DNA from: Egibacteraceae bacterium | Lineage (GTDB): Bacteria > Actinomycetota > Nitriliruptoria > Euzebyales > Egibacteraceae | Direction: 5' to 3' | DNA length: 47,066 nt | Assembly: GCA_040905805.1 (NCBI GenBank) | Contig: JBBDQS010000093.1 | Span: 1 to 47,066 of the forward strand | Shown here: positions 1-47,066 of the stretch, in pieces | Numbering within the stretch: position 1 is the first letter of the stretch | How the letters are laid out: every line of letters begins with the position of its first letter | Notes under the pieces: generated by a model | Seen by the model: the letters and a program-made list of their open reading frames with translations, nothing else | What the model was told of the DNA's origin: nothing | Database searches by the model: none | Position numbers and translations under genes: made by a program

Positions 1-378
1 GGCACAACATGTGGGGTGAGCGCCCATCCCGCCTGGTTCATTTTGCGACAGCCTGTCGAAGGCTTCGATGGTGGTGTCGATGATGTTGGAGTCGACCGAT
101 TCGCAGTGAGCGAGGACCAACGCGCTCACGGGCCCCAGCCGCTGCTGTACGAAGTCGAAGACTTCGCCGGGAGCGTCGGTGTCCGACAGGTCGGCTTCGA
201 GGGACACAGATCGAGCCCCGGGGTCGTGGAGGTCCTGTTGTCGCTCCACGACTTCGGTGGGGTCACGCTGCCCCACGGCATGCGGGCGTCGTAGCGGCTC
301 CAGTGGGTCGTGGCCAGGTCCCAGCCCTCACTTGCTAACCGCCGGGCGATAGCTGCGCCGATGCCGACTTGATAATCA
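1..378 (-). pseudogene. short-chain dehydrogenase relic (N-terminal part, cut by window edge)
   Basis: Read on the minus strand, the stretch begins with a partial Rossmann nucleotide-binding motif (GIGAAIARRLA) directly preceded by a stop codon, so the normal N-terminus and start are missing. Near 255 the reading frame must shift by one base to continue into a typical SDR middle section (SLEADLSDTDAPGEVFDFV, then ALVLAHCESV and NIIDTTIEAFD). The gene runs off the left edge. The absence of a start plus a frameshift makes this a relic rather than a functional oxidoreductase. The substrate cannot be guessed. Confidence 0.6.
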
Positions 379-743
379 GATGGTTATCCAGTTCTGAGTC
401 GCTCGTCAGGCGTCCTGATCAGTGCTCGGGTCGCGTAGACGCCCGATGCAACGCTGGAGCAGCTCCGTCAGTCGATGCTCGTCGTCTGGGCCGAAACCGC
501 TCACCATGCCCCGCCTCCACGGCGTGAACCCGCTGACGGCACTAGTTCAGCACCCTACCGCTAATTTTCGTTCCGATCCTCGCGATACCCCTACTCAGAC
601 CCCTCACCCTGGTCGTCGCCCACCTCAGCACGGACTCGAGATGGCTGCGGTGCGGCACACCGTCGGGGCGTCGACGCTAGCGTCGCCGGCCGTCCCGGCT
701 GCGAACGTGGTCATCACGAGCGCCATGGCCACCCGGGAAGGGG
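379..743. other. intergenic stretch without recognisable gene
   Basis: I see no coding pattern, RNA gene or convincing terminator between the SDR relic and the response-regulator stop codon. Short open frames here have no family-like sequence. Confidence 0.5.
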
Positions 744-1478
744 TCAGCGATCGCCGACCTGTCGTCCCAGGCCGCCCTCGCGGGCCTTGACGATGGCCTG
801 CGCGCGGTCGGACACCTGCAGCTTGTTGAAGATGCTGGAGACGTGGTTGCTCACCGTCTTGCCGCTGATGTACAGCTTCGACGCGATCGTGGCGTTGTCG
901 AGGCCAGCCGCGATCAGGTGCAGCACCTCACGCTCACGGTCGGTCAGCTCGGTGAACGGGGTCACCGCAAGGTCCTGGGTGTCGGCGCGCTGGAAGAACT
1001 CGGTGAGGCGACGGGCGATCTCCGGGCCGAACCGGGCCTCGCCGGTCGCCGCCGACCGGATCGCGGCCAGCACTTCGTCCTTGTCGGCGCCCTTAAGCAG
1101 GTAGCTGCGCGCCCCGGCGCACATGGCGGCGAACAGCGAGTCGTCGTCCTCAAGCATCGTCAGCATCACCACGTGCACGTCCGGGTGGTCGGCCAGTACC
1201 CGCCGGGTTGCCTCGATGCCGTTCATCTCGGGCATCTGCACGTCCATCAGCACGACGTCGCAGACCACCTCCTCGACGACCGACACGGCCTCGTCGCCGG
1301 TGCCGGCCTGGCCAACCACGGCCGTGTCGGCGGCGGCGTCGAGCAGAGCAGCCAGGCCCTGGCGGAACACGACGTGGTCGTCCACGACCACAACCCGGAT
1401 CGACGGCGAGGAGCTCGCGGACGCGGCCACGTCGCTGGTTCCGGTGGCCGGGTCAGGGCCACGTTCGTCAGTGGCCAC
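744..1478 (-). CDS. NarL/LuxR-family response regulator
   Basis: A 244-residue two-domain response regulator. The N-terminal receiver (about residues 27-145) has the acidic pair DD at 33-34, the phosphoacceptor Asp79 in LMDVQMP, and the late Lys in YLLKG. The C-terminal LuxR-type helix-turn-helix starts at LTDREREVLHLIAAG and includes NATIASKLYISGKTVSNHV (about 178-238). The GTG start at 1478 overlaps the stop of the upstream histidine kinase by 11 bases, so the two are translationally coupled and should form a cognate pair. Longer readings starting upstream are antisense-like low-complexity sequence inside the kinase gene and were not used. It should bind DNA after phosphorylation by the kinase; targets are unknown, although the adjacent membrane protein is a candidate. 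Confidence 0.92.
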   Translation of the reverse strand: MATDERGPDPATGTSDVAASASSSPSIRVVVVDDHVVFRQGLAALLDAAADTAVVGQAGTGDEAVSVVEEVVCDVVLMDVQMPEMNGIEATRRVLADHPDVHVVMLTMLEDDDSLFAAMCAGARSYLLKGADKDEVLAAIRSAATGEARFGPEIARRLTEFFQRADTQDLAVTPFTELTDREREVLHLIAAGLDNATIASKLYISGKTVSNHVSSIFNKLQVSDRAQAIVKAREGGLGRQVGDR

Positions 1479-3645
1479 GGGCCACCTCCGTGTCGCCCGT
1501 GGGCACCGCGTCGTCGGCGATGGACGTGGCGACGGGAAGGGTCGCCTGGACGATTGTGCCACCGTCGGGTGCGTCGGCTGCGGTGAACGTGCCGCCGAGC
1601 TCGTCGGCGCGATCACGCATCGAGTGCATCCCGACGCCGGCCCGGGGCACCACCGGCAGCCCGATACCGTCGTCGACCACGCGAATGTCCAGGACCCGCT
1701 CCCGCACGCTGAGGGTGACGGTGCAGGTCGATGCCTCGGCGTGCCGCACCACGTTGGTCATCGCTTCGCGTGTGATGCGCCACGCGGCCACCTCCACGGC
1801 CGCGGACAGTGCAGGCAGCGGGTCGGGCTCGGCGCGGATGCGCATCGCCATCTTGCCGGAGCCGTCGATCTGGGCGACGTGGGCGACCAGGGCGCCGGCC
1901 AGTCCCAGCTCGTCCAGTGCGGGTGGCCGCAGGTCGTGCACAAGCCGCCGGATGTCGGCCACCAGCTCCTGGGTGTCCGCCTTCAACGACTGCAGCAGGG
2001 CGCGAGCTCGAGCCGGGTCACGGTCGACCTGGTCGGTGGCGGCGTCCAGCGCCAGGGTCTGGGCGGCCAACGACGGACCCAGGCCGTCGTGCAGGTCTCG
2101 GCGGATCCGACGTCGTTCCTCCTCGCGGGCCAGCACCAGCTGCTCGCGGGAGTGTTGCAGATCGGCGGTCAGGCGGGCGGTCGCGGCCACTGCACCGGCC
2201 TGCTTCGCGATGTCGGCAAGCAGCCGGCGATCTGCCAGGCCAAGCGACGCGTTGTCGGAGCGCGGTGCCGCCAGCAGTTGTCCGACCTGCTCGTCGCGAT
2301 GCACCAGCGCCACCGACGCAGGAGCGGCGAGTCCGTCCGCGCTGCCGTGCTCGGCCCGGACCACCTGGCCGTCGCGCTGGTCCAGCTCGACCGCCACCCA
2401 CGGCAGTTTGAGCGAGCGGGCAACCGTGTCCACCACCGCCTGCAGGGTCTCGGTCGGGGTCCCGGCAGCGGTCATCACGTCGCCCACCCGCGACAACACC
2501 GCGTACGGGTCGCCACGCTGGCCGAACATCAGCCGGTTGACCAGGCCCTGCATCCGGCGGCGGGCCGGGTCAAACGCCACGGCCACGAGCCCTGTGGCGG
2601 CGAGCGCCAGCCCGCGGTCGCTCGCGCCGGGGACCAGTGCACCCGCGCCGGCGACCACCGTCACGTACACCGCGATCACGCCGACCGTGAGGAGCCCATA
2701 CACCAGGGTGCGGTTGACCACGCGACCGAGGTCGTAGAGACCACGCTGCAACACGCCCAGCCCGATCGCCACAGGCAGCGCACCGATCGCGACCGCCATG
2801 AGGAGGTCGACGACTGGGACCAGGCCGAGGTCGATCCCGCTCTCGGTCAGCAGCGTGTTGCCGACCCGGATCACCGCGGCGGCGGCCAGCAGCCCGAACG
2901 CGTAGAGCACCCAGTTGATCTGGCGACGGGCCCGCTCGCCGGATCGCCGCCACCGCACGACCATGCTCGACACCCCGACGACCGCCGACGCCAGCGTCAG
3001 GACCACCCACGGCACAGCGATCACGGCCTCCGCCACCGCAAGGGATCCCGGCACTGCCAGGATCCCGGTCGGGTTCATCGGTGGCTCGACCAGCGGGTTG
3101 CCCTCGAAGAAGTTCGAGACCGGACGCTGCACCACCATGAACAGCGGGATGTAGACCACCCACCCGATCACCGTGGCCCGCACGGCACGCCCCCACCCCC
3201 GCGTGACCGGGCGCCCGTCGGGGAACAGCGCGGGCAGCAGCAGGAACCCCAGCAGCCACTGCACCATCCACCAGTCCTGGTACCAGGCGGCCGCCATCGC
3301 CAGCGGCCAGTCGGCCTCGGGCCGGAGCACCCAGGCCAACTCGGTGTACTGCAACGCCAGACCATTCGTGGTACCGACCACCGCCATGGCCAGCAACAAC
3401 CAGCCGTAGCGCACCGCCTCGCCTCGCCGCACCACCAGCGCACCCACCACGGCGAACACCACCATCGCCAGAGAGCTCGATAGGTGGTCCAGGGCCCGGG
3501 TGCCACCCAGACCCACCAAGACCCAGCGCCCCACCTCGCCGGCCAGGACGATGGCAGCCAGCACGATCACCACCGGCAGGCGCCACGGCCGGCCCGGAGC
3601 CGAACCGGCCCGAGCCGGCGTGTGCTCATCCCTGGCAGTCATCAC
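1468..3645 (-). CDS. membrane sensor histidine kinase (HisKA_3 / LiaS-DesK type)
   Basis: A 725-residue kinase. The first about 350 residues contain roughly eight to nine hydrophobic segments (for example VVIVLAAIVLA, MVVFAVVGALVV, LLMAVAIGALPVAIGLGVL, GVIAVYVTVVAGAGALV). A GAF-like linker follows (about 380-480), then a short coiled coil and the HisKA_3 H-box with His519 in RRRIRRDLHDGLG. The ATPase domain has the N-box EAMTNVVRHAEA (627-638), G1 VVDDGIGL (656-663) and GVGMHSMRDRADELGG. This architecture resembles actinobacterial kinases whose sensor is the membrane region itself, so a membrane or envelope signal is likely. It may use the first or second ATG. It overlaps the response-regulator gene downstream and follows a membrane-protein gene on the same strand, suggesting one operon. 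Confidence 0.92.
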   Translation of the reverse strand: MMTARDEHTPARAGSAPGRPWRLPVVIVLAAIVLAGEVGRWVLVGLGGTRALDHLSSSLAMVVFAVVGALVVRRGEAVRYGWLLLAMAVVGTTNGLALQYTELAWVLRPEADWPLAMAAAWYQDWWMVQWLLGFLLLPALFPDGRPVTRGWGRAVRATVIGWVVYIPLFMVVQRPVSNFFEGNPLVEPPMNPTGILAVPGSLAVAEAVIAVPWVVLTLASAVVGVSSMVVRWRRSGERARRQINWVLYAFGLLAAAAVIRVGNTLLTESGIDLGLVPVVDLLMAVAIGALPVAIGLGVLQRGLYDLGRVVNRTLVYGLLTVGVIAVYVTVVAGAGALVPGASDRGLALAATGLVAVAFDPARRRMQGLVNRLMFGQRGDPYAVLSRVGDVMTAAGTPTETLQAVVDTVARSLKLPWVAVELDQRDGQVVRAEHGSADGLAAPASVALVHRDEQVGQLLAAPRSDNASLGLADRRLLADIAKQAGAVAATARLTADLQHSREQLVLAREEERRRIRRDLHDGLGPSLAAQTLALDAATDQVDRDPARARALLQSLKADTQELVADIRRLVHDLRPPALDELGLAGALVAHVAQIDGSGKMAMRIRAEPDPLPALSAAVEVAAWRITREAMTNVVRHAEASTCTVTLSVRERVLDIRVVDDGIGLPVVPRAGVGMHSMRDRADELGGTFTAADAPDGGTIVQATLPVATSIADDAVPTGDTEVARGH

Positions 3646-3742
3646 TGCCCCCTGGCATCGGCTGTCCTACGCCCCACGGGCATGTCATCGTACGTGGCCG
3701 CGGCACGACCGGCGTGTCGGGACGCGCGCCGCCCCCCTGGGT

Positions 3743-4666
3743 TCACGACCCGACCGCCGGCGCCCCTGCGCGTCCACGTCGCACCACGGTCACCAGGAAC
3801 ACCACGCCCCACGCCACCGCCGCGATCGCCCAGATCGTCGACAGCCCCGATGCCGACCCGGGGAACACCAGCGAGTGGGCCCCGAACAGGATCGACGCGA
3901 GGCCGGCCGTCCAGGCCGGCAGGCGCCAGCCATCGTGGTCGCTGGCCCCGAGCAGCGCACAGGCGATCATGACCACGCCCAGCAGCGCAGCGGTAGCCCA
4001 GTGCTCGACCCCGGCATGCGGGTCACCGGCAGCGTCGAGGAACTGCAGACGGGCGTTCGCGAACGCGTAGACCGCCCACGGCACGGCGGCCACGGCCGCC
4101 AGAACCACGAGGTCACGGTCGAACGTCGGACGGCGGAAGAAGTCACGCATACGCGGGTGCAGCGCCGCGAGCACCAGGATCGGGATCGTGACGATGAGGT
4201 CCTCGCTCACCCACGCGGTGAAGGTGCCCGCAAGGCCGAAGACGACCGCCCCCGCGATCGCCACCACCACCGCCTGCAACATCGGCGCCACCCGGCGCCA
4301 CGGCCTGCGCAGCTGCACCAGGATCGGCGGCACGGCGGCCCAGGCCACCAGCCCGATCACCATGAAGTGGCTGCGGTGGATCAGGAGGCCCCCCGGGTAG
4401 TCACCGCCGTCACCGCCGCCCGGCAATCCCGCCACGACGTCGTCCGGCAGCCACATCAGAACCACCTCCAACAACCCGAACACGAAGTAGGCCAGCACGA
4501 ACAGCGCCATCAACGCGCTGAACACCCGGAAGGCGATGCGGTGGCCCTTCGACCAGGTGAGGTCGTCGGCGCCGACTGGGGCCCTGGTGCCCGGTGACGC
4601 CGCCGACCCATCGTCAGGCGCGCCTGGCTCGATTCCGTCGTGTGCTCGTGTCGTGTCATCGCTCAT
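3743..4666 (-). CDS. polytopic membrane protein of unknown function
   Basis: A 307-residue protein with a charged N-terminal tail of about 45 residues and about eight transmembrane segments, including VFSALMALFVLAYFVFGLLEVV, FMVIGLVAWAAVPPILVQL, VVVAIAGAVVFGLAG, LIVTIPILVLAAL, LLGVVMIACALLGA and TIWAIAAVAWGVVFLVTVV. I do not recognise the family. It lies about 100 bases upstream of the histidine kinase on the same strand, so it may be co-transcribed with it and act as an accessory sensor or be a target of the two-component system; this is context inference only. The ATG at 4666 is the only start giving a sensible hydrophilic tail. Confidence 0.75.
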   Translation of the reverse strand: MSDDTTRAHDGIEPGAPDDGSAASPGTRAPVGADDLTWSKGHRIAFRVFSALMALFVLAYFVFGLLEVVLMWLPDDVVAGLPGGGDGGDYPGGLLIHRSHFMVIGLVAWAAVPPILVQLRRPWRRVAPMLQAVVVAIAGAVVFGLAGTFTAWVSEDLIVTIPILVLAALHPRMRDFFRRPTFDRDLVVLAAVAAVPWAVYAFANARLQFLDAAGDPHAGVEHWATAALLGVVMIACALLGASDHDGWRLPAWTAGLASILFGAHSLVFPGSASGLSTIWAIAAVAWGVVFLVTVVRRGRAGAPAVGS

Positions 4667-5438
4667 GGCCCGCTCCCTTTGACGAGTTGCTCACCACCCA
4701 ATCGTGTGGGCACCTCCTTCCCGCCGTCATGGGTGCAGCCCCCCAAACCCGGCCGGGAAATCCGTCGACAGCCAGACATCCACACATGTGCGACGGGCAG
4801 TTGCGTCAAGTCATGCACCTGCCCGTCGGACTCGATCGACGTTGCGGGGTCAAGCTGCTTGCCCCTCAAGCCCTATGGCGTGGGCCCGGCACACACGGTG
4901 GCCAACACCTCGGTATCCGGGTCCTCGTGGGGACCGCACGGTCTCCTCCCCCGTCACCAGGTCCTCCACCCAGCATCCGCTCAGGTTGCCAGGATCCCGC
5001 CGGCACCGCTCGCTCCGCTGCCATCCGGAACGCCGCCGCGTGCCAATGGCCGAAGGGCGGCACTCCACGAACGCGCCAACGGTACTCAGCGTGACATTGG
5101 GGGTTGGTAGAGCGCGAATCGCGACTCCAGTGCGGACACCGGGAGGGGTTCACGTCGCCCCAGCCATCCGAGTCCCACAACGCGGCCCAACATCCGCGCC
5201 GGGAAGCGCGGCAACACGGTCCTTGCCGGGTAGGGTTGAACTCAGGTGCTGCGGTCGGGCATCACGCACCCTAACCGTCGGCTCCCTGCGCGAATCGCAT
5301 GATGGGCGCCGGAACCTACCGGTATCCGCCGCTCCACGGGTCCTGAACGGGACGGTGGCATGATGTGGTCGCCGTCCCGGCCTGGTGTGGCTTCCCCGTG
5401 TGGATCGTGGCAACGTGCGCTGGACAGCGGCCAAGTAG
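4667..5438. other. long non-coding stretch
   Basis: About 770 bases between the divergent membrane-protein gene and a small hypothetical gene. Frames here are low-complexity Arg/Pro/Ser shadows without family resemblance. A TGGTAGAGC string near 5105 resembles a tRNA D-arm, but no complete cloverleaf can be drawn. I see nothing else definable. Confidence 0.5.
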
Positions 5439-5762
5439 ATGGAGCCGACGGTTCAGGAGGTCTTCGTGGCGGTCTTCTGCCAAGTCCGGGTGGCGCGAGG
5501 AACCCAGGAAGACAGCATCAACCTCGAGCAGCGGGTCGAACAGCGGTTGGAAGCGGCTGGTGGACCACCGGAAGGGCTCATCTTTCTGTGCGTCCATCCC
5601 GAGGACGATGGCTTCCGCATCGCCATGGTGTTTCGTTCCATAGAGGCGGCCCACGCGGAGGTTGACGGCCACCTCCGATCGGAGGCCGCTGAGGTGGGCA
5701 TAGAGCTGGGTGAGCTCGCGGTCGATCCCGTCTGGGGCATGGCTCTGCCCGGTGCGTACTGA
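5439..5762 (+). CDS. small hypothetical protein, possible alpha/beta-barrel-like dimeric fold
   Basis: A 107-residue protein with plausible amino-acid composition: strand-like VFVAVFCQVRVARG, an acidic helix NLEQRVEQRLEAAG, a second strand GLIFLCVHPEDDGFRIAMVF, and a helix IEAAHAEVDGHLRSEA followed by ELAVDPVWGMALPG. The beta-alpha-beta-beta pattern is reminiscent of small dimeric barrel (ABM-like) proteins, but I cannot name a family. It stands alone just upstream of the MazEF-like module, whose own operator begins 16 bases after its stop. The start is the first ATG after an in-frame stop. Confidence 0.55.
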   Translation: MEPTVQEVFVAVFCQVRVARGTQEDSINLEQRVEQRLEAAGGPPEGLIFLCVHPEDDGFRIAMVFRSIEAAHAEVDGHLRSEAAEVGIELGELAVDPVWGMALPGAY

Positions 5763-5777
5763 TGCGCGGGCGCGAGT

Positions 5778-5803
5778 CCTTGTAGACGGAATAGTCTACA
5801 AGG
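5778..5803. promoter_or_regulatory. perfect inverted repeat, likely autoregulatory operator of the MazEF-like module
   Basis: Two 10-base arms, CCTTGTAGAC and GTCTACAAGG, are exact reverse complements separated by 6 bases. The site ends 15 bases before the antitoxin ATG and is locally AT-rich, so it probably overlaps the promoter. Ribbon-helix-helix antitoxins bind such palindromes as dimers of dimers and repress their own operon; operator function here is inferred. Confidence 0.7.
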
Positions 5804-5818
5804 GGTACCCTTCCTCCC

Positions 5819-6016
5819 ATGAGCGACACCACGACCGTACGGATCGATCGCAGCACCCACGAGGAACTCCGTCGTCTCGCCAACGAGCGTCACATGACCG
5901 TTGCCCAAGCCGTCGCTCGCGGTGTGCGGCTGCTGCGACAAGAGCAGATGGGCCAGCAGCTCACCGCTCCGCTCACCGACGACGAGGGCGACTGGCTGGA
6001 TGCAAACCTCGGGTGA
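5819..6016 (+). CDS. ribbon-helix-helix antitoxin (MazE-like role)
   Basis: A 65-residue protein with the ribbon-helix-helix pattern: N-terminal strand TTTVRIDRSTHEELRRLAN, then helix RHMTVAQAVARGVRLLRQEQMG, and an acidic C-terminal tail LTDDEGDWLDANLG that would contact the toxin. It overlaps the downstream MazF-like gene by 17 bases, the usual antitoxin-first arrangement. It should neutralise the toxin and repress the operon through the palindrome at 5778-5803. Confidence 0.88.
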   Translation: MSDTTTVRIDRSTHEELRRLANERHMTVAQAVARGVRLLRQEQMGQQLTAPLTDDEGDWLDANLG

Positions 6017-6338
6017 TGTCGTCGAGGTCGACCTCGGCGTTCCGGCGGGCTCCGAAGCCGGCCTGCGTCGACCCGCGGTGGTGATCACCGCTGACCGCGT
6101 CTTGGCGCAAGGCCCCAGCGTTGTGCAAGTCGTGCCACTAACGAGCACTGTGCGCGGCTACGCGAGTGAAGTCACCGTACCCGCGGATCCCGCCAACGGA
6201 CTCGAGGTCGATTCGGCCGCGCAGTGTCAGCACATCCGGGCCATTGCCGCCCAGCGGATCGACCGAACCCTCGGCAACGTCGGACCGGTGATCCTCGCGC
6301 AAGTCCGCGGCACGCTCTCCACGCTGCTCGACCTCTGA
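6000..6338 (+). CDS. mazF: MazF/PemK-family endoribonuclease toxin
   Basis: A 112-residue protein with the PemK/MazF core: GDVVEVDLG at the N-terminus (usually GDVYLVDF), LRRPAVVITADRV, then VVQVVPLTSTVRGYASEVTVPA and the C-terminal ARIDRTLGNVG-like helix region (AQRIDRTLGNVGPVILAQV). Family members cut mRNA at short sequence motifs. The ATG at 6000 sits inside the antitoxin gene, giving a 17-base overlap. The last 201 bases lie opposite the 3' end of a convergent reading frame. Standard length for the family (about 110 residues) and no missing segment. Confidence 0.9.
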   Translation: MQTSGDVVEVDLGVPAGSEAGLRRPAVVITADRVLAQGPSVVQVVPLTSTVRGYASEVTVPADPANGLEVDSAAQCQHIRAIAAQRIDRTLGNVGPVILAQVRGTLSTLLDL

Positions 6339-7028
6339 TGGCACAACGTTGCCGGTGGCGCAGATCCGCTGGCGCTCGTGGTCCTCGAGCTCTAGCCATC
6401 GTCGTCGCGCCGCGGTGGTCGGACCATGCCACCGGAGCGCCCGGTTGCTCCGTCTGTAAGGGCCGCCGCTGAGGACAGCACGCCGCGAGCGTGCCCATCC
6501 CTGGACGATCTGAACCAGTTGGGCAGGCCGTTCGAACCGTTCGAATGTCACATCTCCCGGCGTACCGAGGATCTGGCGACTCACGGGATGGTCGCCATGT
6601 TGAACCCACAGCACGGGGATCGCTGCCTGCAGGACGGCCCAGGCAAACTCCTGACCGACGCCGGCACCCGGTTGCCAGCCGTGCACGATCAGGGCATCAC
6701 TGCGCGTCAGAACCTCAAGGCAGTTCTGCCTGAAGACCTGCTCGGGCGTCAGACCCTGGTGACGGTGAGCGGACGAATGCTCGATGGGCGCATAGGTTTC
6801 TAGCGAGAACCCGAGGCCATCGTAGTCGAGGCTGCTGATGGCCTGTGTGATCGCGTGAAGTTCGCTTTCGAGCAGTCGGGCATCCTCGCCGGACGCTTCG
6901 CTGAGTCGCGTCAAAGCGGAAGCGACGTAGAGGTGGCATGTGCGATCGGTGAACTCGCTCCTCGGAAAGGGATCCGGCGGAAGGTTCCCATCGGGCTCGA
7001 ACAGAGGGGGCTGGTTATCGCTGTTCAT
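6138..7028 (-). CDS. nucleoside 2-deoxyribosyltransferase-like protein, third gene of an RHH-Doc operon
   Basis: The ATG at 7028 overlaps the Doc stop by 4 bases, so this is the third gene of the operon. Residues about 28-170 look like the nucleoside deoxyribosyltransferase/DprA-like Rossmann fold: CHLYVASALTRL near the start, a central helix region, LTRSDALIVHGWQPGAGVGQE with a Gly-rich loop and Glu, then FAWAVLQAAIPVLWVQHGD. The part after about residue 230 (below 6338) is antisense to mazF and has low-information sequence, so the natural C-terminus has probably been lost or altered when the two modules became adjacent. Enzymes of this fold hydrolyse or transfer N-glycosidic bonds, and related folds act as NAD-consuming effectors. 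Substrate and true 3' end are uncertain. Confidence 0.6.
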   Translation of the reverse strand: MNSDNQPPLFEPDGNLPPDPFPRSEFTDRTCHLYVASALTRLSEASGEDARLLESELHAITQAISSLDYDGLGFSLETYAPIEHSSAHRHQGLTPEQVFRQNCLEVLTRSDALIVHGWQPGAGVGQEFAWAVLQAAIPVLWVQHGDHPVSRQILGTPGDVTFERFERPAQLVQIVQGWARSRRAVLSGGPYRRSNRALRWHGPTTAARRRWLELEDHERQRICATGNVVPSEVEQRGERAADLREDHRSDVAEGSVDPLGGNGPDVLTLRGRIDLESVGGIRGYGDFTRVAAHSAR

Positions 7029-7432
7029 GTCGATCCGATCCGGGCACGTACCCACGCGACGAAGTTGTCCAGGGGGAGGTCGCCTGCGGCTACCGCAACC
7101 ATGACCTCCACGGTCTCGTCGCCCTCCGGCCCATCCGTTTCGGGGGCGACCCACGTGCAGTCGTTCCTCGCGGCGAACTCCATCATGCAGAGCAGCGCCG
7201 TGCGCTTGTTCCCGTCAGGCAGCGGATGGTTCGCGACCAGCCGATGGCCAAGAACCGCGACCTTCTGAACGAACTCGGGATAGAACTCGACCTCGCCGAA
7301 GGCCGCCCGCGGAGCGCCGAGGGCAGATTCCGCCAGCGGCAGGTTCACCTGCATGTAGAGGTCTTCGGCCCTGACCTGCAGGGCACCCTCAGCGATCAAC
7401 AGGTAGTCGGCGAGGTCGAGGTAGCGGGTCAC
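7025..7432 (-). CDS. doc: Doc/Fic-family toxin
   Basis: A 135-residue Doc-type protein. The Fic signature is HPLPDGNKRTALLCMMEF (family H-x-F/L-x-D-G-N-K-R), preceded by LAESALGAPRAAFG and followed by ETVEVMVAVAAGDL, the usual C-terminal helix of Doc toxins. Doc phosphorylates EF-Tu; other Fic proteins AMPylate. The GTG start at 7432 overlaps the antitoxin stop in a GTGA arrangement, and its own stop overlaps the next gene's ATG, so three genes are coupled. No residue of the Fic motif is missing. Confidence 0.9.
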   Translation of the reverse strand: MTRYLDLADYLLIAEGALQVRAEDLYMQVNLPLAESALGAPRAAFGEVEFYPEFVQKVAVLGHRLVANHPLPDGNKRTALLCMMEFAARNDCTWVAPETDGPEGDETVEVMVAVAAGDLPLDNFVAWVRARIGST

Positions 7433-7647
7433 TGATCGGCGAGACGTTCCAGGATGCGCCGGTTGTTCTCGAGGTGCTGCTTGAGGCGGCCCTGGAAGTC
7501 CGGGTCGTTCCGGCGCTTCGCCAGCGCCTCGCTGATCGCGTCTCGAACAATCTTGGAAACCGGCACGCCCTCGACTTGCGCGACGGCCTCCAGCTCCTCG
7601 TGCTGGTCGGCGTCCTGGCGGATGGTGGTGACCTTGGTCTCAGGCAT
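7429..7647 (-). CDS. ribbon-helix-helix antitoxin of the Doc module
   Basis: 72 residues starting at ATG 7647, which is preceded by a strong GGAGGGG ribosome-binding site. The RHH strand is KVTTIRQDADQHEELEAVA, followed by VPVSKIVRDAISEALAKRR. The C-terminal part FQGRLKQHLENNRRILERLAD is a charged helix likely to wrap the toxin. A longer upstream reading lacks a ribosome-binding site and was rejected. The gene is divergent from the E2-like relic. Confidence 0.85.
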   Translation of the reverse strand: MPETKVTTIRQDADQHEELEAVAQVEGVPVSKIVRDAISEALAKRRNDPDFQGRLKQHLENNRRILERLADQ

Positions 7648-7712
7648 GTGCCCCTCCTTGGGTGGCGGCTTCGGTAAGCGTATCTCAGCGAAGTCTTGAC
7701 TACACATGATTC

Positions 7713-7733
7713 GTATGCTCTATTCTCGCATAC
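7713..7733. promoter_or_regulatory. inverted repeat between divergent antitoxin and E2-like genes
   Basis: GTATGC and GCATAC flank a 9-base spacer in an AT-rich pocket that also contains TTGACT (7696-7701). It is the natural operator/promoter candidate for the RHH-Doc operon and for the divergent proline-rich/E2-like genes. Function is inferred from position. Confidence 0.45.
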
Positions 7734-7782
7734 AGGTGGGCAGCCGCCCACCGAACCGCGACCGACACAGAAAGGCAAGCCG

Positions 7783-7945
7783 ATGCCACGTCCCGAAACC
7801 CCGCCTGACCACGCGCCGGGCCGACCCGACAAACCCTAGCAAGCCCGACCCGCCCGGGCCCCCGCCTGACCGCCCAGGGCCGCCTCCGGACCGGCCTGGG
7901 CCGCCGGACGCCCCGCGGCCCCCCAAACGCCGGGAGGTCGCGTGA
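7783..7945 (+). pseudogene. proline-rich small ORF, frameshifted
   Basis: ATG at 7783 opens an 18-residue frame (MPRPETPPDHAPGRPDKP) that stops at TAG 7837. A one-base shift continues into a matching proline-rich tail with PPPDRPGPP repeated twice, ending PPKRREVA and a stop that overlaps the likely start of the E2-like gene. The composition and coupling suggest a former small leader protein of the E2 operon. Whether it ever carried out a ubiquitin-like role cannot be told; it has no visible beta-grasp sequence. Confidence 0.4.
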
Positions 7946-8420
7946 CCCCTGGGGCTGGGAAGAGCGCCGTTCCCGCCTGCTCAAGGCCGAGAAGCAGGGT
8001 CTCGAGCAGGCGGGAATAGCCGTCGCCCTCTACACGCCGGACCCGGAAACCGACCAGTGGGCGGACGCGTTCGATGTCGACGTCGCGTTGCGGCTCGAGT
8101 ACGAGATCCAGGGCCGCACGCTGCTGCTGTTCGTGGCCCTGCCAGATCTCTATCCGAACTTCCCACCGGTGGTGTTCGCGCCGAACGAGCGGCTCGCGCG
8201 CCATCAGGATCCCGACACCGGCGCACTATGCCTGGTGCGGAACGCGTGGCAGTGGGATGCGTGGCAGTGGGACCCGAGCCGAGACACCATCCTCACACTG
8301 CTGACCGAGCAGATGCCGAAGCTCCTGCAGACGCAAACGGAGGGGGAGCCCATTTGCCTAGAGGCGGGGGATGCTCCGAGTTCACGCAACCGATGCAGCC
8401 CGCCGGGGAATGACCGATAG
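7942..8420 (+). pseudogene. bacterial E2-like (ubiquitin-conjugating-fold) protein, decayed
   Basis: The frame opening with PWGWEERRSRLL carries the prokaryotic E2 signature: hydrophobic strand TLLLFVALPDLYPNFPPVVF, then LARHQDPDTGALCLV containing the putative catalytic Cys, and a helix DTILTLLTEQMPKLLQ. In the families I know, this module precedes an E1/ThiF-like domain or a separate E1 gene. Here the homology stops just after EGEPI, followed by unrelated residues and a stop at 8420. No ATG, GTG or TTG exists upstream in this frame; the coupled GTG at 7942 is one frame off, so a frameshift separates start and body. A 15-base duplication interrupts the region after the Cys. The protein is therefore truncated at both ends. 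It is convergent with an RyR-like gene. Confidence 0.65.
8244..8273 (+). repeat. 15-base tandem duplication inside the E2-like relic
   Basis: GCGTGGCAGTGGGAT occurs twice in direct succession (last base C in copy two), duplicating the residues AWQWD. It looks like replication slippage in a decaying gene. Confidence 0.85.
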
Positions 8421-8786
8421 TCAAAGACGACGACCCATGCTTGTGGGAAAGACCGCGGTCACTGCGTCACATCGGATCCTGCCGGCCCGGTGAATCAACA
8501 TGCGAATTGACGAGTGCGTAGCGATCGTCAGGAGGTAACGTCGAACCTGCTCCCGGTCGCTGTTCTTCTCCTCCTCGTTGAGGTCTGCGTAGGAAGTTTC
8601 AGCTTGCTCTGTCCACCGTTGCACCAGCTCTGCGGAGATTGACAGTGAGCCATCCTCGTGCATCTCGCACTTGCTATGAAGGTAACGTTGCCAGTGCGCC
8701 CACCGATCATGCTCCAGCGCGGCCAGCTCTTCAACCAGCGCTTCACTGCGCAGCGTCGCGAGTACGCCGCCCAAGCAAGCACTCAT
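8421..8786 (-). CDS. RyR-domain-like small protein (phage/accessory type)
   Basis: A 121-residue protein with two recognisable blocks: LAALEHDRWAHWQRYLHSKC near residue 22 and SYADLNEEEKNSDREQVRRYL near residue 65. The second is the bacterial RyR-like motif (aromatic-x-x-L-x-E-x-x-K-x-S-D/N-R-x-Q). Such proteins are common in phages and mobile islands, with function unknown or suspected nucleotide binding. The start ATG directly follows the stop of an upstream fragment, so it was the second gene of an operon whose first gene is now truncated. The last about 20 residues look less conserved. Confidence 0.65.
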   Translation of the reverse strand: MSACLGGVLATLRSEALVEELAALEHDRWAHWQRYLHSKCEMHEDGSLSISAELVQRWTEQAETSYADLNEEEKNSDREQVRRYLLTIATHSSIRMLIHRAGRIRCDAVTAVFPTSMGRRL

Positions 8787-8999
8787 TCAGATCAGTCCCT
8801 TGTCGACGAGCTGCCAATAGTGCTGACCGAGAACGGTAAGCTGACACGACTTGCTCTCCATCGCGGCATGCCACATGTGCGGGGCGTCGACAGGACGCAC
8901 AAGGTTGACGCGCGCATAATTCTGGCGCTTCTGCAGTATCTTGAAGGTTGCGGTGTGGGCGGGATCGGGCGGCGGGATTTTCGGATCTGATTCTTGCTC
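8787..8999 (-). pseudogene. 5'-truncated gene fragment upstream of the RyR-like gene
   Basis: A frame ending immediately before the RyR-like ATG reads like genuine protein ([19 protein letters not shown], then [20 protein letters not shown]). It is open back to about 9000 but has no ATG, GTG or TTG that would give a normal N-terminus. I do not recognise the family. It appears to be the C-terminal about 50 residues of a lost gene of the same operon. Confidence 0.4.
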
Positions 9000-9087
9000 C
9001 GGCGAACGTCCCGGCTCATGCGCTCCCCCAAGGGCACGGCACCGCCCGGTGGGACGGCCGTGTCGGCGAGCGGCGATGCCGACCGGG

Positions 9088-9465
9088 TCAGGCTGGCAGG
9101 ACGGCGACGTCGTACTGGGCGATGCGCGCGTCGCGGGTGACGAGGGTGAGCCCTTCGGTTCGGGCCTGGGCGACCAGCATGCGGTCGAAAGGATCGGTGT
9201 GGTGGTCGGGCAGGTCCCCGACGGCCAGCGCGTGGGTGATGGTGATCTCGAGCGGCTCGAGGCGTGCGCTCGTGAGCTGTTGCGGCAGGTCGTCGGGTGC
9301 GTGCAGCTTGCCGAGGGCCTTCTTGATCACGATCTCCCAAACGGACACCGTGCTGACCAGGACGCGGTTGCGTCCATCGGTGATCGCGTCTCGCGCTCCA
9401 TTGGCCAGAGTCGGTTCGTCGGCCAGCGCCCACAGCAGTGCGTGGGTGTCGAGTAGGAGGTTCAC
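9088..9465 (-). CDS. vapC: VapC-type PIN-domain ribonuclease toxin
   Basis: 125 residues with the PIN fold: N-terminal [14 protein letters not shown] (first acidic residue), [13 protein letters not shown]-like helix ([17 protein letters not shown], acidic Glu), and the C-terminal acidic cluster [32 protein letters not shown]. All four expected acidic positions are present, so it should be active on RNA. It starts at GTG 9465 in a GTGA overlap with the antitoxin. Confidence 0.92.
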
Positions 9466-9707
9466 GGTTCGTGGCCTTCGAAGGCCCGCTGGAGACCCTC
9501 TGGCAGCGGGTCGTCGAAGTCCTCGCCGATCCACACCTGTCCTTCCCAGCCGCCGAGCGCGCGCGGTCCGGGATCGGCCTCGTAGGCCTGCAGGACCGCA
9601 AGGGGCCTGCCGGCCTTGCCGATCAGCACGCGCTTGCCCGCGGCTGCCTCGTCGACCAGGCGGGACAGCTGGGCCTTGGCCTCGGTGATGTTGACAACCC
9701 GGGACAC
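9462..9707 (-). CDS. Phd/YefM-type antitoxin (VapB role)
   Basis: 81 residues starting from a GTG at 9707 preceded by GAGGGGGAGG. The N-terminal VVNITEAKAQLSRLVDEAAAGKRVLIGKAGRPLAVL is split here as VVNITEAKAQLSRLVDEAA and GKRVLIGKAGRPLAVL, the Phd DNA-binding/dimerisation motif. The acidic C-terminus (WIGEDFDDPLPEGLQRAFEG) is typical for toxin binding. Longer readings extend into the pentanucleotide repeat and lack a ribosome-binding site. Confidence 0.9.
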   Translation of the reverse strand: MSRVVNITEAKAQLSRLVDEAAAGKRVLIGKAGRPLAVLQAYEADPGPRALGGWEGQVWIGEDFDDPLPEGLQRAFEGHEP

Positions 9708-9755
9708 GGCGTCCTCCCCCTCGCTCGGCACCTCGCATCGTATTCCCATGGTACA

Positions 9756-9780
9756 AGACCAGACCAGACCAGACCAGACC
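9756..9780. repeat. AGACC x5 pentanucleotide tandem repeat
   Basis: Five exact tandem copies of AGACC lie about 50 bases upstream of the vapBC antitoxin start, in the region where the promoter should be. Slippage would change promoter spacing in steps of five. Confidence 0.9.
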
Positions 9781-9812
9781 ACATAGGGGTGTTCGGGCCC
9801 GCTGGCGCCGGC

Positions 9813-10409
9813 TCAGACACCGAGCGCGCGGACTCCCCAGCCGAGCAGCGCCGCGCACACCACCGCCGCTGCCAGCTGGCGAACCGCAATGGTGACAGCG
9901 AGGGACCAGCCGCGCTCCCTGGCGATCGTCAGGACGGTCACCAGGCAGGCAGGGCGACGCCGGCCAGGTACACCGCGGTCACCAGCTGGCCGGGCGACAG
10001 TGCTGCGAGCACACCCGGCTCGGCAAGCAGCAAGATGCCGTCCTTGCGCACCGCGGCCATCACCGTGGGCAGCGCCGCCTCCGCCGGCAGCGCCACGACC
10101 GCCATGACCGGTCGGAGCACACCCGACAGGGCGTCGAGTCCCCCCGGAGGCCACCAGCAGCGACGCCGCCACGGCGATGACGGCGAACACCGGCACGGCC
10201 TGCCGCAGGAAATGGACGAGGGTGACCGACGCCTCCCGCCATACCTCGCCGGCGCGGGGACGGACGAGGAACCGGCGGTGGTGGTGCAGCAGGAGGTTGG
10301 TGCGTGAGCGGGCGGCGGGGTCGGCCACCAGCCGGGTGTAGGCCACCGTGGTAGTCACCAGCACGGCGAGGTAGGGCCACACCAGCCTGGGCCGGCCGGC
10401 GGCGGCCAT
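9813..10409 (-). pseudogene. FeoB-like permease C-terminal relic
   Basis: Membrane-protein sequence distributed over two frames: GEVWREASVTLVHFLRQAVP and VIAVAASLLVAS, then in another frame LDALSGVLRPVMAVVALPAE, ALPTVMAAVRKDGILLL and LSPGQLVTAVYLAGVALP, and back in the first frame CLVTVLTIARERGWSL to the stop. Together they resemble the C-terminal gate region of FeoB-type ferrous iron transporters. The G-domain half is missing and at least two frameshifts (near 10140 and 9955) are needed, so it is non-functional. Confidence 0.6.
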
Positions 10410-10944
10410 GCAACGCCGCGACCGCCGTCTTAACCCGGCCCTGCGTGAGCCGGACGAGTGCGAGGCCGGGCTGTGGTGGACGACCGAGCTTGTGGCCACG
10501 ACGGTAGGCCTCCTTGGCCCCTGCGTGATCGCCCGGGAAGGGACGCAGTCAAGGTAATCAGGCTTCGGCGCCAACGCGGCCCTTCGGGCATAAGGACCGC
10601 ATCGGGCGTCGGGGCCATCGGCGGCGCAACATACTGCTAATCGGCGCTGGTGTGCACCAAAGCGCGAGCACTGCTCACGTTCCCAGCGGAAGCCGCACCC
10701 GGACGAGGCAGCGTTGTTTCTGCGACGGGGAGGTCCGACCCGGTGGCGTATCCGCGTGGTGACGCCGTGACGCGGCGTCGTGTGCGCGGGCGGTGGCGAG
10801 GCTTGTCCCGAGCCCCCGACCGCCTGGCGGGGCACGGTGCCCTGCGTGCGGTGCCTGCAATAGGGACCTCACATCCGGCGTCCTTTAGGTAGGGAACCAC
10901 GCTGCGGGCAGTCCCGTGGCGCCCGGCTTACCAGGAGGAAGCTC
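10410..10944. other. non-coding stretch before the DsrE-like gene
   Basis: No reading frame on either strand shows family-like sequence. The promoter for the DsrE-like gene presumably lies near its right end. A clear ribosome-binding site (AGGAGGAAG) precedes ATG 10945. Confidence 0.5.
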
Positions 10945-11310
10945 ATGTCGAACAAGGCCGTTGTCAGCTTGAACACAGGACTCGAGGACACCGAGACGGT
11001 GACCGTGGCGCTGCTGGTCGCGGTGGGGGCCGCGGAAACGGGACGCCCCACCGTGATGTTCCTGACCAAAGAGGCCGTGCGGCTCGCCCAGCGCGACATC
11101 GCCGTCGGCTCGGCTTGCGACGGGTGCCCGGCCCTGCCCGATCTGCTGAAGCGTTACGAGGACGCCGGGGGACGGCTCTTCGTGTGCCCGGTCTGCTTCA
11201 ACGCCCGCCAGCTCGACGACTCCACGCTTGTGTCCTACGCCGAGATCCAGGGGACCGTGCCGCTGTGGGAGTGGGTCGGCGAGGAGGGTGCCACGGCCTT
11301 CACCTACTAG
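10945..11310 (+). CDS. DsrE/DsrF-like sulfur-relay family protein
   Basis: 121 residues. The DsrE fold is seen in VTVALLVAVGAAETGRPTVM, FLTKEAVRLAQRDI and a Cys-rich centre: CDGCPALPDLLKRYEDAGGR then LFVCPVCFNARQLDD, followed by LWEWVGEEGATAFTY. Family members carry persulfide or take part in sulfur/thiol transfer. Four cysteines arranged CxxC and CxxC suggest redox or metal(loid) binding. The start is fixed by an AGGAGGAAG ribosome-binding site. It lies upstream of the methyltransferase operon, separated by a convergent rhodanese relic, so a thiol/metalloid role is a reasonable inference. Confidence 0.8.
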   Translation: MSNKAVVSLNTGLEDTETVTVALLVAVGAAETGRPTVMFLTKEAVRLAQRDIAVGSACDGCPALPDLLKRYEDAGGRLFVCPVCFNARQLDDSTLVSYAEIQGTVPLWEWVGEEGATAFTY

Positions 11311-11775
11311 TCGTGGTCGCACCATCCTGAGCACTTCTTTGCAGCCGGGTCGATGGGGCCACACCGGTTCCGGAGAGCGCGGCGCCTGCACAACCGTGTG
11401 CGGTCCGGAAGATCGGCGGCTCGGCGCCATTCAGAAAAGCCATCCTCGATGCGGCGTGGCGGCCCTGCGCTTGGAGGCGGCGGACGGCGTCGTCGGCGCA
11501 GACGCAGAAGGGGCCGCGGCAGTAGGCGACGATGTCCCGGTCCGCGGGCAGGTCGTCGAGGCGCTCGAGCTGTCGGGTCGGATGTGGACGGAGCCTGGGA
11601 GATGCCCGGCGGCGTACTCGTCTTGGGGGCGTACGTCCACGACGACGACGTTTCCGCGGTCGAGCCGTTCGAGGAGCTCCTCGCCGGTGAGCGTGGGGAC
11701 GTCCTCGCGGTCGCCGAGGTAGCCGCGGACAAGGTTGCCGATGCCTACCACCTGTGCTTCGGCGACCGTACGCAT
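11307..11775 (-). pseudogene. ArsR-rhodanese fusion relic
   Basis: From ATG 11775 the sequence begins RTVAEAQVVGIGNLVRGYLG, which matches the last helix of ArsR-type regulators, then a rhodanese start (TLTGEELLERLDRGNVVVV, DVRPQDEYAAGHLPGSVHI). A one-base deletion near 11590 moves the frame to DLPADRDIVAYCRGPFCVCA with the active-site Cys loop. A second shift near 11460 leads to RRIEDGFSEWRRAADLPDRT. The winged-helix half of ArsR is missing. ArsR-rhodanese fusions commonly repress metalloid genes, so this may be the former regulator of the neighbouring operon. Confidence 0.7.
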
Positions 11776-11955
11776 CGCCTCGAAGCCTGACTCGGTGCGC
11801 GGCGGGGCTCGGGGACGGCGCGAGGCCACCCCGCCGCCCGGGTCCCGGCGTGCAATAGGACCACCCGTCGATGCGTCCTTACCGATAGCGGGACCGACTA
11901 CAGACAGCAGACAGCCGACAGCCGAAGCCCGACAACACGCGAGGAGACGGACACG

Positions 11956-12780
11956 ATGACTGCGACAGGACCCACGCGCGCGGCCGCGACGCAGACGCCG
12001 GTCGACCCCGGCACGTTGCGGGAGGAGGTGCGCCGCAAGTACCGCGAGGTCGCGCACGATCCGCGGGGTGCGCACCACTTCCACACTGGGCGTCGGCTGG
12101 CCCGCCGGCTCGGCTACCCCGACGATGTCGTCGACCCGCTGCCCGATGAGGCCGTTGAGTCGTTCGCCGGGATCGCGAACCCGTTCACCCTGCGGCCGCT
12201 CGAGCCCGGCGAGAAGGTCATCGACATCGGCTCGGGCGCCGGCTTTGACAGCGTCATCGCTGCCGGCCAGGTCGGCTCGAGCGGTGTCGTCGTCGGCGTC
12301 GACATGACCCAGGACATGCTCGACAAGTCCCGGCGCAACGCCGCTGCGCTCGGGCTCGCTCACGTCGAGTTCCTCGAAGGCCTCGCGGAGGCGCTGCCGG
12401 TTGCCGACGGCTGGGCCGACGTCGTGATCTCCAACGGCGTGTTCAACCTGTGCCCCGACAAGCACGCGGCGTTCACCGAGGTCTGGCGCGTGCTCGCCCC
12501 GGGAGGCCACCTGCAGTTCGGCGACATCGCCAACGGCGCCCCGGTCCCCGCCGAGGCGGTGAAGGACATCGACTTGTGGACCGGGTGAATCGCCGGCGGC
12601 CTGCCGTGCGCAGGCTGGCAGCAGATGCTCGAGGAGATCGGCTTCGTCGACGTGCGCATCGGTGAGCGGGTCGACACGTTCGGTGGCGCGCCGGGTGAGA
12701 CCAACGCCCGCGCCTACGACGTCTACGGCTACCCGTTCCTCGCCCACAAGCCCGACAACACCTGGAGGGATTCACGATGA
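11956..12780 (+). CDS. ArsM-like SAM methyltransferase, predicted selenoprotein (UGA = Sec211)
   Basis: 274 residues when TGA 12586-12588 is read as selenocysteine. SAM motif I is EKVIDIGSGAGFDSVIAA (about 89-106), then VVVGVDMTQDMLDKSRRNAA, and post-motif ISNGVFNLCPDKHAAF. The family's conserved metalloid-binding Cys near the C-terminal domain sits in a motif like WxGCIAGAL; here it is LWTG-U-IAGGL. After the TGA the frame continues as CAGWQQMLEEIGFVDVRIGE and AYDVYGYPFLAHKP, ending at 12780 with a 4-base ATGA overlap into the next gene. A stem-loop at 12597-12617 fits a bacterial SECIS. Two other cysteines of canonical ArsM (in LGCGNP and SNCVxNLS) are replaced by Ile and Gly, so arsenite as substrate is doubtful. 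If TGA is a stop, the product would be a 210-residue truncated enzyme. Confidence 0.82.
12597..12617 (+). promoter_or_regulatory. SECIS-like stem-loop after the UGA of the first methyltransferase
   Basis: Arms CGGCCTGC and GCAGGCTG form 8 pairs (one G-U) around the 5-base loop CGTGC. The stem begins 8 bases and the loop 16 bases after the UGA. Bacterial SelB-dependent SECIS elements lie in this position and carry GU in the apical loop. Function is inferred. Confidence 0.6.
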
Positions 12781-13820
12781 CGGCCGCCACAGGGGACACC
12801 GTGTCCCCCGCCGATCAAGCCAAGGTCGTGCTGTCGCACGCGGCCGGCTACGCGGGTCACCGCACCATCGCGATGGGGCTGCGCAGCGGCCTTATCGAGG
12901 CGCTCGCCCGCCGGCCGGAGGCCACCACGCCCGACCAGCTCGCCGCCGATCTGGGCTTTGACCCGTTCTACACCGCGGTGTGGTGCCGGTCAGCGCTCGC
13001 CGCCGGGGTCTGCGAGCGGGTCGGCGACGGCTACCGGCTCGCCCCCCACATGGACACGCTGCTCCTCGACGACCGTTCCCCCGCGTACGCCGGTGCGCTC
13101 TTCGGCGTCTTCGAGCAGCCCGAGCTGTTCGACCGCTTCGAGCGCGTGCTGCCCACAGGGCAGCGGCTGTGGTGGGACGAGTGCAGCCCCGAGTGGATCG
13201 CCGGGGTGACTGGCACCGGCACCCCCTTCTACACCCGCCTGGTCCCGCAGGGCCTCAGCGACGTGCCCGGCCTCGCCGAACGGCTCGCGTCCGGCTGCCG
13301 GGTCGTCGACACCGCCTGCGGCACGGGGGTGGGCCTGCTGCGCCTCGCCGAGCACTACCCGGCGTGCGAGCTCATCGGCGTCGACGGCGACGCCCACTCG
13401 ATCGGCCTCGCCGCCCGGCGCCTGGCCGAGGCCGGGGTGGACGAGCGTGTGACGCTGCACGTCAGCCCGCTGGAGGAGATGACGATCGACGAGCCGGCGA
13501 CGCTGGTGATCAACAACATCTCGATGCACGAGTGCCGCGACATCGACGAGACGACGAGAAAGGTCAAGGGAACGCTCGAGCCCGGCGGCTGGTTCGTGAT
13601 CTCTGACTTCCCGTTCCCCGAGACCGACGAGGAGCTGGCGACCGTGCCCGGTCGGCTGATGTGCGGGATCCAGTTCTTCGAGGCGCAGATCGACGATCAG
13701 CTGCTCCCGCGCCGGGTCTACGACGAGCTTCTCACGCGGCACGGGTTCACCGATATCGGGTCGGCGCAGCTCGCCCCGGTGCACGCGTTGACGTGGGGTC
13801 GCCACCCGTCGGGTGTGTGA
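12777..13820 (+). CDS. SAM-dependent methyltransferase with N-terminal winged-helix domain
   Basis: 347 residues. N-terminal winged-helix/dimerisation part (GYAGHRTIAMGLRSGLIEAL, ATTPDQLAADLGFDPFYTAV, GDGYRLAPHMDTLLLDD). The methyltransferase domain has SAM motif I in CRVVDTACGTGVGLLRLAEH (about 178-197) and acidic strand end LIGVDGDAHSIGLAARRL, then VINNISMHECRDIDE as the catalytic-loop region. Its ATG overlaps the preceding stop (ATGA), with GGAGG upstream, so translation is coupled to the selenoprotein gene: efficient Sec readthrough would bring ribosomes to this start. Substrate unknown; it may act on the same small molecule as its two neighbours. Confidence 0.85.
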   Translation: MTAATGDTVSPADQAKVVLSHAAGYAGHRTIAMGLRSGLIEALARRPEATTPDQLAADLGFDPFYTAVWCRSALAAGVCERVGDGYRLAPHMDTLLLDDRSPAYAGALFGVFEQPELFDRFERVLPTGQRLWWDECSPEWIAGVTGTGTPFYTRLVPQGLSDVPGLAERLASGCRVVDTACGTGVGLLRLAEHYPACELIGVDGDAHSIGLAARRLAEAGVDERVTLHVSPLEEMTIDEPATLVINNISMHECRDIDETTRKVKGTLEPGGWFVISDFPFPETDEELATVPGRLMCGIQFFEAQIDDQLLPRRVYDELLTRHGFTDIGSAQLAPVHALTWGRHPSGV

Positions 13821-13868
13821 CAATGCATCTGCGTGGTCCACGGCGCACGATCGGAGGCGCGTAGCGCC

Positions 13869-14696
13869 ATGCAGCAAGCAGGTCAGCAGACGAATCGCAG
13901 CGGGTTCACCGCGGTTGCCCGCGAGCAGCTGCCGTGGCTGTACTCGCTGGCCCGCCGGCTCGTCGGCGACCAGGCGGAGGACGCCGTGCAGGAGTGCCTC
14001 ATCAAGGCCTACCGGGCGTACGACAAGCTGCGCGACGAGCAGGCCGCGCCGGCGTGGTTCCGCCAGATCCTGCTCAACTGCATCCGCGACCGCTACCGCA
14101 AGGAGTCCGGCCTGCCGGTCGAGGACTCCATCGACGACATGAGCGAGCACTCGCTGTACCGCCAGATCGCCGACGCCGACCCGTTGCCCTACTCCGACAG
14201 CGTGCACCTGGACTTCCTCGCCGCGTTCGAGCAGGCGCACGTCTGGGAGGTGCTCGACCGCATCAAGGCGCTCTACCGGGTCCCCCTCGTGCTGGTGCAC
14301 ATGGAGGGGTTCTCGACCGCCCAGGTGGCCCGCATGTTCGGGGTCGCGCGGGGCACCGTGCTGTCGTGGCTGCACCGCGGCCGCAAGCTGTTCGAACGCG
14401 AGTTATGGGACTACGCCACCGAGCACGACCTGCTCGCGGCCGGGAAAGGGAGCAGGGCGATGATCAGCTGCGCTGAGGCGGTTGGCCAGCTGTGGGAGTA
14501 CCTCGAGCACGAGGTCGACGACGCCGACCGGGGCCAGGTCGAGGAACACCTCGCGTTCTGCCGGCGCTGCTGCGGCGAGGCCGAGTTCGCCGAAGCGCTG
14601 CGGGACTTCCTGCGCTCCGCCGCACGTCCCCACCTGCCCGGCGACGTGGCAAACCGCCTCGTCGGGTTCCTCGATGAGTTGAAGGAGAGCACATGA
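13869..14696 (+). CDS. ECF sigma factor fused to a zinc-finger anti-sigma domain
   Basis: 275 residues. Sigma region 2 is EQLPWLYSLARRLVGDQAED to WFRQILLNCIRDRYRK (about 18-78). Sigma region 4 has FSTAQVARMFGVARGTVLSW and LHRGRKLFERELW (about 153-182). A ZAS-type domain follows (about 198-275) with HLAFCRRC, i.e. H-x3-C-x2-C, the zinc/redox motif of RsrA-like anti-sigma factors. Normally sigma and anti-sigma are separate genes; here they are one frame. An internal ATG (14460) is preceded by AAAGGGAGCAGGGCG, so a free anti-sigma domain could also be made. The stop overlaps the ATG of the next gene. Position inside the operon suggests it senses thiol or metalloid stress and activates the operon. 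Confidence 0.85.
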   Translation: MQQAGQQTNRSGFTAVAREQLPWLYSLARRLVGDQAEDAVQECLIKAYRAYDKLRDEQAAPAWFRQILLNCIRDRYRKESGLPVEDSIDDMSEHSLYRQIADADPLPYSDSVHLDFLAAFEQAHVWEVLDRIKALYRVPLVLVHMEGFSTAQVARMFGVARGTVLSWLHRGRKLFERELWDYATEHDLLAAGKGSRAMISCAEAVGQLWEYLEHEVDDADRGQVEEHLAFCRRCCGEAEFAEALRDFLRSAARPHLPGDVANRLVGFLDELKEST

Positions 14697-15487
14697 GCAA
14701 GGACCTCATGTTCAAAGACGAGGTTCAGCAACTCGTCGCCGACGCCTACCGGGCGCTTGACGCCCCAGGTGGCCCGGCCGCCCGCCACTACACCGACGGG
14801 CAGCTCGCCGCGCTGCCCGACGGTGCCCGCGAGTGGCTGCTCGGGGTGGGCAACCCGACCGCCTGGGCCGGCCTGCGACCCGGCGAGGACGTCGCCGACC
14901 TGGGTTGCGGCGCCGGGCCCGACACGATCCTCGCCGCGCGCGAGATCGGTGCGGGCGGGCACGCCACGGGGATCGATCTGCTGCCCGAGATGGTCGAACG
15001 GGCGCGGGCGAACGCCGCTGCCGCAGGGCTCGACAACGTCACGTTCCTGCAAGGCGAGATCGAGGACGTCCCGCTGGCCGACGGTTCGGTCGACGTCGTG
15101 CTCGCCAACGGCACGATCAACCTGTCTGCGCGCAAGAGCCGCGTGCTCGCCGAGGCGCACCGCATCCTGCGGCCGGGCGGGCGCCTGTGCGCACCCGATC
15201 TCACCATCCGCGAGGACGAACTGCCCACCGAGGTGCTCACCCACCCCGCGGCGTGGGCCGGGTGAGTAGCCGGGGCCCTGGCGGAGCGTGTCTTCGTCGA
15301 CAAGATGACAACCGTCGGCTTCATCGACATCGACGTGCGTGAACGGCGGCCCTTCGGGCTCGAGGACGCCGCCGACTACCCGTTGTTCACGCCCGATCTC
15401 ATCGACCTCATGCACAAGTTGATTCCTCCCGAGCGGCAGGCCCACGTGGCCACCGCGATCACGGTCACGGCCCGCAAGCCGGGCTGA
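14693..15487 (+). CDS. second ArsM-like SAM methyltransferase, predicted selenoprotein (UGA = Sec191)
   Basis: 264 residues when TGA 15263-15265 is read as selenocysteine. SAM motif I is EDVADLGCGAGPDTILAARE (about 64-83), then TGIDLLPEMVERARANAAAA, EDVPLADGSVDVVLANGTIN and ILRPGGRLCAPDL. The ArsM motif AWAGCVAGAL reads AWAG-U-VAGAL here. The frame then continues KMTTVGFIDIDVRERRPFG, DYPLFTPDLIDLMHKLIPPE and ends TVTARKPG at 15487, exactly the family C-terminus. A stem-loop lies at 15279-15299. Canonical ArsM cysteines in LGCGNP and SNCVxNLS are Val (LGVGNP) and Gly here. It overlaps the sigma gene by 4 bases. A single TGA at the same homologous position as in the neighbouring paralogue is hard to explain by decay. 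Confidence 0.83.
15279..15299 (+). promoter_or_regulatory. SECIS-like stem-loop after the UGA of the second methyltransferase
   Basis: Arms TGGCGGAG and CTTCGTCG pair over 8 positions (three G-U) around the loop CGTGT, which begins 21 bases after the UGA. The loop matches that of the first element (CGTGC) although the surrounding sequence differs. Function is inferred. Confidence 0.5.
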
Positions 15488-15528
15488 GGAGCCCCACCTC
15501 AATCACGTCGGAGGGTCGGTGGTGTCCC

Positions 15529-16233
15529 CTAGCTGACAGGCCCAGTCCCCCACCGACGTGGTGTTGGTCGCTGCCTGGTGGTGGAGTAGTGTTCGACGGC
15601 TGCGGTGAGCTCCGTCGGGTCCATCCCGCGGCCGTCGTCGGCGACGCTGATCCGCACGTAGCGTCCGGTTGGCAGTCCGAGGCGGCTGGCTGCTGCGGGC
15701 GGCAGCGACGTTGCGGCCGCGCTGAGGAGGATGCGACCGTCATGCTCGACCGCATCAACCGCATTGGTGAAGAGGTTGCTGACCACGCAGTGCAGTTGTG
15801 GGGCGGAGACGCGGACGTGGGCGGTGGTGCCGTCGAGCCGTGCCTCCAGGTCGATGACGTCGGGCACGAGTTCGGCGAGCCCGCTGCGGAGCTCGCCGAG
15901 CACGCCGAATGGCGTCGATCGACGCGGCCTTCGGTTGCCAGCCGCTGGTGAACGCCTGCAGCTGACGGACCAGGCCGCCCGCGGTGGCCAGGACGGTGTG
16001 GAGGGTATGAGCGGCATCGGCGACCTGCGGCTCTGTGAGCCGGCCTTCAGCAACTCGGTCTGCATGGTCGCGGCGGTGAGGTGGCGATGCAGCAGCACGA
16101 CGGCGGCGTGTCCGGCGGCGTGGAAGTCGGCGCCGTCGTTCACCAGTGCCGAGAGCTCCGCCGCTGCGCCCAGCCGCTCGGTTACCCGCAGGATTTGACG
16201 TCGGGGGGCGGTCGAACAGTCGTGGCGCCTGCG
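15529..16233 (-). pseudogene. GHKL histidine kinase relic
   Basis: Pieces of a kinase occur in three frames: ILRVTERLGAAAELSALVND and VVLLHRHLTAATMQTELLKA, then VADAAHTLHTVLATAGGLVR and QLQAFTSGWQPKAASIDA, then PQLHCVVSNLFTNAVDAVEH (N-box) and YVRISVADDGRGMDPTELTA (G1 box), and finally the G2 box GGGLGLS in yet another frame. At least three frameshifts are required and no proper start exists. It lies directly after the cobalamin-sensor gene on the same strand, so it was probably the output kinase of that operon. Confidence 0.7.
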
Positions 16234-16236
16234 CGT

Positions 16237-17262
16237 TCAGGTGGCGGAGTTCGCCGGCAGCGAAGCGGCGGAGCGGGTCAGTAGTCCGCCAGCCTGCTCC
16301 TGTCCCTGGGCGTGCAGGGCGACACCGAGGGCGTCGAACGTGGGGTCGAGCACGGTTGCTGGAACCCTCCGCGCGGTGAGGATCCCGAGGAGCCAGGACA
16401 GGTACTCCGTCGCGACGCGCTCGTCTCCGGTGAGGACCGTCGCCTCGAGGAACCGAACGGTGTACTCGAGGTCCTCTCGGGTGCGCTGGCGCTGCCGCTC
16501 CTCAGCGCTGCGCAGCCAAGGAAGTCGCCGTTCGAGTTCGTGCTCGGCCTGCTCGGTGATGAGGGTCCGGTCACCACGCAACGTCCGGTAGGACGCGACG
16601 GCGGCTTCGTCTGGCGCTGCCAGCTGTCCGGGGCCGTGCTCGGCCCACCCCTGCAGGACCCGGTCAGTCGCTGCGGCGTCGGCTGCCCACGCGTCCGCGC
16701 CGATCGCGGTGGCGCGGCGGTCGTCGTCACCGAACGCGCGGCCACCGGCAATGCCGGGCACGCCGGCGCGGTGGGCGGCCTCAACGGTTTCCAGCGCGCC
16801 AGGCAGCGTCATCGGGATGGCGCAGCTGACCGCGACGGCCAGGGGTCGGGTTTCCTCGAGGTGGCGCTGGAGGTCACGAGCGGGGATGCTGCCGCCGAGG
16901 AACTGGGCGTCCCAGCGGCGCGCTCGCAGACCGTCGGTCAGCATGCGGGCCGGCAGCGTGTGCCATTCGCCCTCGGCGCACACGACGAGTAGCGGGCGCG
17001 ACAGCACCGGTTCGCTGGTATGTGCAGCCACGGCGGCGGCTACCCGGTCGGTGATGGCGGTCGCGGCGTGCTCGTCGGCGACCGTCCATTCGTTGCTGGC
17101 CCATCGCTCACCGACCTCTCGTTGTGCGCCGGCGAGCATGCCGAGGACCTGCTCCGTTCCCGCACCGGCCGTGAGCGCACCCAGCGCCACACCCATCGCG
17201 GCGGCAAGGTCGCGCCGCTCCAGGCAGGCCAGGTACTCCGCGGTTGGCGACAGCGCGCTCAC
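16237..17262 (-). CDS. cobalamin-binding sensor protein (CarH/LitR-like B12 module without HTH)
   Basis: 341 residues. The N-terminal four-helix B12-binding-2 domain contains W-ASNEWTVAD-EH (Wx9EH), the light-sensing cap motif of CarH/LitR photoreceptors. The Rossmann B12-binding domain follows with GEWHTLPARMLTDGLRARRW, where His matches the lower axial ligand of E/DxHxxG proteins, then FLGGSIPARDLQRHLEETRP and AGVPGIAGGRAFG. Instead of an N-terminal MerR-type HTH there is a C-terminal helical region (from about 225 to 341; REDLEYTVRFLEATVLTGDE) of unknown role. It begins at GTG 17262 overlapping the upstream stop. Light- or B12-dependent signalling to the (now broken) downstream kinase is inferred. 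Confidence 0.82.
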   Translation of the reverse strand: MSALSPTAEYLACLERRDLAAAMGVALGALTAGAGTEQVLGMLAGAQREVGERWASNEWTVADEHAATAITDRVAAAVAAHTSEPVLSRPLLVVCAEGEWHTLPARMLTDGLRARRWDAQFLGGSIPARDLQRHLEETRPLAVAVSCAIPMTLPGALETVEAAHRAGVPGIAGGRAFGDDDRRATAIGADAWAADAAATDRVLQGWAEHGPGQLAAPDEAAVASYRTLRGDRTLITEQAEHELERRLPWLRSAEERQRQRTREDLEYTVRFLEATVLTGDERVATEYLSWLLGILTARRVPATVLDPTFDALGVALHAQGQEQAGGLLTRSAASLPANSAT

Positions 17263-17612
17263 CGGGCCACCACCCTGAGCAGTCGCACGCCGGCAGGACG
17301 TGGCCCGTCCGGTCCGTCGGGGATGCGCGCATGAGACCGGCGGTGCGCCTCGCTACGCATGTAGGCGGAGAAGTGCTCCTTGGTCTCCCACCACGACACC
17401 ATCAGGTAACCGCCCCCCTCGCGCTCGTCGCGCCACACCTGCAGGTCGAGGAAGCCCGGCCACCCGTCCACCTCTCCGAGCCGGTCACCGAATGCCGCCT
17501 CCAGTGCCTTCTCGCCACCAGCAGAGACGGCGATCTCGCTCATCACCACGAAGGGCGCGTCCGGCCCCGCCGAGTCGGCAGGCTGCGGCAGCCGCTGTGT
17601 CATCGTGCTCAT
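17259..17612 (-). CDS. antibiotic biosynthesis monooxygenase-fold protein
   Basis: 117 residues with the ABM dimeric alpha/beta-barrel pattern: FVVMSEIAVSAGGEKALEAA, GEVDGWPGFLDLQVWRDE, then GGGYLMVSWWETKEHFSAYM and RSEAHRRSHARIPDG. The WWETKEHFxAYM and S-x-AH pattern resembles IsdG/MhuD-type heme-degrading enzymes as well as generic quinol monooxygenases; I cannot choose between them. It is coupled at both ends (ATGA with the GGDEF gene, GTGA with the B12 sensor). Confidence 0.82.
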   Translation of the reverse strand: MSTMTQRLPQPADSAGPDAPFVVMSEIAVSAGGEKALEAAFGDRLGEVDGWPGFLDLQVWRDEREGGGYLMVSWWETKEHFSAYMRSEAHRRSHARIPDGPDGPRPAGVRLLRVVAR

Positions 17613-18448
17613 GTGGTCTCCTGGCCTGCGATCTTGATCCGGTCACGGCCCGCTTCCTTTGCCCGGTACAGCGCTGCGTCCGCAACGGCGAGCGCGGTCT
17701 CCACTCCGTCCTCGCCTACGTCGGCGACGCCGGCCGAGAAGGTCACCGGAAGCGATCGGACCGCCAGCCAGCGCGTGCGAACCCGTCCGAGCACCCCGGC
17801 TGCCGTCGGTCCGTCGGTGGACGGCAGGTACAGCATGAACTCCTCACCGCCCATGCGGCACGCGACGTCTGCCTCGCGGATGCTGCCGCGCAGGCATTCG
17901 GCGAAGTCCCGCAGCACCCGGTCGCCGGCCTCGTGGCCGTGCGTGTCGTTGAGCGCCTTGAAGTGGTCGAGGTCGAGCATCGCGACGGTATCGCCATCAT
18001 GGCCCTGGATGTACACGCCCGCCGAGCCGCGCCGGTTGAGCAATCCCGTGAGGGGGTCCACCGCGGCGTCGTGCTCGGACCGGGTCGCCTTGTCCAGGCG
18101 GGACACGACCGCGCGGACGTCTTCCAACAGACCGGGCAGGTGGGTTTCGAGGTGCAGCCGTGCGGCGCTGTAGGGATCGGCGGCGGGCAGCAGCGGCTCG
18201 GGCAGCACCCCCATGCTGAGGTCCATCGGCAGGACGTGCTCGTTTTCCAGCGTGGCGGGCACCGTGCGGCCGCCGAGTCCGTACACGAGCCCCACCAGCT
18301 CGCTCACTGCCTCCTCCGGCGTCGTGGCGCGCAGCAGCCGGCGCAGAACCTGCTGCACCAGTGTCACGGCGGCCGCCTCGGTGACCGGGCCAGCCATCGC
18401 CACGTCCGGGGGGACGAAGTCCTCCACTATCCGACCATCTCCTCCCAA
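17609..18448 (-). CDS. GGDEF diguanylate cyclase
   Basis: 279 residues, soluble. The N-terminal about 120 residues are helical and may sense a ligand (VTLVQQVLRRLLRATTPEEA, then ELVGLVYGLGGRTVP). The GGDEF domain begins DPLTGLLNRRG, with VAMLDLDHFKALNDTHGHEA and the active site CRMGGEEFMLYLP (GGEEF, an active variant), ending ALAVADAALYRAKEAGRDRI. It should make cyclic-di-GMP. No RxxD inhibitory site is evident just before GGEEF. It is the first gene of an operon with the ABM and cobalamin-sensor genes, so c-di-GMP output linked to light, B12 or heme is inferred. Confidence 0.9.
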   Translation of the reverse strand: MGGDGRIVEDFVPPDVAMAGPVTEAAAVTLVQQVLRRLLRATTPEEAVSELVGLVYGLGGRTVPATLENEHVLPMDLSMGVLPEPLLPAADPYSAARLHLETHLPGLLEDVRAVVSRLDKATRSEHDAAVDPLTGLLNRRGSAGVYIQGHDGDTVAMLDLDHFKALNDTHGHEAGDRVLRDFAECLRGSIREADVACRMGGEEFMLYLPSTDGPTAAGVLGRVRTRWLAVRSLPVTFSAGVADVGEDGVETALAVADAALYRAKEAGRDRIKIAGQETT

Positions 18449-18458
18449 GGCTGTTCGG

Positions 18459-18936
18459 TCATGTCATGCTCGGCTCCCGAATGTCAGTGTCGACCGGCGG
18501 CCGTTCCCGGGACATAGGCAAAAGGGACGACTTCTCCCCCGCGGCCATCCGCCGGGCGAGCGCGATCTCGAACGCGCGCTCGCCAGTCGCGAGCGGGGGC
18601 ACCCCATTCGGGGGCGAACGGGGTCGAACATCCGATCCTCCGCGAGCAGGCCATAAGGAGCGTAGCAGCGCCAGACGAGCTCCTCCTGCAACGTCACCAT
18701 GCGCGCTCGCAACGACTTCGCCCGTTCCGCGTTCGCATGGAGCACCGCTCGCGTCGGGACCTCGCCCTCCGCCACCGCCGTTGGGAGCACCCCGGCGAGT
18801 TCCTGCGCCGCACCGTCCAACAACCGCGCCAGCTCCAACGGCCGCCCACCGGCAATGGGAACTGCTTGAACACCTTACCGCCGCGATCCAGCACAAAGTG
18901 GTTGTGTGTCGCAACCTCCGCGAACACGATCGACAA
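18459..18936 (-). pseudogene. PglX-type (BREX) DNA methyltransferase C-terminal relic
   Basis: Fragments in three frames give the C-terminus of PglX-like proteins: SIVFAEVATHNHFVLDRGGK then VFKQ, next ELARLLDGAAQELAGVLPTA and RARMVTLQEELVWRCYAPYG with LLAEDRMF, and finally TGERAFEIALARRMAAGEKS. The region normally between GGKVF and the LPLPVG segment is missing (internal deletion). At least two frameshifts and loss of the whole catalytic half make this a dead remnant of a BREX-type phage defence locus. Confidence 0.65.
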
Positions 18937-18951
18937 CGGCGTCCGAAACCT

Positions 18952-19474
18952 CTACGAGATGGTCGCCAGCAGGGCCGCCACGACGGGCCAGGCGAGGACC
19001 GGCACGACGAGCACCATCAGCGCTGAGCTGAGGGCGTGGACGGCTGCGGCTGTTGGTCGAGGAGCAGGTCGAGCAGTCCCAGGCCGATGTCGTACTGCGC
19101 TTCGTGGCCTGCGAGGAACGCGCCGGCGTTGGACACGACGGCGATCCCGAGGCCGTCGGCGTCGGGTGCGAGCAGGATGTGGGCGACACCGGCGTCGTCG
19201 TACGCCAGCTCGACCGGGCGCCACCGTCCGAACCACTGCTGGTGACCGGTCGCCAGGTCGGCTGCGCGTGGGTCGTCGGCGGCGGCGAACGAGCCGGTCA
19301 TCCCCGGCGGGTCGAACACACGGTCGGCGAGCTCGTCGGCGAAGGCCCGGCCGGTGACCTGCTCGGTCACGGCGGCCGGCAGCATCACGCCGGCGTTGCT
19401 GTAGTTGAAGCCCTCCCCCGGTGCAGCCGCGAGCCGGCGGGACAGCAGCTCGTCGATGCGGGCTAGCCGTGGTA
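18952..19474 (-). pseudogene. class C beta-lactamase-like serine hydrolase relic
   Basis: The frame contains ARIDELLSRRLAAAPGEGFN then YSNAGVMLPAAVTEQVTGRA (YSN is the Y-x-N motif), FADELADRVFDPPGMTGSFA and DADGLGIAVVSNAGAFLAGH. The SxxK N-terminal half is absent and no start is present. A frameshift near 19020 separates the body from a C-terminal membrane segment (LMVLVVPVLAWPVVAALLA). Confidence 0.6.
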
Positions 19475-19700
19475 TCCCACGATCTGCTGCGGGGAGCGGT
19501 CGCGTTCGCCCGAGAAGGCGGTGCGCCCGCCATCGAGGGCTACCCGGTCGGCAACCGTGGCGCGAAGGTTGACCTCACGATGGCCTACGTGGGGACACGC
19601 GGACTGTTCGAGCAGGCCGGGTTGTCAGGGCGTCAGACACCGACTCGGTCCTCAACGGCTTTCCTCGCATCCTCATGCGGCTGGAACTGCCCTGACGGCA
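19475..19700 (+). pseudogene. GNAT acetyltransferase C-terminal relic
   Basis: HDLLRGAVAFAREGGAPAIE then GYPVGNRGAKVDLTMAYVGT and RGLFEQAG are the C-terminal half of a GNAT. After a one-base shift the end reads ASDTDSVLNGFPRILMRLEL and stops at about 19697. The N-terminus and acetyl-CoA site are missing. Confidence 0.55.
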
Positions 19701-19745
19701 CCAAGGAACTGGTCGCCGTGGTCGATGGCCACCGTGAGTCCACGC
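19690..19745 (+). mobile_element. IS256-family transposase scrap
   Basis: The short frame PDGTKELVAVVDGHRES matches the strongly conserved KELLAVxDGxRES block of mutator/IS256 transposases. Nothing else of the element remains; it marks an old insertion or deletion junction. Confidence 0.45.
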
Positions 19746-19747
19746 GC

Positions 19748-20125
19748 TCAGATCCGCGGCTCGGTGCCAGCCTCCAGGCGTTGAGCGATGATGCTCACCT
19801 CGTCGAGCTCTCCTGCCGCTACCGCCATGATCAGGTCGTAGGCGGCGTCGTTGGTGAGGGTGAGCCGGAGACCGTTGACCCCGTAGAAGGCGATAACGCT
19901 CGCCAGGCCCAGGCGCTTGTTGCCGTCGACGAGCGCATGGTTGCAGACCAGGGAGTGCAGCAACGCTGCGGCCTTCTCATGCAGCGTTGAATACGCCGCT
20001 GCGCCGAAGGCGCTGGCGGCTGGCCGGGCTGCGGCGGCCTCCAGCAACCCGGCGTCGCGTACCTCGACCGCAGGCAGAACGCGCTCCGCGATCTGCAGGA
20101 ATTCCTCGAGCTCGAGGAGGATCAC
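19748..20125 (-). CDS. doc: Doc/Fic-family toxin (second copy)
   Basis: 125 residues with the Fic motif HALVDGNKRLGLASVIAFYG, preceded by LLEAAAARPAASAFGAAAYS and followed by AAYDLIMAVAAGELDEV. It has the complete Doc layout and length. It shares only family-level features with the copy at 7025-7432, so the two modules arrived separately. GTG start at 20125 in a GTGA overlap with the antitoxin. The stop sits 3 bases from the IS256 scrap. Confidence 0.9.
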   Translation of the reverse strand: MILLELEEFLQIAERVLPAVEVRDAGLLEAAAARPAASAFGAAAYSTLHEKAAALLHSLVCNHALVDGNKRLGLASVIAFYGVNGLRLTLTNDAAYDLIMAVAAGELDEVSIIAQRLEAGTEPRI

Positions 20126-20325
20126 CGACCGAGACGCTCGAGCGCCTCGGCATAGCGAGGCAGTTCCGCATCGAGCACGTGGTTCAGCAGCTCCTGCCTG
20201 CTCGTGCGTTCGATGTACTCGCGCACAGCTTGGCGGGCGACCTCCTGCATCGATCGGCCCTCCCGCAAGGCACGGCGCCGCAGCGCCTCTGCCTCATGCT
20301 CATCGAGTCGCAACGTCATCGCCAT
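20122..20325 (-). CDS. ribbon-helix-helix antitoxin of the second Doc module
   Basis: 67 residues from ATG 20325: AMTLRLDEHEAEALRRRALR, then GRSMQEVARQAVREYIERTS and a toxin-binding tail LLNHVLDAELPRYAEALERL. Longer frames run into the divergent SDR gene and lack protein-like sequence. Autoregulation through the repeats just upstream is likely. Confidence 0.87.
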   Translation of the reverse strand: MAMTLRLDEHEAEALRRRALREGRSMQEVARQAVREYIERTSRQELLNHVLDAELPRYAEALERLGR

Positions 20326-20334
20326 GGGCTCGAA

Positions 20335-20353
20335 GATACCACAACTGATACCA
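20335..20353. promoter_or_regulatory. direct repeats GATACCA with 12-base period
   Basis: GATACCA occurs at 20335-20341 and 20347-20353, 10 bases upstream of the antitoxin start, in an AT-richer pocket. Ribbon-helix-helix dimers bind paired short sites, so this is the candidate operator of the second Doc module. Confidence 0.5.
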
Positions 20354-20461
20354 ACCGCGATCTGCTGCCGGCGATCGCCGCAGTGACCGCCCACGGCTGG
20401 CTGGACGCTCTGGCCCGACCCCGAAGATGTCCCCCCGGCGTCGGGTGGGCACACTGCGGGC

Positions 20462-21388
20462 ATGTGGACCGAAGCGGACGTCCCTGACCAGACCGGCCGC
20501 GTGGCGGTCGTGACCGGCGCGAACGGGGGGCTGGGCCTGGAGCTCACCCGCGCGCTCGCGCAGGCGGGCGCCACGGTCGTGATGGCCGCGCGCGACCAGG
20601 ACAAGGCCCGCGCCGCCCGCCGGCAGGTCGCCGAGGCCGTGCCGGGCGCCGAGCTCGACGTCCGCGAGCTCGACCTCGCGTCGCTGGCCTCCGTACGGGC
20701 CTGCGCCGCGGGCATCGTCGAGGACCACCCCGAGCTCGATCTGCTCGTCAACAACGCTGGGATCATGGCCATCCCGGAGCGGGAGACCGCCGACGGCTTC
20801 GAGGCCCAGCTCGGGGTCAACCACCTCGGCCACTTCGCGCTGACGCGACTCCTGATGCCCGCGCTGCTCACCACACCGGCGTCCCGGGTGGTCGCCGTCA
20901 CGAGCGTCGCCCGCCACGTCGGGCGTGCGGTCGACCCGGCCAACCCGCACCTGCGCGGCCGCTACCACCCCTGGCGGGCGTATGGCCAGTCAAAGCTCGC
21001 GAACCTGCACTTCGCGCTGGAGCTGCACCGCCGGTTGGAGAAAGCCGGGGCAGCGACGCGCAGTCTCGCCGCGCACCCCGGGCTGACCCACACCGACCTC
21101 CAGTCACGCAGCGTCGAGGCCAGCCAGGGGGGTGCGAGCCAGCGGTTCTGGCAGGCGATGGCGCACGGAACCGGCATGACGCCGCGCCAAGGCGCGCTCG
21201 CGCTGCTGCGGGCAGCCACCGATCCCGCAGCTCGTGGCGGCGAGCTCTACGCGCCCCGGTGGGGAACCGTGGGAGCCCCGGTGCGTCGCCCCGTCGTGCG
21301 TCCGGCGGGACGTGCCGGCGCGACGCTCTGGGCGATCTCCGAACAGGAGACCAAGACGCCTTTCGCCATCGACCAGCTCGTCAGGTGA
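20462..21388 (+). CDS. short-chain dehydrogenase/reductase
   Basis: 308 residues. Cofactor motif VAVVTGANGGLGLELTRALA (TGxxxGxG), MAARDQDKARAARRQ after strand two (suggesting NADP preference from the Arg), LDLLVNNAGIMAIPE, and the catalytic YGQSK (YxxxK) with an upstream Ser in VAVTSVARHVG. Closely resembles retinol-dehydrogenase-like or oxidoreductase SDRs of actinobacteria. Substrate unknown. This gene marks the start of the well-preserved part of the window. Confidence 0.9.
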   Translation: MWTEADVPDQTGRVAVVTGANGGLGLELTRALAQAGATVVMAARDQDKARAARRQVAEAVPGAELDVRELDLASLASVRACAAGIVEDHPELDLLVNNAGIMAIPERETADGFEAQLGVNHLGHFALTRLLMPALLTTPASRVVAVTSVARHVGRAVDPANPHLRGRYHPWRAYGQSKLANLHFALELHRRLEKAGAATRSLAAHPGLTHTDLQSRSVEASQGGASQRFWQAMAHGTGMTPRQGALALLRAATDPAARGGELYAPRWGTVGAPVRRPVVRPAGRAGATLWAISEQETKTPFAIDQLVR

Positions 21389-21394
21389 GGATCC

Positions 21395-21454
21395 TCACAG
21401 GAAGATCACGAGCAGGATGATGATCAGGATCAGGGTGCCGATGCCGATGTACAC
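21395..21454 (-). CDS. 19-residue hydrophobic microprotein
   Basis: GTG at 21454 is preceded by AAGGAG at an 8-base spacing and opens MYIGIGTLILIIILLVIFL, followed by TGA. It is a single transmembrane segment with no soluble part. Similar tiny hydrophobic proteins are common in actinobacteria, but I know no function. The sharp ribosome-binding site and clean hydrophobic composition argue for a real gene despite its size. Confidence 0.55.
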   Translation of the reverse strand: MYIGIGTLILIIILLVIFL

Positions 21455-21525
21455 GGGGGACTCCTTCGCGGGAGGCAGGGACCACTTCTCCCTACCCCGC
21501 CCCGGACACCCCTGAACGTGTCTCC

Positions 21526-21867
21526 TCAGTCGGGGCGCTGCCAGAAACCGAGCTGGTTGCCCCACGGGTCGGTGAACGGCAGCCAGGCGCCGCCCTCGAC
21601 GTCTTGGGGCTGCACCGTGTCCATGGGGACCTTGAGGCGCTTCAACCGGCGACGGGTGGCCGCGACATCGGGACTGGCCAGCGCCAGCTCGACACCCGGT
21701 TTACGGGCACGCACCAGGCTGACCCGCTGCCCGCCCGCGTCCATCTCGGCGATGCGCTCACCCGCGTGCTCCACCGTACGGACGTGCTCGAATCCGCAGG
21801 CGTCGACGTAGAACGCCACCGCGTCATCGACATCACCCACGTGGATGATCACTTCCGAGATCGTCAC
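21526..21867 (-). CDS. glyoxalase/bleomycin-resistance (VOC) family protein
   Basis: 113 residues: ISEVIIHVGDVDDAVAFYVD (beta-alpha with His ligand position), CGFEHVRTVEHAGERIAEMD, RVSLVRARKPGVELALASPD, and the second module with LPFTDPWGNQLGFWQRPD. Metal-binding His/Glu positions are partly present. A GTG start at 21867 with AAAGGG upstream is preferred; an ATG at 21894 would add nine residues. Substrate unknown. Confidence 0.82.
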   Translation of the reverse strand: MTISEVIIHVGDVDDAVAFYVDACGFEHVRTVEHAGERIAEMDAGGQRVSLVRARKPGVELALASPDVAATRRRLKRLKVPMDTVQPQDVEGGAWLPFTDPWGNQLGFWQRPD

Positions 21868-21897
21868 CCTCCATGCCCTTTCACCGCGACCCATGCC

Positions 21898-24800
21898 TCA
21901 GGCATCGTAGAAGTAGCGCTCGTGAACCTTGCGGACCCTGCGCATCGCCCGTCCCAGCTGCTGCACCAGGTTCTGCGCTCCCGGCGGCGGATGCCCGGCC
22001 ATACGGGCGATGCGTTCCTGCTCGCGGGGCCCCGGGGGGAGCTGGTCCGTCTGGCGGAATCCCCCCAGGTAGAGCATGTTGCGCACCCGGGTGAGCAGCT
22101 CGTAGCCCTCGCGCAGCCAGCTCGCATCCTGCGCTGCGACGAGGTCGGCGCGCTCCAGGGCGTCCAGGGCAGCCATGGTGCCGGGGGTGCGCACCTCCGG
22201 GTGGCGTCCCCCCGCCTGCAGTTGCAGCAGCTGCACCGTCCATTCGACGTCGGTGAGGCCCCCCGCGCCGAGCTTCAGGTCCACGCGGTCGCCCACGCCG
22301 GGACCGGCGGGTCGCCGCGACGGAGGCGGCGGACGCACCGCCCGTGGGCCCGGGGGTGGGCGACCGGGACGGAACGCCCGTCGCTGCCGGGGCTCACGAC
22401 CGCCGGCGGCGTCCCCGCCGGTGCGCTCCCGCTCCACCCGCGCCTTCATCTGGCGCACGGCGTGCGTGCGCTCCACCGGCGGCTGCTCGGGATACACGAG
22501 GTCGCGCACCGACTCGACGAACGCCGCACCGAGCTCGGCGTCGCCCGCGACCGGGCGCGCCTGGGTCAGCGCCTGCAGCTCCCAGTGGTCCCCCCAGCGC
22601 TCGTAGTAGGAGCGGTAGGAGTCGAGGGTGCGCGCCAGCGGGCCGTCCTTGCCCTCCGGGCGCAGGTTCAGGTCCACGTTGAAGGCCTGGCCTTCGGGTG
22701 TGATCTCGCCCAGCAGGCTCAGGAGCCGGGCGACCGCGCGCAGGGCGTCTCCCCGCCGGTCGGCGGGCTCGAACACCAGCAGCACGTCGAGGTCGCTCGC
22801 ATAGCCCAGCTCCCTGCCGCCGAGCTTGCCCAGCGCCACCACGGCCATGCGCACGCCCTCGGGCACGACGATGGACACGGCCCGCTCCAGGCACGCCTCG
22901 GCCAAGCCCGCAAGCTCCGCCGCGACCTCCAGGCAGCCGGCTTGGCCGGTGAGGTCGCGGACCGCGATGCGCGCGGCCTCCCGGCGCTTGAGCCGGCGCA
23001 GGGAGTCCGCCGCCGTCAGCTCCTCCTGACGGCGGCGGCGCAGCCCCTCGGCCAGGCGCAGGTAGTCAGCCGCCGCCAAGGGACGGGACAGCCCGTCGAG
23101 GTCGGCCAGGTACCCGAAAACCTCCGGTTGGCGCTCCAGCCACTTGCCGACCAGCTGGCTGCTGCCCAGCACCCGGGCGAGCATCTCGCCCACCGGCGGG
23201 GTGTCGCGCAGGGTGCGCAGGAACACCGGCGAATCGCCCAGGCGCTCGGCCAGGGACCGGTACGCGGCCAGCCCGCCGTCGGGGTCAGGTGACGCCGCCA
23301 ACGTCGGCAGGACGGCGGGCAGCAGGGTGCGAAACAGCTGGGCCCGGCGGCTGACACCGGCGGCCAGGGCCTGCAGGTGGTCGAGGGCCACGGCCGCGTC
23401 GGCGAAGCCCAGCGCCCCCAGGCGATCAGAGGCTGCCGCGTCGTCCAGTCCGCTGTCAGCCCCCTCGACGCCCAGGTGGTCCGCGCGCGACAGCTCGGCG
23501 AAGCGCTCCAGCAGCGGGCGGTAGAACAGCTTCTCGTGCAGTCGGCGGACGTAGCCCTGGACCCGCGCGAACTCCTTGTCGAACTGGGTCAGCGCACTGG
23601 CGCGGGCGAGGTTGTGGAAGCCCAAGGAGCGGGCGAGCTGCGCGCGGGCGGCGTCGTCGGCGGGCACCGTATGGGTCCGCCGCAGGCGGTACAGCTGCAG
23701 CCGGTGCTCGACGGTGCGCAGGAACTGGTAGGCGTCCCCGGCCAGGTTGGCGTCCCCCTCGTCGACATAGCCGCCATCGGCCAGGGCCTGCAAGGCCACG
23801 AGGGTGTTGCCGCTTCGCAGGGTGTCGTCGTGTCGTCCGTGCACGAGCTGCAGCAGCTGTACGGCGAACTCGATGTCGCGGATGCCGCCGGGGGCGAGCT
23901 TGACCTGGCGGCTGCCGGCGCGCTGCACCTCCCGCGACGACTCCACCACGACCTTCATCGCCTGGATCTCCGAGACCGCACCGCTGTCCAGGCGGTCCGG
24001 CCAGACGAACGGGCGGGTGCGCTCGACGAAGTCACGGCCGAGACGCACGTCGCCCGCCACGTGCCGGGCCTTCAACAGCGCCTGGAACTCCCAGGTCTTG
24101 GCCCACCGCTCGTAGTAGGCCTGGTAGGCCTCGAGGCTGCGGATCAGCGGCCCGTCCTTGCCCTCTGGCCGCAGGTTCGCGTCCACCTCGTAGGCGCGTC
24201 CTGCGGGTGTGCTCTCCCCCAGCAGGCGCATGAACGCCGACGCCACCCGGCGAGCATCATCGAGGTTGCCGTCCCCGACGAACATGACGTCGACGTCCGA
24301 GACGTAGTTCAGCTCCCACCCGCCGAGCTTGCCCATGCCGATGATGGCCACGCGGGCGTCGGGCCCCAGCTGCTCCTGCAGGTGGTCGAGGGCAGCGGCG
24401 AGCACCCCCTCGGCGAGGTCCGCCAGCTCGCCGGCCGTGGCGGGGGTGTCCGCGTGCCCCAGCAGGTCGCGGGCGGCCACGCGCAGCAGACCCCGGCGCT
24501 GGAAGGACGCCAGCGTGGCCGCAGGTTCGTCGGGATTGGCCGCGAGCTCCGCCATCGCCCGCCGTTGCACGGTGGCGGCGTGCCAGGGCTCCAGGTCGCC
24601 GGTCAACACCGCCAACGCGGCCGGTTTGGCGATGATGAGCTCGGCGAGAGCGCTGCTGGCCCCCGCCACCGTGGCCGCACGACCGACCAGCCCTTGCCCC
24701 GCACGCTCGCCCTCCACCAGCGTCGCCCACGCGTCCGGGTGCTGCTCCGCCAACCTGGCGAGCAGCGGCAGCGCGTGGTCGGGGTTCGGCGTGCGCGCCA

Positions 24801-24972
24801 TGGCCTCGATGACCTCGGCGGCGTCCGCCGCCGGGCCGTCCTCGCTCCACAGGCCGAGTGTGCGCAGGGCGGGCACGGCGGCGTCGGCCGCGATGCCCAG
24901 GCGGGCCAGCATGGCCGCGCCGCTGACAGGGCGTTCGTCGCGCCTCGCCCGCGATGGGCCGCCTGCGCTCAT
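21898..24972 (-). CDS. glnE: bifunctional glutamine synthetase adenylyltransferase/deadenylase
   Basis: 1024 residues with both nucleotidyltransferase halves. The N-terminal half has GKLGGWELNYVSDVDVMFVG and DANLRPEGKDGPLIRSLEAY. The C-terminal half has GKLGGRELGYASDLDVLLVF and DLNLRPEGKDGPLARTLDSY. Each carries the DxD metal pair, and each is followed by a helical GlnD/E-type region (KLAPGGIRDIEFAVQLLQL; LKLGAGGLTDVEWTVQLLQL). It adds and removes AMP on glutamine synthetase in response to nitrogen status. The start at 24972 lies 5 bases after the glnA stop; longer frames are antisense-like. Directly downstream of glnA and amt, forming a nitrogen operon. Confidence 0.95.
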   Translation of the reverse strand: MSAGGPSRARRDERPVSGAAMLARLGIAADAAVPALRTLGLWSEDGPAADAAEVIEAMARTPNPDHALPLLARLAEQHPDAWATLVEGERAGQGLVGRAATVAGASSALAELIIAKPAALAVLTGDLEPWHAATVQRRAMAELAANPDEPAATLASFQRRGLLRVAARDLLGHADTPATAGELADLAEGVLAAALDHLQEQLGPDARVAIIGMGKLGGWELNYVSDVDVMFVGDGNLDDARRVASAFMRLLGESTPAGRAYEVDANLRPEGKDGPLIRSLEAYQAYYERWAKTWEFQALLKARHVAGDVRLGRDFVERTRPFVWPDRLDSGAVSEIQAMKVVVESSREVQRAGSRQVKLAPGGIRDIEFAVQLLQLVHGRHDDTLRSGNTLVALQALADGGYVDEGDANLAGDAYQFLRTVEHRLQLYRLRRTHTVPADDAARAQLARSLGFHNLARASALTQFDKEFARVQGYVRRLHEKLFYRPLLERFAELSRADHLGVEGADSGLDDAAASDRLGALGFADAAVALDHLQALAAGVSRRAQLFRTLLPAVLPTLAASPDPDGGLAAYRSLAERLGDSPVFLRTLRDTPPVGEMLARVLGSSQLVGKWLERQPEVFGYLADLDGLSRPLAAADYLRLAEGLRRRRQEELTAADSLRRLKRREAARIAVRDLTGQAGCLEVAAELAGLAEACLERAVSIVVPEGVRMAVVALGKLGGRELGYASDLDVLLVFEPADRRGDALRAVARLLSLLGEITPEGQAFNVDLNLRPEGKDGPLARTLDSYRSYYERWGDHWELQALTQARPVAGDAELGAAFVESVRDLVYPEQPPVERTHAVRQMKARVERERTGGDAAGGREPRQRRAFRPGRPPPGPRAVRPPPPSRRPAGPGVGDRVDLKLGAGGLTDVEWTVQLLQLQAGGRHPEVRTPGTMAALDALERADLVAAQDASWLREGYELLTRVRNMLYLGGFRQTDQLPPGPREQERIARMAGHPPPGAQNLVQQLGRAMRRVRKVHERYFYDA

Positions 24973-24976
24973 GTCG

Positions 24977-26305
24977 CTACAGGGTCGGCAGGTACTTGTT
25001 GATCTCGTAGGGGGTGACCTGCGAGCGGTACTCGTCCCACTCGACGCGCTTGTTGCGCAGGAAGAACTCGAAGACGTGCTCGCCGAGTGCCTCCGCGACC
25101 AGCTCGGACTCCTCCATCGCCCGCAGGGCCCCGTCGAGGTTGTGCGGCAGGCTGCCGATGCCGGCGGCCCGCCGCTCGGCGTGGGTGAGCTCGTAGATGT
25201 TGTCCTGGGCCTCCGGGGGGAGCTCGTAGCCCTTGTCGATGCCCTCAAGGCCCGCGGCGAGGATCACCGAGAAGGCGAGGTAGGGGTTGCAGGCGGGGTC
25301 GGGCGCACGGAACTCGATGCGGGTGGAGGAGCTCTTCTTCGGCTTGTACCGCGGGATGCGCACCAGCGACGAGCGGTTGTGCCGGCCCCACGAGACGTAC
25401 ACCGGGGCCTCGAAGCCGGGCACGAGCCGCTTGTAGGAGTTGACCCACTGGCAGCAGACGGCGCAGATCTCCTTGGCGTGGTGGAGCAGGCCGGCGATGA
25501 ACTGCTTGGCGACGACGGACAGGTTGAAGGGGTCGTGCTCGTCGTAGAACGCGTTGGTGTCGCCGTCGAACAGCGACACGTGGGTGTGCATCGCGCTGCC
25601 CCAGTGCTCGGCCAGCGGCTTGGGCATGAACGTCGCGTAGATCCCCCGGTGCATGGCGACCTCCTTCACGACCAGGCGGTACGTCATGAGGTTGTCGGCC
25701 ATGGTGAGCGCGTCGGCATAGCGCAGGTCGATCTCGTGCTGGCTGGGGGCGACCTCGTGGTGGGAGTACTCCACGGAGATGCCCATGGCCTCCAATGTCT
25801 GGATGGCCTCCCGGCGGAAGTCCGACTGCACGTCCAAGGGGGTGAGGTCGAAGTAGCCGCCGCCGTCCAGCGGGGTGGGGTCGTCGGGGCCCTTGAAGAG
25901 GAAGAACTCCATCTCGGGATGGACGTAGAAGCTGAAGCCCATGTCGGCTGCCCGCGCGAGGTTGCGGCGCAGGACCTGCCGGGGGTCGGCGGCAAACGGT
26001 TCGGCCTCCGGGGTGCGGATGTCGCAGAACATCCGTGCCACGCCCGTGTCGCCGGTGTTGCGCCACGGCAGCACCTGGAAGGTCCCGGCGTCGGGCATCG
26101 CGAGCATGTCGGACTCCTGCACGCGGGCGAACCCGTCGACCGCGGAGCCGTCGAAGCCGATGCCCTCCTCGAAGGCGCCCTCGAGCTCGGAGGACGTGAC
26201 CGCCACGGACTTCAGCATGCCGAGCACGTCGGTGAACCACAGGCGCACGAAGCGGATGTCGCGCTCCTCGACGGTGCGCAGCACGTACTCCTGCTGTTTG
26301 TCCAC
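24977..26305 (-). CDS. glnA: type I glutamine synthetase
   Basis: 442 residues, near the usual length for short GSI enzymes. Seen: FVRLWFTDVLGMLKSVAVTS, EGIGFDGSAVDGFARVQESD, FYVHPEMEFFLFKG (metal Glu), SHHEVAPSQHEIDLRYADAL, and HTHVSLFDGDTNAF with PVYVSWGRHNRSSLVRIP and STRIEFRAPDPACNPYLAFS. It makes glutamine from glutamate, ammonia and ATP. The region that carries the adenylylated Tyr reads NIYELTHAERRAAGIGSLP rather than the classical NLYDLPPEE, so GlnE may act on another synthetase or recognise this variant. The GTG start at 26305 has GAGGGGAG upstream. Confidence 0.94.
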   Translation of the reverse strand: MDKQQEYVLRTVEERDIRFVRLWFTDVLGMLKSVAVTSSELEGAFEEGIGFDGSAVDGFARVQESDMLAMPDAGTFQVLPWRNTGDTGVARMFCDIRTPEAEPFAADPRQVLRRNLARAADMGFSFYVHPEMEFFLFKGPDDPTPLDGGGYFDLTPLDVQSDFRREAIQTLEAMGISVEYSHHEVAPSQHEIDLRYADALTMADNLMTYRLVVKEVAMHRGIYATFMPKPLAEHWGSAMHTHVSLFDGDTNAFYDEHDPFNLSVVAKQFIAGLLHHAKEICAVCCQWVNSYKRLVPGFEAPVYVSWGRHNRSSLVRIPRYKPKKSSSTRIEFRAPDPACNPYLAFSVILAAGLEGIDKGYELPPEAQDNIYELTHAERRAAGIGSLPHNLDGALRAMEESELVAEALGEHVFEFFLRNKRVEWDEYRSQVTPYEINKYLPTL

Positions 26306-26442
26306 GACGCTCCCCTCATGCGGTCTGCGGGTCCGCATCGTAGCGCCCAGCCACGCGAGCAGACGCAGCCCCGGCCGCTCGAAGGGCGCGGCCGGGGCTG
26401 CGTTGCGGCGGGGCCGGCTCTGGGCGCCGGTCCCGGTGGTGG

Positions 26443-27771
26443 CTAGTCCTGCATGACCGGCGGCTGCTGGCGCGCCGGTGCGGGCAACGCGGCCCCGGTC
26501 GGCTCGATGGCGGGGCCGGCGGGGTACGCCGACGCCCCAAGCGCGGCCTCGGGGTAGGCGTACATCCCGTGCTCGTGGATGTCGAGCCCCTCGATCTCCT
26601 CCTCCTCGGAGACCCGTAGGCCCAAGGTCGCCTTGATGACCATCAAGAGCAGGGCCGTGGCGGTGCCGACCCAGACGATCACGGCCAGCACCCCGATGGC
26701 CTGGATGCCCAGCAGTGACGCCCCGCCGCCGTACAGCAGGCCCTCCTCGGTGTGCGCGAGCCCGACCCAGATCGTGCCCAGGACACCGCACACGCCGTGG
26801 ACGCTGACCGCCCCGACCGGGTCGTCGACGCGCACCGCGTCGAAGAACGCCACCGCAAGCGCCACGACCACCCCGGCGATCAGCCCGACCGCCAGTGCCC
26901 CGAAGTTGGAGACCACGTCGGCCCCCGCGGTGATGCCGACCAGTCCGGCGAGGATGCCGTTGCCGGTCATGCCGACGTCGAACTTGCCGTAGCGAAAGCG
27001 TGTGAAGAAGCCCGCCGCGACGCCACCGGCGCCACCGGCCAGCGCGGTGGTGACCAGCACGGCGCCGATGGCCTCCCCATCGAGCGCCAGGACCGAGCCC
27101 CCGTTGAAGCCGAACCACCCGAAGAACAGCAGCAGCACACCGAGCATGCCCAGCGGCATCGAGTGACCGGGGATGGCCCGTGCCTTGCCCGTGGCGTCGA
27201 ACTTGCCGATTCGCGCACCGAGGATGATCGTGGCTACCAGTCCGGCCACCCCACCCGTCAGGTGGACGATCGTGGACCCGGCGAAGTCGACGAAGCCGAG
27301 CTCGCTCAGCCATCCGCCGCCCCACGTCCAGGCCCCGACGATGGGGTAGATCAGCGCGGTCATCCCCGCCGCCACGGCGATGTACGAGCCGATCTTCATG
27401 CGCCCGGCCACCGCCCCCGACACGATCGTCGCGGCGGTCGCAGCGAACATCGCCTGGAAGGCGAAGTCCATCTCGAGGGTCGCGTCGGGGGCGTAGTTGC
27501 CACCGATCAGTGCGAAGTTGTCAGAGCCGAAGAGGCCGGCGACGTTCTCGCCGTACATCAACCCCCAGCCGATGAGGAAGTACACGACCATGCCGACCGA
27601 GATCGTCATCAGGTTCTTCATCACGATGTTGGCGGCGTTCTTGGAGCGGGTCAGCCCCGCCTCCAGACACATGAACCCGGCGTGCATGATGAACACGAGC
27701 ACGGTGGCCACCATGAGGTAGATGACCATCATGCTCAGTTCGAGGCCTTCGACTGCCTCCATTGCGTCCAT
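26443..27771 (-). CDS. amt: ammonium transporter
   Basis: 442 residues, about eleven transmembrane segments. Family landmarks: FIMHAGFMCLEAGLTRSKNA, GWGLMYGENVAGLFG, VDFAGSTIVHLTGGVAGLVA (first pore His), GTFLLFFGWFGFN-like LLLFFGWFGFNGGSVLALDG, and AVSVHGVCGVLGTIWVG (second His). It conducts ammonium/ammonia into the cell. It heads the amt-glnA-glnE cluster. No P-II (glnB/glnK) gene follows, unlike the usual amt-glnK pair. The cytosolic C-tail is long and Pro/Ala-rich. Confidence 0.95.
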   Translation of the reverse strand: MDAMEAVEGLELSMMVIYLMVATVLVFIMHAGFMCLEAGLTRSKNAANIVMKNLMTISVGMVVYFLIGWGLMYGENVAGLFGSDNFALIGGNYAPDATLEMDFAFQAMFAATAATIVSGAVAGRMKIGSYIAVAAGMTALIYPIVGAWTWGGGWLSELGFVDFAGSTIVHLTGGVAGLVATIILGARIGKFDATGKARAIPGHSMPLGMLGVLLLFFGWFGFNGGSVLALDGEAIGAVLVTTALAGGAGGVAAGFFTRFRYGKFDVGMTGNGILAGLVGITAGADVVSNFGALAVGLIAGVVVALAVAFFDAVRVDDPVGAVSVHGVCGVLGTIWVGLAHTEEGLLYGGGASLLGIQAIGVLAVIVWVGTATALLLMVIKATLGLRVSEEEEIEGLDIHEHGMYAYPEAALGASAYPAGPAIEPTGAALPAPARQQPPVMQD

Positions 27772-27884
27772 TGACCATCCTTCGGTGTCGGTGGGTGGGG
27801 GGGTCGTCCGCTACGGTTGGCACCGTAGGCGCGAGCGCTTACCGCCCCGTTGCCCTCGTGTTTCCGTGGTGTAAAAGGACCCCG

Positions 27885-29708
27885 ATGAAGCTGGCCCTCG
27901 CGCAGCTGAACCCGGTCGTCGGCGACCTCGCCGGCAACGCGGCGGCGATCCGCTCGGCCTATGACCACGCGGTGGCGTCGGGGGCGGACGTCGTCGTGAC
28001 CGGCGAGCTGTCGCTCACCGGCTACCCCCCCGAGGACCTGGTCCTGAAGCCGGCGTTCATCGCCGCCGTCCGCACGACGCTGGCCGAGCTGGCCGCCGCG
28101 GCCGCCGGTGTCCCGCTCGTCGTGGGCTTCACCGAGCGCCTCGAGGGGCGCTCCACCCACTGGGCCCGCCCGGTGATGAGCGAGGCCCCCTCGGTGCAGC
28201 GGCTGGCCAACGCCGCGGCCGTGCTGCGCGGGGGGGCGGTGGAGCACGTCTACCGCAAGCACCGCATCCCCAACTACGGGGTGTTCGACGAGGCGCGGTA
28301 CTTCCGCGCCGGCAGTGCGCTGGTCGGGTTCGGGGCCGGCGACGCCCGCACCGCGGGCCCCTCCGGGCAGGCCCAGGTGTACGTGACGATCTGCGAGGAT
28401 CTGTGGGGCGAGGGCGGGCCGGTGGCGGACGCCGCCATCGCCGGGGCAGACGTGGTCGTGTCCATGAACGCCAGCCCCTACCAGCGGGACAAACGGGGCG
28501 AGCGCGAACGGTGGGCAGCGCACCACGCCCGCGCGGGCGACGTGTGGATCGCCTACGTCAACCAGGTCGGCGGTCAGGACGAGGTCGTCTTCGACGGTGA
28601 CTCGTTCGTGATGGGACCAGACGGTGCGGTGGTGGCGCGCGCCGCCCGCTTCGCCCCCGACCTGCTCCTCGTGGACCTCCCGACCGGCGGTGGCCCGGCC
28701 CCGTCCCCGCTCCAGGAGGACGAGCCCGACGCCACCGCCGACACCTACCGGGCACTGGTCATGGCCACCGGCGACTACGTCCGCAAGAACGGCTTCACCC
28801 AGGCCCTCGTCGGCCTGTCGGGTGGCGTCGACTCGACGCTCACCGCGACGATCGCTGCTGACGCACTCGGCGCCGGGGCGGTCACCGGCGTGGCCATGCC
28901 CTCGCCCTACAGCTCCGACCATTCCCTGGCGGACGCCCGGGCGTTGGCCGAGAACCTCGGCTGCCGCTACCTGGAGCTGCCCATCGAGAAGGTCATGTCC
29001 GCGTTCGACGACGTGCTGGCTTCGCCCTTCGCGGCCACACAGCCGGGGCTGGCCGAGGAGAACATCCAGGCGCGCATCCGGGGCACGCTGCTGATGGCCT
29101 TGTCCAACAAGTTCGGCGGGCTCGTGCTCGCCACCGGCAACAAGAGCGAGCTGGCGGTCGGCTACGCGACCCTCTACGGGGACATGGCCGGCGGGTTCGC
29201 GGTCCTGAAGGACGTGTGGAAGACGACCGTGTACGAGCTGTGCCGGCATCGCAACGCCCGTCAGCCGGTGATCCCCGAGTCGGTGCTGACCAAGGAGCCA
29301 TCGGCCGAGCTGCGCCACGACCAGCGCGACACCGACTCGCTGCCGCCCTACGACGTGCTCGACGTCATCCTGCAGGCCTACGTGGAACACGACGCCAGCG
29401 TCGCGGACATCGCCGCCCGGGGCTTCGACGAGCCGCTCGTGCGCGAGGTGACCGCGCGCGTGGACGGCTCGGAGTACAAGCGCCGGCAATCCGCGCCCGG
29501 CGCCAAGATCACCGGGCGCGCATTCGGCCGGGACCGCCGCCTGCCGATCACCCAGGGCTGGCCGGGGGGGCCCCCCCCCCCCCCGGGGGGGGCCCCCCGC
29601 CTCGCCGACCGGTCGGGTCAGGCGCGCACCACGAGGGTCTTGGCCGCCATGTCACCGACCCGCTGCTTGCGCGGCGAGGCCAGCATGACGATCAGCCCGA
29701 CCAGGTAG
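27885..29708 (+). CDS. nadE: glutamine-dependent NAD synthetase
   Basis: The ATG at 27885 follows AAAAGGA. The N-terminal nitrilase-type glutaminase has VVVTGELSLTGYPPEDL (Glu), VYRKHRIPNYGVFDE (Lys) and VYVTICEDLWGEGG (Cys). The synthetase domain has LVGLSGGVDSTLTATIAADA (P-loop), LATGNKSELAVGYATLYGD and the C-terminal SAPGAKITGRAFGRDRRLPI. About 560 residues are family-like; then the frame enters the G/C block at 29564 and runs 48 more residues antisense to the RDD gene. The true stop was probably just after LPIT and has been displaced, or the homopolymer length is wrong. It converts deamido-NAD to NAD. Confidence 0.92.
   Translation: MKLALAQLNPVVGDLAGNAAAIRSAYDHAVASGADVVVTGELSLTGYPPEDLVLKPAFIAAVRTTLAELAAAAAGVPLVVGFTERLEGRSTHWARPVMSEAPSVQRLANAAAVLRGGAVEHVYRKHRIPNYGVFDEARYFRAGSALVGFGAGDARTAGPSGQAQVYVTICEDLWGEGGPVADAAIAGADVVVSMNASPYQRDKRGERERWAAHHARAGDVWIAYVNQVGGQDEVVFDGDSFVMGPDGAVVARAARFAPDLLLVDLPTGGGPAPSPLQEDEPDATADTYRALVMATGDYVRKNGFTQALVGLSGGVDSTLTATIAADALGAGAVTGVAMPSPYSSDHSLADARALAENLGCRYLELPIEKVMSAFDDVLASPFAATQPGLAEENIQARIRGTLLMALSNKFGGLVLATGNKSELAVGYATLYGDMAGGFAVLKDVWKTTVYELCRHRNARQPVIPESVLTKEPSAELRHDQRDTDSLPPYDVLDVILQAYVEHDASVADIAARGFDEPLVREVTARVDGSEYKRRQSAPGAKITGRAFGRDRRLPITQGWPGGPPPPPGGAPRLADRSGQARTTRVLAAMSPTRCLRGEASMTISPTR
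29564..29598. repeat. G7-C14-G8-C6 homopolymer block
   Basis: Runs of 7 G, 14 C, 8 G and 6 C follow each other without interruption at the 3' end of nadE. The block is self-complementary and could fold as a hairpin between the convergent nadE and RDD genes, but such runs are also typical places of sequencing or assembly error. Confidence 0.9.
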
Positions 29709-30121
29709 AAGAAGAAGCCGTCGACGATGCGCAGCAGTGTGCGGACGACCACGGCCCCCCAGCCGGCGGGCGTGCCGTCGGCGGCGACCACCCTGATCCC
29801 GAGGAGCATCTTGCCGACCGTCTGGCCGCGCAGCCCCTCGAGAATGATGTAGTAGGCCGGGATCGCCGCCATCAGCATGAGCGCCGGGCCACCCGTGAGC
29901 GCGAAGCCGACCTCGCCGCCACCCGCGCTGGCGCCCCCGAACAGGGTCGCCACCAGGAACGACAAGACCATCAGCACGACGAGGTCGATCAGGGCCGCAC
30001 CGATGCGCCGGCCCACGACCTGCTCGGGACCACCGGAGCCGGCGGGCGGGACCGGCAGGTTCGACTGCGGCGTCCCCTCGGGGGGCGGCAGTGTGTTCTC
30101 GAACGGTCGTGTGTCGGTCAT
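29618..30121 (-). CDS. RDD-family membrane protein
   Basis: 167 residues from ATG 30121. A Pro-rich cytosolic N-terminus is followed by the RDD signature VVGRRIGAALIDLVVLMVLS (Arg and Asp of RDD), a second hydrophobic pair (ALMLMAAIPAYYIILEGLRG), TVGKMLLGIRVVAADG and RTLLRIVDGFFFYLVGLIVM. Function of RDD proteins is mostly unknown, with ion transport proposed for some. Convergent with nadE. Confidence 0.88.
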   Translation of the reverse strand: MTDTRPFENTLPPPEGTPQSNLPVPPAGSGGPEQVVGRRIGAALIDLVVLMVLSFLVATLFGGASAGGGEVGFALTGGPALMLMAAIPAYYIILEGLRGQTVGKMLLGIRVVAADGTPAGWGAVVVRTLLRIVDGFFFYLVGLIVMLASPRKQRVGDMAAKTLVVRA

Positions 30122-30284
30122 GGCGCGTCCTGAATGCACCCACCGGCCGCGGCGAGCAAGAGGTTTCCGGCTCCCTGCACAATCGTGGGTGGGCCCCAGC
30201 GGTGTCTTGGTGCACCACCCTGGCGGCGGCCGCGTCGCCAGGCCACTGGCCGCCGGCGGGTGCGTCAGGAGGCCGGGGTGACCA

Positions 30285-30479
30285 CGAGCGGTCCATCGCG
30301 CCCTCGGCGTTGGCGAAGATCCGCAGCTGCTCGGTCTTGGCCGCCAGCCACGCCGCGTCGTCGGTGGTCGAGCGCGGCCCGACGCCCACCAGCGCCACCA
30401 GCCCGTGCCCGATCGCGCCCACCTCCGCGCCGTCGACGGTCACCGACGCGCTGCGCACCCGCTGCAGGACGACTCGCAT
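30285..30479 (-). pseudogene. dtd: D-aminoacyl-tRNA deacylase, 3'-truncated
   Basis: The start is perfect for Dtd: MRVVLQRVRSASVTVDG, then GAIGHGLVALVGVGPRSTTD and QLRIFANAEGAMDRS. After about 65 residues the homology ends; the normal second half, including the SQFTL substrate motif and the GxPxxxGxF (Gly-cisPro) catalytic loop, is absent in any frame. The enzyme would be inactive. A deletion joining this gene to the RDD gene region is the likely cause. Confidence 0.8.
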
Positions 30480-30573
30480 ACCCGGGTAGACTGCCATGAC
30501 AGCCGCTGGACCCGTCAACCTCGTCGTGGCCGACGCGACGAATCGGGCCGGCAGGCGGAAATGGTGGTGGCGC

Positions 30574-31383
30574 ATGCAACCAGACCCCCGACCGCTGTCC
30601 CCTCGGGACGTGGTGGCCTTCAAGGAACGCGGTGAGCGCTTCGTCATGCTCACGGCCTATGACTACCCGTCCGCGCGGATCCTCGACGCGGCCGGGGTGC
30701 CGGTGCTGCTCGTGGGGGACTCCGTCGGGGACAACGTCCTCGGCTATCCCTCCACCGTGCCGGTCACGATGGCGGACATGATCCACCACACCAGGGCGGT
30801 GCGACAGGGCACGCAGCGCGCGGTGGTGGTCGCCGACCTGCCGTTCATGAGCTACCAGGTGTCGGTGGAGGACGGTCTCCGCAACGCCGGGCGCCTCCTG
30901 CAGGAGGGCGGGGCCGCGGCCGTGAAGGTCGAGGGCGGCGCGCGCGTCGTGGACCTCGCCACCCGCCTGGTGCAGATCGGCATCCCCGTCATGGGCCACC
31001 TCGGCCTCACCCCCCAGAGCGTGCACCAGATGGGCCACCGCGTGCAGGGCCGAACGGCCGCTGCCGCGGACACGATCGTCGCCGACGCCCAGGCGCTCGC
31101 CGACGCCGGCGTGTTCGCCATCGTGCTCGAAGCCGTCCCCGCGGACCTGGCCCGCCGGGTGACCGAGGCGGTCGCGGTGCCGACCATCGGCATCGGCGCG
31201 GGTCCCCACACCGACGCCCAGGTGATGGTGCTCCACGATCTGCTCGGCCTGTCGACAGGGCACCGGCCCCGCTTCGTCAAGCCCTACGCCGACCTGCGCG
31301 CCACGATCACCGACGCGGTCAAGAGCTACCAGGCCGAGGTCGTCGCCGGCGAGTACCCGGCCACCGAGCACACCTACGGCTGA
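30574..31383 (+). CDS. panB: 3-methyl-2-oxobutanoate hydroxymethyltransferase
   Basis: 269 residues from ATG 30574, the usual length; an ATG at 30496 would add 26 non-homologous residues. Motifs: RFVMLTAYDYPSARILDAAG, VLLVGDSVGDNVLGYPSTVP, VVADLPFMSYQVS, VKVEGGARVV, GHLGLTPQSVHQMG and PTIGIGAGPHTDAQVMVLHD. First committed step of pantothenate/CoA synthesis: ketoisovalerate plus methylene-THF to ketopantoate. A TAGACT hexamer at 30487-30492 is a possible -10 box. Divergent from the broken dtd. Confidence 0.94.
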   Translation: MQPDPRPLSPRDVVAFKERGERFVMLTAYDYPSARILDAAGVPVLLVGDSVGDNVLGYPSTVPVTMADMIHHTRAVRQGTQRAVVVADLPFMSYQVSVEDGLRNAGRLLQEGGAAAVKVEGGARVVDLATRLVQIGIPVMGHLGLTPQSVHQMGHRVQGRTAAAADTIVADAQALADAGVFAIVLEAVPADLARRVTEAVAVPTIGIGAGPHTDAQVMVLHDLLGLSTGHRPRFVKPYADLRATITDAVKSYQAEVVAGEYPATEHTYG

Positions 31384-31415
31384 TCCCCACCCCGACGGGG
31401 AGAAGGGGCCCCTGG

Positions 31416-32801
31416 CTACGACGCGCTGTCGCCCCCGTCTCGCCCGGGCGACCCGATCCGACCGTTCGTGACCCGCAGGAACGCCGCTGCCTTCACCATG
31501 GCCTCGGCGAACTCCTCGCCGGGGTCGGAGTCCGCCACGATCGCGCCGCCGGTCCCGTAGCTGGCCACCGGGCCCGCCACCACCGCGGTGCGGATGCCCA
31601 CCGAGAGGTCGACCAGACCGCGCGACACCACGCCGAGCGCCCCGCAGTACACGCCCCGGCGGACGGGCTCGACGAGGCGGGTCCGCTCCACCGCCATGCG
31701 CTTGGGGGCCCCGGTGACCGACCCCGACGGGAACGTCGCGCGCAGCAGCCCACCGAGGCCGACCTCGTCGCGCAGCCGCCCCACGACCGTCGAGGTGAGG
31801 TGCCACACGGTGGGATGGCCCTCCAGCCCGGCGAGCTCGGGCACCCGCACGGTTCCGGGGACGCTCACGCGGCCGAGGTCGTTGCGCTCGAGGTCGACGA
31901 TCATGACGTGCTCGGCCTGGTCCTTCACGCTCTCCTGGAGCGCCCGCGCCGCCGCCGCGTCCCGGGATGGGTCGTCGTGGCGCGGGCGGGTGCCCTTGAT
32001 GGGGCGGGTGGTCACCCGATCGCCGTCGGTGCGCAGGAAGGTCTCCGGTGACACCGACACGATCTCCGCCCCGCCCGGCAGCCGGACGTAGGCGGCATGC
32101 GCAGCCCCCGGCGACGCCGCCTCCAGCCGGCGGGCGAGCGCCAGTCCCCCGCCGGCCCAACCGACCGCCACCTGCAGCGTCAGGTTCAGCTGGTAGAGGT
32201 CGCCGGCGGCGATCCACCCGAGGATGCGCCGCACCGCCGCCGCGTGCGCGGGCCGCGTCAGCGACAGCGCGGCGTCCGTCGGCGCCGGCGCACCGGCGTC
32301 GACGTCTGCCGGCACGGACCGGCTCGCGCTGACCCACCGCCGCAGCTCGTCCAGACGGTCGGCCACGGACGTCCGGACCACGCCGGGAAGCGCCGCCGCG
32401 ACCAGCAGGGACGCCTGCCCGCCGGGGGGGATGCAGACGGCGCCGTCGTACAGACCGAGGCGCATCGCCGGCAGCGGGGCGAACGCCGGCCTGGTGTCGC
32501 CGGTCGCCAGGTCGACGAAGCCCGCCGAGCAGGCGTCGGACAGGAACCCTGCGGCACCACCCGTGAAGGGCGGAGCGCCCGCGTCGCGCTCGCCGCGCCA
32601 GTCGCACCCGCGGCCGATGTCGTCGAGGGCGACCGGGTCACGCAGGACGGCCACGGGGTCGCCCAGCACCACCCGCCATCCCCGAACGGTGTGCACCTGC
32701 GGGAAGCGCACCCCGGGTACGCCGGCGAGCGCGAAGGGGTCCGCGGGGGCGTCCAGCTGCTCCACCCCGATGCGGACCTGCCCGGCTGGCTGCGCACCCA
32801 C
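31416..32801 (-). CDS. pabB: chorismate-binding aminodeoxychorismate synthase component I-like protein
   Basis: About 461 residues. N-terminal part with GRGCDWRGERDAGAPPFTGG and AAGFLSDACSAGFVDL. The chorismate-binding domain has GDLYQLNLTLQVAV, SPETFLRTDGDRVTTRPIKG then TRPRHDDPSRDAAAARALQE, EHVMIVDLERNDLGRVSVPG, and FPSGSVTGAPKRMAVE with YCGALGVVSRGLVDLSVGIR and GGAIVADSDPGEEFAEAMVK. PIKGT with the Lys is the PabB-type signature. It makes aminodeoxychorismate for folate. The start is uncertain (GTG 32801 or GTG 32765); longer frames overlap the upstream small gene and are not homologous. Convergent with panB. Confidence 0.88.
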   Translation of the reverse strand: MGAQPAGQVRIGVEQLDAPADPFALAGVPGVRFPQVHTVRGWRVVLGDPVAVLRDPVALDDIGRGCDWRGERDAGAPPFTGGAAGFLSDACSAGFVDLATGDTRPAFAPLPAMRLGLYDGAVCIPPGGQASLLVAAALPGVVRTSVADRLDELRRWVSASRSVPADVDAGAPAPTDAALSLTRPAHAAAVRRILGWIAAGDLYQLNLTLQVAVGWAGGGLALARRLEAASPGAAHAAYVRLPGGAEIVSVSPETFLRTDGDRVTTRPIKGTRPRHDDPSRDAAAARALQESVKDQAEHVMIVDLERNDLGRVSVPGTVRVPELAGLEGHPTVWHLTSTVVGRLRDEVGLGGLLRATFPSGSVTGAPKRMAVERTRLVEPVRRGVYCGALGVVSRGLVDLSVGIRTAVVAGPVASYGTGGAIVADSDPGEEFAEAMVKAAAFLRVTNGRIGSPGRDGGDSAS

Positions 32802-32811
32802 GCCGGGTTCG

Positions 32812-33048
32812 TCAGGCGTTGGAGGGGACGCGGTACTTCTCCCGGAACGCCACGTCGTCCAGCTCGTCGAGGTCAGCCTCCAGCGCAGCCTCGAACGCCG
32901 CGGCCTGCTCGTGGTGGGTGAAGGTCTGGGCCCACAGCAGGCGCCCGGAGGCGACCGACTGGAGCTGGACGTCATACATCATGGAGCCGTTGTAGCCCCC
33001 ACGCGTGCGGGTCAGTGCGCGGAAGTGTCGCCGAGCCGTTTCGCTCAC
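32812..33048 (-). CDS. small conserved-looking protein of unknown function
   Basis: 78 residues: an Arg-rich start, then YDVQLQSVASGRLLWAQTFT, HHEQAAAFEAALEADLDELD and FREKYRVPSNA. It reads like a compact alpha/beta protein. I know no function. It starts with GTG 33048, or with one of two ATGs near 32984, and its stop lies 11 bases before the pabB-like gene start region, so the two may be co-transcribed. Confidence 0.65.
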   Translation of the reverse strand: MSETARRHFRALTRTRGGYNGSMMYDVQLQSVASGRLLWAQTFTHHEQAAAFEAALEADLDELDDVAFREKYRVPSNA

Positions 33049-33162
33049 AGGATGCAGACCTCAGGTCGATGGCCGGAGAAAGGTATCGGTACGCGACCAT
33101 GGTACGAGACTGCAACGCGGGGCCCGGGCACTACACTGCGCCGCCTGGGGAGGTGGTGCGAG

Positions 33163-33708
33163 ATGAAGGTGTACACCCGGCGCGGTGACGACGGCACGAC
33201 CGGCCTGTTGTACGGGGGTCGGGTGGACAAGGACGACCTGCGCACCGACGCCTACGGCACCGTCGACGAAGCGGTCTCGGCGCTCGGGCTGGCGCGCGCC
33301 GAGCTCGGGGTCGACGGCGTCTGGCACGACGCGATCCTGCGCGTCCAGCGGGAGCTCTTCGTCGTCGGGGCGCAGCTGGCGACGGCCACGGAGCACTGGT
33401 CGCAGCTGTCCGACGGCGTCTCCCGCGTCACGCCGGGCATGACCACCCGGCTCGAGGCCGCGATCGACGAGCTCACGGCCGCCTACCCCCTGCCCCAGGA
33501 GTTCACCGTGCCGGGGGGGCGGCGGGAAGGCGCGGCGATCGACCTCGCCCGCACGATCATCCGCCGCGCCGAGCGCCTGACCGTGCGCATGCGCCGGGCC
33601 GAGCTGCTGCCCGACGACGTGATCCTGCACTACCTCAACCGCGTGTCCGACTACCTGTTCGTGCTCGCCCGGGCCGTCGAGGGTGGCCAGCACACCCCGA
33701 CCCGGTAG
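33163..33708 (+). CDS. PduO-type cob(I)alamin adenosyltransferase
   Basis: 181 residues, preceded by GGGGAGG. N-terminal ATP loop KVYTRRGDDGTTGLLYGG, then YGTVDEAVSALGLARAEL, LRVQRELFVVGAQLATATE, and the C-terminal GAAIDLARTIIRRAERLTVR and LHYLNRVSDYLFVLARAVEG. All PduO hallmarks are present. It adds the 5'-deoxyadenosyl group to cob(I)alamin, giving the cofactor form that CarH-like sensors bind, so it may supply the sensor at 16.2 kb. Confidence 0.93.
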   Translation: MKVYTRRGDDGTTGLLYGGRVDKDDLRTDAYGTVDEAVSALGLARAELGVDGVWHDAILRVQRELFVVGAQLATATEHWSQLSDGVSRVTPGMTTRLEAAIDELTAAYPLPQEFTVPGGRREGAAIDLARTIIRRAERLTVRMRRAELLPDDVILHYLNRVSDYLFVLARAVEGGQHTPTR

Positions 33709-33755
33709 CGCTCGCCTATTACGGTAGGGACCGTCGTTGCCGACGGCCCCCCGTG

Positions 33756-33790
33756 CAGATCCCGGCGTGCGCTACTAACGCACCGGGCTC
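33756..33790 (-). ncRNA. group II intron domain V
   Basis: Starts GAGCCCGGTGCG and ends GCGCACGCCGGGATC with loop TTAGTA: a long stem with the catalytic AGC triad next to the 5' side and a 2-base bulge near the 3' side. It lies directly after the maturase stop. A following hairpin around 33721-33750 with an unpaired A fits domain VI. Confidence 0.8.
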
Positions 33791-33795
33791 CTGCC

Positions 33796-35265
33796 TCAGG
33801 TGCATGCGTCGAACCGCGTGGTAGGCCAAGGGTGCATGGTCCGGACGGGTGGGAGCCATCGGGTGGCGAGTCGGCGCATGCGTTCCCAGTTCAGGGTTGC
33901 GCGCTGGCTGCGACGCCGTAGCGCCCGAAACCAGTGCCGCGTCACCTGGGTGCGGAACGCCGCGACCGCCTCGGTGTTGCCGGGCACGGCATAGTAGGCG
34001 CAGTGCCCACGCACCACGCTGGCCAGCCAGCGCCCTTGTTCGGGGATGGGCAGGTGCCGGCGCCGTTTGAGCTCGACTTTGAGCTCGCGCAGCTTGGCCC
34101 GCATCCGCTTCGCGACCGTGACACGCTTGAGCAGGAAGCGTCCGTTCTTGGTCTTCGCACAGATGTGCGTCAAGCCCAGGAAGTCGAACGTCTCGGGGCG
34201 GCCAAGACCACGCCGTGCGCGCTGTTGAGCAGCGAACCGCCCAAACGCGATCAGGCGCGTCTTGTCCTCCGCCAGCTCCAGGCTGAACCTCGCGAGCCGC
34301 TCACGCAGATCGCTTTGGAACCGCCGCGCGTCCCGTTCGTGCTCGAAACCCACGACGAAGTCGTCGGCGAACCGCACGATGATCACGTCACCGTGCGAGT
34401 GTCGCCGCCGCCAGTCGTGGGCCCACAGGTCCAAGACGTAGTGCAGGTAGATGTTGGCGAGCAACGGCGAGACCGATGCTCCCTGTGGGGTCCCCTGCTC
34501 GCTCTTGGACCATTTCCCCTCCTCGATGACCCCTGCGCCCACCCACTTGTGGATGAGCCGCAGGACCCGTTCGTCCGCGATCCGGTGCTCGACGAACTTG
34601 CTCAACCACCCCTGATCAAGGCTGGTGAAGAAGTCGCGGATATCCGCATCGAGCACCCAGTTCACCTTCTTGCGGTAGATCCCCGTCGCGAGCGCGTCCA
34701 ACGCATCATGCGGGCCGCGCCCCCGCCGGAAACCGTACGAGAACCCGAGGAAGTCCTCCTCATAGACCGCCTCCAACACCTCGACCAGCGCCCGCTGGAC
34801 GATCTTGTCCTCCAGCGCGGCGATGCCGAGCGGCCGCAGCCGCCCGTCGGTCTTGGGGATGTAGGCCCTACGTGAGGGCTTCGCCCGGTAGCTGCCGCGG
34901 TGGACCCGACCACACAGATCCTGAAGGTTGGCCTCCAGGTCCTGGTCGTAGTCCCGCCACGTCACACCGTCCACCCCCACGGCGGCCCGCGGGTTCAACG
35001 CCCGGTAGGCCGCTCGCAGGCGGTCGACGTCCACGTGGTGCAGCAGCGCGGTGAACCGTGCCTCCTTGTCTCTCCGTGCGGCCTGGCGCACGCGATCCAG
35101 CGCATGTGGCACGTCCTGTCCGGCTCTGCGTCCGGGCCGTGTTTTGCTGTCCGCGTTCCCCTCGGCCAGCCCTCTTCCCTCCACCGTCTCCGCAACCCCA
35201 GATAGGGCCTTGTTCGACAGCTTCGCCGGTACTACAGGACTGTCAGACTTCCCACGCTCGTTCAT
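33796..35265 (-). CDS. ltrA: group II intron reverse transcriptase/maturase
   Basis: 489 residues. RT blocks: LRAAYRALNPRAAVGVDGVT, YIPKTDGRLRPLGIAALEDK, VLDADIRDFFTSLDQGWLSK, GTPQGASVSPLLANIYLHYV, VRFADDFVVGFEHE (the YADD site as FADD), and TRLIAFGRFAAQQRARRG. The maturase (X) domain follows (RGHCAYYAVPGNTEAVAAFR, then WFRALRRRSQ). No HNH endonuclease motif is evident at the C-terminus. Catalytic Asp residues are intact and there is no frameshift, so the intron may still be mobile. Confidence 0.95.
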   Translation of the reverse strand: MNERGKSDSPVVPAKLSNKALSGVAETVEGRGLAEGNADSKTRPGRRAGQDVPHALDRVRQAARRDKEARFTALLHHVDVDRLRAAYRALNPRAAVGVDGVTWRDYDQDLEANLQDLCGRVHRGSYRAKPSRRAYIPKTDGRLRPLGIAALEDKIVQRALVEVLEAVYEEDFLGFSYGFRRGRGPHDALDALATGIYRKKVNWVLDADIRDFFTSLDQGWLSKFVEHRIADERVLRLIHKWVGAGVIEEGKWSKSEQGTPQGASVSPLLANIYLHYVLDLWAHDWRRRHSHGDVIIVRFADDFVVGFEHERDARRFQSDLRERLARFSLELAEDKTRLIAFGRFAAQQRARRGLGRPETFDFLGLTHICAKTKNGRFLLKRVTVAKRMRAKLRELKVELKRRRHLPIPEQGRWLASVVRGHCAYYAVPGNTEAVAAFRTQVTRHWFRALRRRSQRATLNWERMRRLATRWLPPVRTMHPWPTTRFDACT

Positions 35266-35640
35266 CCCAGGATCACGGCCTTGGCCTTCCCTGGGCGGCC
35301 CGTCGCCAGATCACGACCACGGGCGAGAGTGGGACCTCCCGGTTCTCGCGCATGAAGATTCCGCGCATGCTCAGGTTCTCAGACCGCGCGGGGCCCCCCG
35401 ACAGCTCACGCATAGCGCTGCCAAAGGTGTTGCCTTCCGCCCATGCTGACGGCGTCGGCGCCCCAAACCCATGATTTCGCGGCTCCATAGCCCGGCCTAC
35501 GCGTACCCCTGTCAACGCTTCGCTACCGCCCTTGCGGACGGTCGCGCATGACTCGGGGCCACCGTGGGACGCTAGCCCTTCGGTGTAAGGCTCTTCCATC
35601 CTCTTCTCCATGCCGGTTTATCCCGGCGCTCCAGCATCCC

Positions 35641-35750
35641 ATGGCGGTCCGCCTGGCGACCGCCACACCCGGCACAGCAGAGAATCACCCGTCAGCATCC
35701 AGGGCGGTCGCTGCGCGACCACCACACCCGGCACAGCAGAGAACCGCCCT
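35641..35750. repeat. two imperfect direct repeats (about 59-base period), each with a hairpin
   Basis: The segment containing GGCACAGCAGAGAA and CCACACCCGG with a GGCGGTC/GACCGCC-type stem occurs twice, at about 35641-35690 and 35700-35750. It lies between the 6-phosphogluconolactonase stop and the intron, and the intron 5' end (GTGTG) falls inside one copy. Confidence 0.7.
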
Positions 35751-35766
35751 CGCAGGCTCGGGCGAT

Positions 35767-36420
35767 TCACCCGTCAGCGGCTCGACCCGCGGCGGCCGGG
35801 TCCACCAGCCAGATCACGGCGTCGGCGTCGACGCGCGCGGCCGGGGCGGTGGTGTCGCCGTCGATCACCCGCTGCAGCGCCTCCCGCTTGCCCTCGCCGG
35901 CGACGGTGACCACGACCAGCCGCCCGGTCGCGATAGCCGCGCGGGTGAAGGTCACGCGCTCGAAGTCGACGTGGCTGGTGGGCACCACGAACCGGTCGGT
36001 CACCTCCAGGGCGGCAGAACCCGGGAACAGGGAGGCGGTGTGCCCGTCGGCGCCGAGCCCCAGGTGGATGAGGTCGATGCCGTCGAGGGCTTCCACCAGC
36101 GCGTCGTAGGCCGCCGCGGCCGCCGCGATCGTCGGCCCGGCACCGCGCACCGAGTGGACCGCCCGCACGGCCACGCGGTCCAGCAGGGCGCGGCGGGCCA
36201 GGCCCTCGTTCGATCCCTCGTGGTCGACCGGCACCCATCGCTCGTCGCCGAAGAGCACCTCGACGCGCGACCAGTCCACCCGTGACGCCGTGGCCAGCCG
36301 CTCGTAGCAGGCCCGGGCAGTGTGGCCGCCGCTGAAGGCCACGGTGGCGGGGGCCGCGTCGTCCACGAGGCTCCCGAAGGCCTCGGCGACGTCGGGGACC
36401 ACGCGCAGCTCGCCCCTCAC
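35767..36420 (-). CDS. pgl: 6-phosphogluconolactonase
   Basis: 217 residues: VAFSGGHTARACYERLATAS, VEVLFGDERWVPVDHEGSNE, IDLIHLGLGADGHTASLFPG, and GRLVVVTVAGEGKREALQRV. All SugarP_isomerase-type Pgl motifs are present. It hydrolyses 6-phosphogluconolactone, the product of glucose-6-phosphate oxidation. The GTG start overlaps the stop of the upstream F420-dependent oxidoreductase gene, which supports the two enzymes acting in sequence. Confidence 0.94.
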   Translation of the reverse strand: MRGELRVVPDVAEAFGSLVDDAAPATVAFSGGHTARACYERLATASRVDWSRVEVLFGDERWVPVDHEGSNEGLARRALLDRVAVRAVHSVRGAGPTIAAAAAAYDALVEALDGIDLIHLGLGADGHTASLFPGSAALEVTDRFVVPTSHVDFERVTFTRAAIATGRLVVVTVAGEGKREALQRVIDGDTTAPAARVDADAVIWLVDPAAAGRAADG

Positions 36421-37403
36421 GGGGGCGCCTGCGCCCGCAGCCGCGGCAGGACCTCCTCCCCGACGAGCGCGATGGCGCGCAGCGGGTCGGTGCTGGCGAC
36501 CTGGATCGCGACGGCGTCAGCGCCGACCTCGGTGACCAGCGGCCGGTACGCGGCGAACAGCTCGTCGGCGTCGGCCACGATCGTGTACTGGGCGAGGATC
36601 TCGGCCCGGTCCATGCGGTCCGCACGCTGGCGCAGGACCATGGGGTCGACCGCCTCCAGGCGGCCGGGGGCGCGCAGGCCGCGCATCGGTGCCAGCGCCT
36701 GCCACGCCTCGTCCTCGTCGCCGGCGAGCACGCACCAGCGGGTGGCCAGGACGGCGCTCGGCGCCCCCCGCTCCCCCGCCGCGCGGTGATAGGGGTCGAT
36801 CACCCGCTCGAGCGTCTCGGCGGGATCCTTCACGCTGGTGATGACGCCGTCGGCGAGACGACCCGCGAGGCTGGCGGACTTCGGCCCGCCCGCGGCCATC
36901 CAGATCGGCACCCGGTGGGCGGGCGGGCTGTAGAGCTTGGCCTTGTCGGTGCGGTAGTGGCGCCCCTCGAAGTCGAGCTTGTCCCCGTCGAACAGGCCGC
37001 GGATGATCCGCAGCGCCTCGTCCATCCGCGCGCTGCGCTCCGCGTAGCCGGGGAAGTCGTAGCCGAGCGGGCCCTCGTTGATGTTCTCCCCCGTGCCGAC
37101 GCCGAGGCTGAACCGGCCCCCGGAGAGGCGGTCGACCGTCGCCGCCATCTGCGCGATCAGGGCAGGGTGGTAGTGGAACAGCGGGCAGGTCACGCTCGTG
37201 GCCAGCTCAACCCGGTCGGTGGCCTGTGCCACCGCGCCGAACCAGGCCCACACGGAGCTCGCCGCGGACCGGTCGTCGACCCACGGGTGGAAGTGGTCGG
37301 CGCCCGTCACCATGTCGAAACCGGCGTGTTCGGCGGCCACGGCATGCTCGACGAGGGTCTCGGGCTGGTAGGACTCGTGGCTGCAGAGCCAGGCGAACCG
37401 CAT
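36417..37403 (-). CDS. F420-dependent luciferase-like oxidoreductase, probably glucose-6-phosphate dehydrogenase-like
   Basis: 328 residues from ATG 37403. LLM family landmarks: VTGADHFHPWVDDR, VELATSVTCPLFHYHPALIA, FSLGVGTGENINEGPLGYDF, FDGDKLDFEGRHYRTDKAKL, VPIWMAAGGPKSASLAGRLA. These match F420-dependent glucose-6-phosphate dehydrogenase (Fgd) family patterns closely. Coupling to pgl and proximity to fbiC support the Fgd role, though other LLM substrates are possible. Confidence 0.85.
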   Translation of the reverse strand: MRFAWLCSHESYQPETLVEHAVAAEHAGFDMVTGADHFHPWVDDRSAASSVWAWFGAVAQATDRVELATSVTCPLFHYHPALIAQMAATVDRLSGGRFSLGVGTGENINEGPLGYDFPGYAERSARMDEALRIIRGLFDGDKLDFEGRHYRTDKAKLYSPPAHRVPIWMAAGGPKSASLAGRLADGVITSVKDPAETLERVIDPYHRAAGERGAPSAVLATRWCVLAGDEDEAWQALAPMRGLRAPGRLEAVDPMVLRQRADRMDRAEILAQYTIVADADELFAAYRPLVTEVGADAVAIQVASTDPLRAIALVGEEVLPRLRAQAPP

Positions 37404-37512
37404 CGGTGCCCCGTCCGTTCGTGCGTACGTCGGCCCGCGCACCGTACACCGCACCGTGCACGGCGCCACCGACGTCGTGGCGCGTCCGGCCGAGAGCGGC
37501 TATACCCGGGGC

Positions 37513-40140
37513 GTGGGCGACACCGGAACCCCCGACAGCGCAGGCGGGACGCACGGGCGTCCCGGGGACGCCGACCGCCGACCGTCGGGCCTGCGCCGGG
37601 CGCTGGCGCGGGCCGACGCCGGCAAGACCCTGTCGGTGGACGAGGCGACGTGGCTGCTGGGGGCCCGTGGTCCCGCCCTGGCCGCGCTGATGGCGATGGC
37701 CGCCCGGGTGCGCGACGGGGCCCGCCCCGATCGGGTCACCTACAGCCGCAAGGTGTTCATCCCGCTGACCCACCTGTGCCGGGACACCTGCGGGTACTGC
37801 ACGTTCGCGTGGCCGCCCAAAGGCGACCTGCCGGCCTACCTGTCACCCGAGCAGGTGCTCGACATCGCGCGCGCGGGCCAGGCGGCGGGTTGCAAGGAGG
37901 CGCTGTTCACCCTCGGCGACAAGCCGGAGGACCGCTACCCGGCCGCCCGTCGCTGGCTGGCGGAGCGGGGGTATGAGTCCACGCTGGAGTACCTGCGCGC
38001 CGTGGCCATCACCGTCCTGGAGGGCACCGGCCTCATCCCCCACCTGAACCCGGGTGTGATGACCTGGTCGCAGATGGCGAGCCTGAAGCAGGTCTCGGGC
38101 TCGATGGGCATCATGCTCGAATCGGCGAGCCGCCGGCTGCTGGAGCGGGGCCAGGCGCACTGGCACGCCCCTGACAAGGACCCGGCCCGGCGGCTGCGCA
38201 CCATCGAGGACGCCGGGCGCCTGTCCATCCCCTTCACCTCGGGGATCCTGGTCGGCATCGGCGAGACGCTGCGGGAGCGCGCCGAGGCGCTGTTCGCCCT
38301 GCGGGCCTCGGCCGCGCGCTACGGCCACCTGCAGGAGGTGATCGTGCAGAACTTCCGGCCAAAGCCCGACACGGCCATGCGTGATCACCCCACGCCCGCA
38401 CGGGACGAGCTGCTGGCCGCCGTCGCGGTGGCCCGCCTCCTGCTACCGACGCGGGTGCACCTGCAGGCACCGCCGAACCTGTCCCCGCGGTGGCAGGGCG
38501 ACCTGGTCGCCGCCGGCATCGACGACTGGGGCGGGGTCTCACCGGTCACCCCCGACCACGTCAATCCCGAGTACGCCTGGCCCGCGCTGGAGGCCCTGGA
38601 GGCGTCCACCGCCGCGGCGGGCAAGACCCTGGCCGAACGGCTGTGCGTCTACCCCGAGTTCGTCCGCCAGCCCGACCCGTGGCTCGCCGGGCGTATGCGG
38701 GGCCCCGTCACGGCGCTCGCCGATCCCGACGGGTTCGCCGTGCCCGGCCGTCCCGGTGGGCAGCCGTGGCAGGACCCCGAGCGCACCGCTGTCACCGCCG
38801 CAGGCGACGACCGGCGCTGGCGCAACGCCGTGGCCGGGCAGGGCGTGACGGGCGTGCGGCGCGACACGACGCTGCGCGACGACGCCGCGGCGGTCTACGG
38901 CGACACCGACCTCATCGCCGCAGAGACCCTGCGCCGGCGCCCCGCGGGCCCCCCCGACCCGGCCCCGGCCGTCGCCCGCAGCCGCGTGCGCCCCGAGATC
39001 GCCGCGATCCTGCGCCGTGCGGAGGGCGGCACGGCCCCGGACGAGGCCGAGGCGCTGGCGCTGTTCGAGACGTCCGGCGCGGAGCGCGACGCGCTCGTGG
39101 CCACCGCGGACACCGTGCGCGCCGAGCGGGTCGGCGACGTCGTGACCTACGTGGTCAACCGCAACATCAACTTCACCAACATCTGCTACACGGGGTGCCG
39201 CTTCTGCGCGTTCGCGCAACGGCGTGACGACGCCGACGCCTACACGCTGTCGCTGGGCCAGATCGCCGACCGTGCCGCGGAGGCCTGGGAGCTGGGCGCC
39301 ACCGAGGTGTGCATGCAGGGCGGCATCCATCCCGACCTCGGCGGCGAGTACTACTTCGCTGTGCTGCGGGCCGTCCGGGAGCGCGTGGCCGACCTGCACA
39401 TCCACGCCTTCTCGCCGATGGAGGTCGTCAACGGCGCCACGCGCCTGGGTGTCAGCGTACGGGAGTGGCTCGCGCAGGCCCGGGCGGCGGGGCTGGACAC
39501 GATCCCCGGCACCGCCGCGGAGATCCTCGACGACGATGTCCGCTGGGTGCTCACCAAGGGCAAGCTCCCGGCCGACGCCTGGATCGAGGTGGTCACCACG
39601 GCGCACGCCCTCGGCATCCGCTCGTCGTCGACGATGATGTACGGCCACGTGGACGAGCCGCGGCACTGGGCGGCGCACCTGCACCTGCTGCGCCGTCTGC
39701 AGCAGGCCAACCGCGACGCCGGTGTCGCGGGCTTCACCGAGTTCGTCCCGCTGCCGTTCATCCACACCCAGGCGCCGATCTACCTCGCCGGCGTCGCCCG
39801 TGCGGGGCCCACCTGGGACGAGACGCTGAAGGTGCACGCCGTCGCCCGCCTGGTCTTGCAGGGGGTGATCGACAACGTCCAGCTGTCGTGGGTCAAGGTC
39901 GGCCTCGACGGCGCGCAGCAGCTCCTGGCGGCCGGCTGCAACGACCTCGGCGGCACCCTGATGGAGGAGACGATCAGCCGCATGGCCGGCGCCGACCATG
40001 GCGTGGCCCAGGACCCCGAGACCCTGCGCCACATCGCCGAGCTCGCCGGTCGCATCCCCGCCGAGCGCACCACCGACTACGGCCGCATCGAGCCCGGCGG
40101 CATCCGCTACCGGCTCCCAGACCCCCGGGTGGTCACCTGA
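37513..40140 (+). CDS. fbiC: FO synthase (fused CofG-CofH radical SAM)
   Basis: 875 residues. The CofG half has CRDTCGYCTF (Cys89, 93, 96) and the CofH half has CYTGCRFCAF (Cys558, 562, 565), each a CxxxCxxC radical-SAM cluster site. Further CofG/H motifs: EALFTLGDKPEDRYP, GILVGIGETLRERAEALF, QGGIHPDLGGEYYFAVLRAV, TAAEILDDDVRW and TMMYGHVDEPRHW. It makes the deazaflavin FO, precursor of coenzyme F420, from tyrosine and a ribityl pyrimidine. The GTG at 37513 lies 6 bases after TATACC (37501-37506), so the message may be leaderless. Divergent from the F420-using oxidoreductase. Confidence 0.95.
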   Translation: MGDTGTPDSAGGTHGRPGDADRRPSGLRRALARADAGKTLSVDEATWLLGARGPALAALMAMAARVRDGARPDRVTYSRKVFIPLTHLCRDTCGYCTFAWPPKGDLPAYLSPEQVLDIARAGQAAGCKEALFTLGDKPEDRYPAARRWLAERGYESTLEYLRAVAITVLEGTGLIPHLNPGVMTWSQMASLKQVSGSMGIMLESASRRLLERGQAHWHAPDKDPARRLRTIEDAGRLSIPFTSGILVGIGETLRERAEALFALRASAARYGHLQEVIVQNFRPKPDTAMRDHPTPARDELLAAVAVARLLLPTRVHLQAPPNLSPRWQGDLVAAGIDDWGGVSPVTPDHVNPEYAWPALEALEASTAAAGKTLAERLCVYPEFVRQPDPWLAGRMRGPVTALADPDGFAVPGRPGGQPWQDPERTAVTAAGDDRRWRNAVAGQGVTGVRRDTTLRDDAAAVYGDTDLIAAETLRRRPAGPPDPAPAVARSRVRPEIAAILRRAEGGTAPDEAEALALFETSGAERDALVATADTVRAERVGDVVTYVVNRNINFTNICYTGCRFCAFAQRRDDADAYTLSLGQIADRAAEAWELGATEVCMQGGIHPDLGGEYYFAVLRAVRERVADLHIHAFSPMEVVNGATRLGVSVREWLAQARAAGLDTIPGTAAEILDDDVRWVLTKGKLPADAWIEVVTTAHALGIRSSSTMMYGHVDEPRHWAAHLHLLRRLQQANRDAGVAGFTEFVPLPFIHTQAPIYLAGVARAGPTWDETLKVHAVARLVLQGVIDNVQLSWVKVGLDGAQQLLAAGCNDLGGTLMEETISRMAGADHGVAQDPETLRHIAELAGRIPAERTTDYGRIEPGGIRYRLPDPRVVT

Positions 40141-40165
40141 GCACCATCCCAGCCACGCTCGCGCC

Positions 40166-42076
40166 TCAGCCCGAGCCGACACCGGCCTGGTCGCGGTCGC
40201 GCTGGCCGTCCTCGTGGATGGCATCCTGCACCGACTCGGCGGTCTCGGTGACGCTGGCGCGGCCCCGCAGCAGGTGGCGCTGCTCGGCGTCCAGCGCGCC
40301 GCGCACGGCCTCCAGCGCCTCCTCGCCGGTGAGCGACTCCCGCTCCACCAGCGCCTCGGCCATCGCGTCCAGGCCCGGACGCAGCTCGGCGAAGCGCGCG
40401 CAGACCTCGTCCAGCGCGGTCGTCAGGATGCGCTGCACCTCGCCGTCGACGGTCTCGGCGGTCTTCTCGGAGTACTCGTGGCCGCGGGCGAGCTCCTCGC
40501 CGAGGAAGACCTGCTGCTGGTCCCCGTAGCCCACCGGGCCGAGCACCTCGCTCATCCCGAACTCCTTGACGATGGCGCGCGCGAGCTTGGTGGCCTGCAC
40601 GAGGTCGTGCTGGCCGCCGGTGGTGGGCTGGCCGAGGAACACCATCTCCGCCGCGCGGCCGCCGAGCATGACCTTGATCTTCGCGTCGAGGTAGCTGCGC
40701 ATGTAGATGTGGCGTTCGTCGATGGGCAGCTGGGTGGTGACCCCCAGCGCCATGCCCACCGGCAGCACGGTCACCTTGTAGACGGGGTCGGCCTCCTCCT
40801 CGAGGAACGCGGCGAGGGCGTGCCCGCCCTCGTGGTAGGCCACCGCCCGCTTCTCCTCCTCGCTGAGGGTGAGGCTCGCCCGCTCGCGGCCGATGGTCTG
40901 GCGCTCGCGGGCCTGCTCCACGTCGCGCATGCGGATGACGTCCGAGCCGTCGCGAACGGCGATGAGCGCGGCCTCGTTGATGAGGTTCTTCAGGTCCGCG
41001 CCGCTCATGCCGGGCGTGCCGCGGGCGAGCGTCCTGAGGTCGACGTCATCGCCGATGGGCTTGCCCTTGGTGTGCACGCCGAGGATCTCGATGCGCTCGC
41101 CGAGCGTGGGCAGCGGGACCACGATCTGCCGGTCGAACCGGCCCGGACGCTGCAACGCCGGGTCGAGCACGTCGGGACGGTTGGTCGCCGCCATGATGAC
41201 GACGCCCTCCGACCCCTCGAACCCGTCGATCTCGCCGAGCATCTGGTTCAGGGTCTGCTCGCGCTCGTCGTGGCCGCCGCCGAGGCCGGCGCCACGCTTG
41301 CGCCCGATCGAGTCGAGCTCGTCGATGAAGATGATGCACGGCGCGTTCTGCTTGGCGGTCTTGAACAGGTCGCGCACGCGCGACGCCCCGACCCCCACGA
41401 ACATCTCCATGAAGTCCGAGCCGGTGACCGAGATGAACGGCACCCCCGCCTCCCCGGCGACCGCGCGGGCGATCAGGGTCTTGCCGGTGCCGGGCGGGCC
41501 CACCAGTAGCATGCCCTTGGGCACCTCGGCGCCGGCCTTGCGGAAGCGGTCGGGCTCGCGCAGGAAGCTGACGACCTCCTCGACCTCCTGCTTGACCTCC
41601 TGGTAGCCGGCGACGTCGTCGAAGCGGGTGGTGGGCTCGTGCGGCTTGTGCACCTTGGCCTGCGACTTGCCGATCTGGGACAGCCCGCCCATCTGTCCGC
41701 GGGCCTGGCGGTTCATCCACACGAAGAACCCGACGATGATCAGCGCCGGTAGCAGCCAGATCAGCAGGAACCACGGGCTCTCGGTGTCCGGCTGTGCGTC
41801 GATCGTGACGTCGTGCTCGACCAGGAAGTCCTCGATGCCCTGCTGGCCGATGACCGTGCTGGTCGGCAGTTGCGACGTGAACGCCTCACCGTCGGCGAAC
41901 TCGCCTTGGATCGCCTCCCCGGTGAACGTGACGGTCTCGACGCGTCCGTCGTCCACCGCCGTGCGGAACTCGCTGTAGGAGATGGCGTCGTCCGTGCCGA
42001 ACCCCGAGAACAGCATGACCAGCAGCAGGAGGAGCAGCAGGAAGGCCAGCAGTCGGAAGCGCTTGATGCGGTCCAC
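40166..42076 (-). CDS. ftsH: ATP-dependent zinc metalloprotease FtsH
   Basis: 636 residues with a GTG start. Membrane segments: [17 protein letters not shown] (about 9-25) and [19 protein letters not shown] (about 103-121), with the periplasmic domain between. AAA+ domain: GPPGTGKT at 193-200, Walker B IIFIDELD, and [23 protein letters not shown]. Protease site HEGGH at 415-419 with the later Asp in the [11 protein letters not shown] region. It degrades misfolded membrane and regulatory proteins. The C-terminal tail is acidic. Confidence 0.96.
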
Positions 42077-42223
42077 TCGCCAGCCTCGATCCTGTCGGTA
42101 CCGTCGCGTTGGTCAGGCAGTCCTTCGCCCGCATGCCCTGTCAGTGGTACCCGACGGGCCGGGTGTTGACCCGCGTCGTCCGTGCACTTTGCAGGCGGGG
42201 TCGGCCGCAGCGACGATGACCCA

Positions 42224-43828
42224 ATGCTAGCGCGGCGCATTCGAGCTGGAGACCGGCGCTCCTACGACGTCGTGGTGCTCGGGGCGGGCGTCGCCGGCCT
42301 GGTCACGGCGCTGGACCTGCTCGATCTGGCCCCCGGCCTGTCGGTCGCGATCATCGACAAGGGCGCCCTCGGGACCTCGGGATCCACCGCGCTGGCGCAG
42401 GGCGGACTGGCCGCCGCCGTGGGGCCGGAGGACTCGCCGGCCCGCCACACCGCCGACACGCTGGCCGTCGGCGACGGCCTCGCCGACCCCCGCGCCGCAG
42501 CGGTCCTCGCGGGCGAGGCCCCCGCACGGGTGCAGGACCTCATCGCCCGCGGCGCCGTCTTCGACCGCGACGGCTCCGGGGCCTTCGCGCTCGCCCGGGA
42601 GGGGGGCCAGGCGGTCGCCCGCAGCGTGCGGGCCGCGGACGCCACCGGTGCAGCGATCTTCGCGGCGCTGCGCGACCAGGCGACCGGCCGGGTGGAGCGC
42701 CTGCAGGGGACGGCCTGCGCGCTCGCGGTCGGGGGGCGCCCGGAGCGTGTGCACGGTGCGTGGCTGCTCGTCGACGACCGGGAGGCCGACGCCAGCGGAC
42801 CCGCGCAGGAGGCCGGGCTCGTCCTGGTGGAGGGGCGGGCGGTGGTGCTGGCTACCGGCGGCTGCGGGGGCCTGTACGCCGCGACCACCAACCGCGCCGA
42901 CGCCACCGCGGACGGCGTGGCACTGGCGGGCGCCGCCGGCGCGGCCCTGGTGGACATGGAGTTCGTGCAGTTCCACCCCACCGGCCTGCGGACCGAGGGG
43001 ATGCGGCGGCTGCTCCTCACCGAGGCCCTGCGGGGGGCCGGAGCCGTCCTCGTCGACGCGCACGGCCAGCGGTTCCTGCCCGACTACCATGAGGACGCCG
43101 AGCTGGCACCCCGGCATGTGGTCACCCGGGCCATCCTCGAGCAGCCGGGGGGCGCCTGGCTGGACGCGAGCCACCTACCGCCCGCGACGCTGGCGGCCGA
43201 TTTCCCCACCGTGCTGGCCGGGGCCCGCGCCCATGGCTACGACCTCACGACCCAGCCGGTGCCCGTGGAGCCCTGCCAGCACTACATGGTCGGTGGCGTG
43301 GCGACCGACCTGTGGGCACGCACCTCGCTCCCCGGCCTGTGGGCCGCCGGCGAGGTCGCGTCCACAGGGGTGCACGGGGCCAACCGCATGGCCGGCAACT
43401 CGCTGGCCCAGTCCTGCGTCTTCGGGCATCGGGCCGCGCGCTCGGTGGTGCGCGACCTGGACGCGGCGCTGCCCCGCGCGCCCGATCCGCACCCACCGGC
43501 GCCGGGGGACGCACCGGCGGGCGACGTGGTGTCGGCCCTGCGCCTGGAGGTGCGCCAGGCGATGACCGCGGGTGCGGGGCCGCTGCGCACGGCCGGTTCC
43601 CTCGACGTGGCCGCCAAGGCCTTGGGCGACGCGGCCGCTGCCGCGGGGCCGGCGACCCCCGCCCTGCGGCGCGACACCGTCGAGCTCGCGCACGTGCTGG
43701 CCGTGAGCCGCCTGATCGTGCGCAGCGCCCGTCTGCGGACGGAATCGCGCGGCGTGCACTGGCGAGAGGACGCGCCGGGCCACGGGCGCGGGTGGGACGG
43801 CGTCCGGCTGCAGGTCCGCCTCATCTGA
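42224..43828 (+). CDS. nadB: L-aspartate oxidase
   Basis: 534 residues from ATG 42224. FAD motif YDVVVLGAGVAGLVTALDLL, ALAQGGLAAAVGPEDSPARH, VEFVQFHPTGL-like MEFVQFHPTGLRTEGMRRLL, EPCQHYMVGGVATDLWARTS, and GLWAAGEVASTGVHGANRMA then GNSLAQSCVFGHRAARS. First step of de novo NAD synthesis (aspartate to iminoaspartate). No nadA or nadC is next to it; nadE is 13 kb away. Confidence 0.94.
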   Translation: MLARRIRAGDRRSYDVVVLGAGVAGLVTALDLLDLAPGLSVAIIDKGALGTSGSTALAQGGLAAAVGPEDSPARHTADTLAVGDGLADPRAAAVLAGEAPARVQDLIARGAVFDRDGSGAFALAREGGQAVARSVRAADATGAAIFAALRDQATGRVERLQGTACALAVGGRPERVHGAWLLVDDREADASGPAQEAGLVLVEGRAVVLATGGCGGLYAATTNRADATADGVALAGAAGAALVDMEFVQFHPTGLRTEGMRRLLLTEALRGAGAVLVDAHGQRFLPDYHEDAELAPRHVVTRAILEQPGGAWLDASHLPPATLAADFPTVLAGARAHGYDLTTQPVPVEPCQHYMVGGVATDLWARTSLPGLWAAGEVASTGVHGANRMAGNSLAQSCVFGHRAARSVVRDLDAALPRAPDPHPPAPGDAPAGDVVSALRLEVRQAMTAGAGPLRTAGSLDVAAKALGDAAAAAGPATPALRRDTVELAHVLAVSRLIVRSARLRTESRGVHWREDAPGHGRGWDGVRLQVRLI

Positions 43829-44003
43829 GCGCGGTGACGGGCCGCTGCCGGCGTGCCGGTGCGCCGGATCAGATCGCCGATCGCCGCGACCACCCCACCG
43901 GGGGTCGCGGAGCCAGACGGCACGGACGTTGAGGTGCCGCGGATTCCAGCGCCCGCTCGTCTAGGCTGTGCGCGAGCTGCGACACGGGGAGAGGAGCATC
44001 GGT

Positions 44004-45461
44004 TTGCTGCGCATCGAACGGCCTGACTACCGCCGGAGCAAGGGAGCCGAGCTGCTCGTGGGGCTGCGCTCGCGCGACCCGCTGGCGCTGGCCGAGGCCT
44101 ACCACCGCACGAGCTCGGCAGCGCACGCGTGCGCTCGGCGACTGCTCGGCAACCCGCGGGACGCCGAGGCCCTGCTGCACGCCGTCTACACCCAGCTGTG
44201 GACGGAGCCCCCGGAGACGGCCCGCCTCGAGGGGTGGATCCGGTCGCGGTGCTTCCGTCTGGGGTCCGATCATCTCCGCGAACGCCAGGAGGCGCCCGCG
44301 TCGCCATCGTTGGCGTTGCTGCTGCCCGAGCTGCCGTCGCCCAAGGGCGTGACGCGTGACCCGGCCGAGGACGTGCTGGCCGCCCTCCCCGAGGACGAGC
44401 GGCGAGCGGTGCTCCTGGCCCACGACCAGGGTCTGCCCACCGCTGCGCAGGACGACCCCGATGCCGCGGGGGCCCTGGATCGCGCGCTCATGGCCCTCGC
44501 CGGGCCCGGCGAGGGTGCGGACGAGGGCTCGGCCCAGGCATGCGGGGACCTGGCCGGGATGGCCGACTGGACGCTCGGGCTGCTCGAAGCCGACCGTGCC
44601 GCCCGGGTGGCGAGCGAGGTGGTCGATCGCCGCGCCTGCGCCTCCCGCTCCCGGGCGCTGCGCCGGGGGCGCCGCCGTCTCGAAGGGCTTCCCGCCGCGC
44701 CGGATCTGGGCCAGCGTGTCCTCGCGGGCGTGCTCGGGGCCGGGGGCGACGCGCCGCCCACCCCCGGCCCCGGCACACCCCCGCCCGCCGAACCGCGCTC
44801 TGACCCCGGGGCGAGCTCCGCCCCACCCCCCACCGCGGAGCCCCCGCCCCGATCGCAGGAGCCGCTCTCGAGCCTCGGGGAAGCGCCGTCGGGGGCCATC
44901 CCGGTGGCGCCCCTGCCCTCGGCACTGGACGACGACCCGGCTCCGCCCCACCCGACGGACCAGGAGATGCCCGCCGACACCGCGCCCGCCGACCCTGACA
45001 CCGCCGACACCGACACCGCGCCCGCCGACCCTGACACCGCCGACACCGACACCGCGCGCAAGGACACCGACCACCCCGAAACTGACGACGCGGCGGACAC
45101 CGCCGACGACGCCAGCCACGACCACACCGAGGACCTGACCCCCTTCCTGGGGACCTTGCAGACCGGCACCAGGCCTGACGCCGCGGTCGAGGCCGACGCA
45201 GCCGAAGCCGACACCGCCAAGACCGACGCCGCCGATGCGCAGGCAGACCCCACCCAGGCCCTGCCTCAGGCCGAAGAGGGAGAGACCGAGTCGGAGGAGC
45301 CGCACGCACCCACGACGTGGGACGAGCCGGACGAGCCGGACGAGCCCGAGAGCCGGCGCTCGTTCGTGCGTCCGCTGCTGAACGCGCTCGCCATCCTCGT
45401 GGTGCTCGCCGCGGGTGCCGGTCTGGGGCTCCTGATCGGCTTCCTGCTCGTCGGGCGCTGA
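44004..45461 (+). CDS. sigma-like/anti-sigma-like transmembrane protein with Asp/Thr/Ala repeats
   Basis: About 485 residues from TTG 44004, which follows GAGAGGAG at 7 bases. The N-terminus resembles ECF sigma region 2 (LRSRDPLALAEAYHRTSSAA, then RRLLGNPRDAEALLHAVYTQ and GWIRSRCFRLGSDHLRER) but lacks a good region 4. Next comes a degenerate zinc-finger anti-sigma-like helix block (CGDLAGMADWTLGLLEADRA then RRACASRSRALRRG). A long Pro-rich and Asp/Thr/Ala-rich linker follows, with two copies of the DTAPADPDTADT unit near 44980-45055. A single C-terminal transmembrane helix (LNALAILVVLAAGAGLGLLI) has a few residues after it. Function unknown; a membrane-tethered regulator is the inference. Confidence 0.7.
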   Translation: MLRIERPDYRRSKGAELLVGLRSRDPLALAEAYHRTSSAAHACARRLLGNPRDAEALLHAVYTQLWTEPPETARLEGWIRSRCFRLGSDHLRERQEAPASPSLALLLPELPSPKGVTRDPAEDVLAALPEDERRAVLLAHDQGLPTAAQDDPDAAGALDRALMALAGPGEGADEGSAQACGDLAGMADWTLGLLEADRAARVASEVVDRRACASRSRALRRGRRRLEGLPAAPDLGQRVLAGVLGAGGDAPPTPGPGTPPPAEPRSDPGASSAPPPTAEPPPRSQEPLSSLGEAPSGAIPVAPLPSALDDDPAPPHPTDQEMPADTAPADPDTADTDTAPADPDTADTDTARKDTDHPETDDAADTADDASHDHTEDLTPFLGTLQTGTRPDAAVEADAAEADTAKTDAADAQADPTQALPQAEEGETESEEPHAPTTWDEPDEPDEPESRRSFVRPLLNALAILVVLAAGAGLGLLIGFLLVGR

Positions 45462-45471
45462 TCGGGGGGTG

Positions 45472-46245
45472 TCACCCGCTGCGCGGGCGCGGGGCGCCAC
45501 CGTGCGCGCCCGTGGCGGTGTGCCCGAGCCGCGCGGAGATCTCAGCCGCCAGCGCGCGCATCCGCGGACCGAGGGTGACCGGTTCGGGCAGCCGAGGGGA
45601 AGGGGCGACCACGCCCACGCTGGCGATCGCCCGCCCGGCCCGGTTGAGCACCGGGGCGGCAACCCCGGAGGCTCCGCGTTCCAGCTCGTCGGTCGACAGG
45701 GCGAAGCCTCGTGCCCGGCAGGCATCGAGCTCACCGGCGAGACGCGGTTGACGAGCGACCAGCGCCGCCCGCTCGCCAGGATCGAGGAAGGCCAGCAGGG
45801 CGCGGCCGTGCGCACCGACGTGCAGCGGATGGCGGAAACCGACGTGGTAGCCGACGCGCACGAAGAGACCGGGTGGCTCGAGGCGGTCGACGACCACGAC
45901 ATCGGCCCGGTCGCGCACGGCGAGGCACACCGCCTCGCGGCACTGCTCCATCAAGGCGCGCATCCCCGGCAGCGCGAGACGCCGCACCTCCAGGCCCCGA
46001 CTCGCCCGGGCCCCCAGCTCCACCAGGGCGACACCGAGATGGAAGCGGCGCGTCTCCACGTCACGGACCACGAAGCCGGCCGCGGTCAGGGTCTCCAGCA
46101 GGCGGTAGAGCACCGCCCGGTCGAGGTCCGTGGACGTCGCCAGCTCGGCGATCGTGGCCCCGTCGCTCACCTCGCCGAGCGCATGCAGGACAGCCAGCCC
46201 TCGGGACAGCGTGCGAGAACCTGTCGGTGCTGCGGGTGACGACAC
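45472..46245 (-). CDS. IclR-family transcriptional regulator
   Basis: 257 residues from GTG 46245, with AGGGGG upstream. N-terminal winged helix: LSRGLAVLHALGEVSDGATI then AELATSTDLDRAVLYRLLET. Effector domain: ALMEQCREAVCLAVRDRADV, GYHVGFRHPLHVGAHGRALL, RGFALSTDELERGASGVAAP and VLNRAGRAIASVGVVAPS. Effector and targets unknown. Divergent from clpP and convergent with the sigma-like gene, 10 bases away. Confidence 0.93.
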   Translation of the reverse strand: MSSPAAPTGSRTLSRGLAVLHALGEVSDGATIAELATSTDLDRAVLYRLLETLTAAGFVVRDVETRRFHLGVALVELGARASRGLEVRRLALPGMRALMEQCREAVCLAVRDRADVVVVDRLEPPGLFVRVGYHVGFRHPLHVGAHGRALLAFLDPGERAALVARQPRLAGELDACRARGFALSTDELERGASGVAAPVLNRAGRAIASVGVVAPSPRLPEPVTLGPRMRALAAEISARLGHTATGAHGGAPRPRSG

Positions 46246-46383
46246 GCCCAGGAACCCCCTCGTCCGCGCGCGCACGGCGCACCAAGGGCGAGTGTTCCGC
46301 TGCCCGGCAGACCCGTCAAGGGCCGGTCGGACCACCACCCCCCTGATAGGCTTCACTTCCAGCCGTCCGCGAGGAGAACTGCC

Positions 46384-46953
46384 GTGGCAGAGATTGAGAC
46401 CCCCCTGGAAGCGATGGTCGAGGCCAGCGTTTTCAAGAAGCTGTACGACAACCGCATCCTCTACCTGCGGGGGCCGATCGAGGAGACCGTCGCCGACACG
46501 CTGGTGGCGCAGATGATGTCCCTGGACGCCGACGGCGACAAGGACGTCACGCTCTACATCAACTCGCCTGGCGGCCTGGTCAGCGGGATGTTCGCCGTCT
46601 ACGACGTGATGCACCTCATGACCGCGAAGGTCAACACCGTCTGCGTCGGCCTGGCGGCCTCGGCTGCCGCCTTCCTGCTCGCCACGGCCACCGGGACCCG
46701 TGCGGCCACACCGAACGCGCGCATCATGTTCCACCAGCCGCTGGGCGGCGCGCGCGGGCAATCGGTCGACATCCAGATCCAGGCCAAGCAGATCGTCTAT
46801 CTGCGGGAGCGTCTCTACGAGATCCTGTCGCAACGCACGGGCCAGGACCTGGAGAAGATCCGCGCCGACTCGGACCGGGACTTCTGGCTGAGCGCGGAAG
46901 AGGCCGTGGCGTACGGCGCGATCGACGAGGTCCGCTCCCGCGGGGGCGTCTAG
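46384..46953 (+). CDS. clpP: ClpP-family serine protease subunit
   Basis: 189 residues from GTG 46384 after GAGGAGAA. Motifs: LYLRGPIEETVADTLVAQMM, VTLYINSPGGLVSGMFAVYD. Catalytic triad: Ser93 (VGLAASAAAF), His117 (IMFHQPLGG), Asp166 (SDRDFWLSAEEA). It forms the Clp protease barrel with an AAA+ partner. No clpX or tandem clpP lies in the window. The Ala after the catalytic Ser replaces the common Met. Confidence 0.94.
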   Translation: MAEIETPLEAMVEASVFKKLYDNRILYLRGPIEETVADTLVAQMMSLDADGDKDVTLYINSPGGLVSGMFAVYDVMHLMTAKVNTVCVGLAASAAAFLLATATGTRAATPNARIMFHQPLGGARGQSVDIQIQAKQIVYLRERLYEILSQRTGQDLEKIRADSDRDFWLSAEEAVAYGAIDEVRSRGGV

Positions 46954-46957
46954 CCCG

Positions 46958-47066
46958 TCAGGAGACCGTGCGGCTCGCCCGGTCGTTGCGGACCAGCGTG
47001 CGGCCACGCACGTGGCGGAATCGGTCCAGCACCACCAGCTCGCCGGCCAGCGGCAGACGCTGGCCG
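46958..47066 (-). CDS. partial gene at right edge, C-terminal 35 residues
   Basis: A minus-strand frame open to the window edge ends GELVVLDRFRHVRGRTLVRN and DRASRTVS, stopping 4 bases after the clpP stop. The sequence is protein-like but too short for a family call. Confidence 0.4.
   Translation of the reverse strand, partial: GQRLPLAGELVVLDRFRHVRGRTLVRNDRASRTVS

Follow-up and report, generated by a model that had tools for sequence, protein, structure and literature searches.

A sigma factor-linked pair of ArsM-like methyltransferases predicted to be selenoproteins in an Egibacteraceae bacterium

Two ArsM-like SAM methyltransferase genes (MT1 and MT2) within a 47,066-nucleotide stretch of Egibacteraceae DNA (contig JBBDQS010000093.1 of assembly GCA_040905805.1; hereafter the window) each contain a single in-frame TGA at a shared alignment column, and sequence comparisons make it highly probable that this UGA is read as selenocysteine (Sec) in both, so that MT1 and MT2 would be two paralogous selenoproteins. 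They belong to a same-strand cluster of four forward-strand genes. MT1 (11956-12780; predicted selenoprotein of 274 aa) is followed by MT3 (12777-13820), another SAM methyltransferase with no Sec, by a gene encoding an ECF sigma factor fused to a C-terminal zinc-finger (zf-HC2) anti-sigma-like domain (13869-14696), and by MT2 (14693-15487; predicted selenoprotein of 264 aa). ATGA overlaps join the MT1 stop to the MT3 start and the sigma gene stop to the MT2 start. The true stop codon of all four genes is TGA, indicating that the genetic code is not changed, and TGA apparently serves as both a stop and a sense codon within one operon. Matches to the PADLOC model mad2 were dismissed as they cover the generic methyltransferase domain only.

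In-frame UGA codons, downstream hairpins and the selenocysteine machinery

The in-frame TGA of MT1 lies at 12586-12588 (+; predicted Sec211, WTG-U-IAGG) and that of MT2 at 15263-15265 (+; predicted Sec191, WAG-U-VAGA), both aligning with C224 of CmArsM. A preliminary description, made from the sequence of the window, had placed a single in-frame TGA at the homologous column of both genes with each frame continuing to its natural C-terminus; both points held, as each frame ends at a natural TGA stop. It had also proposed checking homologues for exchange between Cys and Sec, which was recovered when TGA was read as a residue: the column is TGA in 32/39 and TGC in 7/39 MT1 homologues, and TGA in 13/24 and TGC in 11/24 MT2 homologues, and is thus Sec or Cys without exception. 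TGA-form MT1 genes were also found in public metagenome-assembled genomes labelled Nitriliruptoraceae, Acidimicrobiia, Ilumatobacteraceae, Pseudonocardiaceae, Deltaproteobacteria and Rhodospirillaceae, labels that may be erroneous. Seven residues beyond the predicted Sec, MT1 has a cysteine (Cys218, UxxxxxxC) that is missing from close Cys forms and whose codon lies inside the loop of the hairpin described below; it may be a redox partner or a by-product of RNA constraint.

An 8-pair stem with a CGUGY loop had been described after each TGA, and these SECIS-like hairpins were located at 12597-12617 in MT1 (+; loop CGUGC, UGA-to-loop distance 16 nt) and 15279-15299 in MT2 (+; loop CGUGU, 21 nt). 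Folded in isolation, the MT1 hairpin has 8 pairs including one G-U (-15.5 kcal/mol, 25 nt) and the MT2 hairpin 8 pairs including three G-U (-8.0 kcal/mol, 23 nt). Both conform to published bSECIS rules, which specify a loop of 3-9 nt with a G in the first two positions, located 16-37 nt after the UGA, on a stem of 4-16 bp with a minimum free energy of at most -7.5 kcal/mol (PMC13188914). Neither hairpin is exceptional by folding energy alone (z about -1.6 for MT1 and -1.7 for MT2), and the MT2 hairpin of the window is weak, another fold of its 39-nt context having lower energy. As z-scores alone were unconvincing for both hairpins, a comparative test was used. Helix pairing was retained in 98.8% of cells in MT1 TGA forms (n = 32) and 96.2% in MT2 TGA forms (n = 13), whereas Cys forms retained 53.6% and 38.6%, respectively; a TGA form supplied the reference helix, comparison with Cys forms serves as the principal control, and the homologues are related, so that hairpin and codon counts are not independent events. 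Among TGA forms, pair 13-29 of MT1 is G-C in 18 and C-G in 13, pair 18-34 of MT2 is G-U, G-C or A-U, and the CGUGY loop is present in 29/32 MT1 and 12/13 MT2 sequences. Two divergent MT1 copies (L047 and L048) have a different stable hairpin at the equivalent place. Synonymous-codon entropy was low after the UGA (permutation p = 0.017 for MT1 and 0.008 for MT2), with codons fixed or nearly so for Leu (CTG, 32/32), Pro (CCG, 29/29) and Ala (GCA, 30/31) in MT1 and for Glu (GAG, 13/13), Arg (CGT, 12/12), Val (GTC, 11/11) and Phe (TTC, 13/13) in MT2. SelB acting on the hairpin directly downstream of each UGA would insert Sec, and the common CGUGY loop suggests that a single SelB specificity could serve both genes.

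The preliminary description had named selA, selB, selC and selD as the genes to look for in this genome, and three of these are present. Matches to selB (329.6 bits) and selA (429.2 bits) lie on one contig, and selD (361.9 bits) itself contains one in-frame TGA, read as HGAGUACK. The GAGUACK motif with Sec is the usual Sec form of SelD. Searches of this draft (166 contigs, 95.3% complete) for the tRNA-Sec gene (selC) with Rfam RF01852, a clade-specific covariance model, an anticodon/T-loop pattern and BLAST queries taken from selC and its flanks in the same genus did not reveal the gene, returning other tRNAs or nothing; the gene order that flanks selC in the same genus is not preserved here. 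ARAGORN and Rfam identified a tRNA-Sec with anticodon TCA in 11/12 relatives, including the same genus, and one relative (G047) carries MT1, SelB, SelA, SelD and tRNA-Sec on one contig within 6 kb. The missing selC most likely reflects an assembly gap. Across genomes, selB above cut-off was present in 18/26 with TGA-form genes versus 16/35 (p = 0.08), or 21/26 versus 16/35 when near-cut-off matches were counted (p = 0.008), a modest association, presumably because selB serves other selenoproteins too. Together, the Sec machinery, the exchange at one column and the SECIS-like hairpins support the earlier proposal that MT1 and MT2 are predicted selenoproteins.

Two other readings of the UGA codons were weighed. 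If they were genuine stops, the short proteins would be the products and the 3' parts would be decayed or reserved for rare readthrough; each UGA does close a long standard ORF (210 aa in MT1 and 190 aa in MT2), and selC was not detected in this assembly. This is very improbable given that in 45 TGA-form relatives reading frame and homology persist past the UGA, where the sequence matches the C-terminus of the Cys forms, that the same UGA is conserved over deep divergence, and that the hairpins are retained in TGA forms only. Equally remote is a decoding of UGA by some variant or near-cognate tRNA, outside the Sec machinery, that would place Cys or a different amino acid there. Cys is indeed what the other homologues have at this position, and the undetected selC would fit here too; against it stand the use of UGA as the real stop in all four genes of the operon, the presence of selA, selB and a TGA-containing selD, relatives with canonical tRNA-Sec, and hairpins that fit the bacterial SECIS model.

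Relationship to ArsM and the arsenic-binding cysteines

The closest HMM, sequence and fold matches of MT1 and MT2 are to ArsM. For a predicted AlphaFold model of MT1, used for fold matching only, the best structural matches were CmArsM, CrArsM and human AS3MT (4fr0, 5evj and 8xt7). MT1 and MT2 have the C224 column in common with these enzymes but differ at the columns of the two other As(III)-binding cysteines, C72 and C174: Cys occupies these columns in 0/63 MT1/MT2 sequences compared with 12/12 canonical homologues, with Ile, Val, Thr or Ser replacing C72 and Gly replacing C174 in every MT1/MT2 sequence aligned at these columns. Of the three ligands, only the C224 position has been kept in the window's genes, as predicted Sec. 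The earlier label "ArsM-like" thus describes ancestry and fold correctly, but each homologue examined lacks two of the three cysteines that bind arsenic. Scores against the arsenite methyltransferase family NF008823 were 207.7 and 221.5 bits for MT1 and MT2 of the window, and all six MT1/MT2 proteins tested scored 208-226 bits, below the 263-bit cut-off, while three canonical homologues passed it even as fragments (270-300 bits).

Arsenite is bound by three cysteines, methylarsenite by two and dimethylarsenite by one, and the C174A and C224A variants of CmArsM are inactive on both arsenite and methylarsenite (PMC3877260). With C72 and C174 gone, the canonical ArsM mechanism is not available, and judging from their sequences MT1 and MT2 are probably not ordinary arsenite methyltransferases; they should not methylate arsenite or methylarsenite via the known three- or two-thiolate mechanism. 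That they are ordinary ArsM enzymes using Sec by chance would accord with their top matches and with the prior description of a Sec ArsM (PMC13188914). We consider this unlikely in view of the 63/63 homologues that lack C72 and C174, the inactivity of CmArsM C174A, the sub-threshold NF008823 scores of all six proteins and the co-occurrence of canonical Cys ArsM genes in these genomes. A stronger competitor, plausible though still short of an even chance, is that the substrate is not arsenic at all but another metalloid, a metal, a selenium or tellurium species or a small thiol, with Sec acting as a ligand or redox nucleophile. It is compatible with the one chalcogen ligand left and with the DsrE, OsmC-like and PpoB2 genes near some copies, but nothing speaks positively for any particular substrate.

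Our preferred but tentative proposal for function, somewhat less probable than not, is SAM-dependent methylation of a soft metal or metalloid species that is already largely substituted and needs a single protein ligand. Sec would sit at the position of ArsM ligand C224, near the delivery point of the SAM methyl group, and dimethylarsenite would be the simplest candidate substrate, with the selenolate as its ligand.

Pairing, genomic neighborhood and evolution

The two genes are at most about 3 kb apart in 15 genomes tallied; both are Sec forms in seven of these, one is in five and both are Cys forms in three, and every possible combination of Sec and Cys is represented. The sigma factor adjoins MT2 in 8/8 neighborhoods compared, in most cases with a small zinc-finger ORF after it, and MT3 was not conserved as a neighbor in these comparisons. 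Among the genes checked, no arsenic-resistance gene was recognized adjoining the pair; DsrE, OsmC-like and PpoB2 genes were seen close to some MT1 or MT2 copies. MT1 and MT2 may act in one response controlled by the ECF sigma/zinc-finger anti-sigma regulator. The sigma-linked pair is conserved in bacteria that appear to be Nitriliruptoria and in some others.

In a maximum-likelihood tree, rooted by midpoint only, MT1 and MT2 each formed a well-supported clade of its own, canonical Cys ArsMs fell between the two, and the distribution of Sec required at least three changes. This topology and number of changes suggest that Sec was probably acquired independently in the two subfamilies, and that one or more MT1 branches probably lost it. 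A fuller scenario, which we put forward as a possibility, is that two ArsM-derived subfamilies lost the trithiolate site and independently changed the remaining ligand to Sec, giving a regulated pair that may act on a single-selenolate substrate through new methyltransferase chemistry, such as the last methylation of dimethylarsenite or the methylation of another metal or metalloid.

Relation to known selenoproteins and significance

The statement in the preliminary description that a Sec form of this methyltransferase pair is not known to have been described has to be revised with respect to the enzyme type, since Sec arsenite methyltransferases are already published. A selenoprotein arsenite methyltransferase with a UxxG motif is listed in the catalogue of a 2026 review citing Fomenko 2007 (PMC13188914), together with ArsM-fusion selenoproteins, and a GOS survey lists arsenite S-adenosylmethyltransferase as a selenoprotein (PMC2398784). 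The kind is therefore known and MT1 and MT2 represent a variant of it. They share the SAM methyltransferase fold and Sec-xxG motif (UIAG in MT1 and UVAG in MT2) with the UxxG enzyme (NF008823) but fall below its family cut-off and form two separate, paired subfamilies; they lack the C72 and C174 of CmArsM. MT1 matches the methyltransferase domains of the ArsM/AhpD, ArsM/DUF2284 and MTase/UXPK-star families (NF041537, NF041536 and NF047649) almost as closely as it matches NF008823, or more closely, but scores were 150-225 bits against cut-offs of 460-575 bits, and MT1 and MT2 are without a fused AhpD, DUF2284 or UXPK-star domain. What looks new is that two single-ligand ArsM-like subfamilies occur as a conserved pair, both with predicted Sec at one column and located beside an ECF sigma/zinc-finger regulator.

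Standard annotation would end both genes at the UGA and report truncated methyltransferases. Read through, they would extend selenoprotein operons to a sigma factor-linked pair. MT1 and MT2 would offer a natural experiment on the replacement of Cys by Sec in an enzyme that is not an oxidoreductase: close relatives have either Sec or Cys at this column, each of the four combinations is found in the pair, and no other metal ligand is left.

Genes surrounding the methyltransferase cluster

Upstream of MT1, the window carries a DsrE-like gene (10945-11310) as well as a minus-strand rhodanese-like reading frame (about 11310-11780), the latter seemingly broken by a frameshift. A B12-binding sensor-like gene lies at 15529-17262, likewise on the minus strand, and appears to run on into a kinase-like ATPase part. 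The reading frame of this gene is interrupted by a TGA, which probably does not encode Sec, and it perhaps contains a frameshift as well. In two relatives, the gene adjoining the ECF sigma factor encodes an OsmC-like protein (L088, 5253-6080; L086, 10042-10833), which is kin to a (seleno)protein domain family.

Variation among copies and homologues of MT1 and MT2

A second copy of the MT1-sigma-MT2 cluster was found elsewhere in the same genome (L083 on contig G000:C81, about 1583-3912). The TGA is kept in its MT2, and MT1 has undergone an internal deletion of ~40 codons together with a change of frame, with the TGA and hairpin region still present; this MT1 is either a pseudogene or an assembly error. 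Two divergent TGA-form MT1 homologues (L047 and L048) have another strong hairpin, GCUCUGC/GCRGAGC, which replaces the CGUGY element at the same place. One Cys-form MT2 (L089, 7684-8895) carries a fused cupin domain at its C-terminus; a similar extension was observed on other Cys-form MT2 reading frames and on none of the Sec forms.

Genes of the Sec machinery

The selD gene (locus L019, about 1501-2440, minus strand) is itself predicted to encode a selenoprotein, with the motif GAGUACK, and a strong hairpin (GGCGCAG-GUC-CUGCGCC) is located ~33 nt 3' of its UGA. In the genome of a relative (G047), MT1 adjoins a complete SelB-SelA-SelD-tRNASec cluster (L144, 7177-12655).
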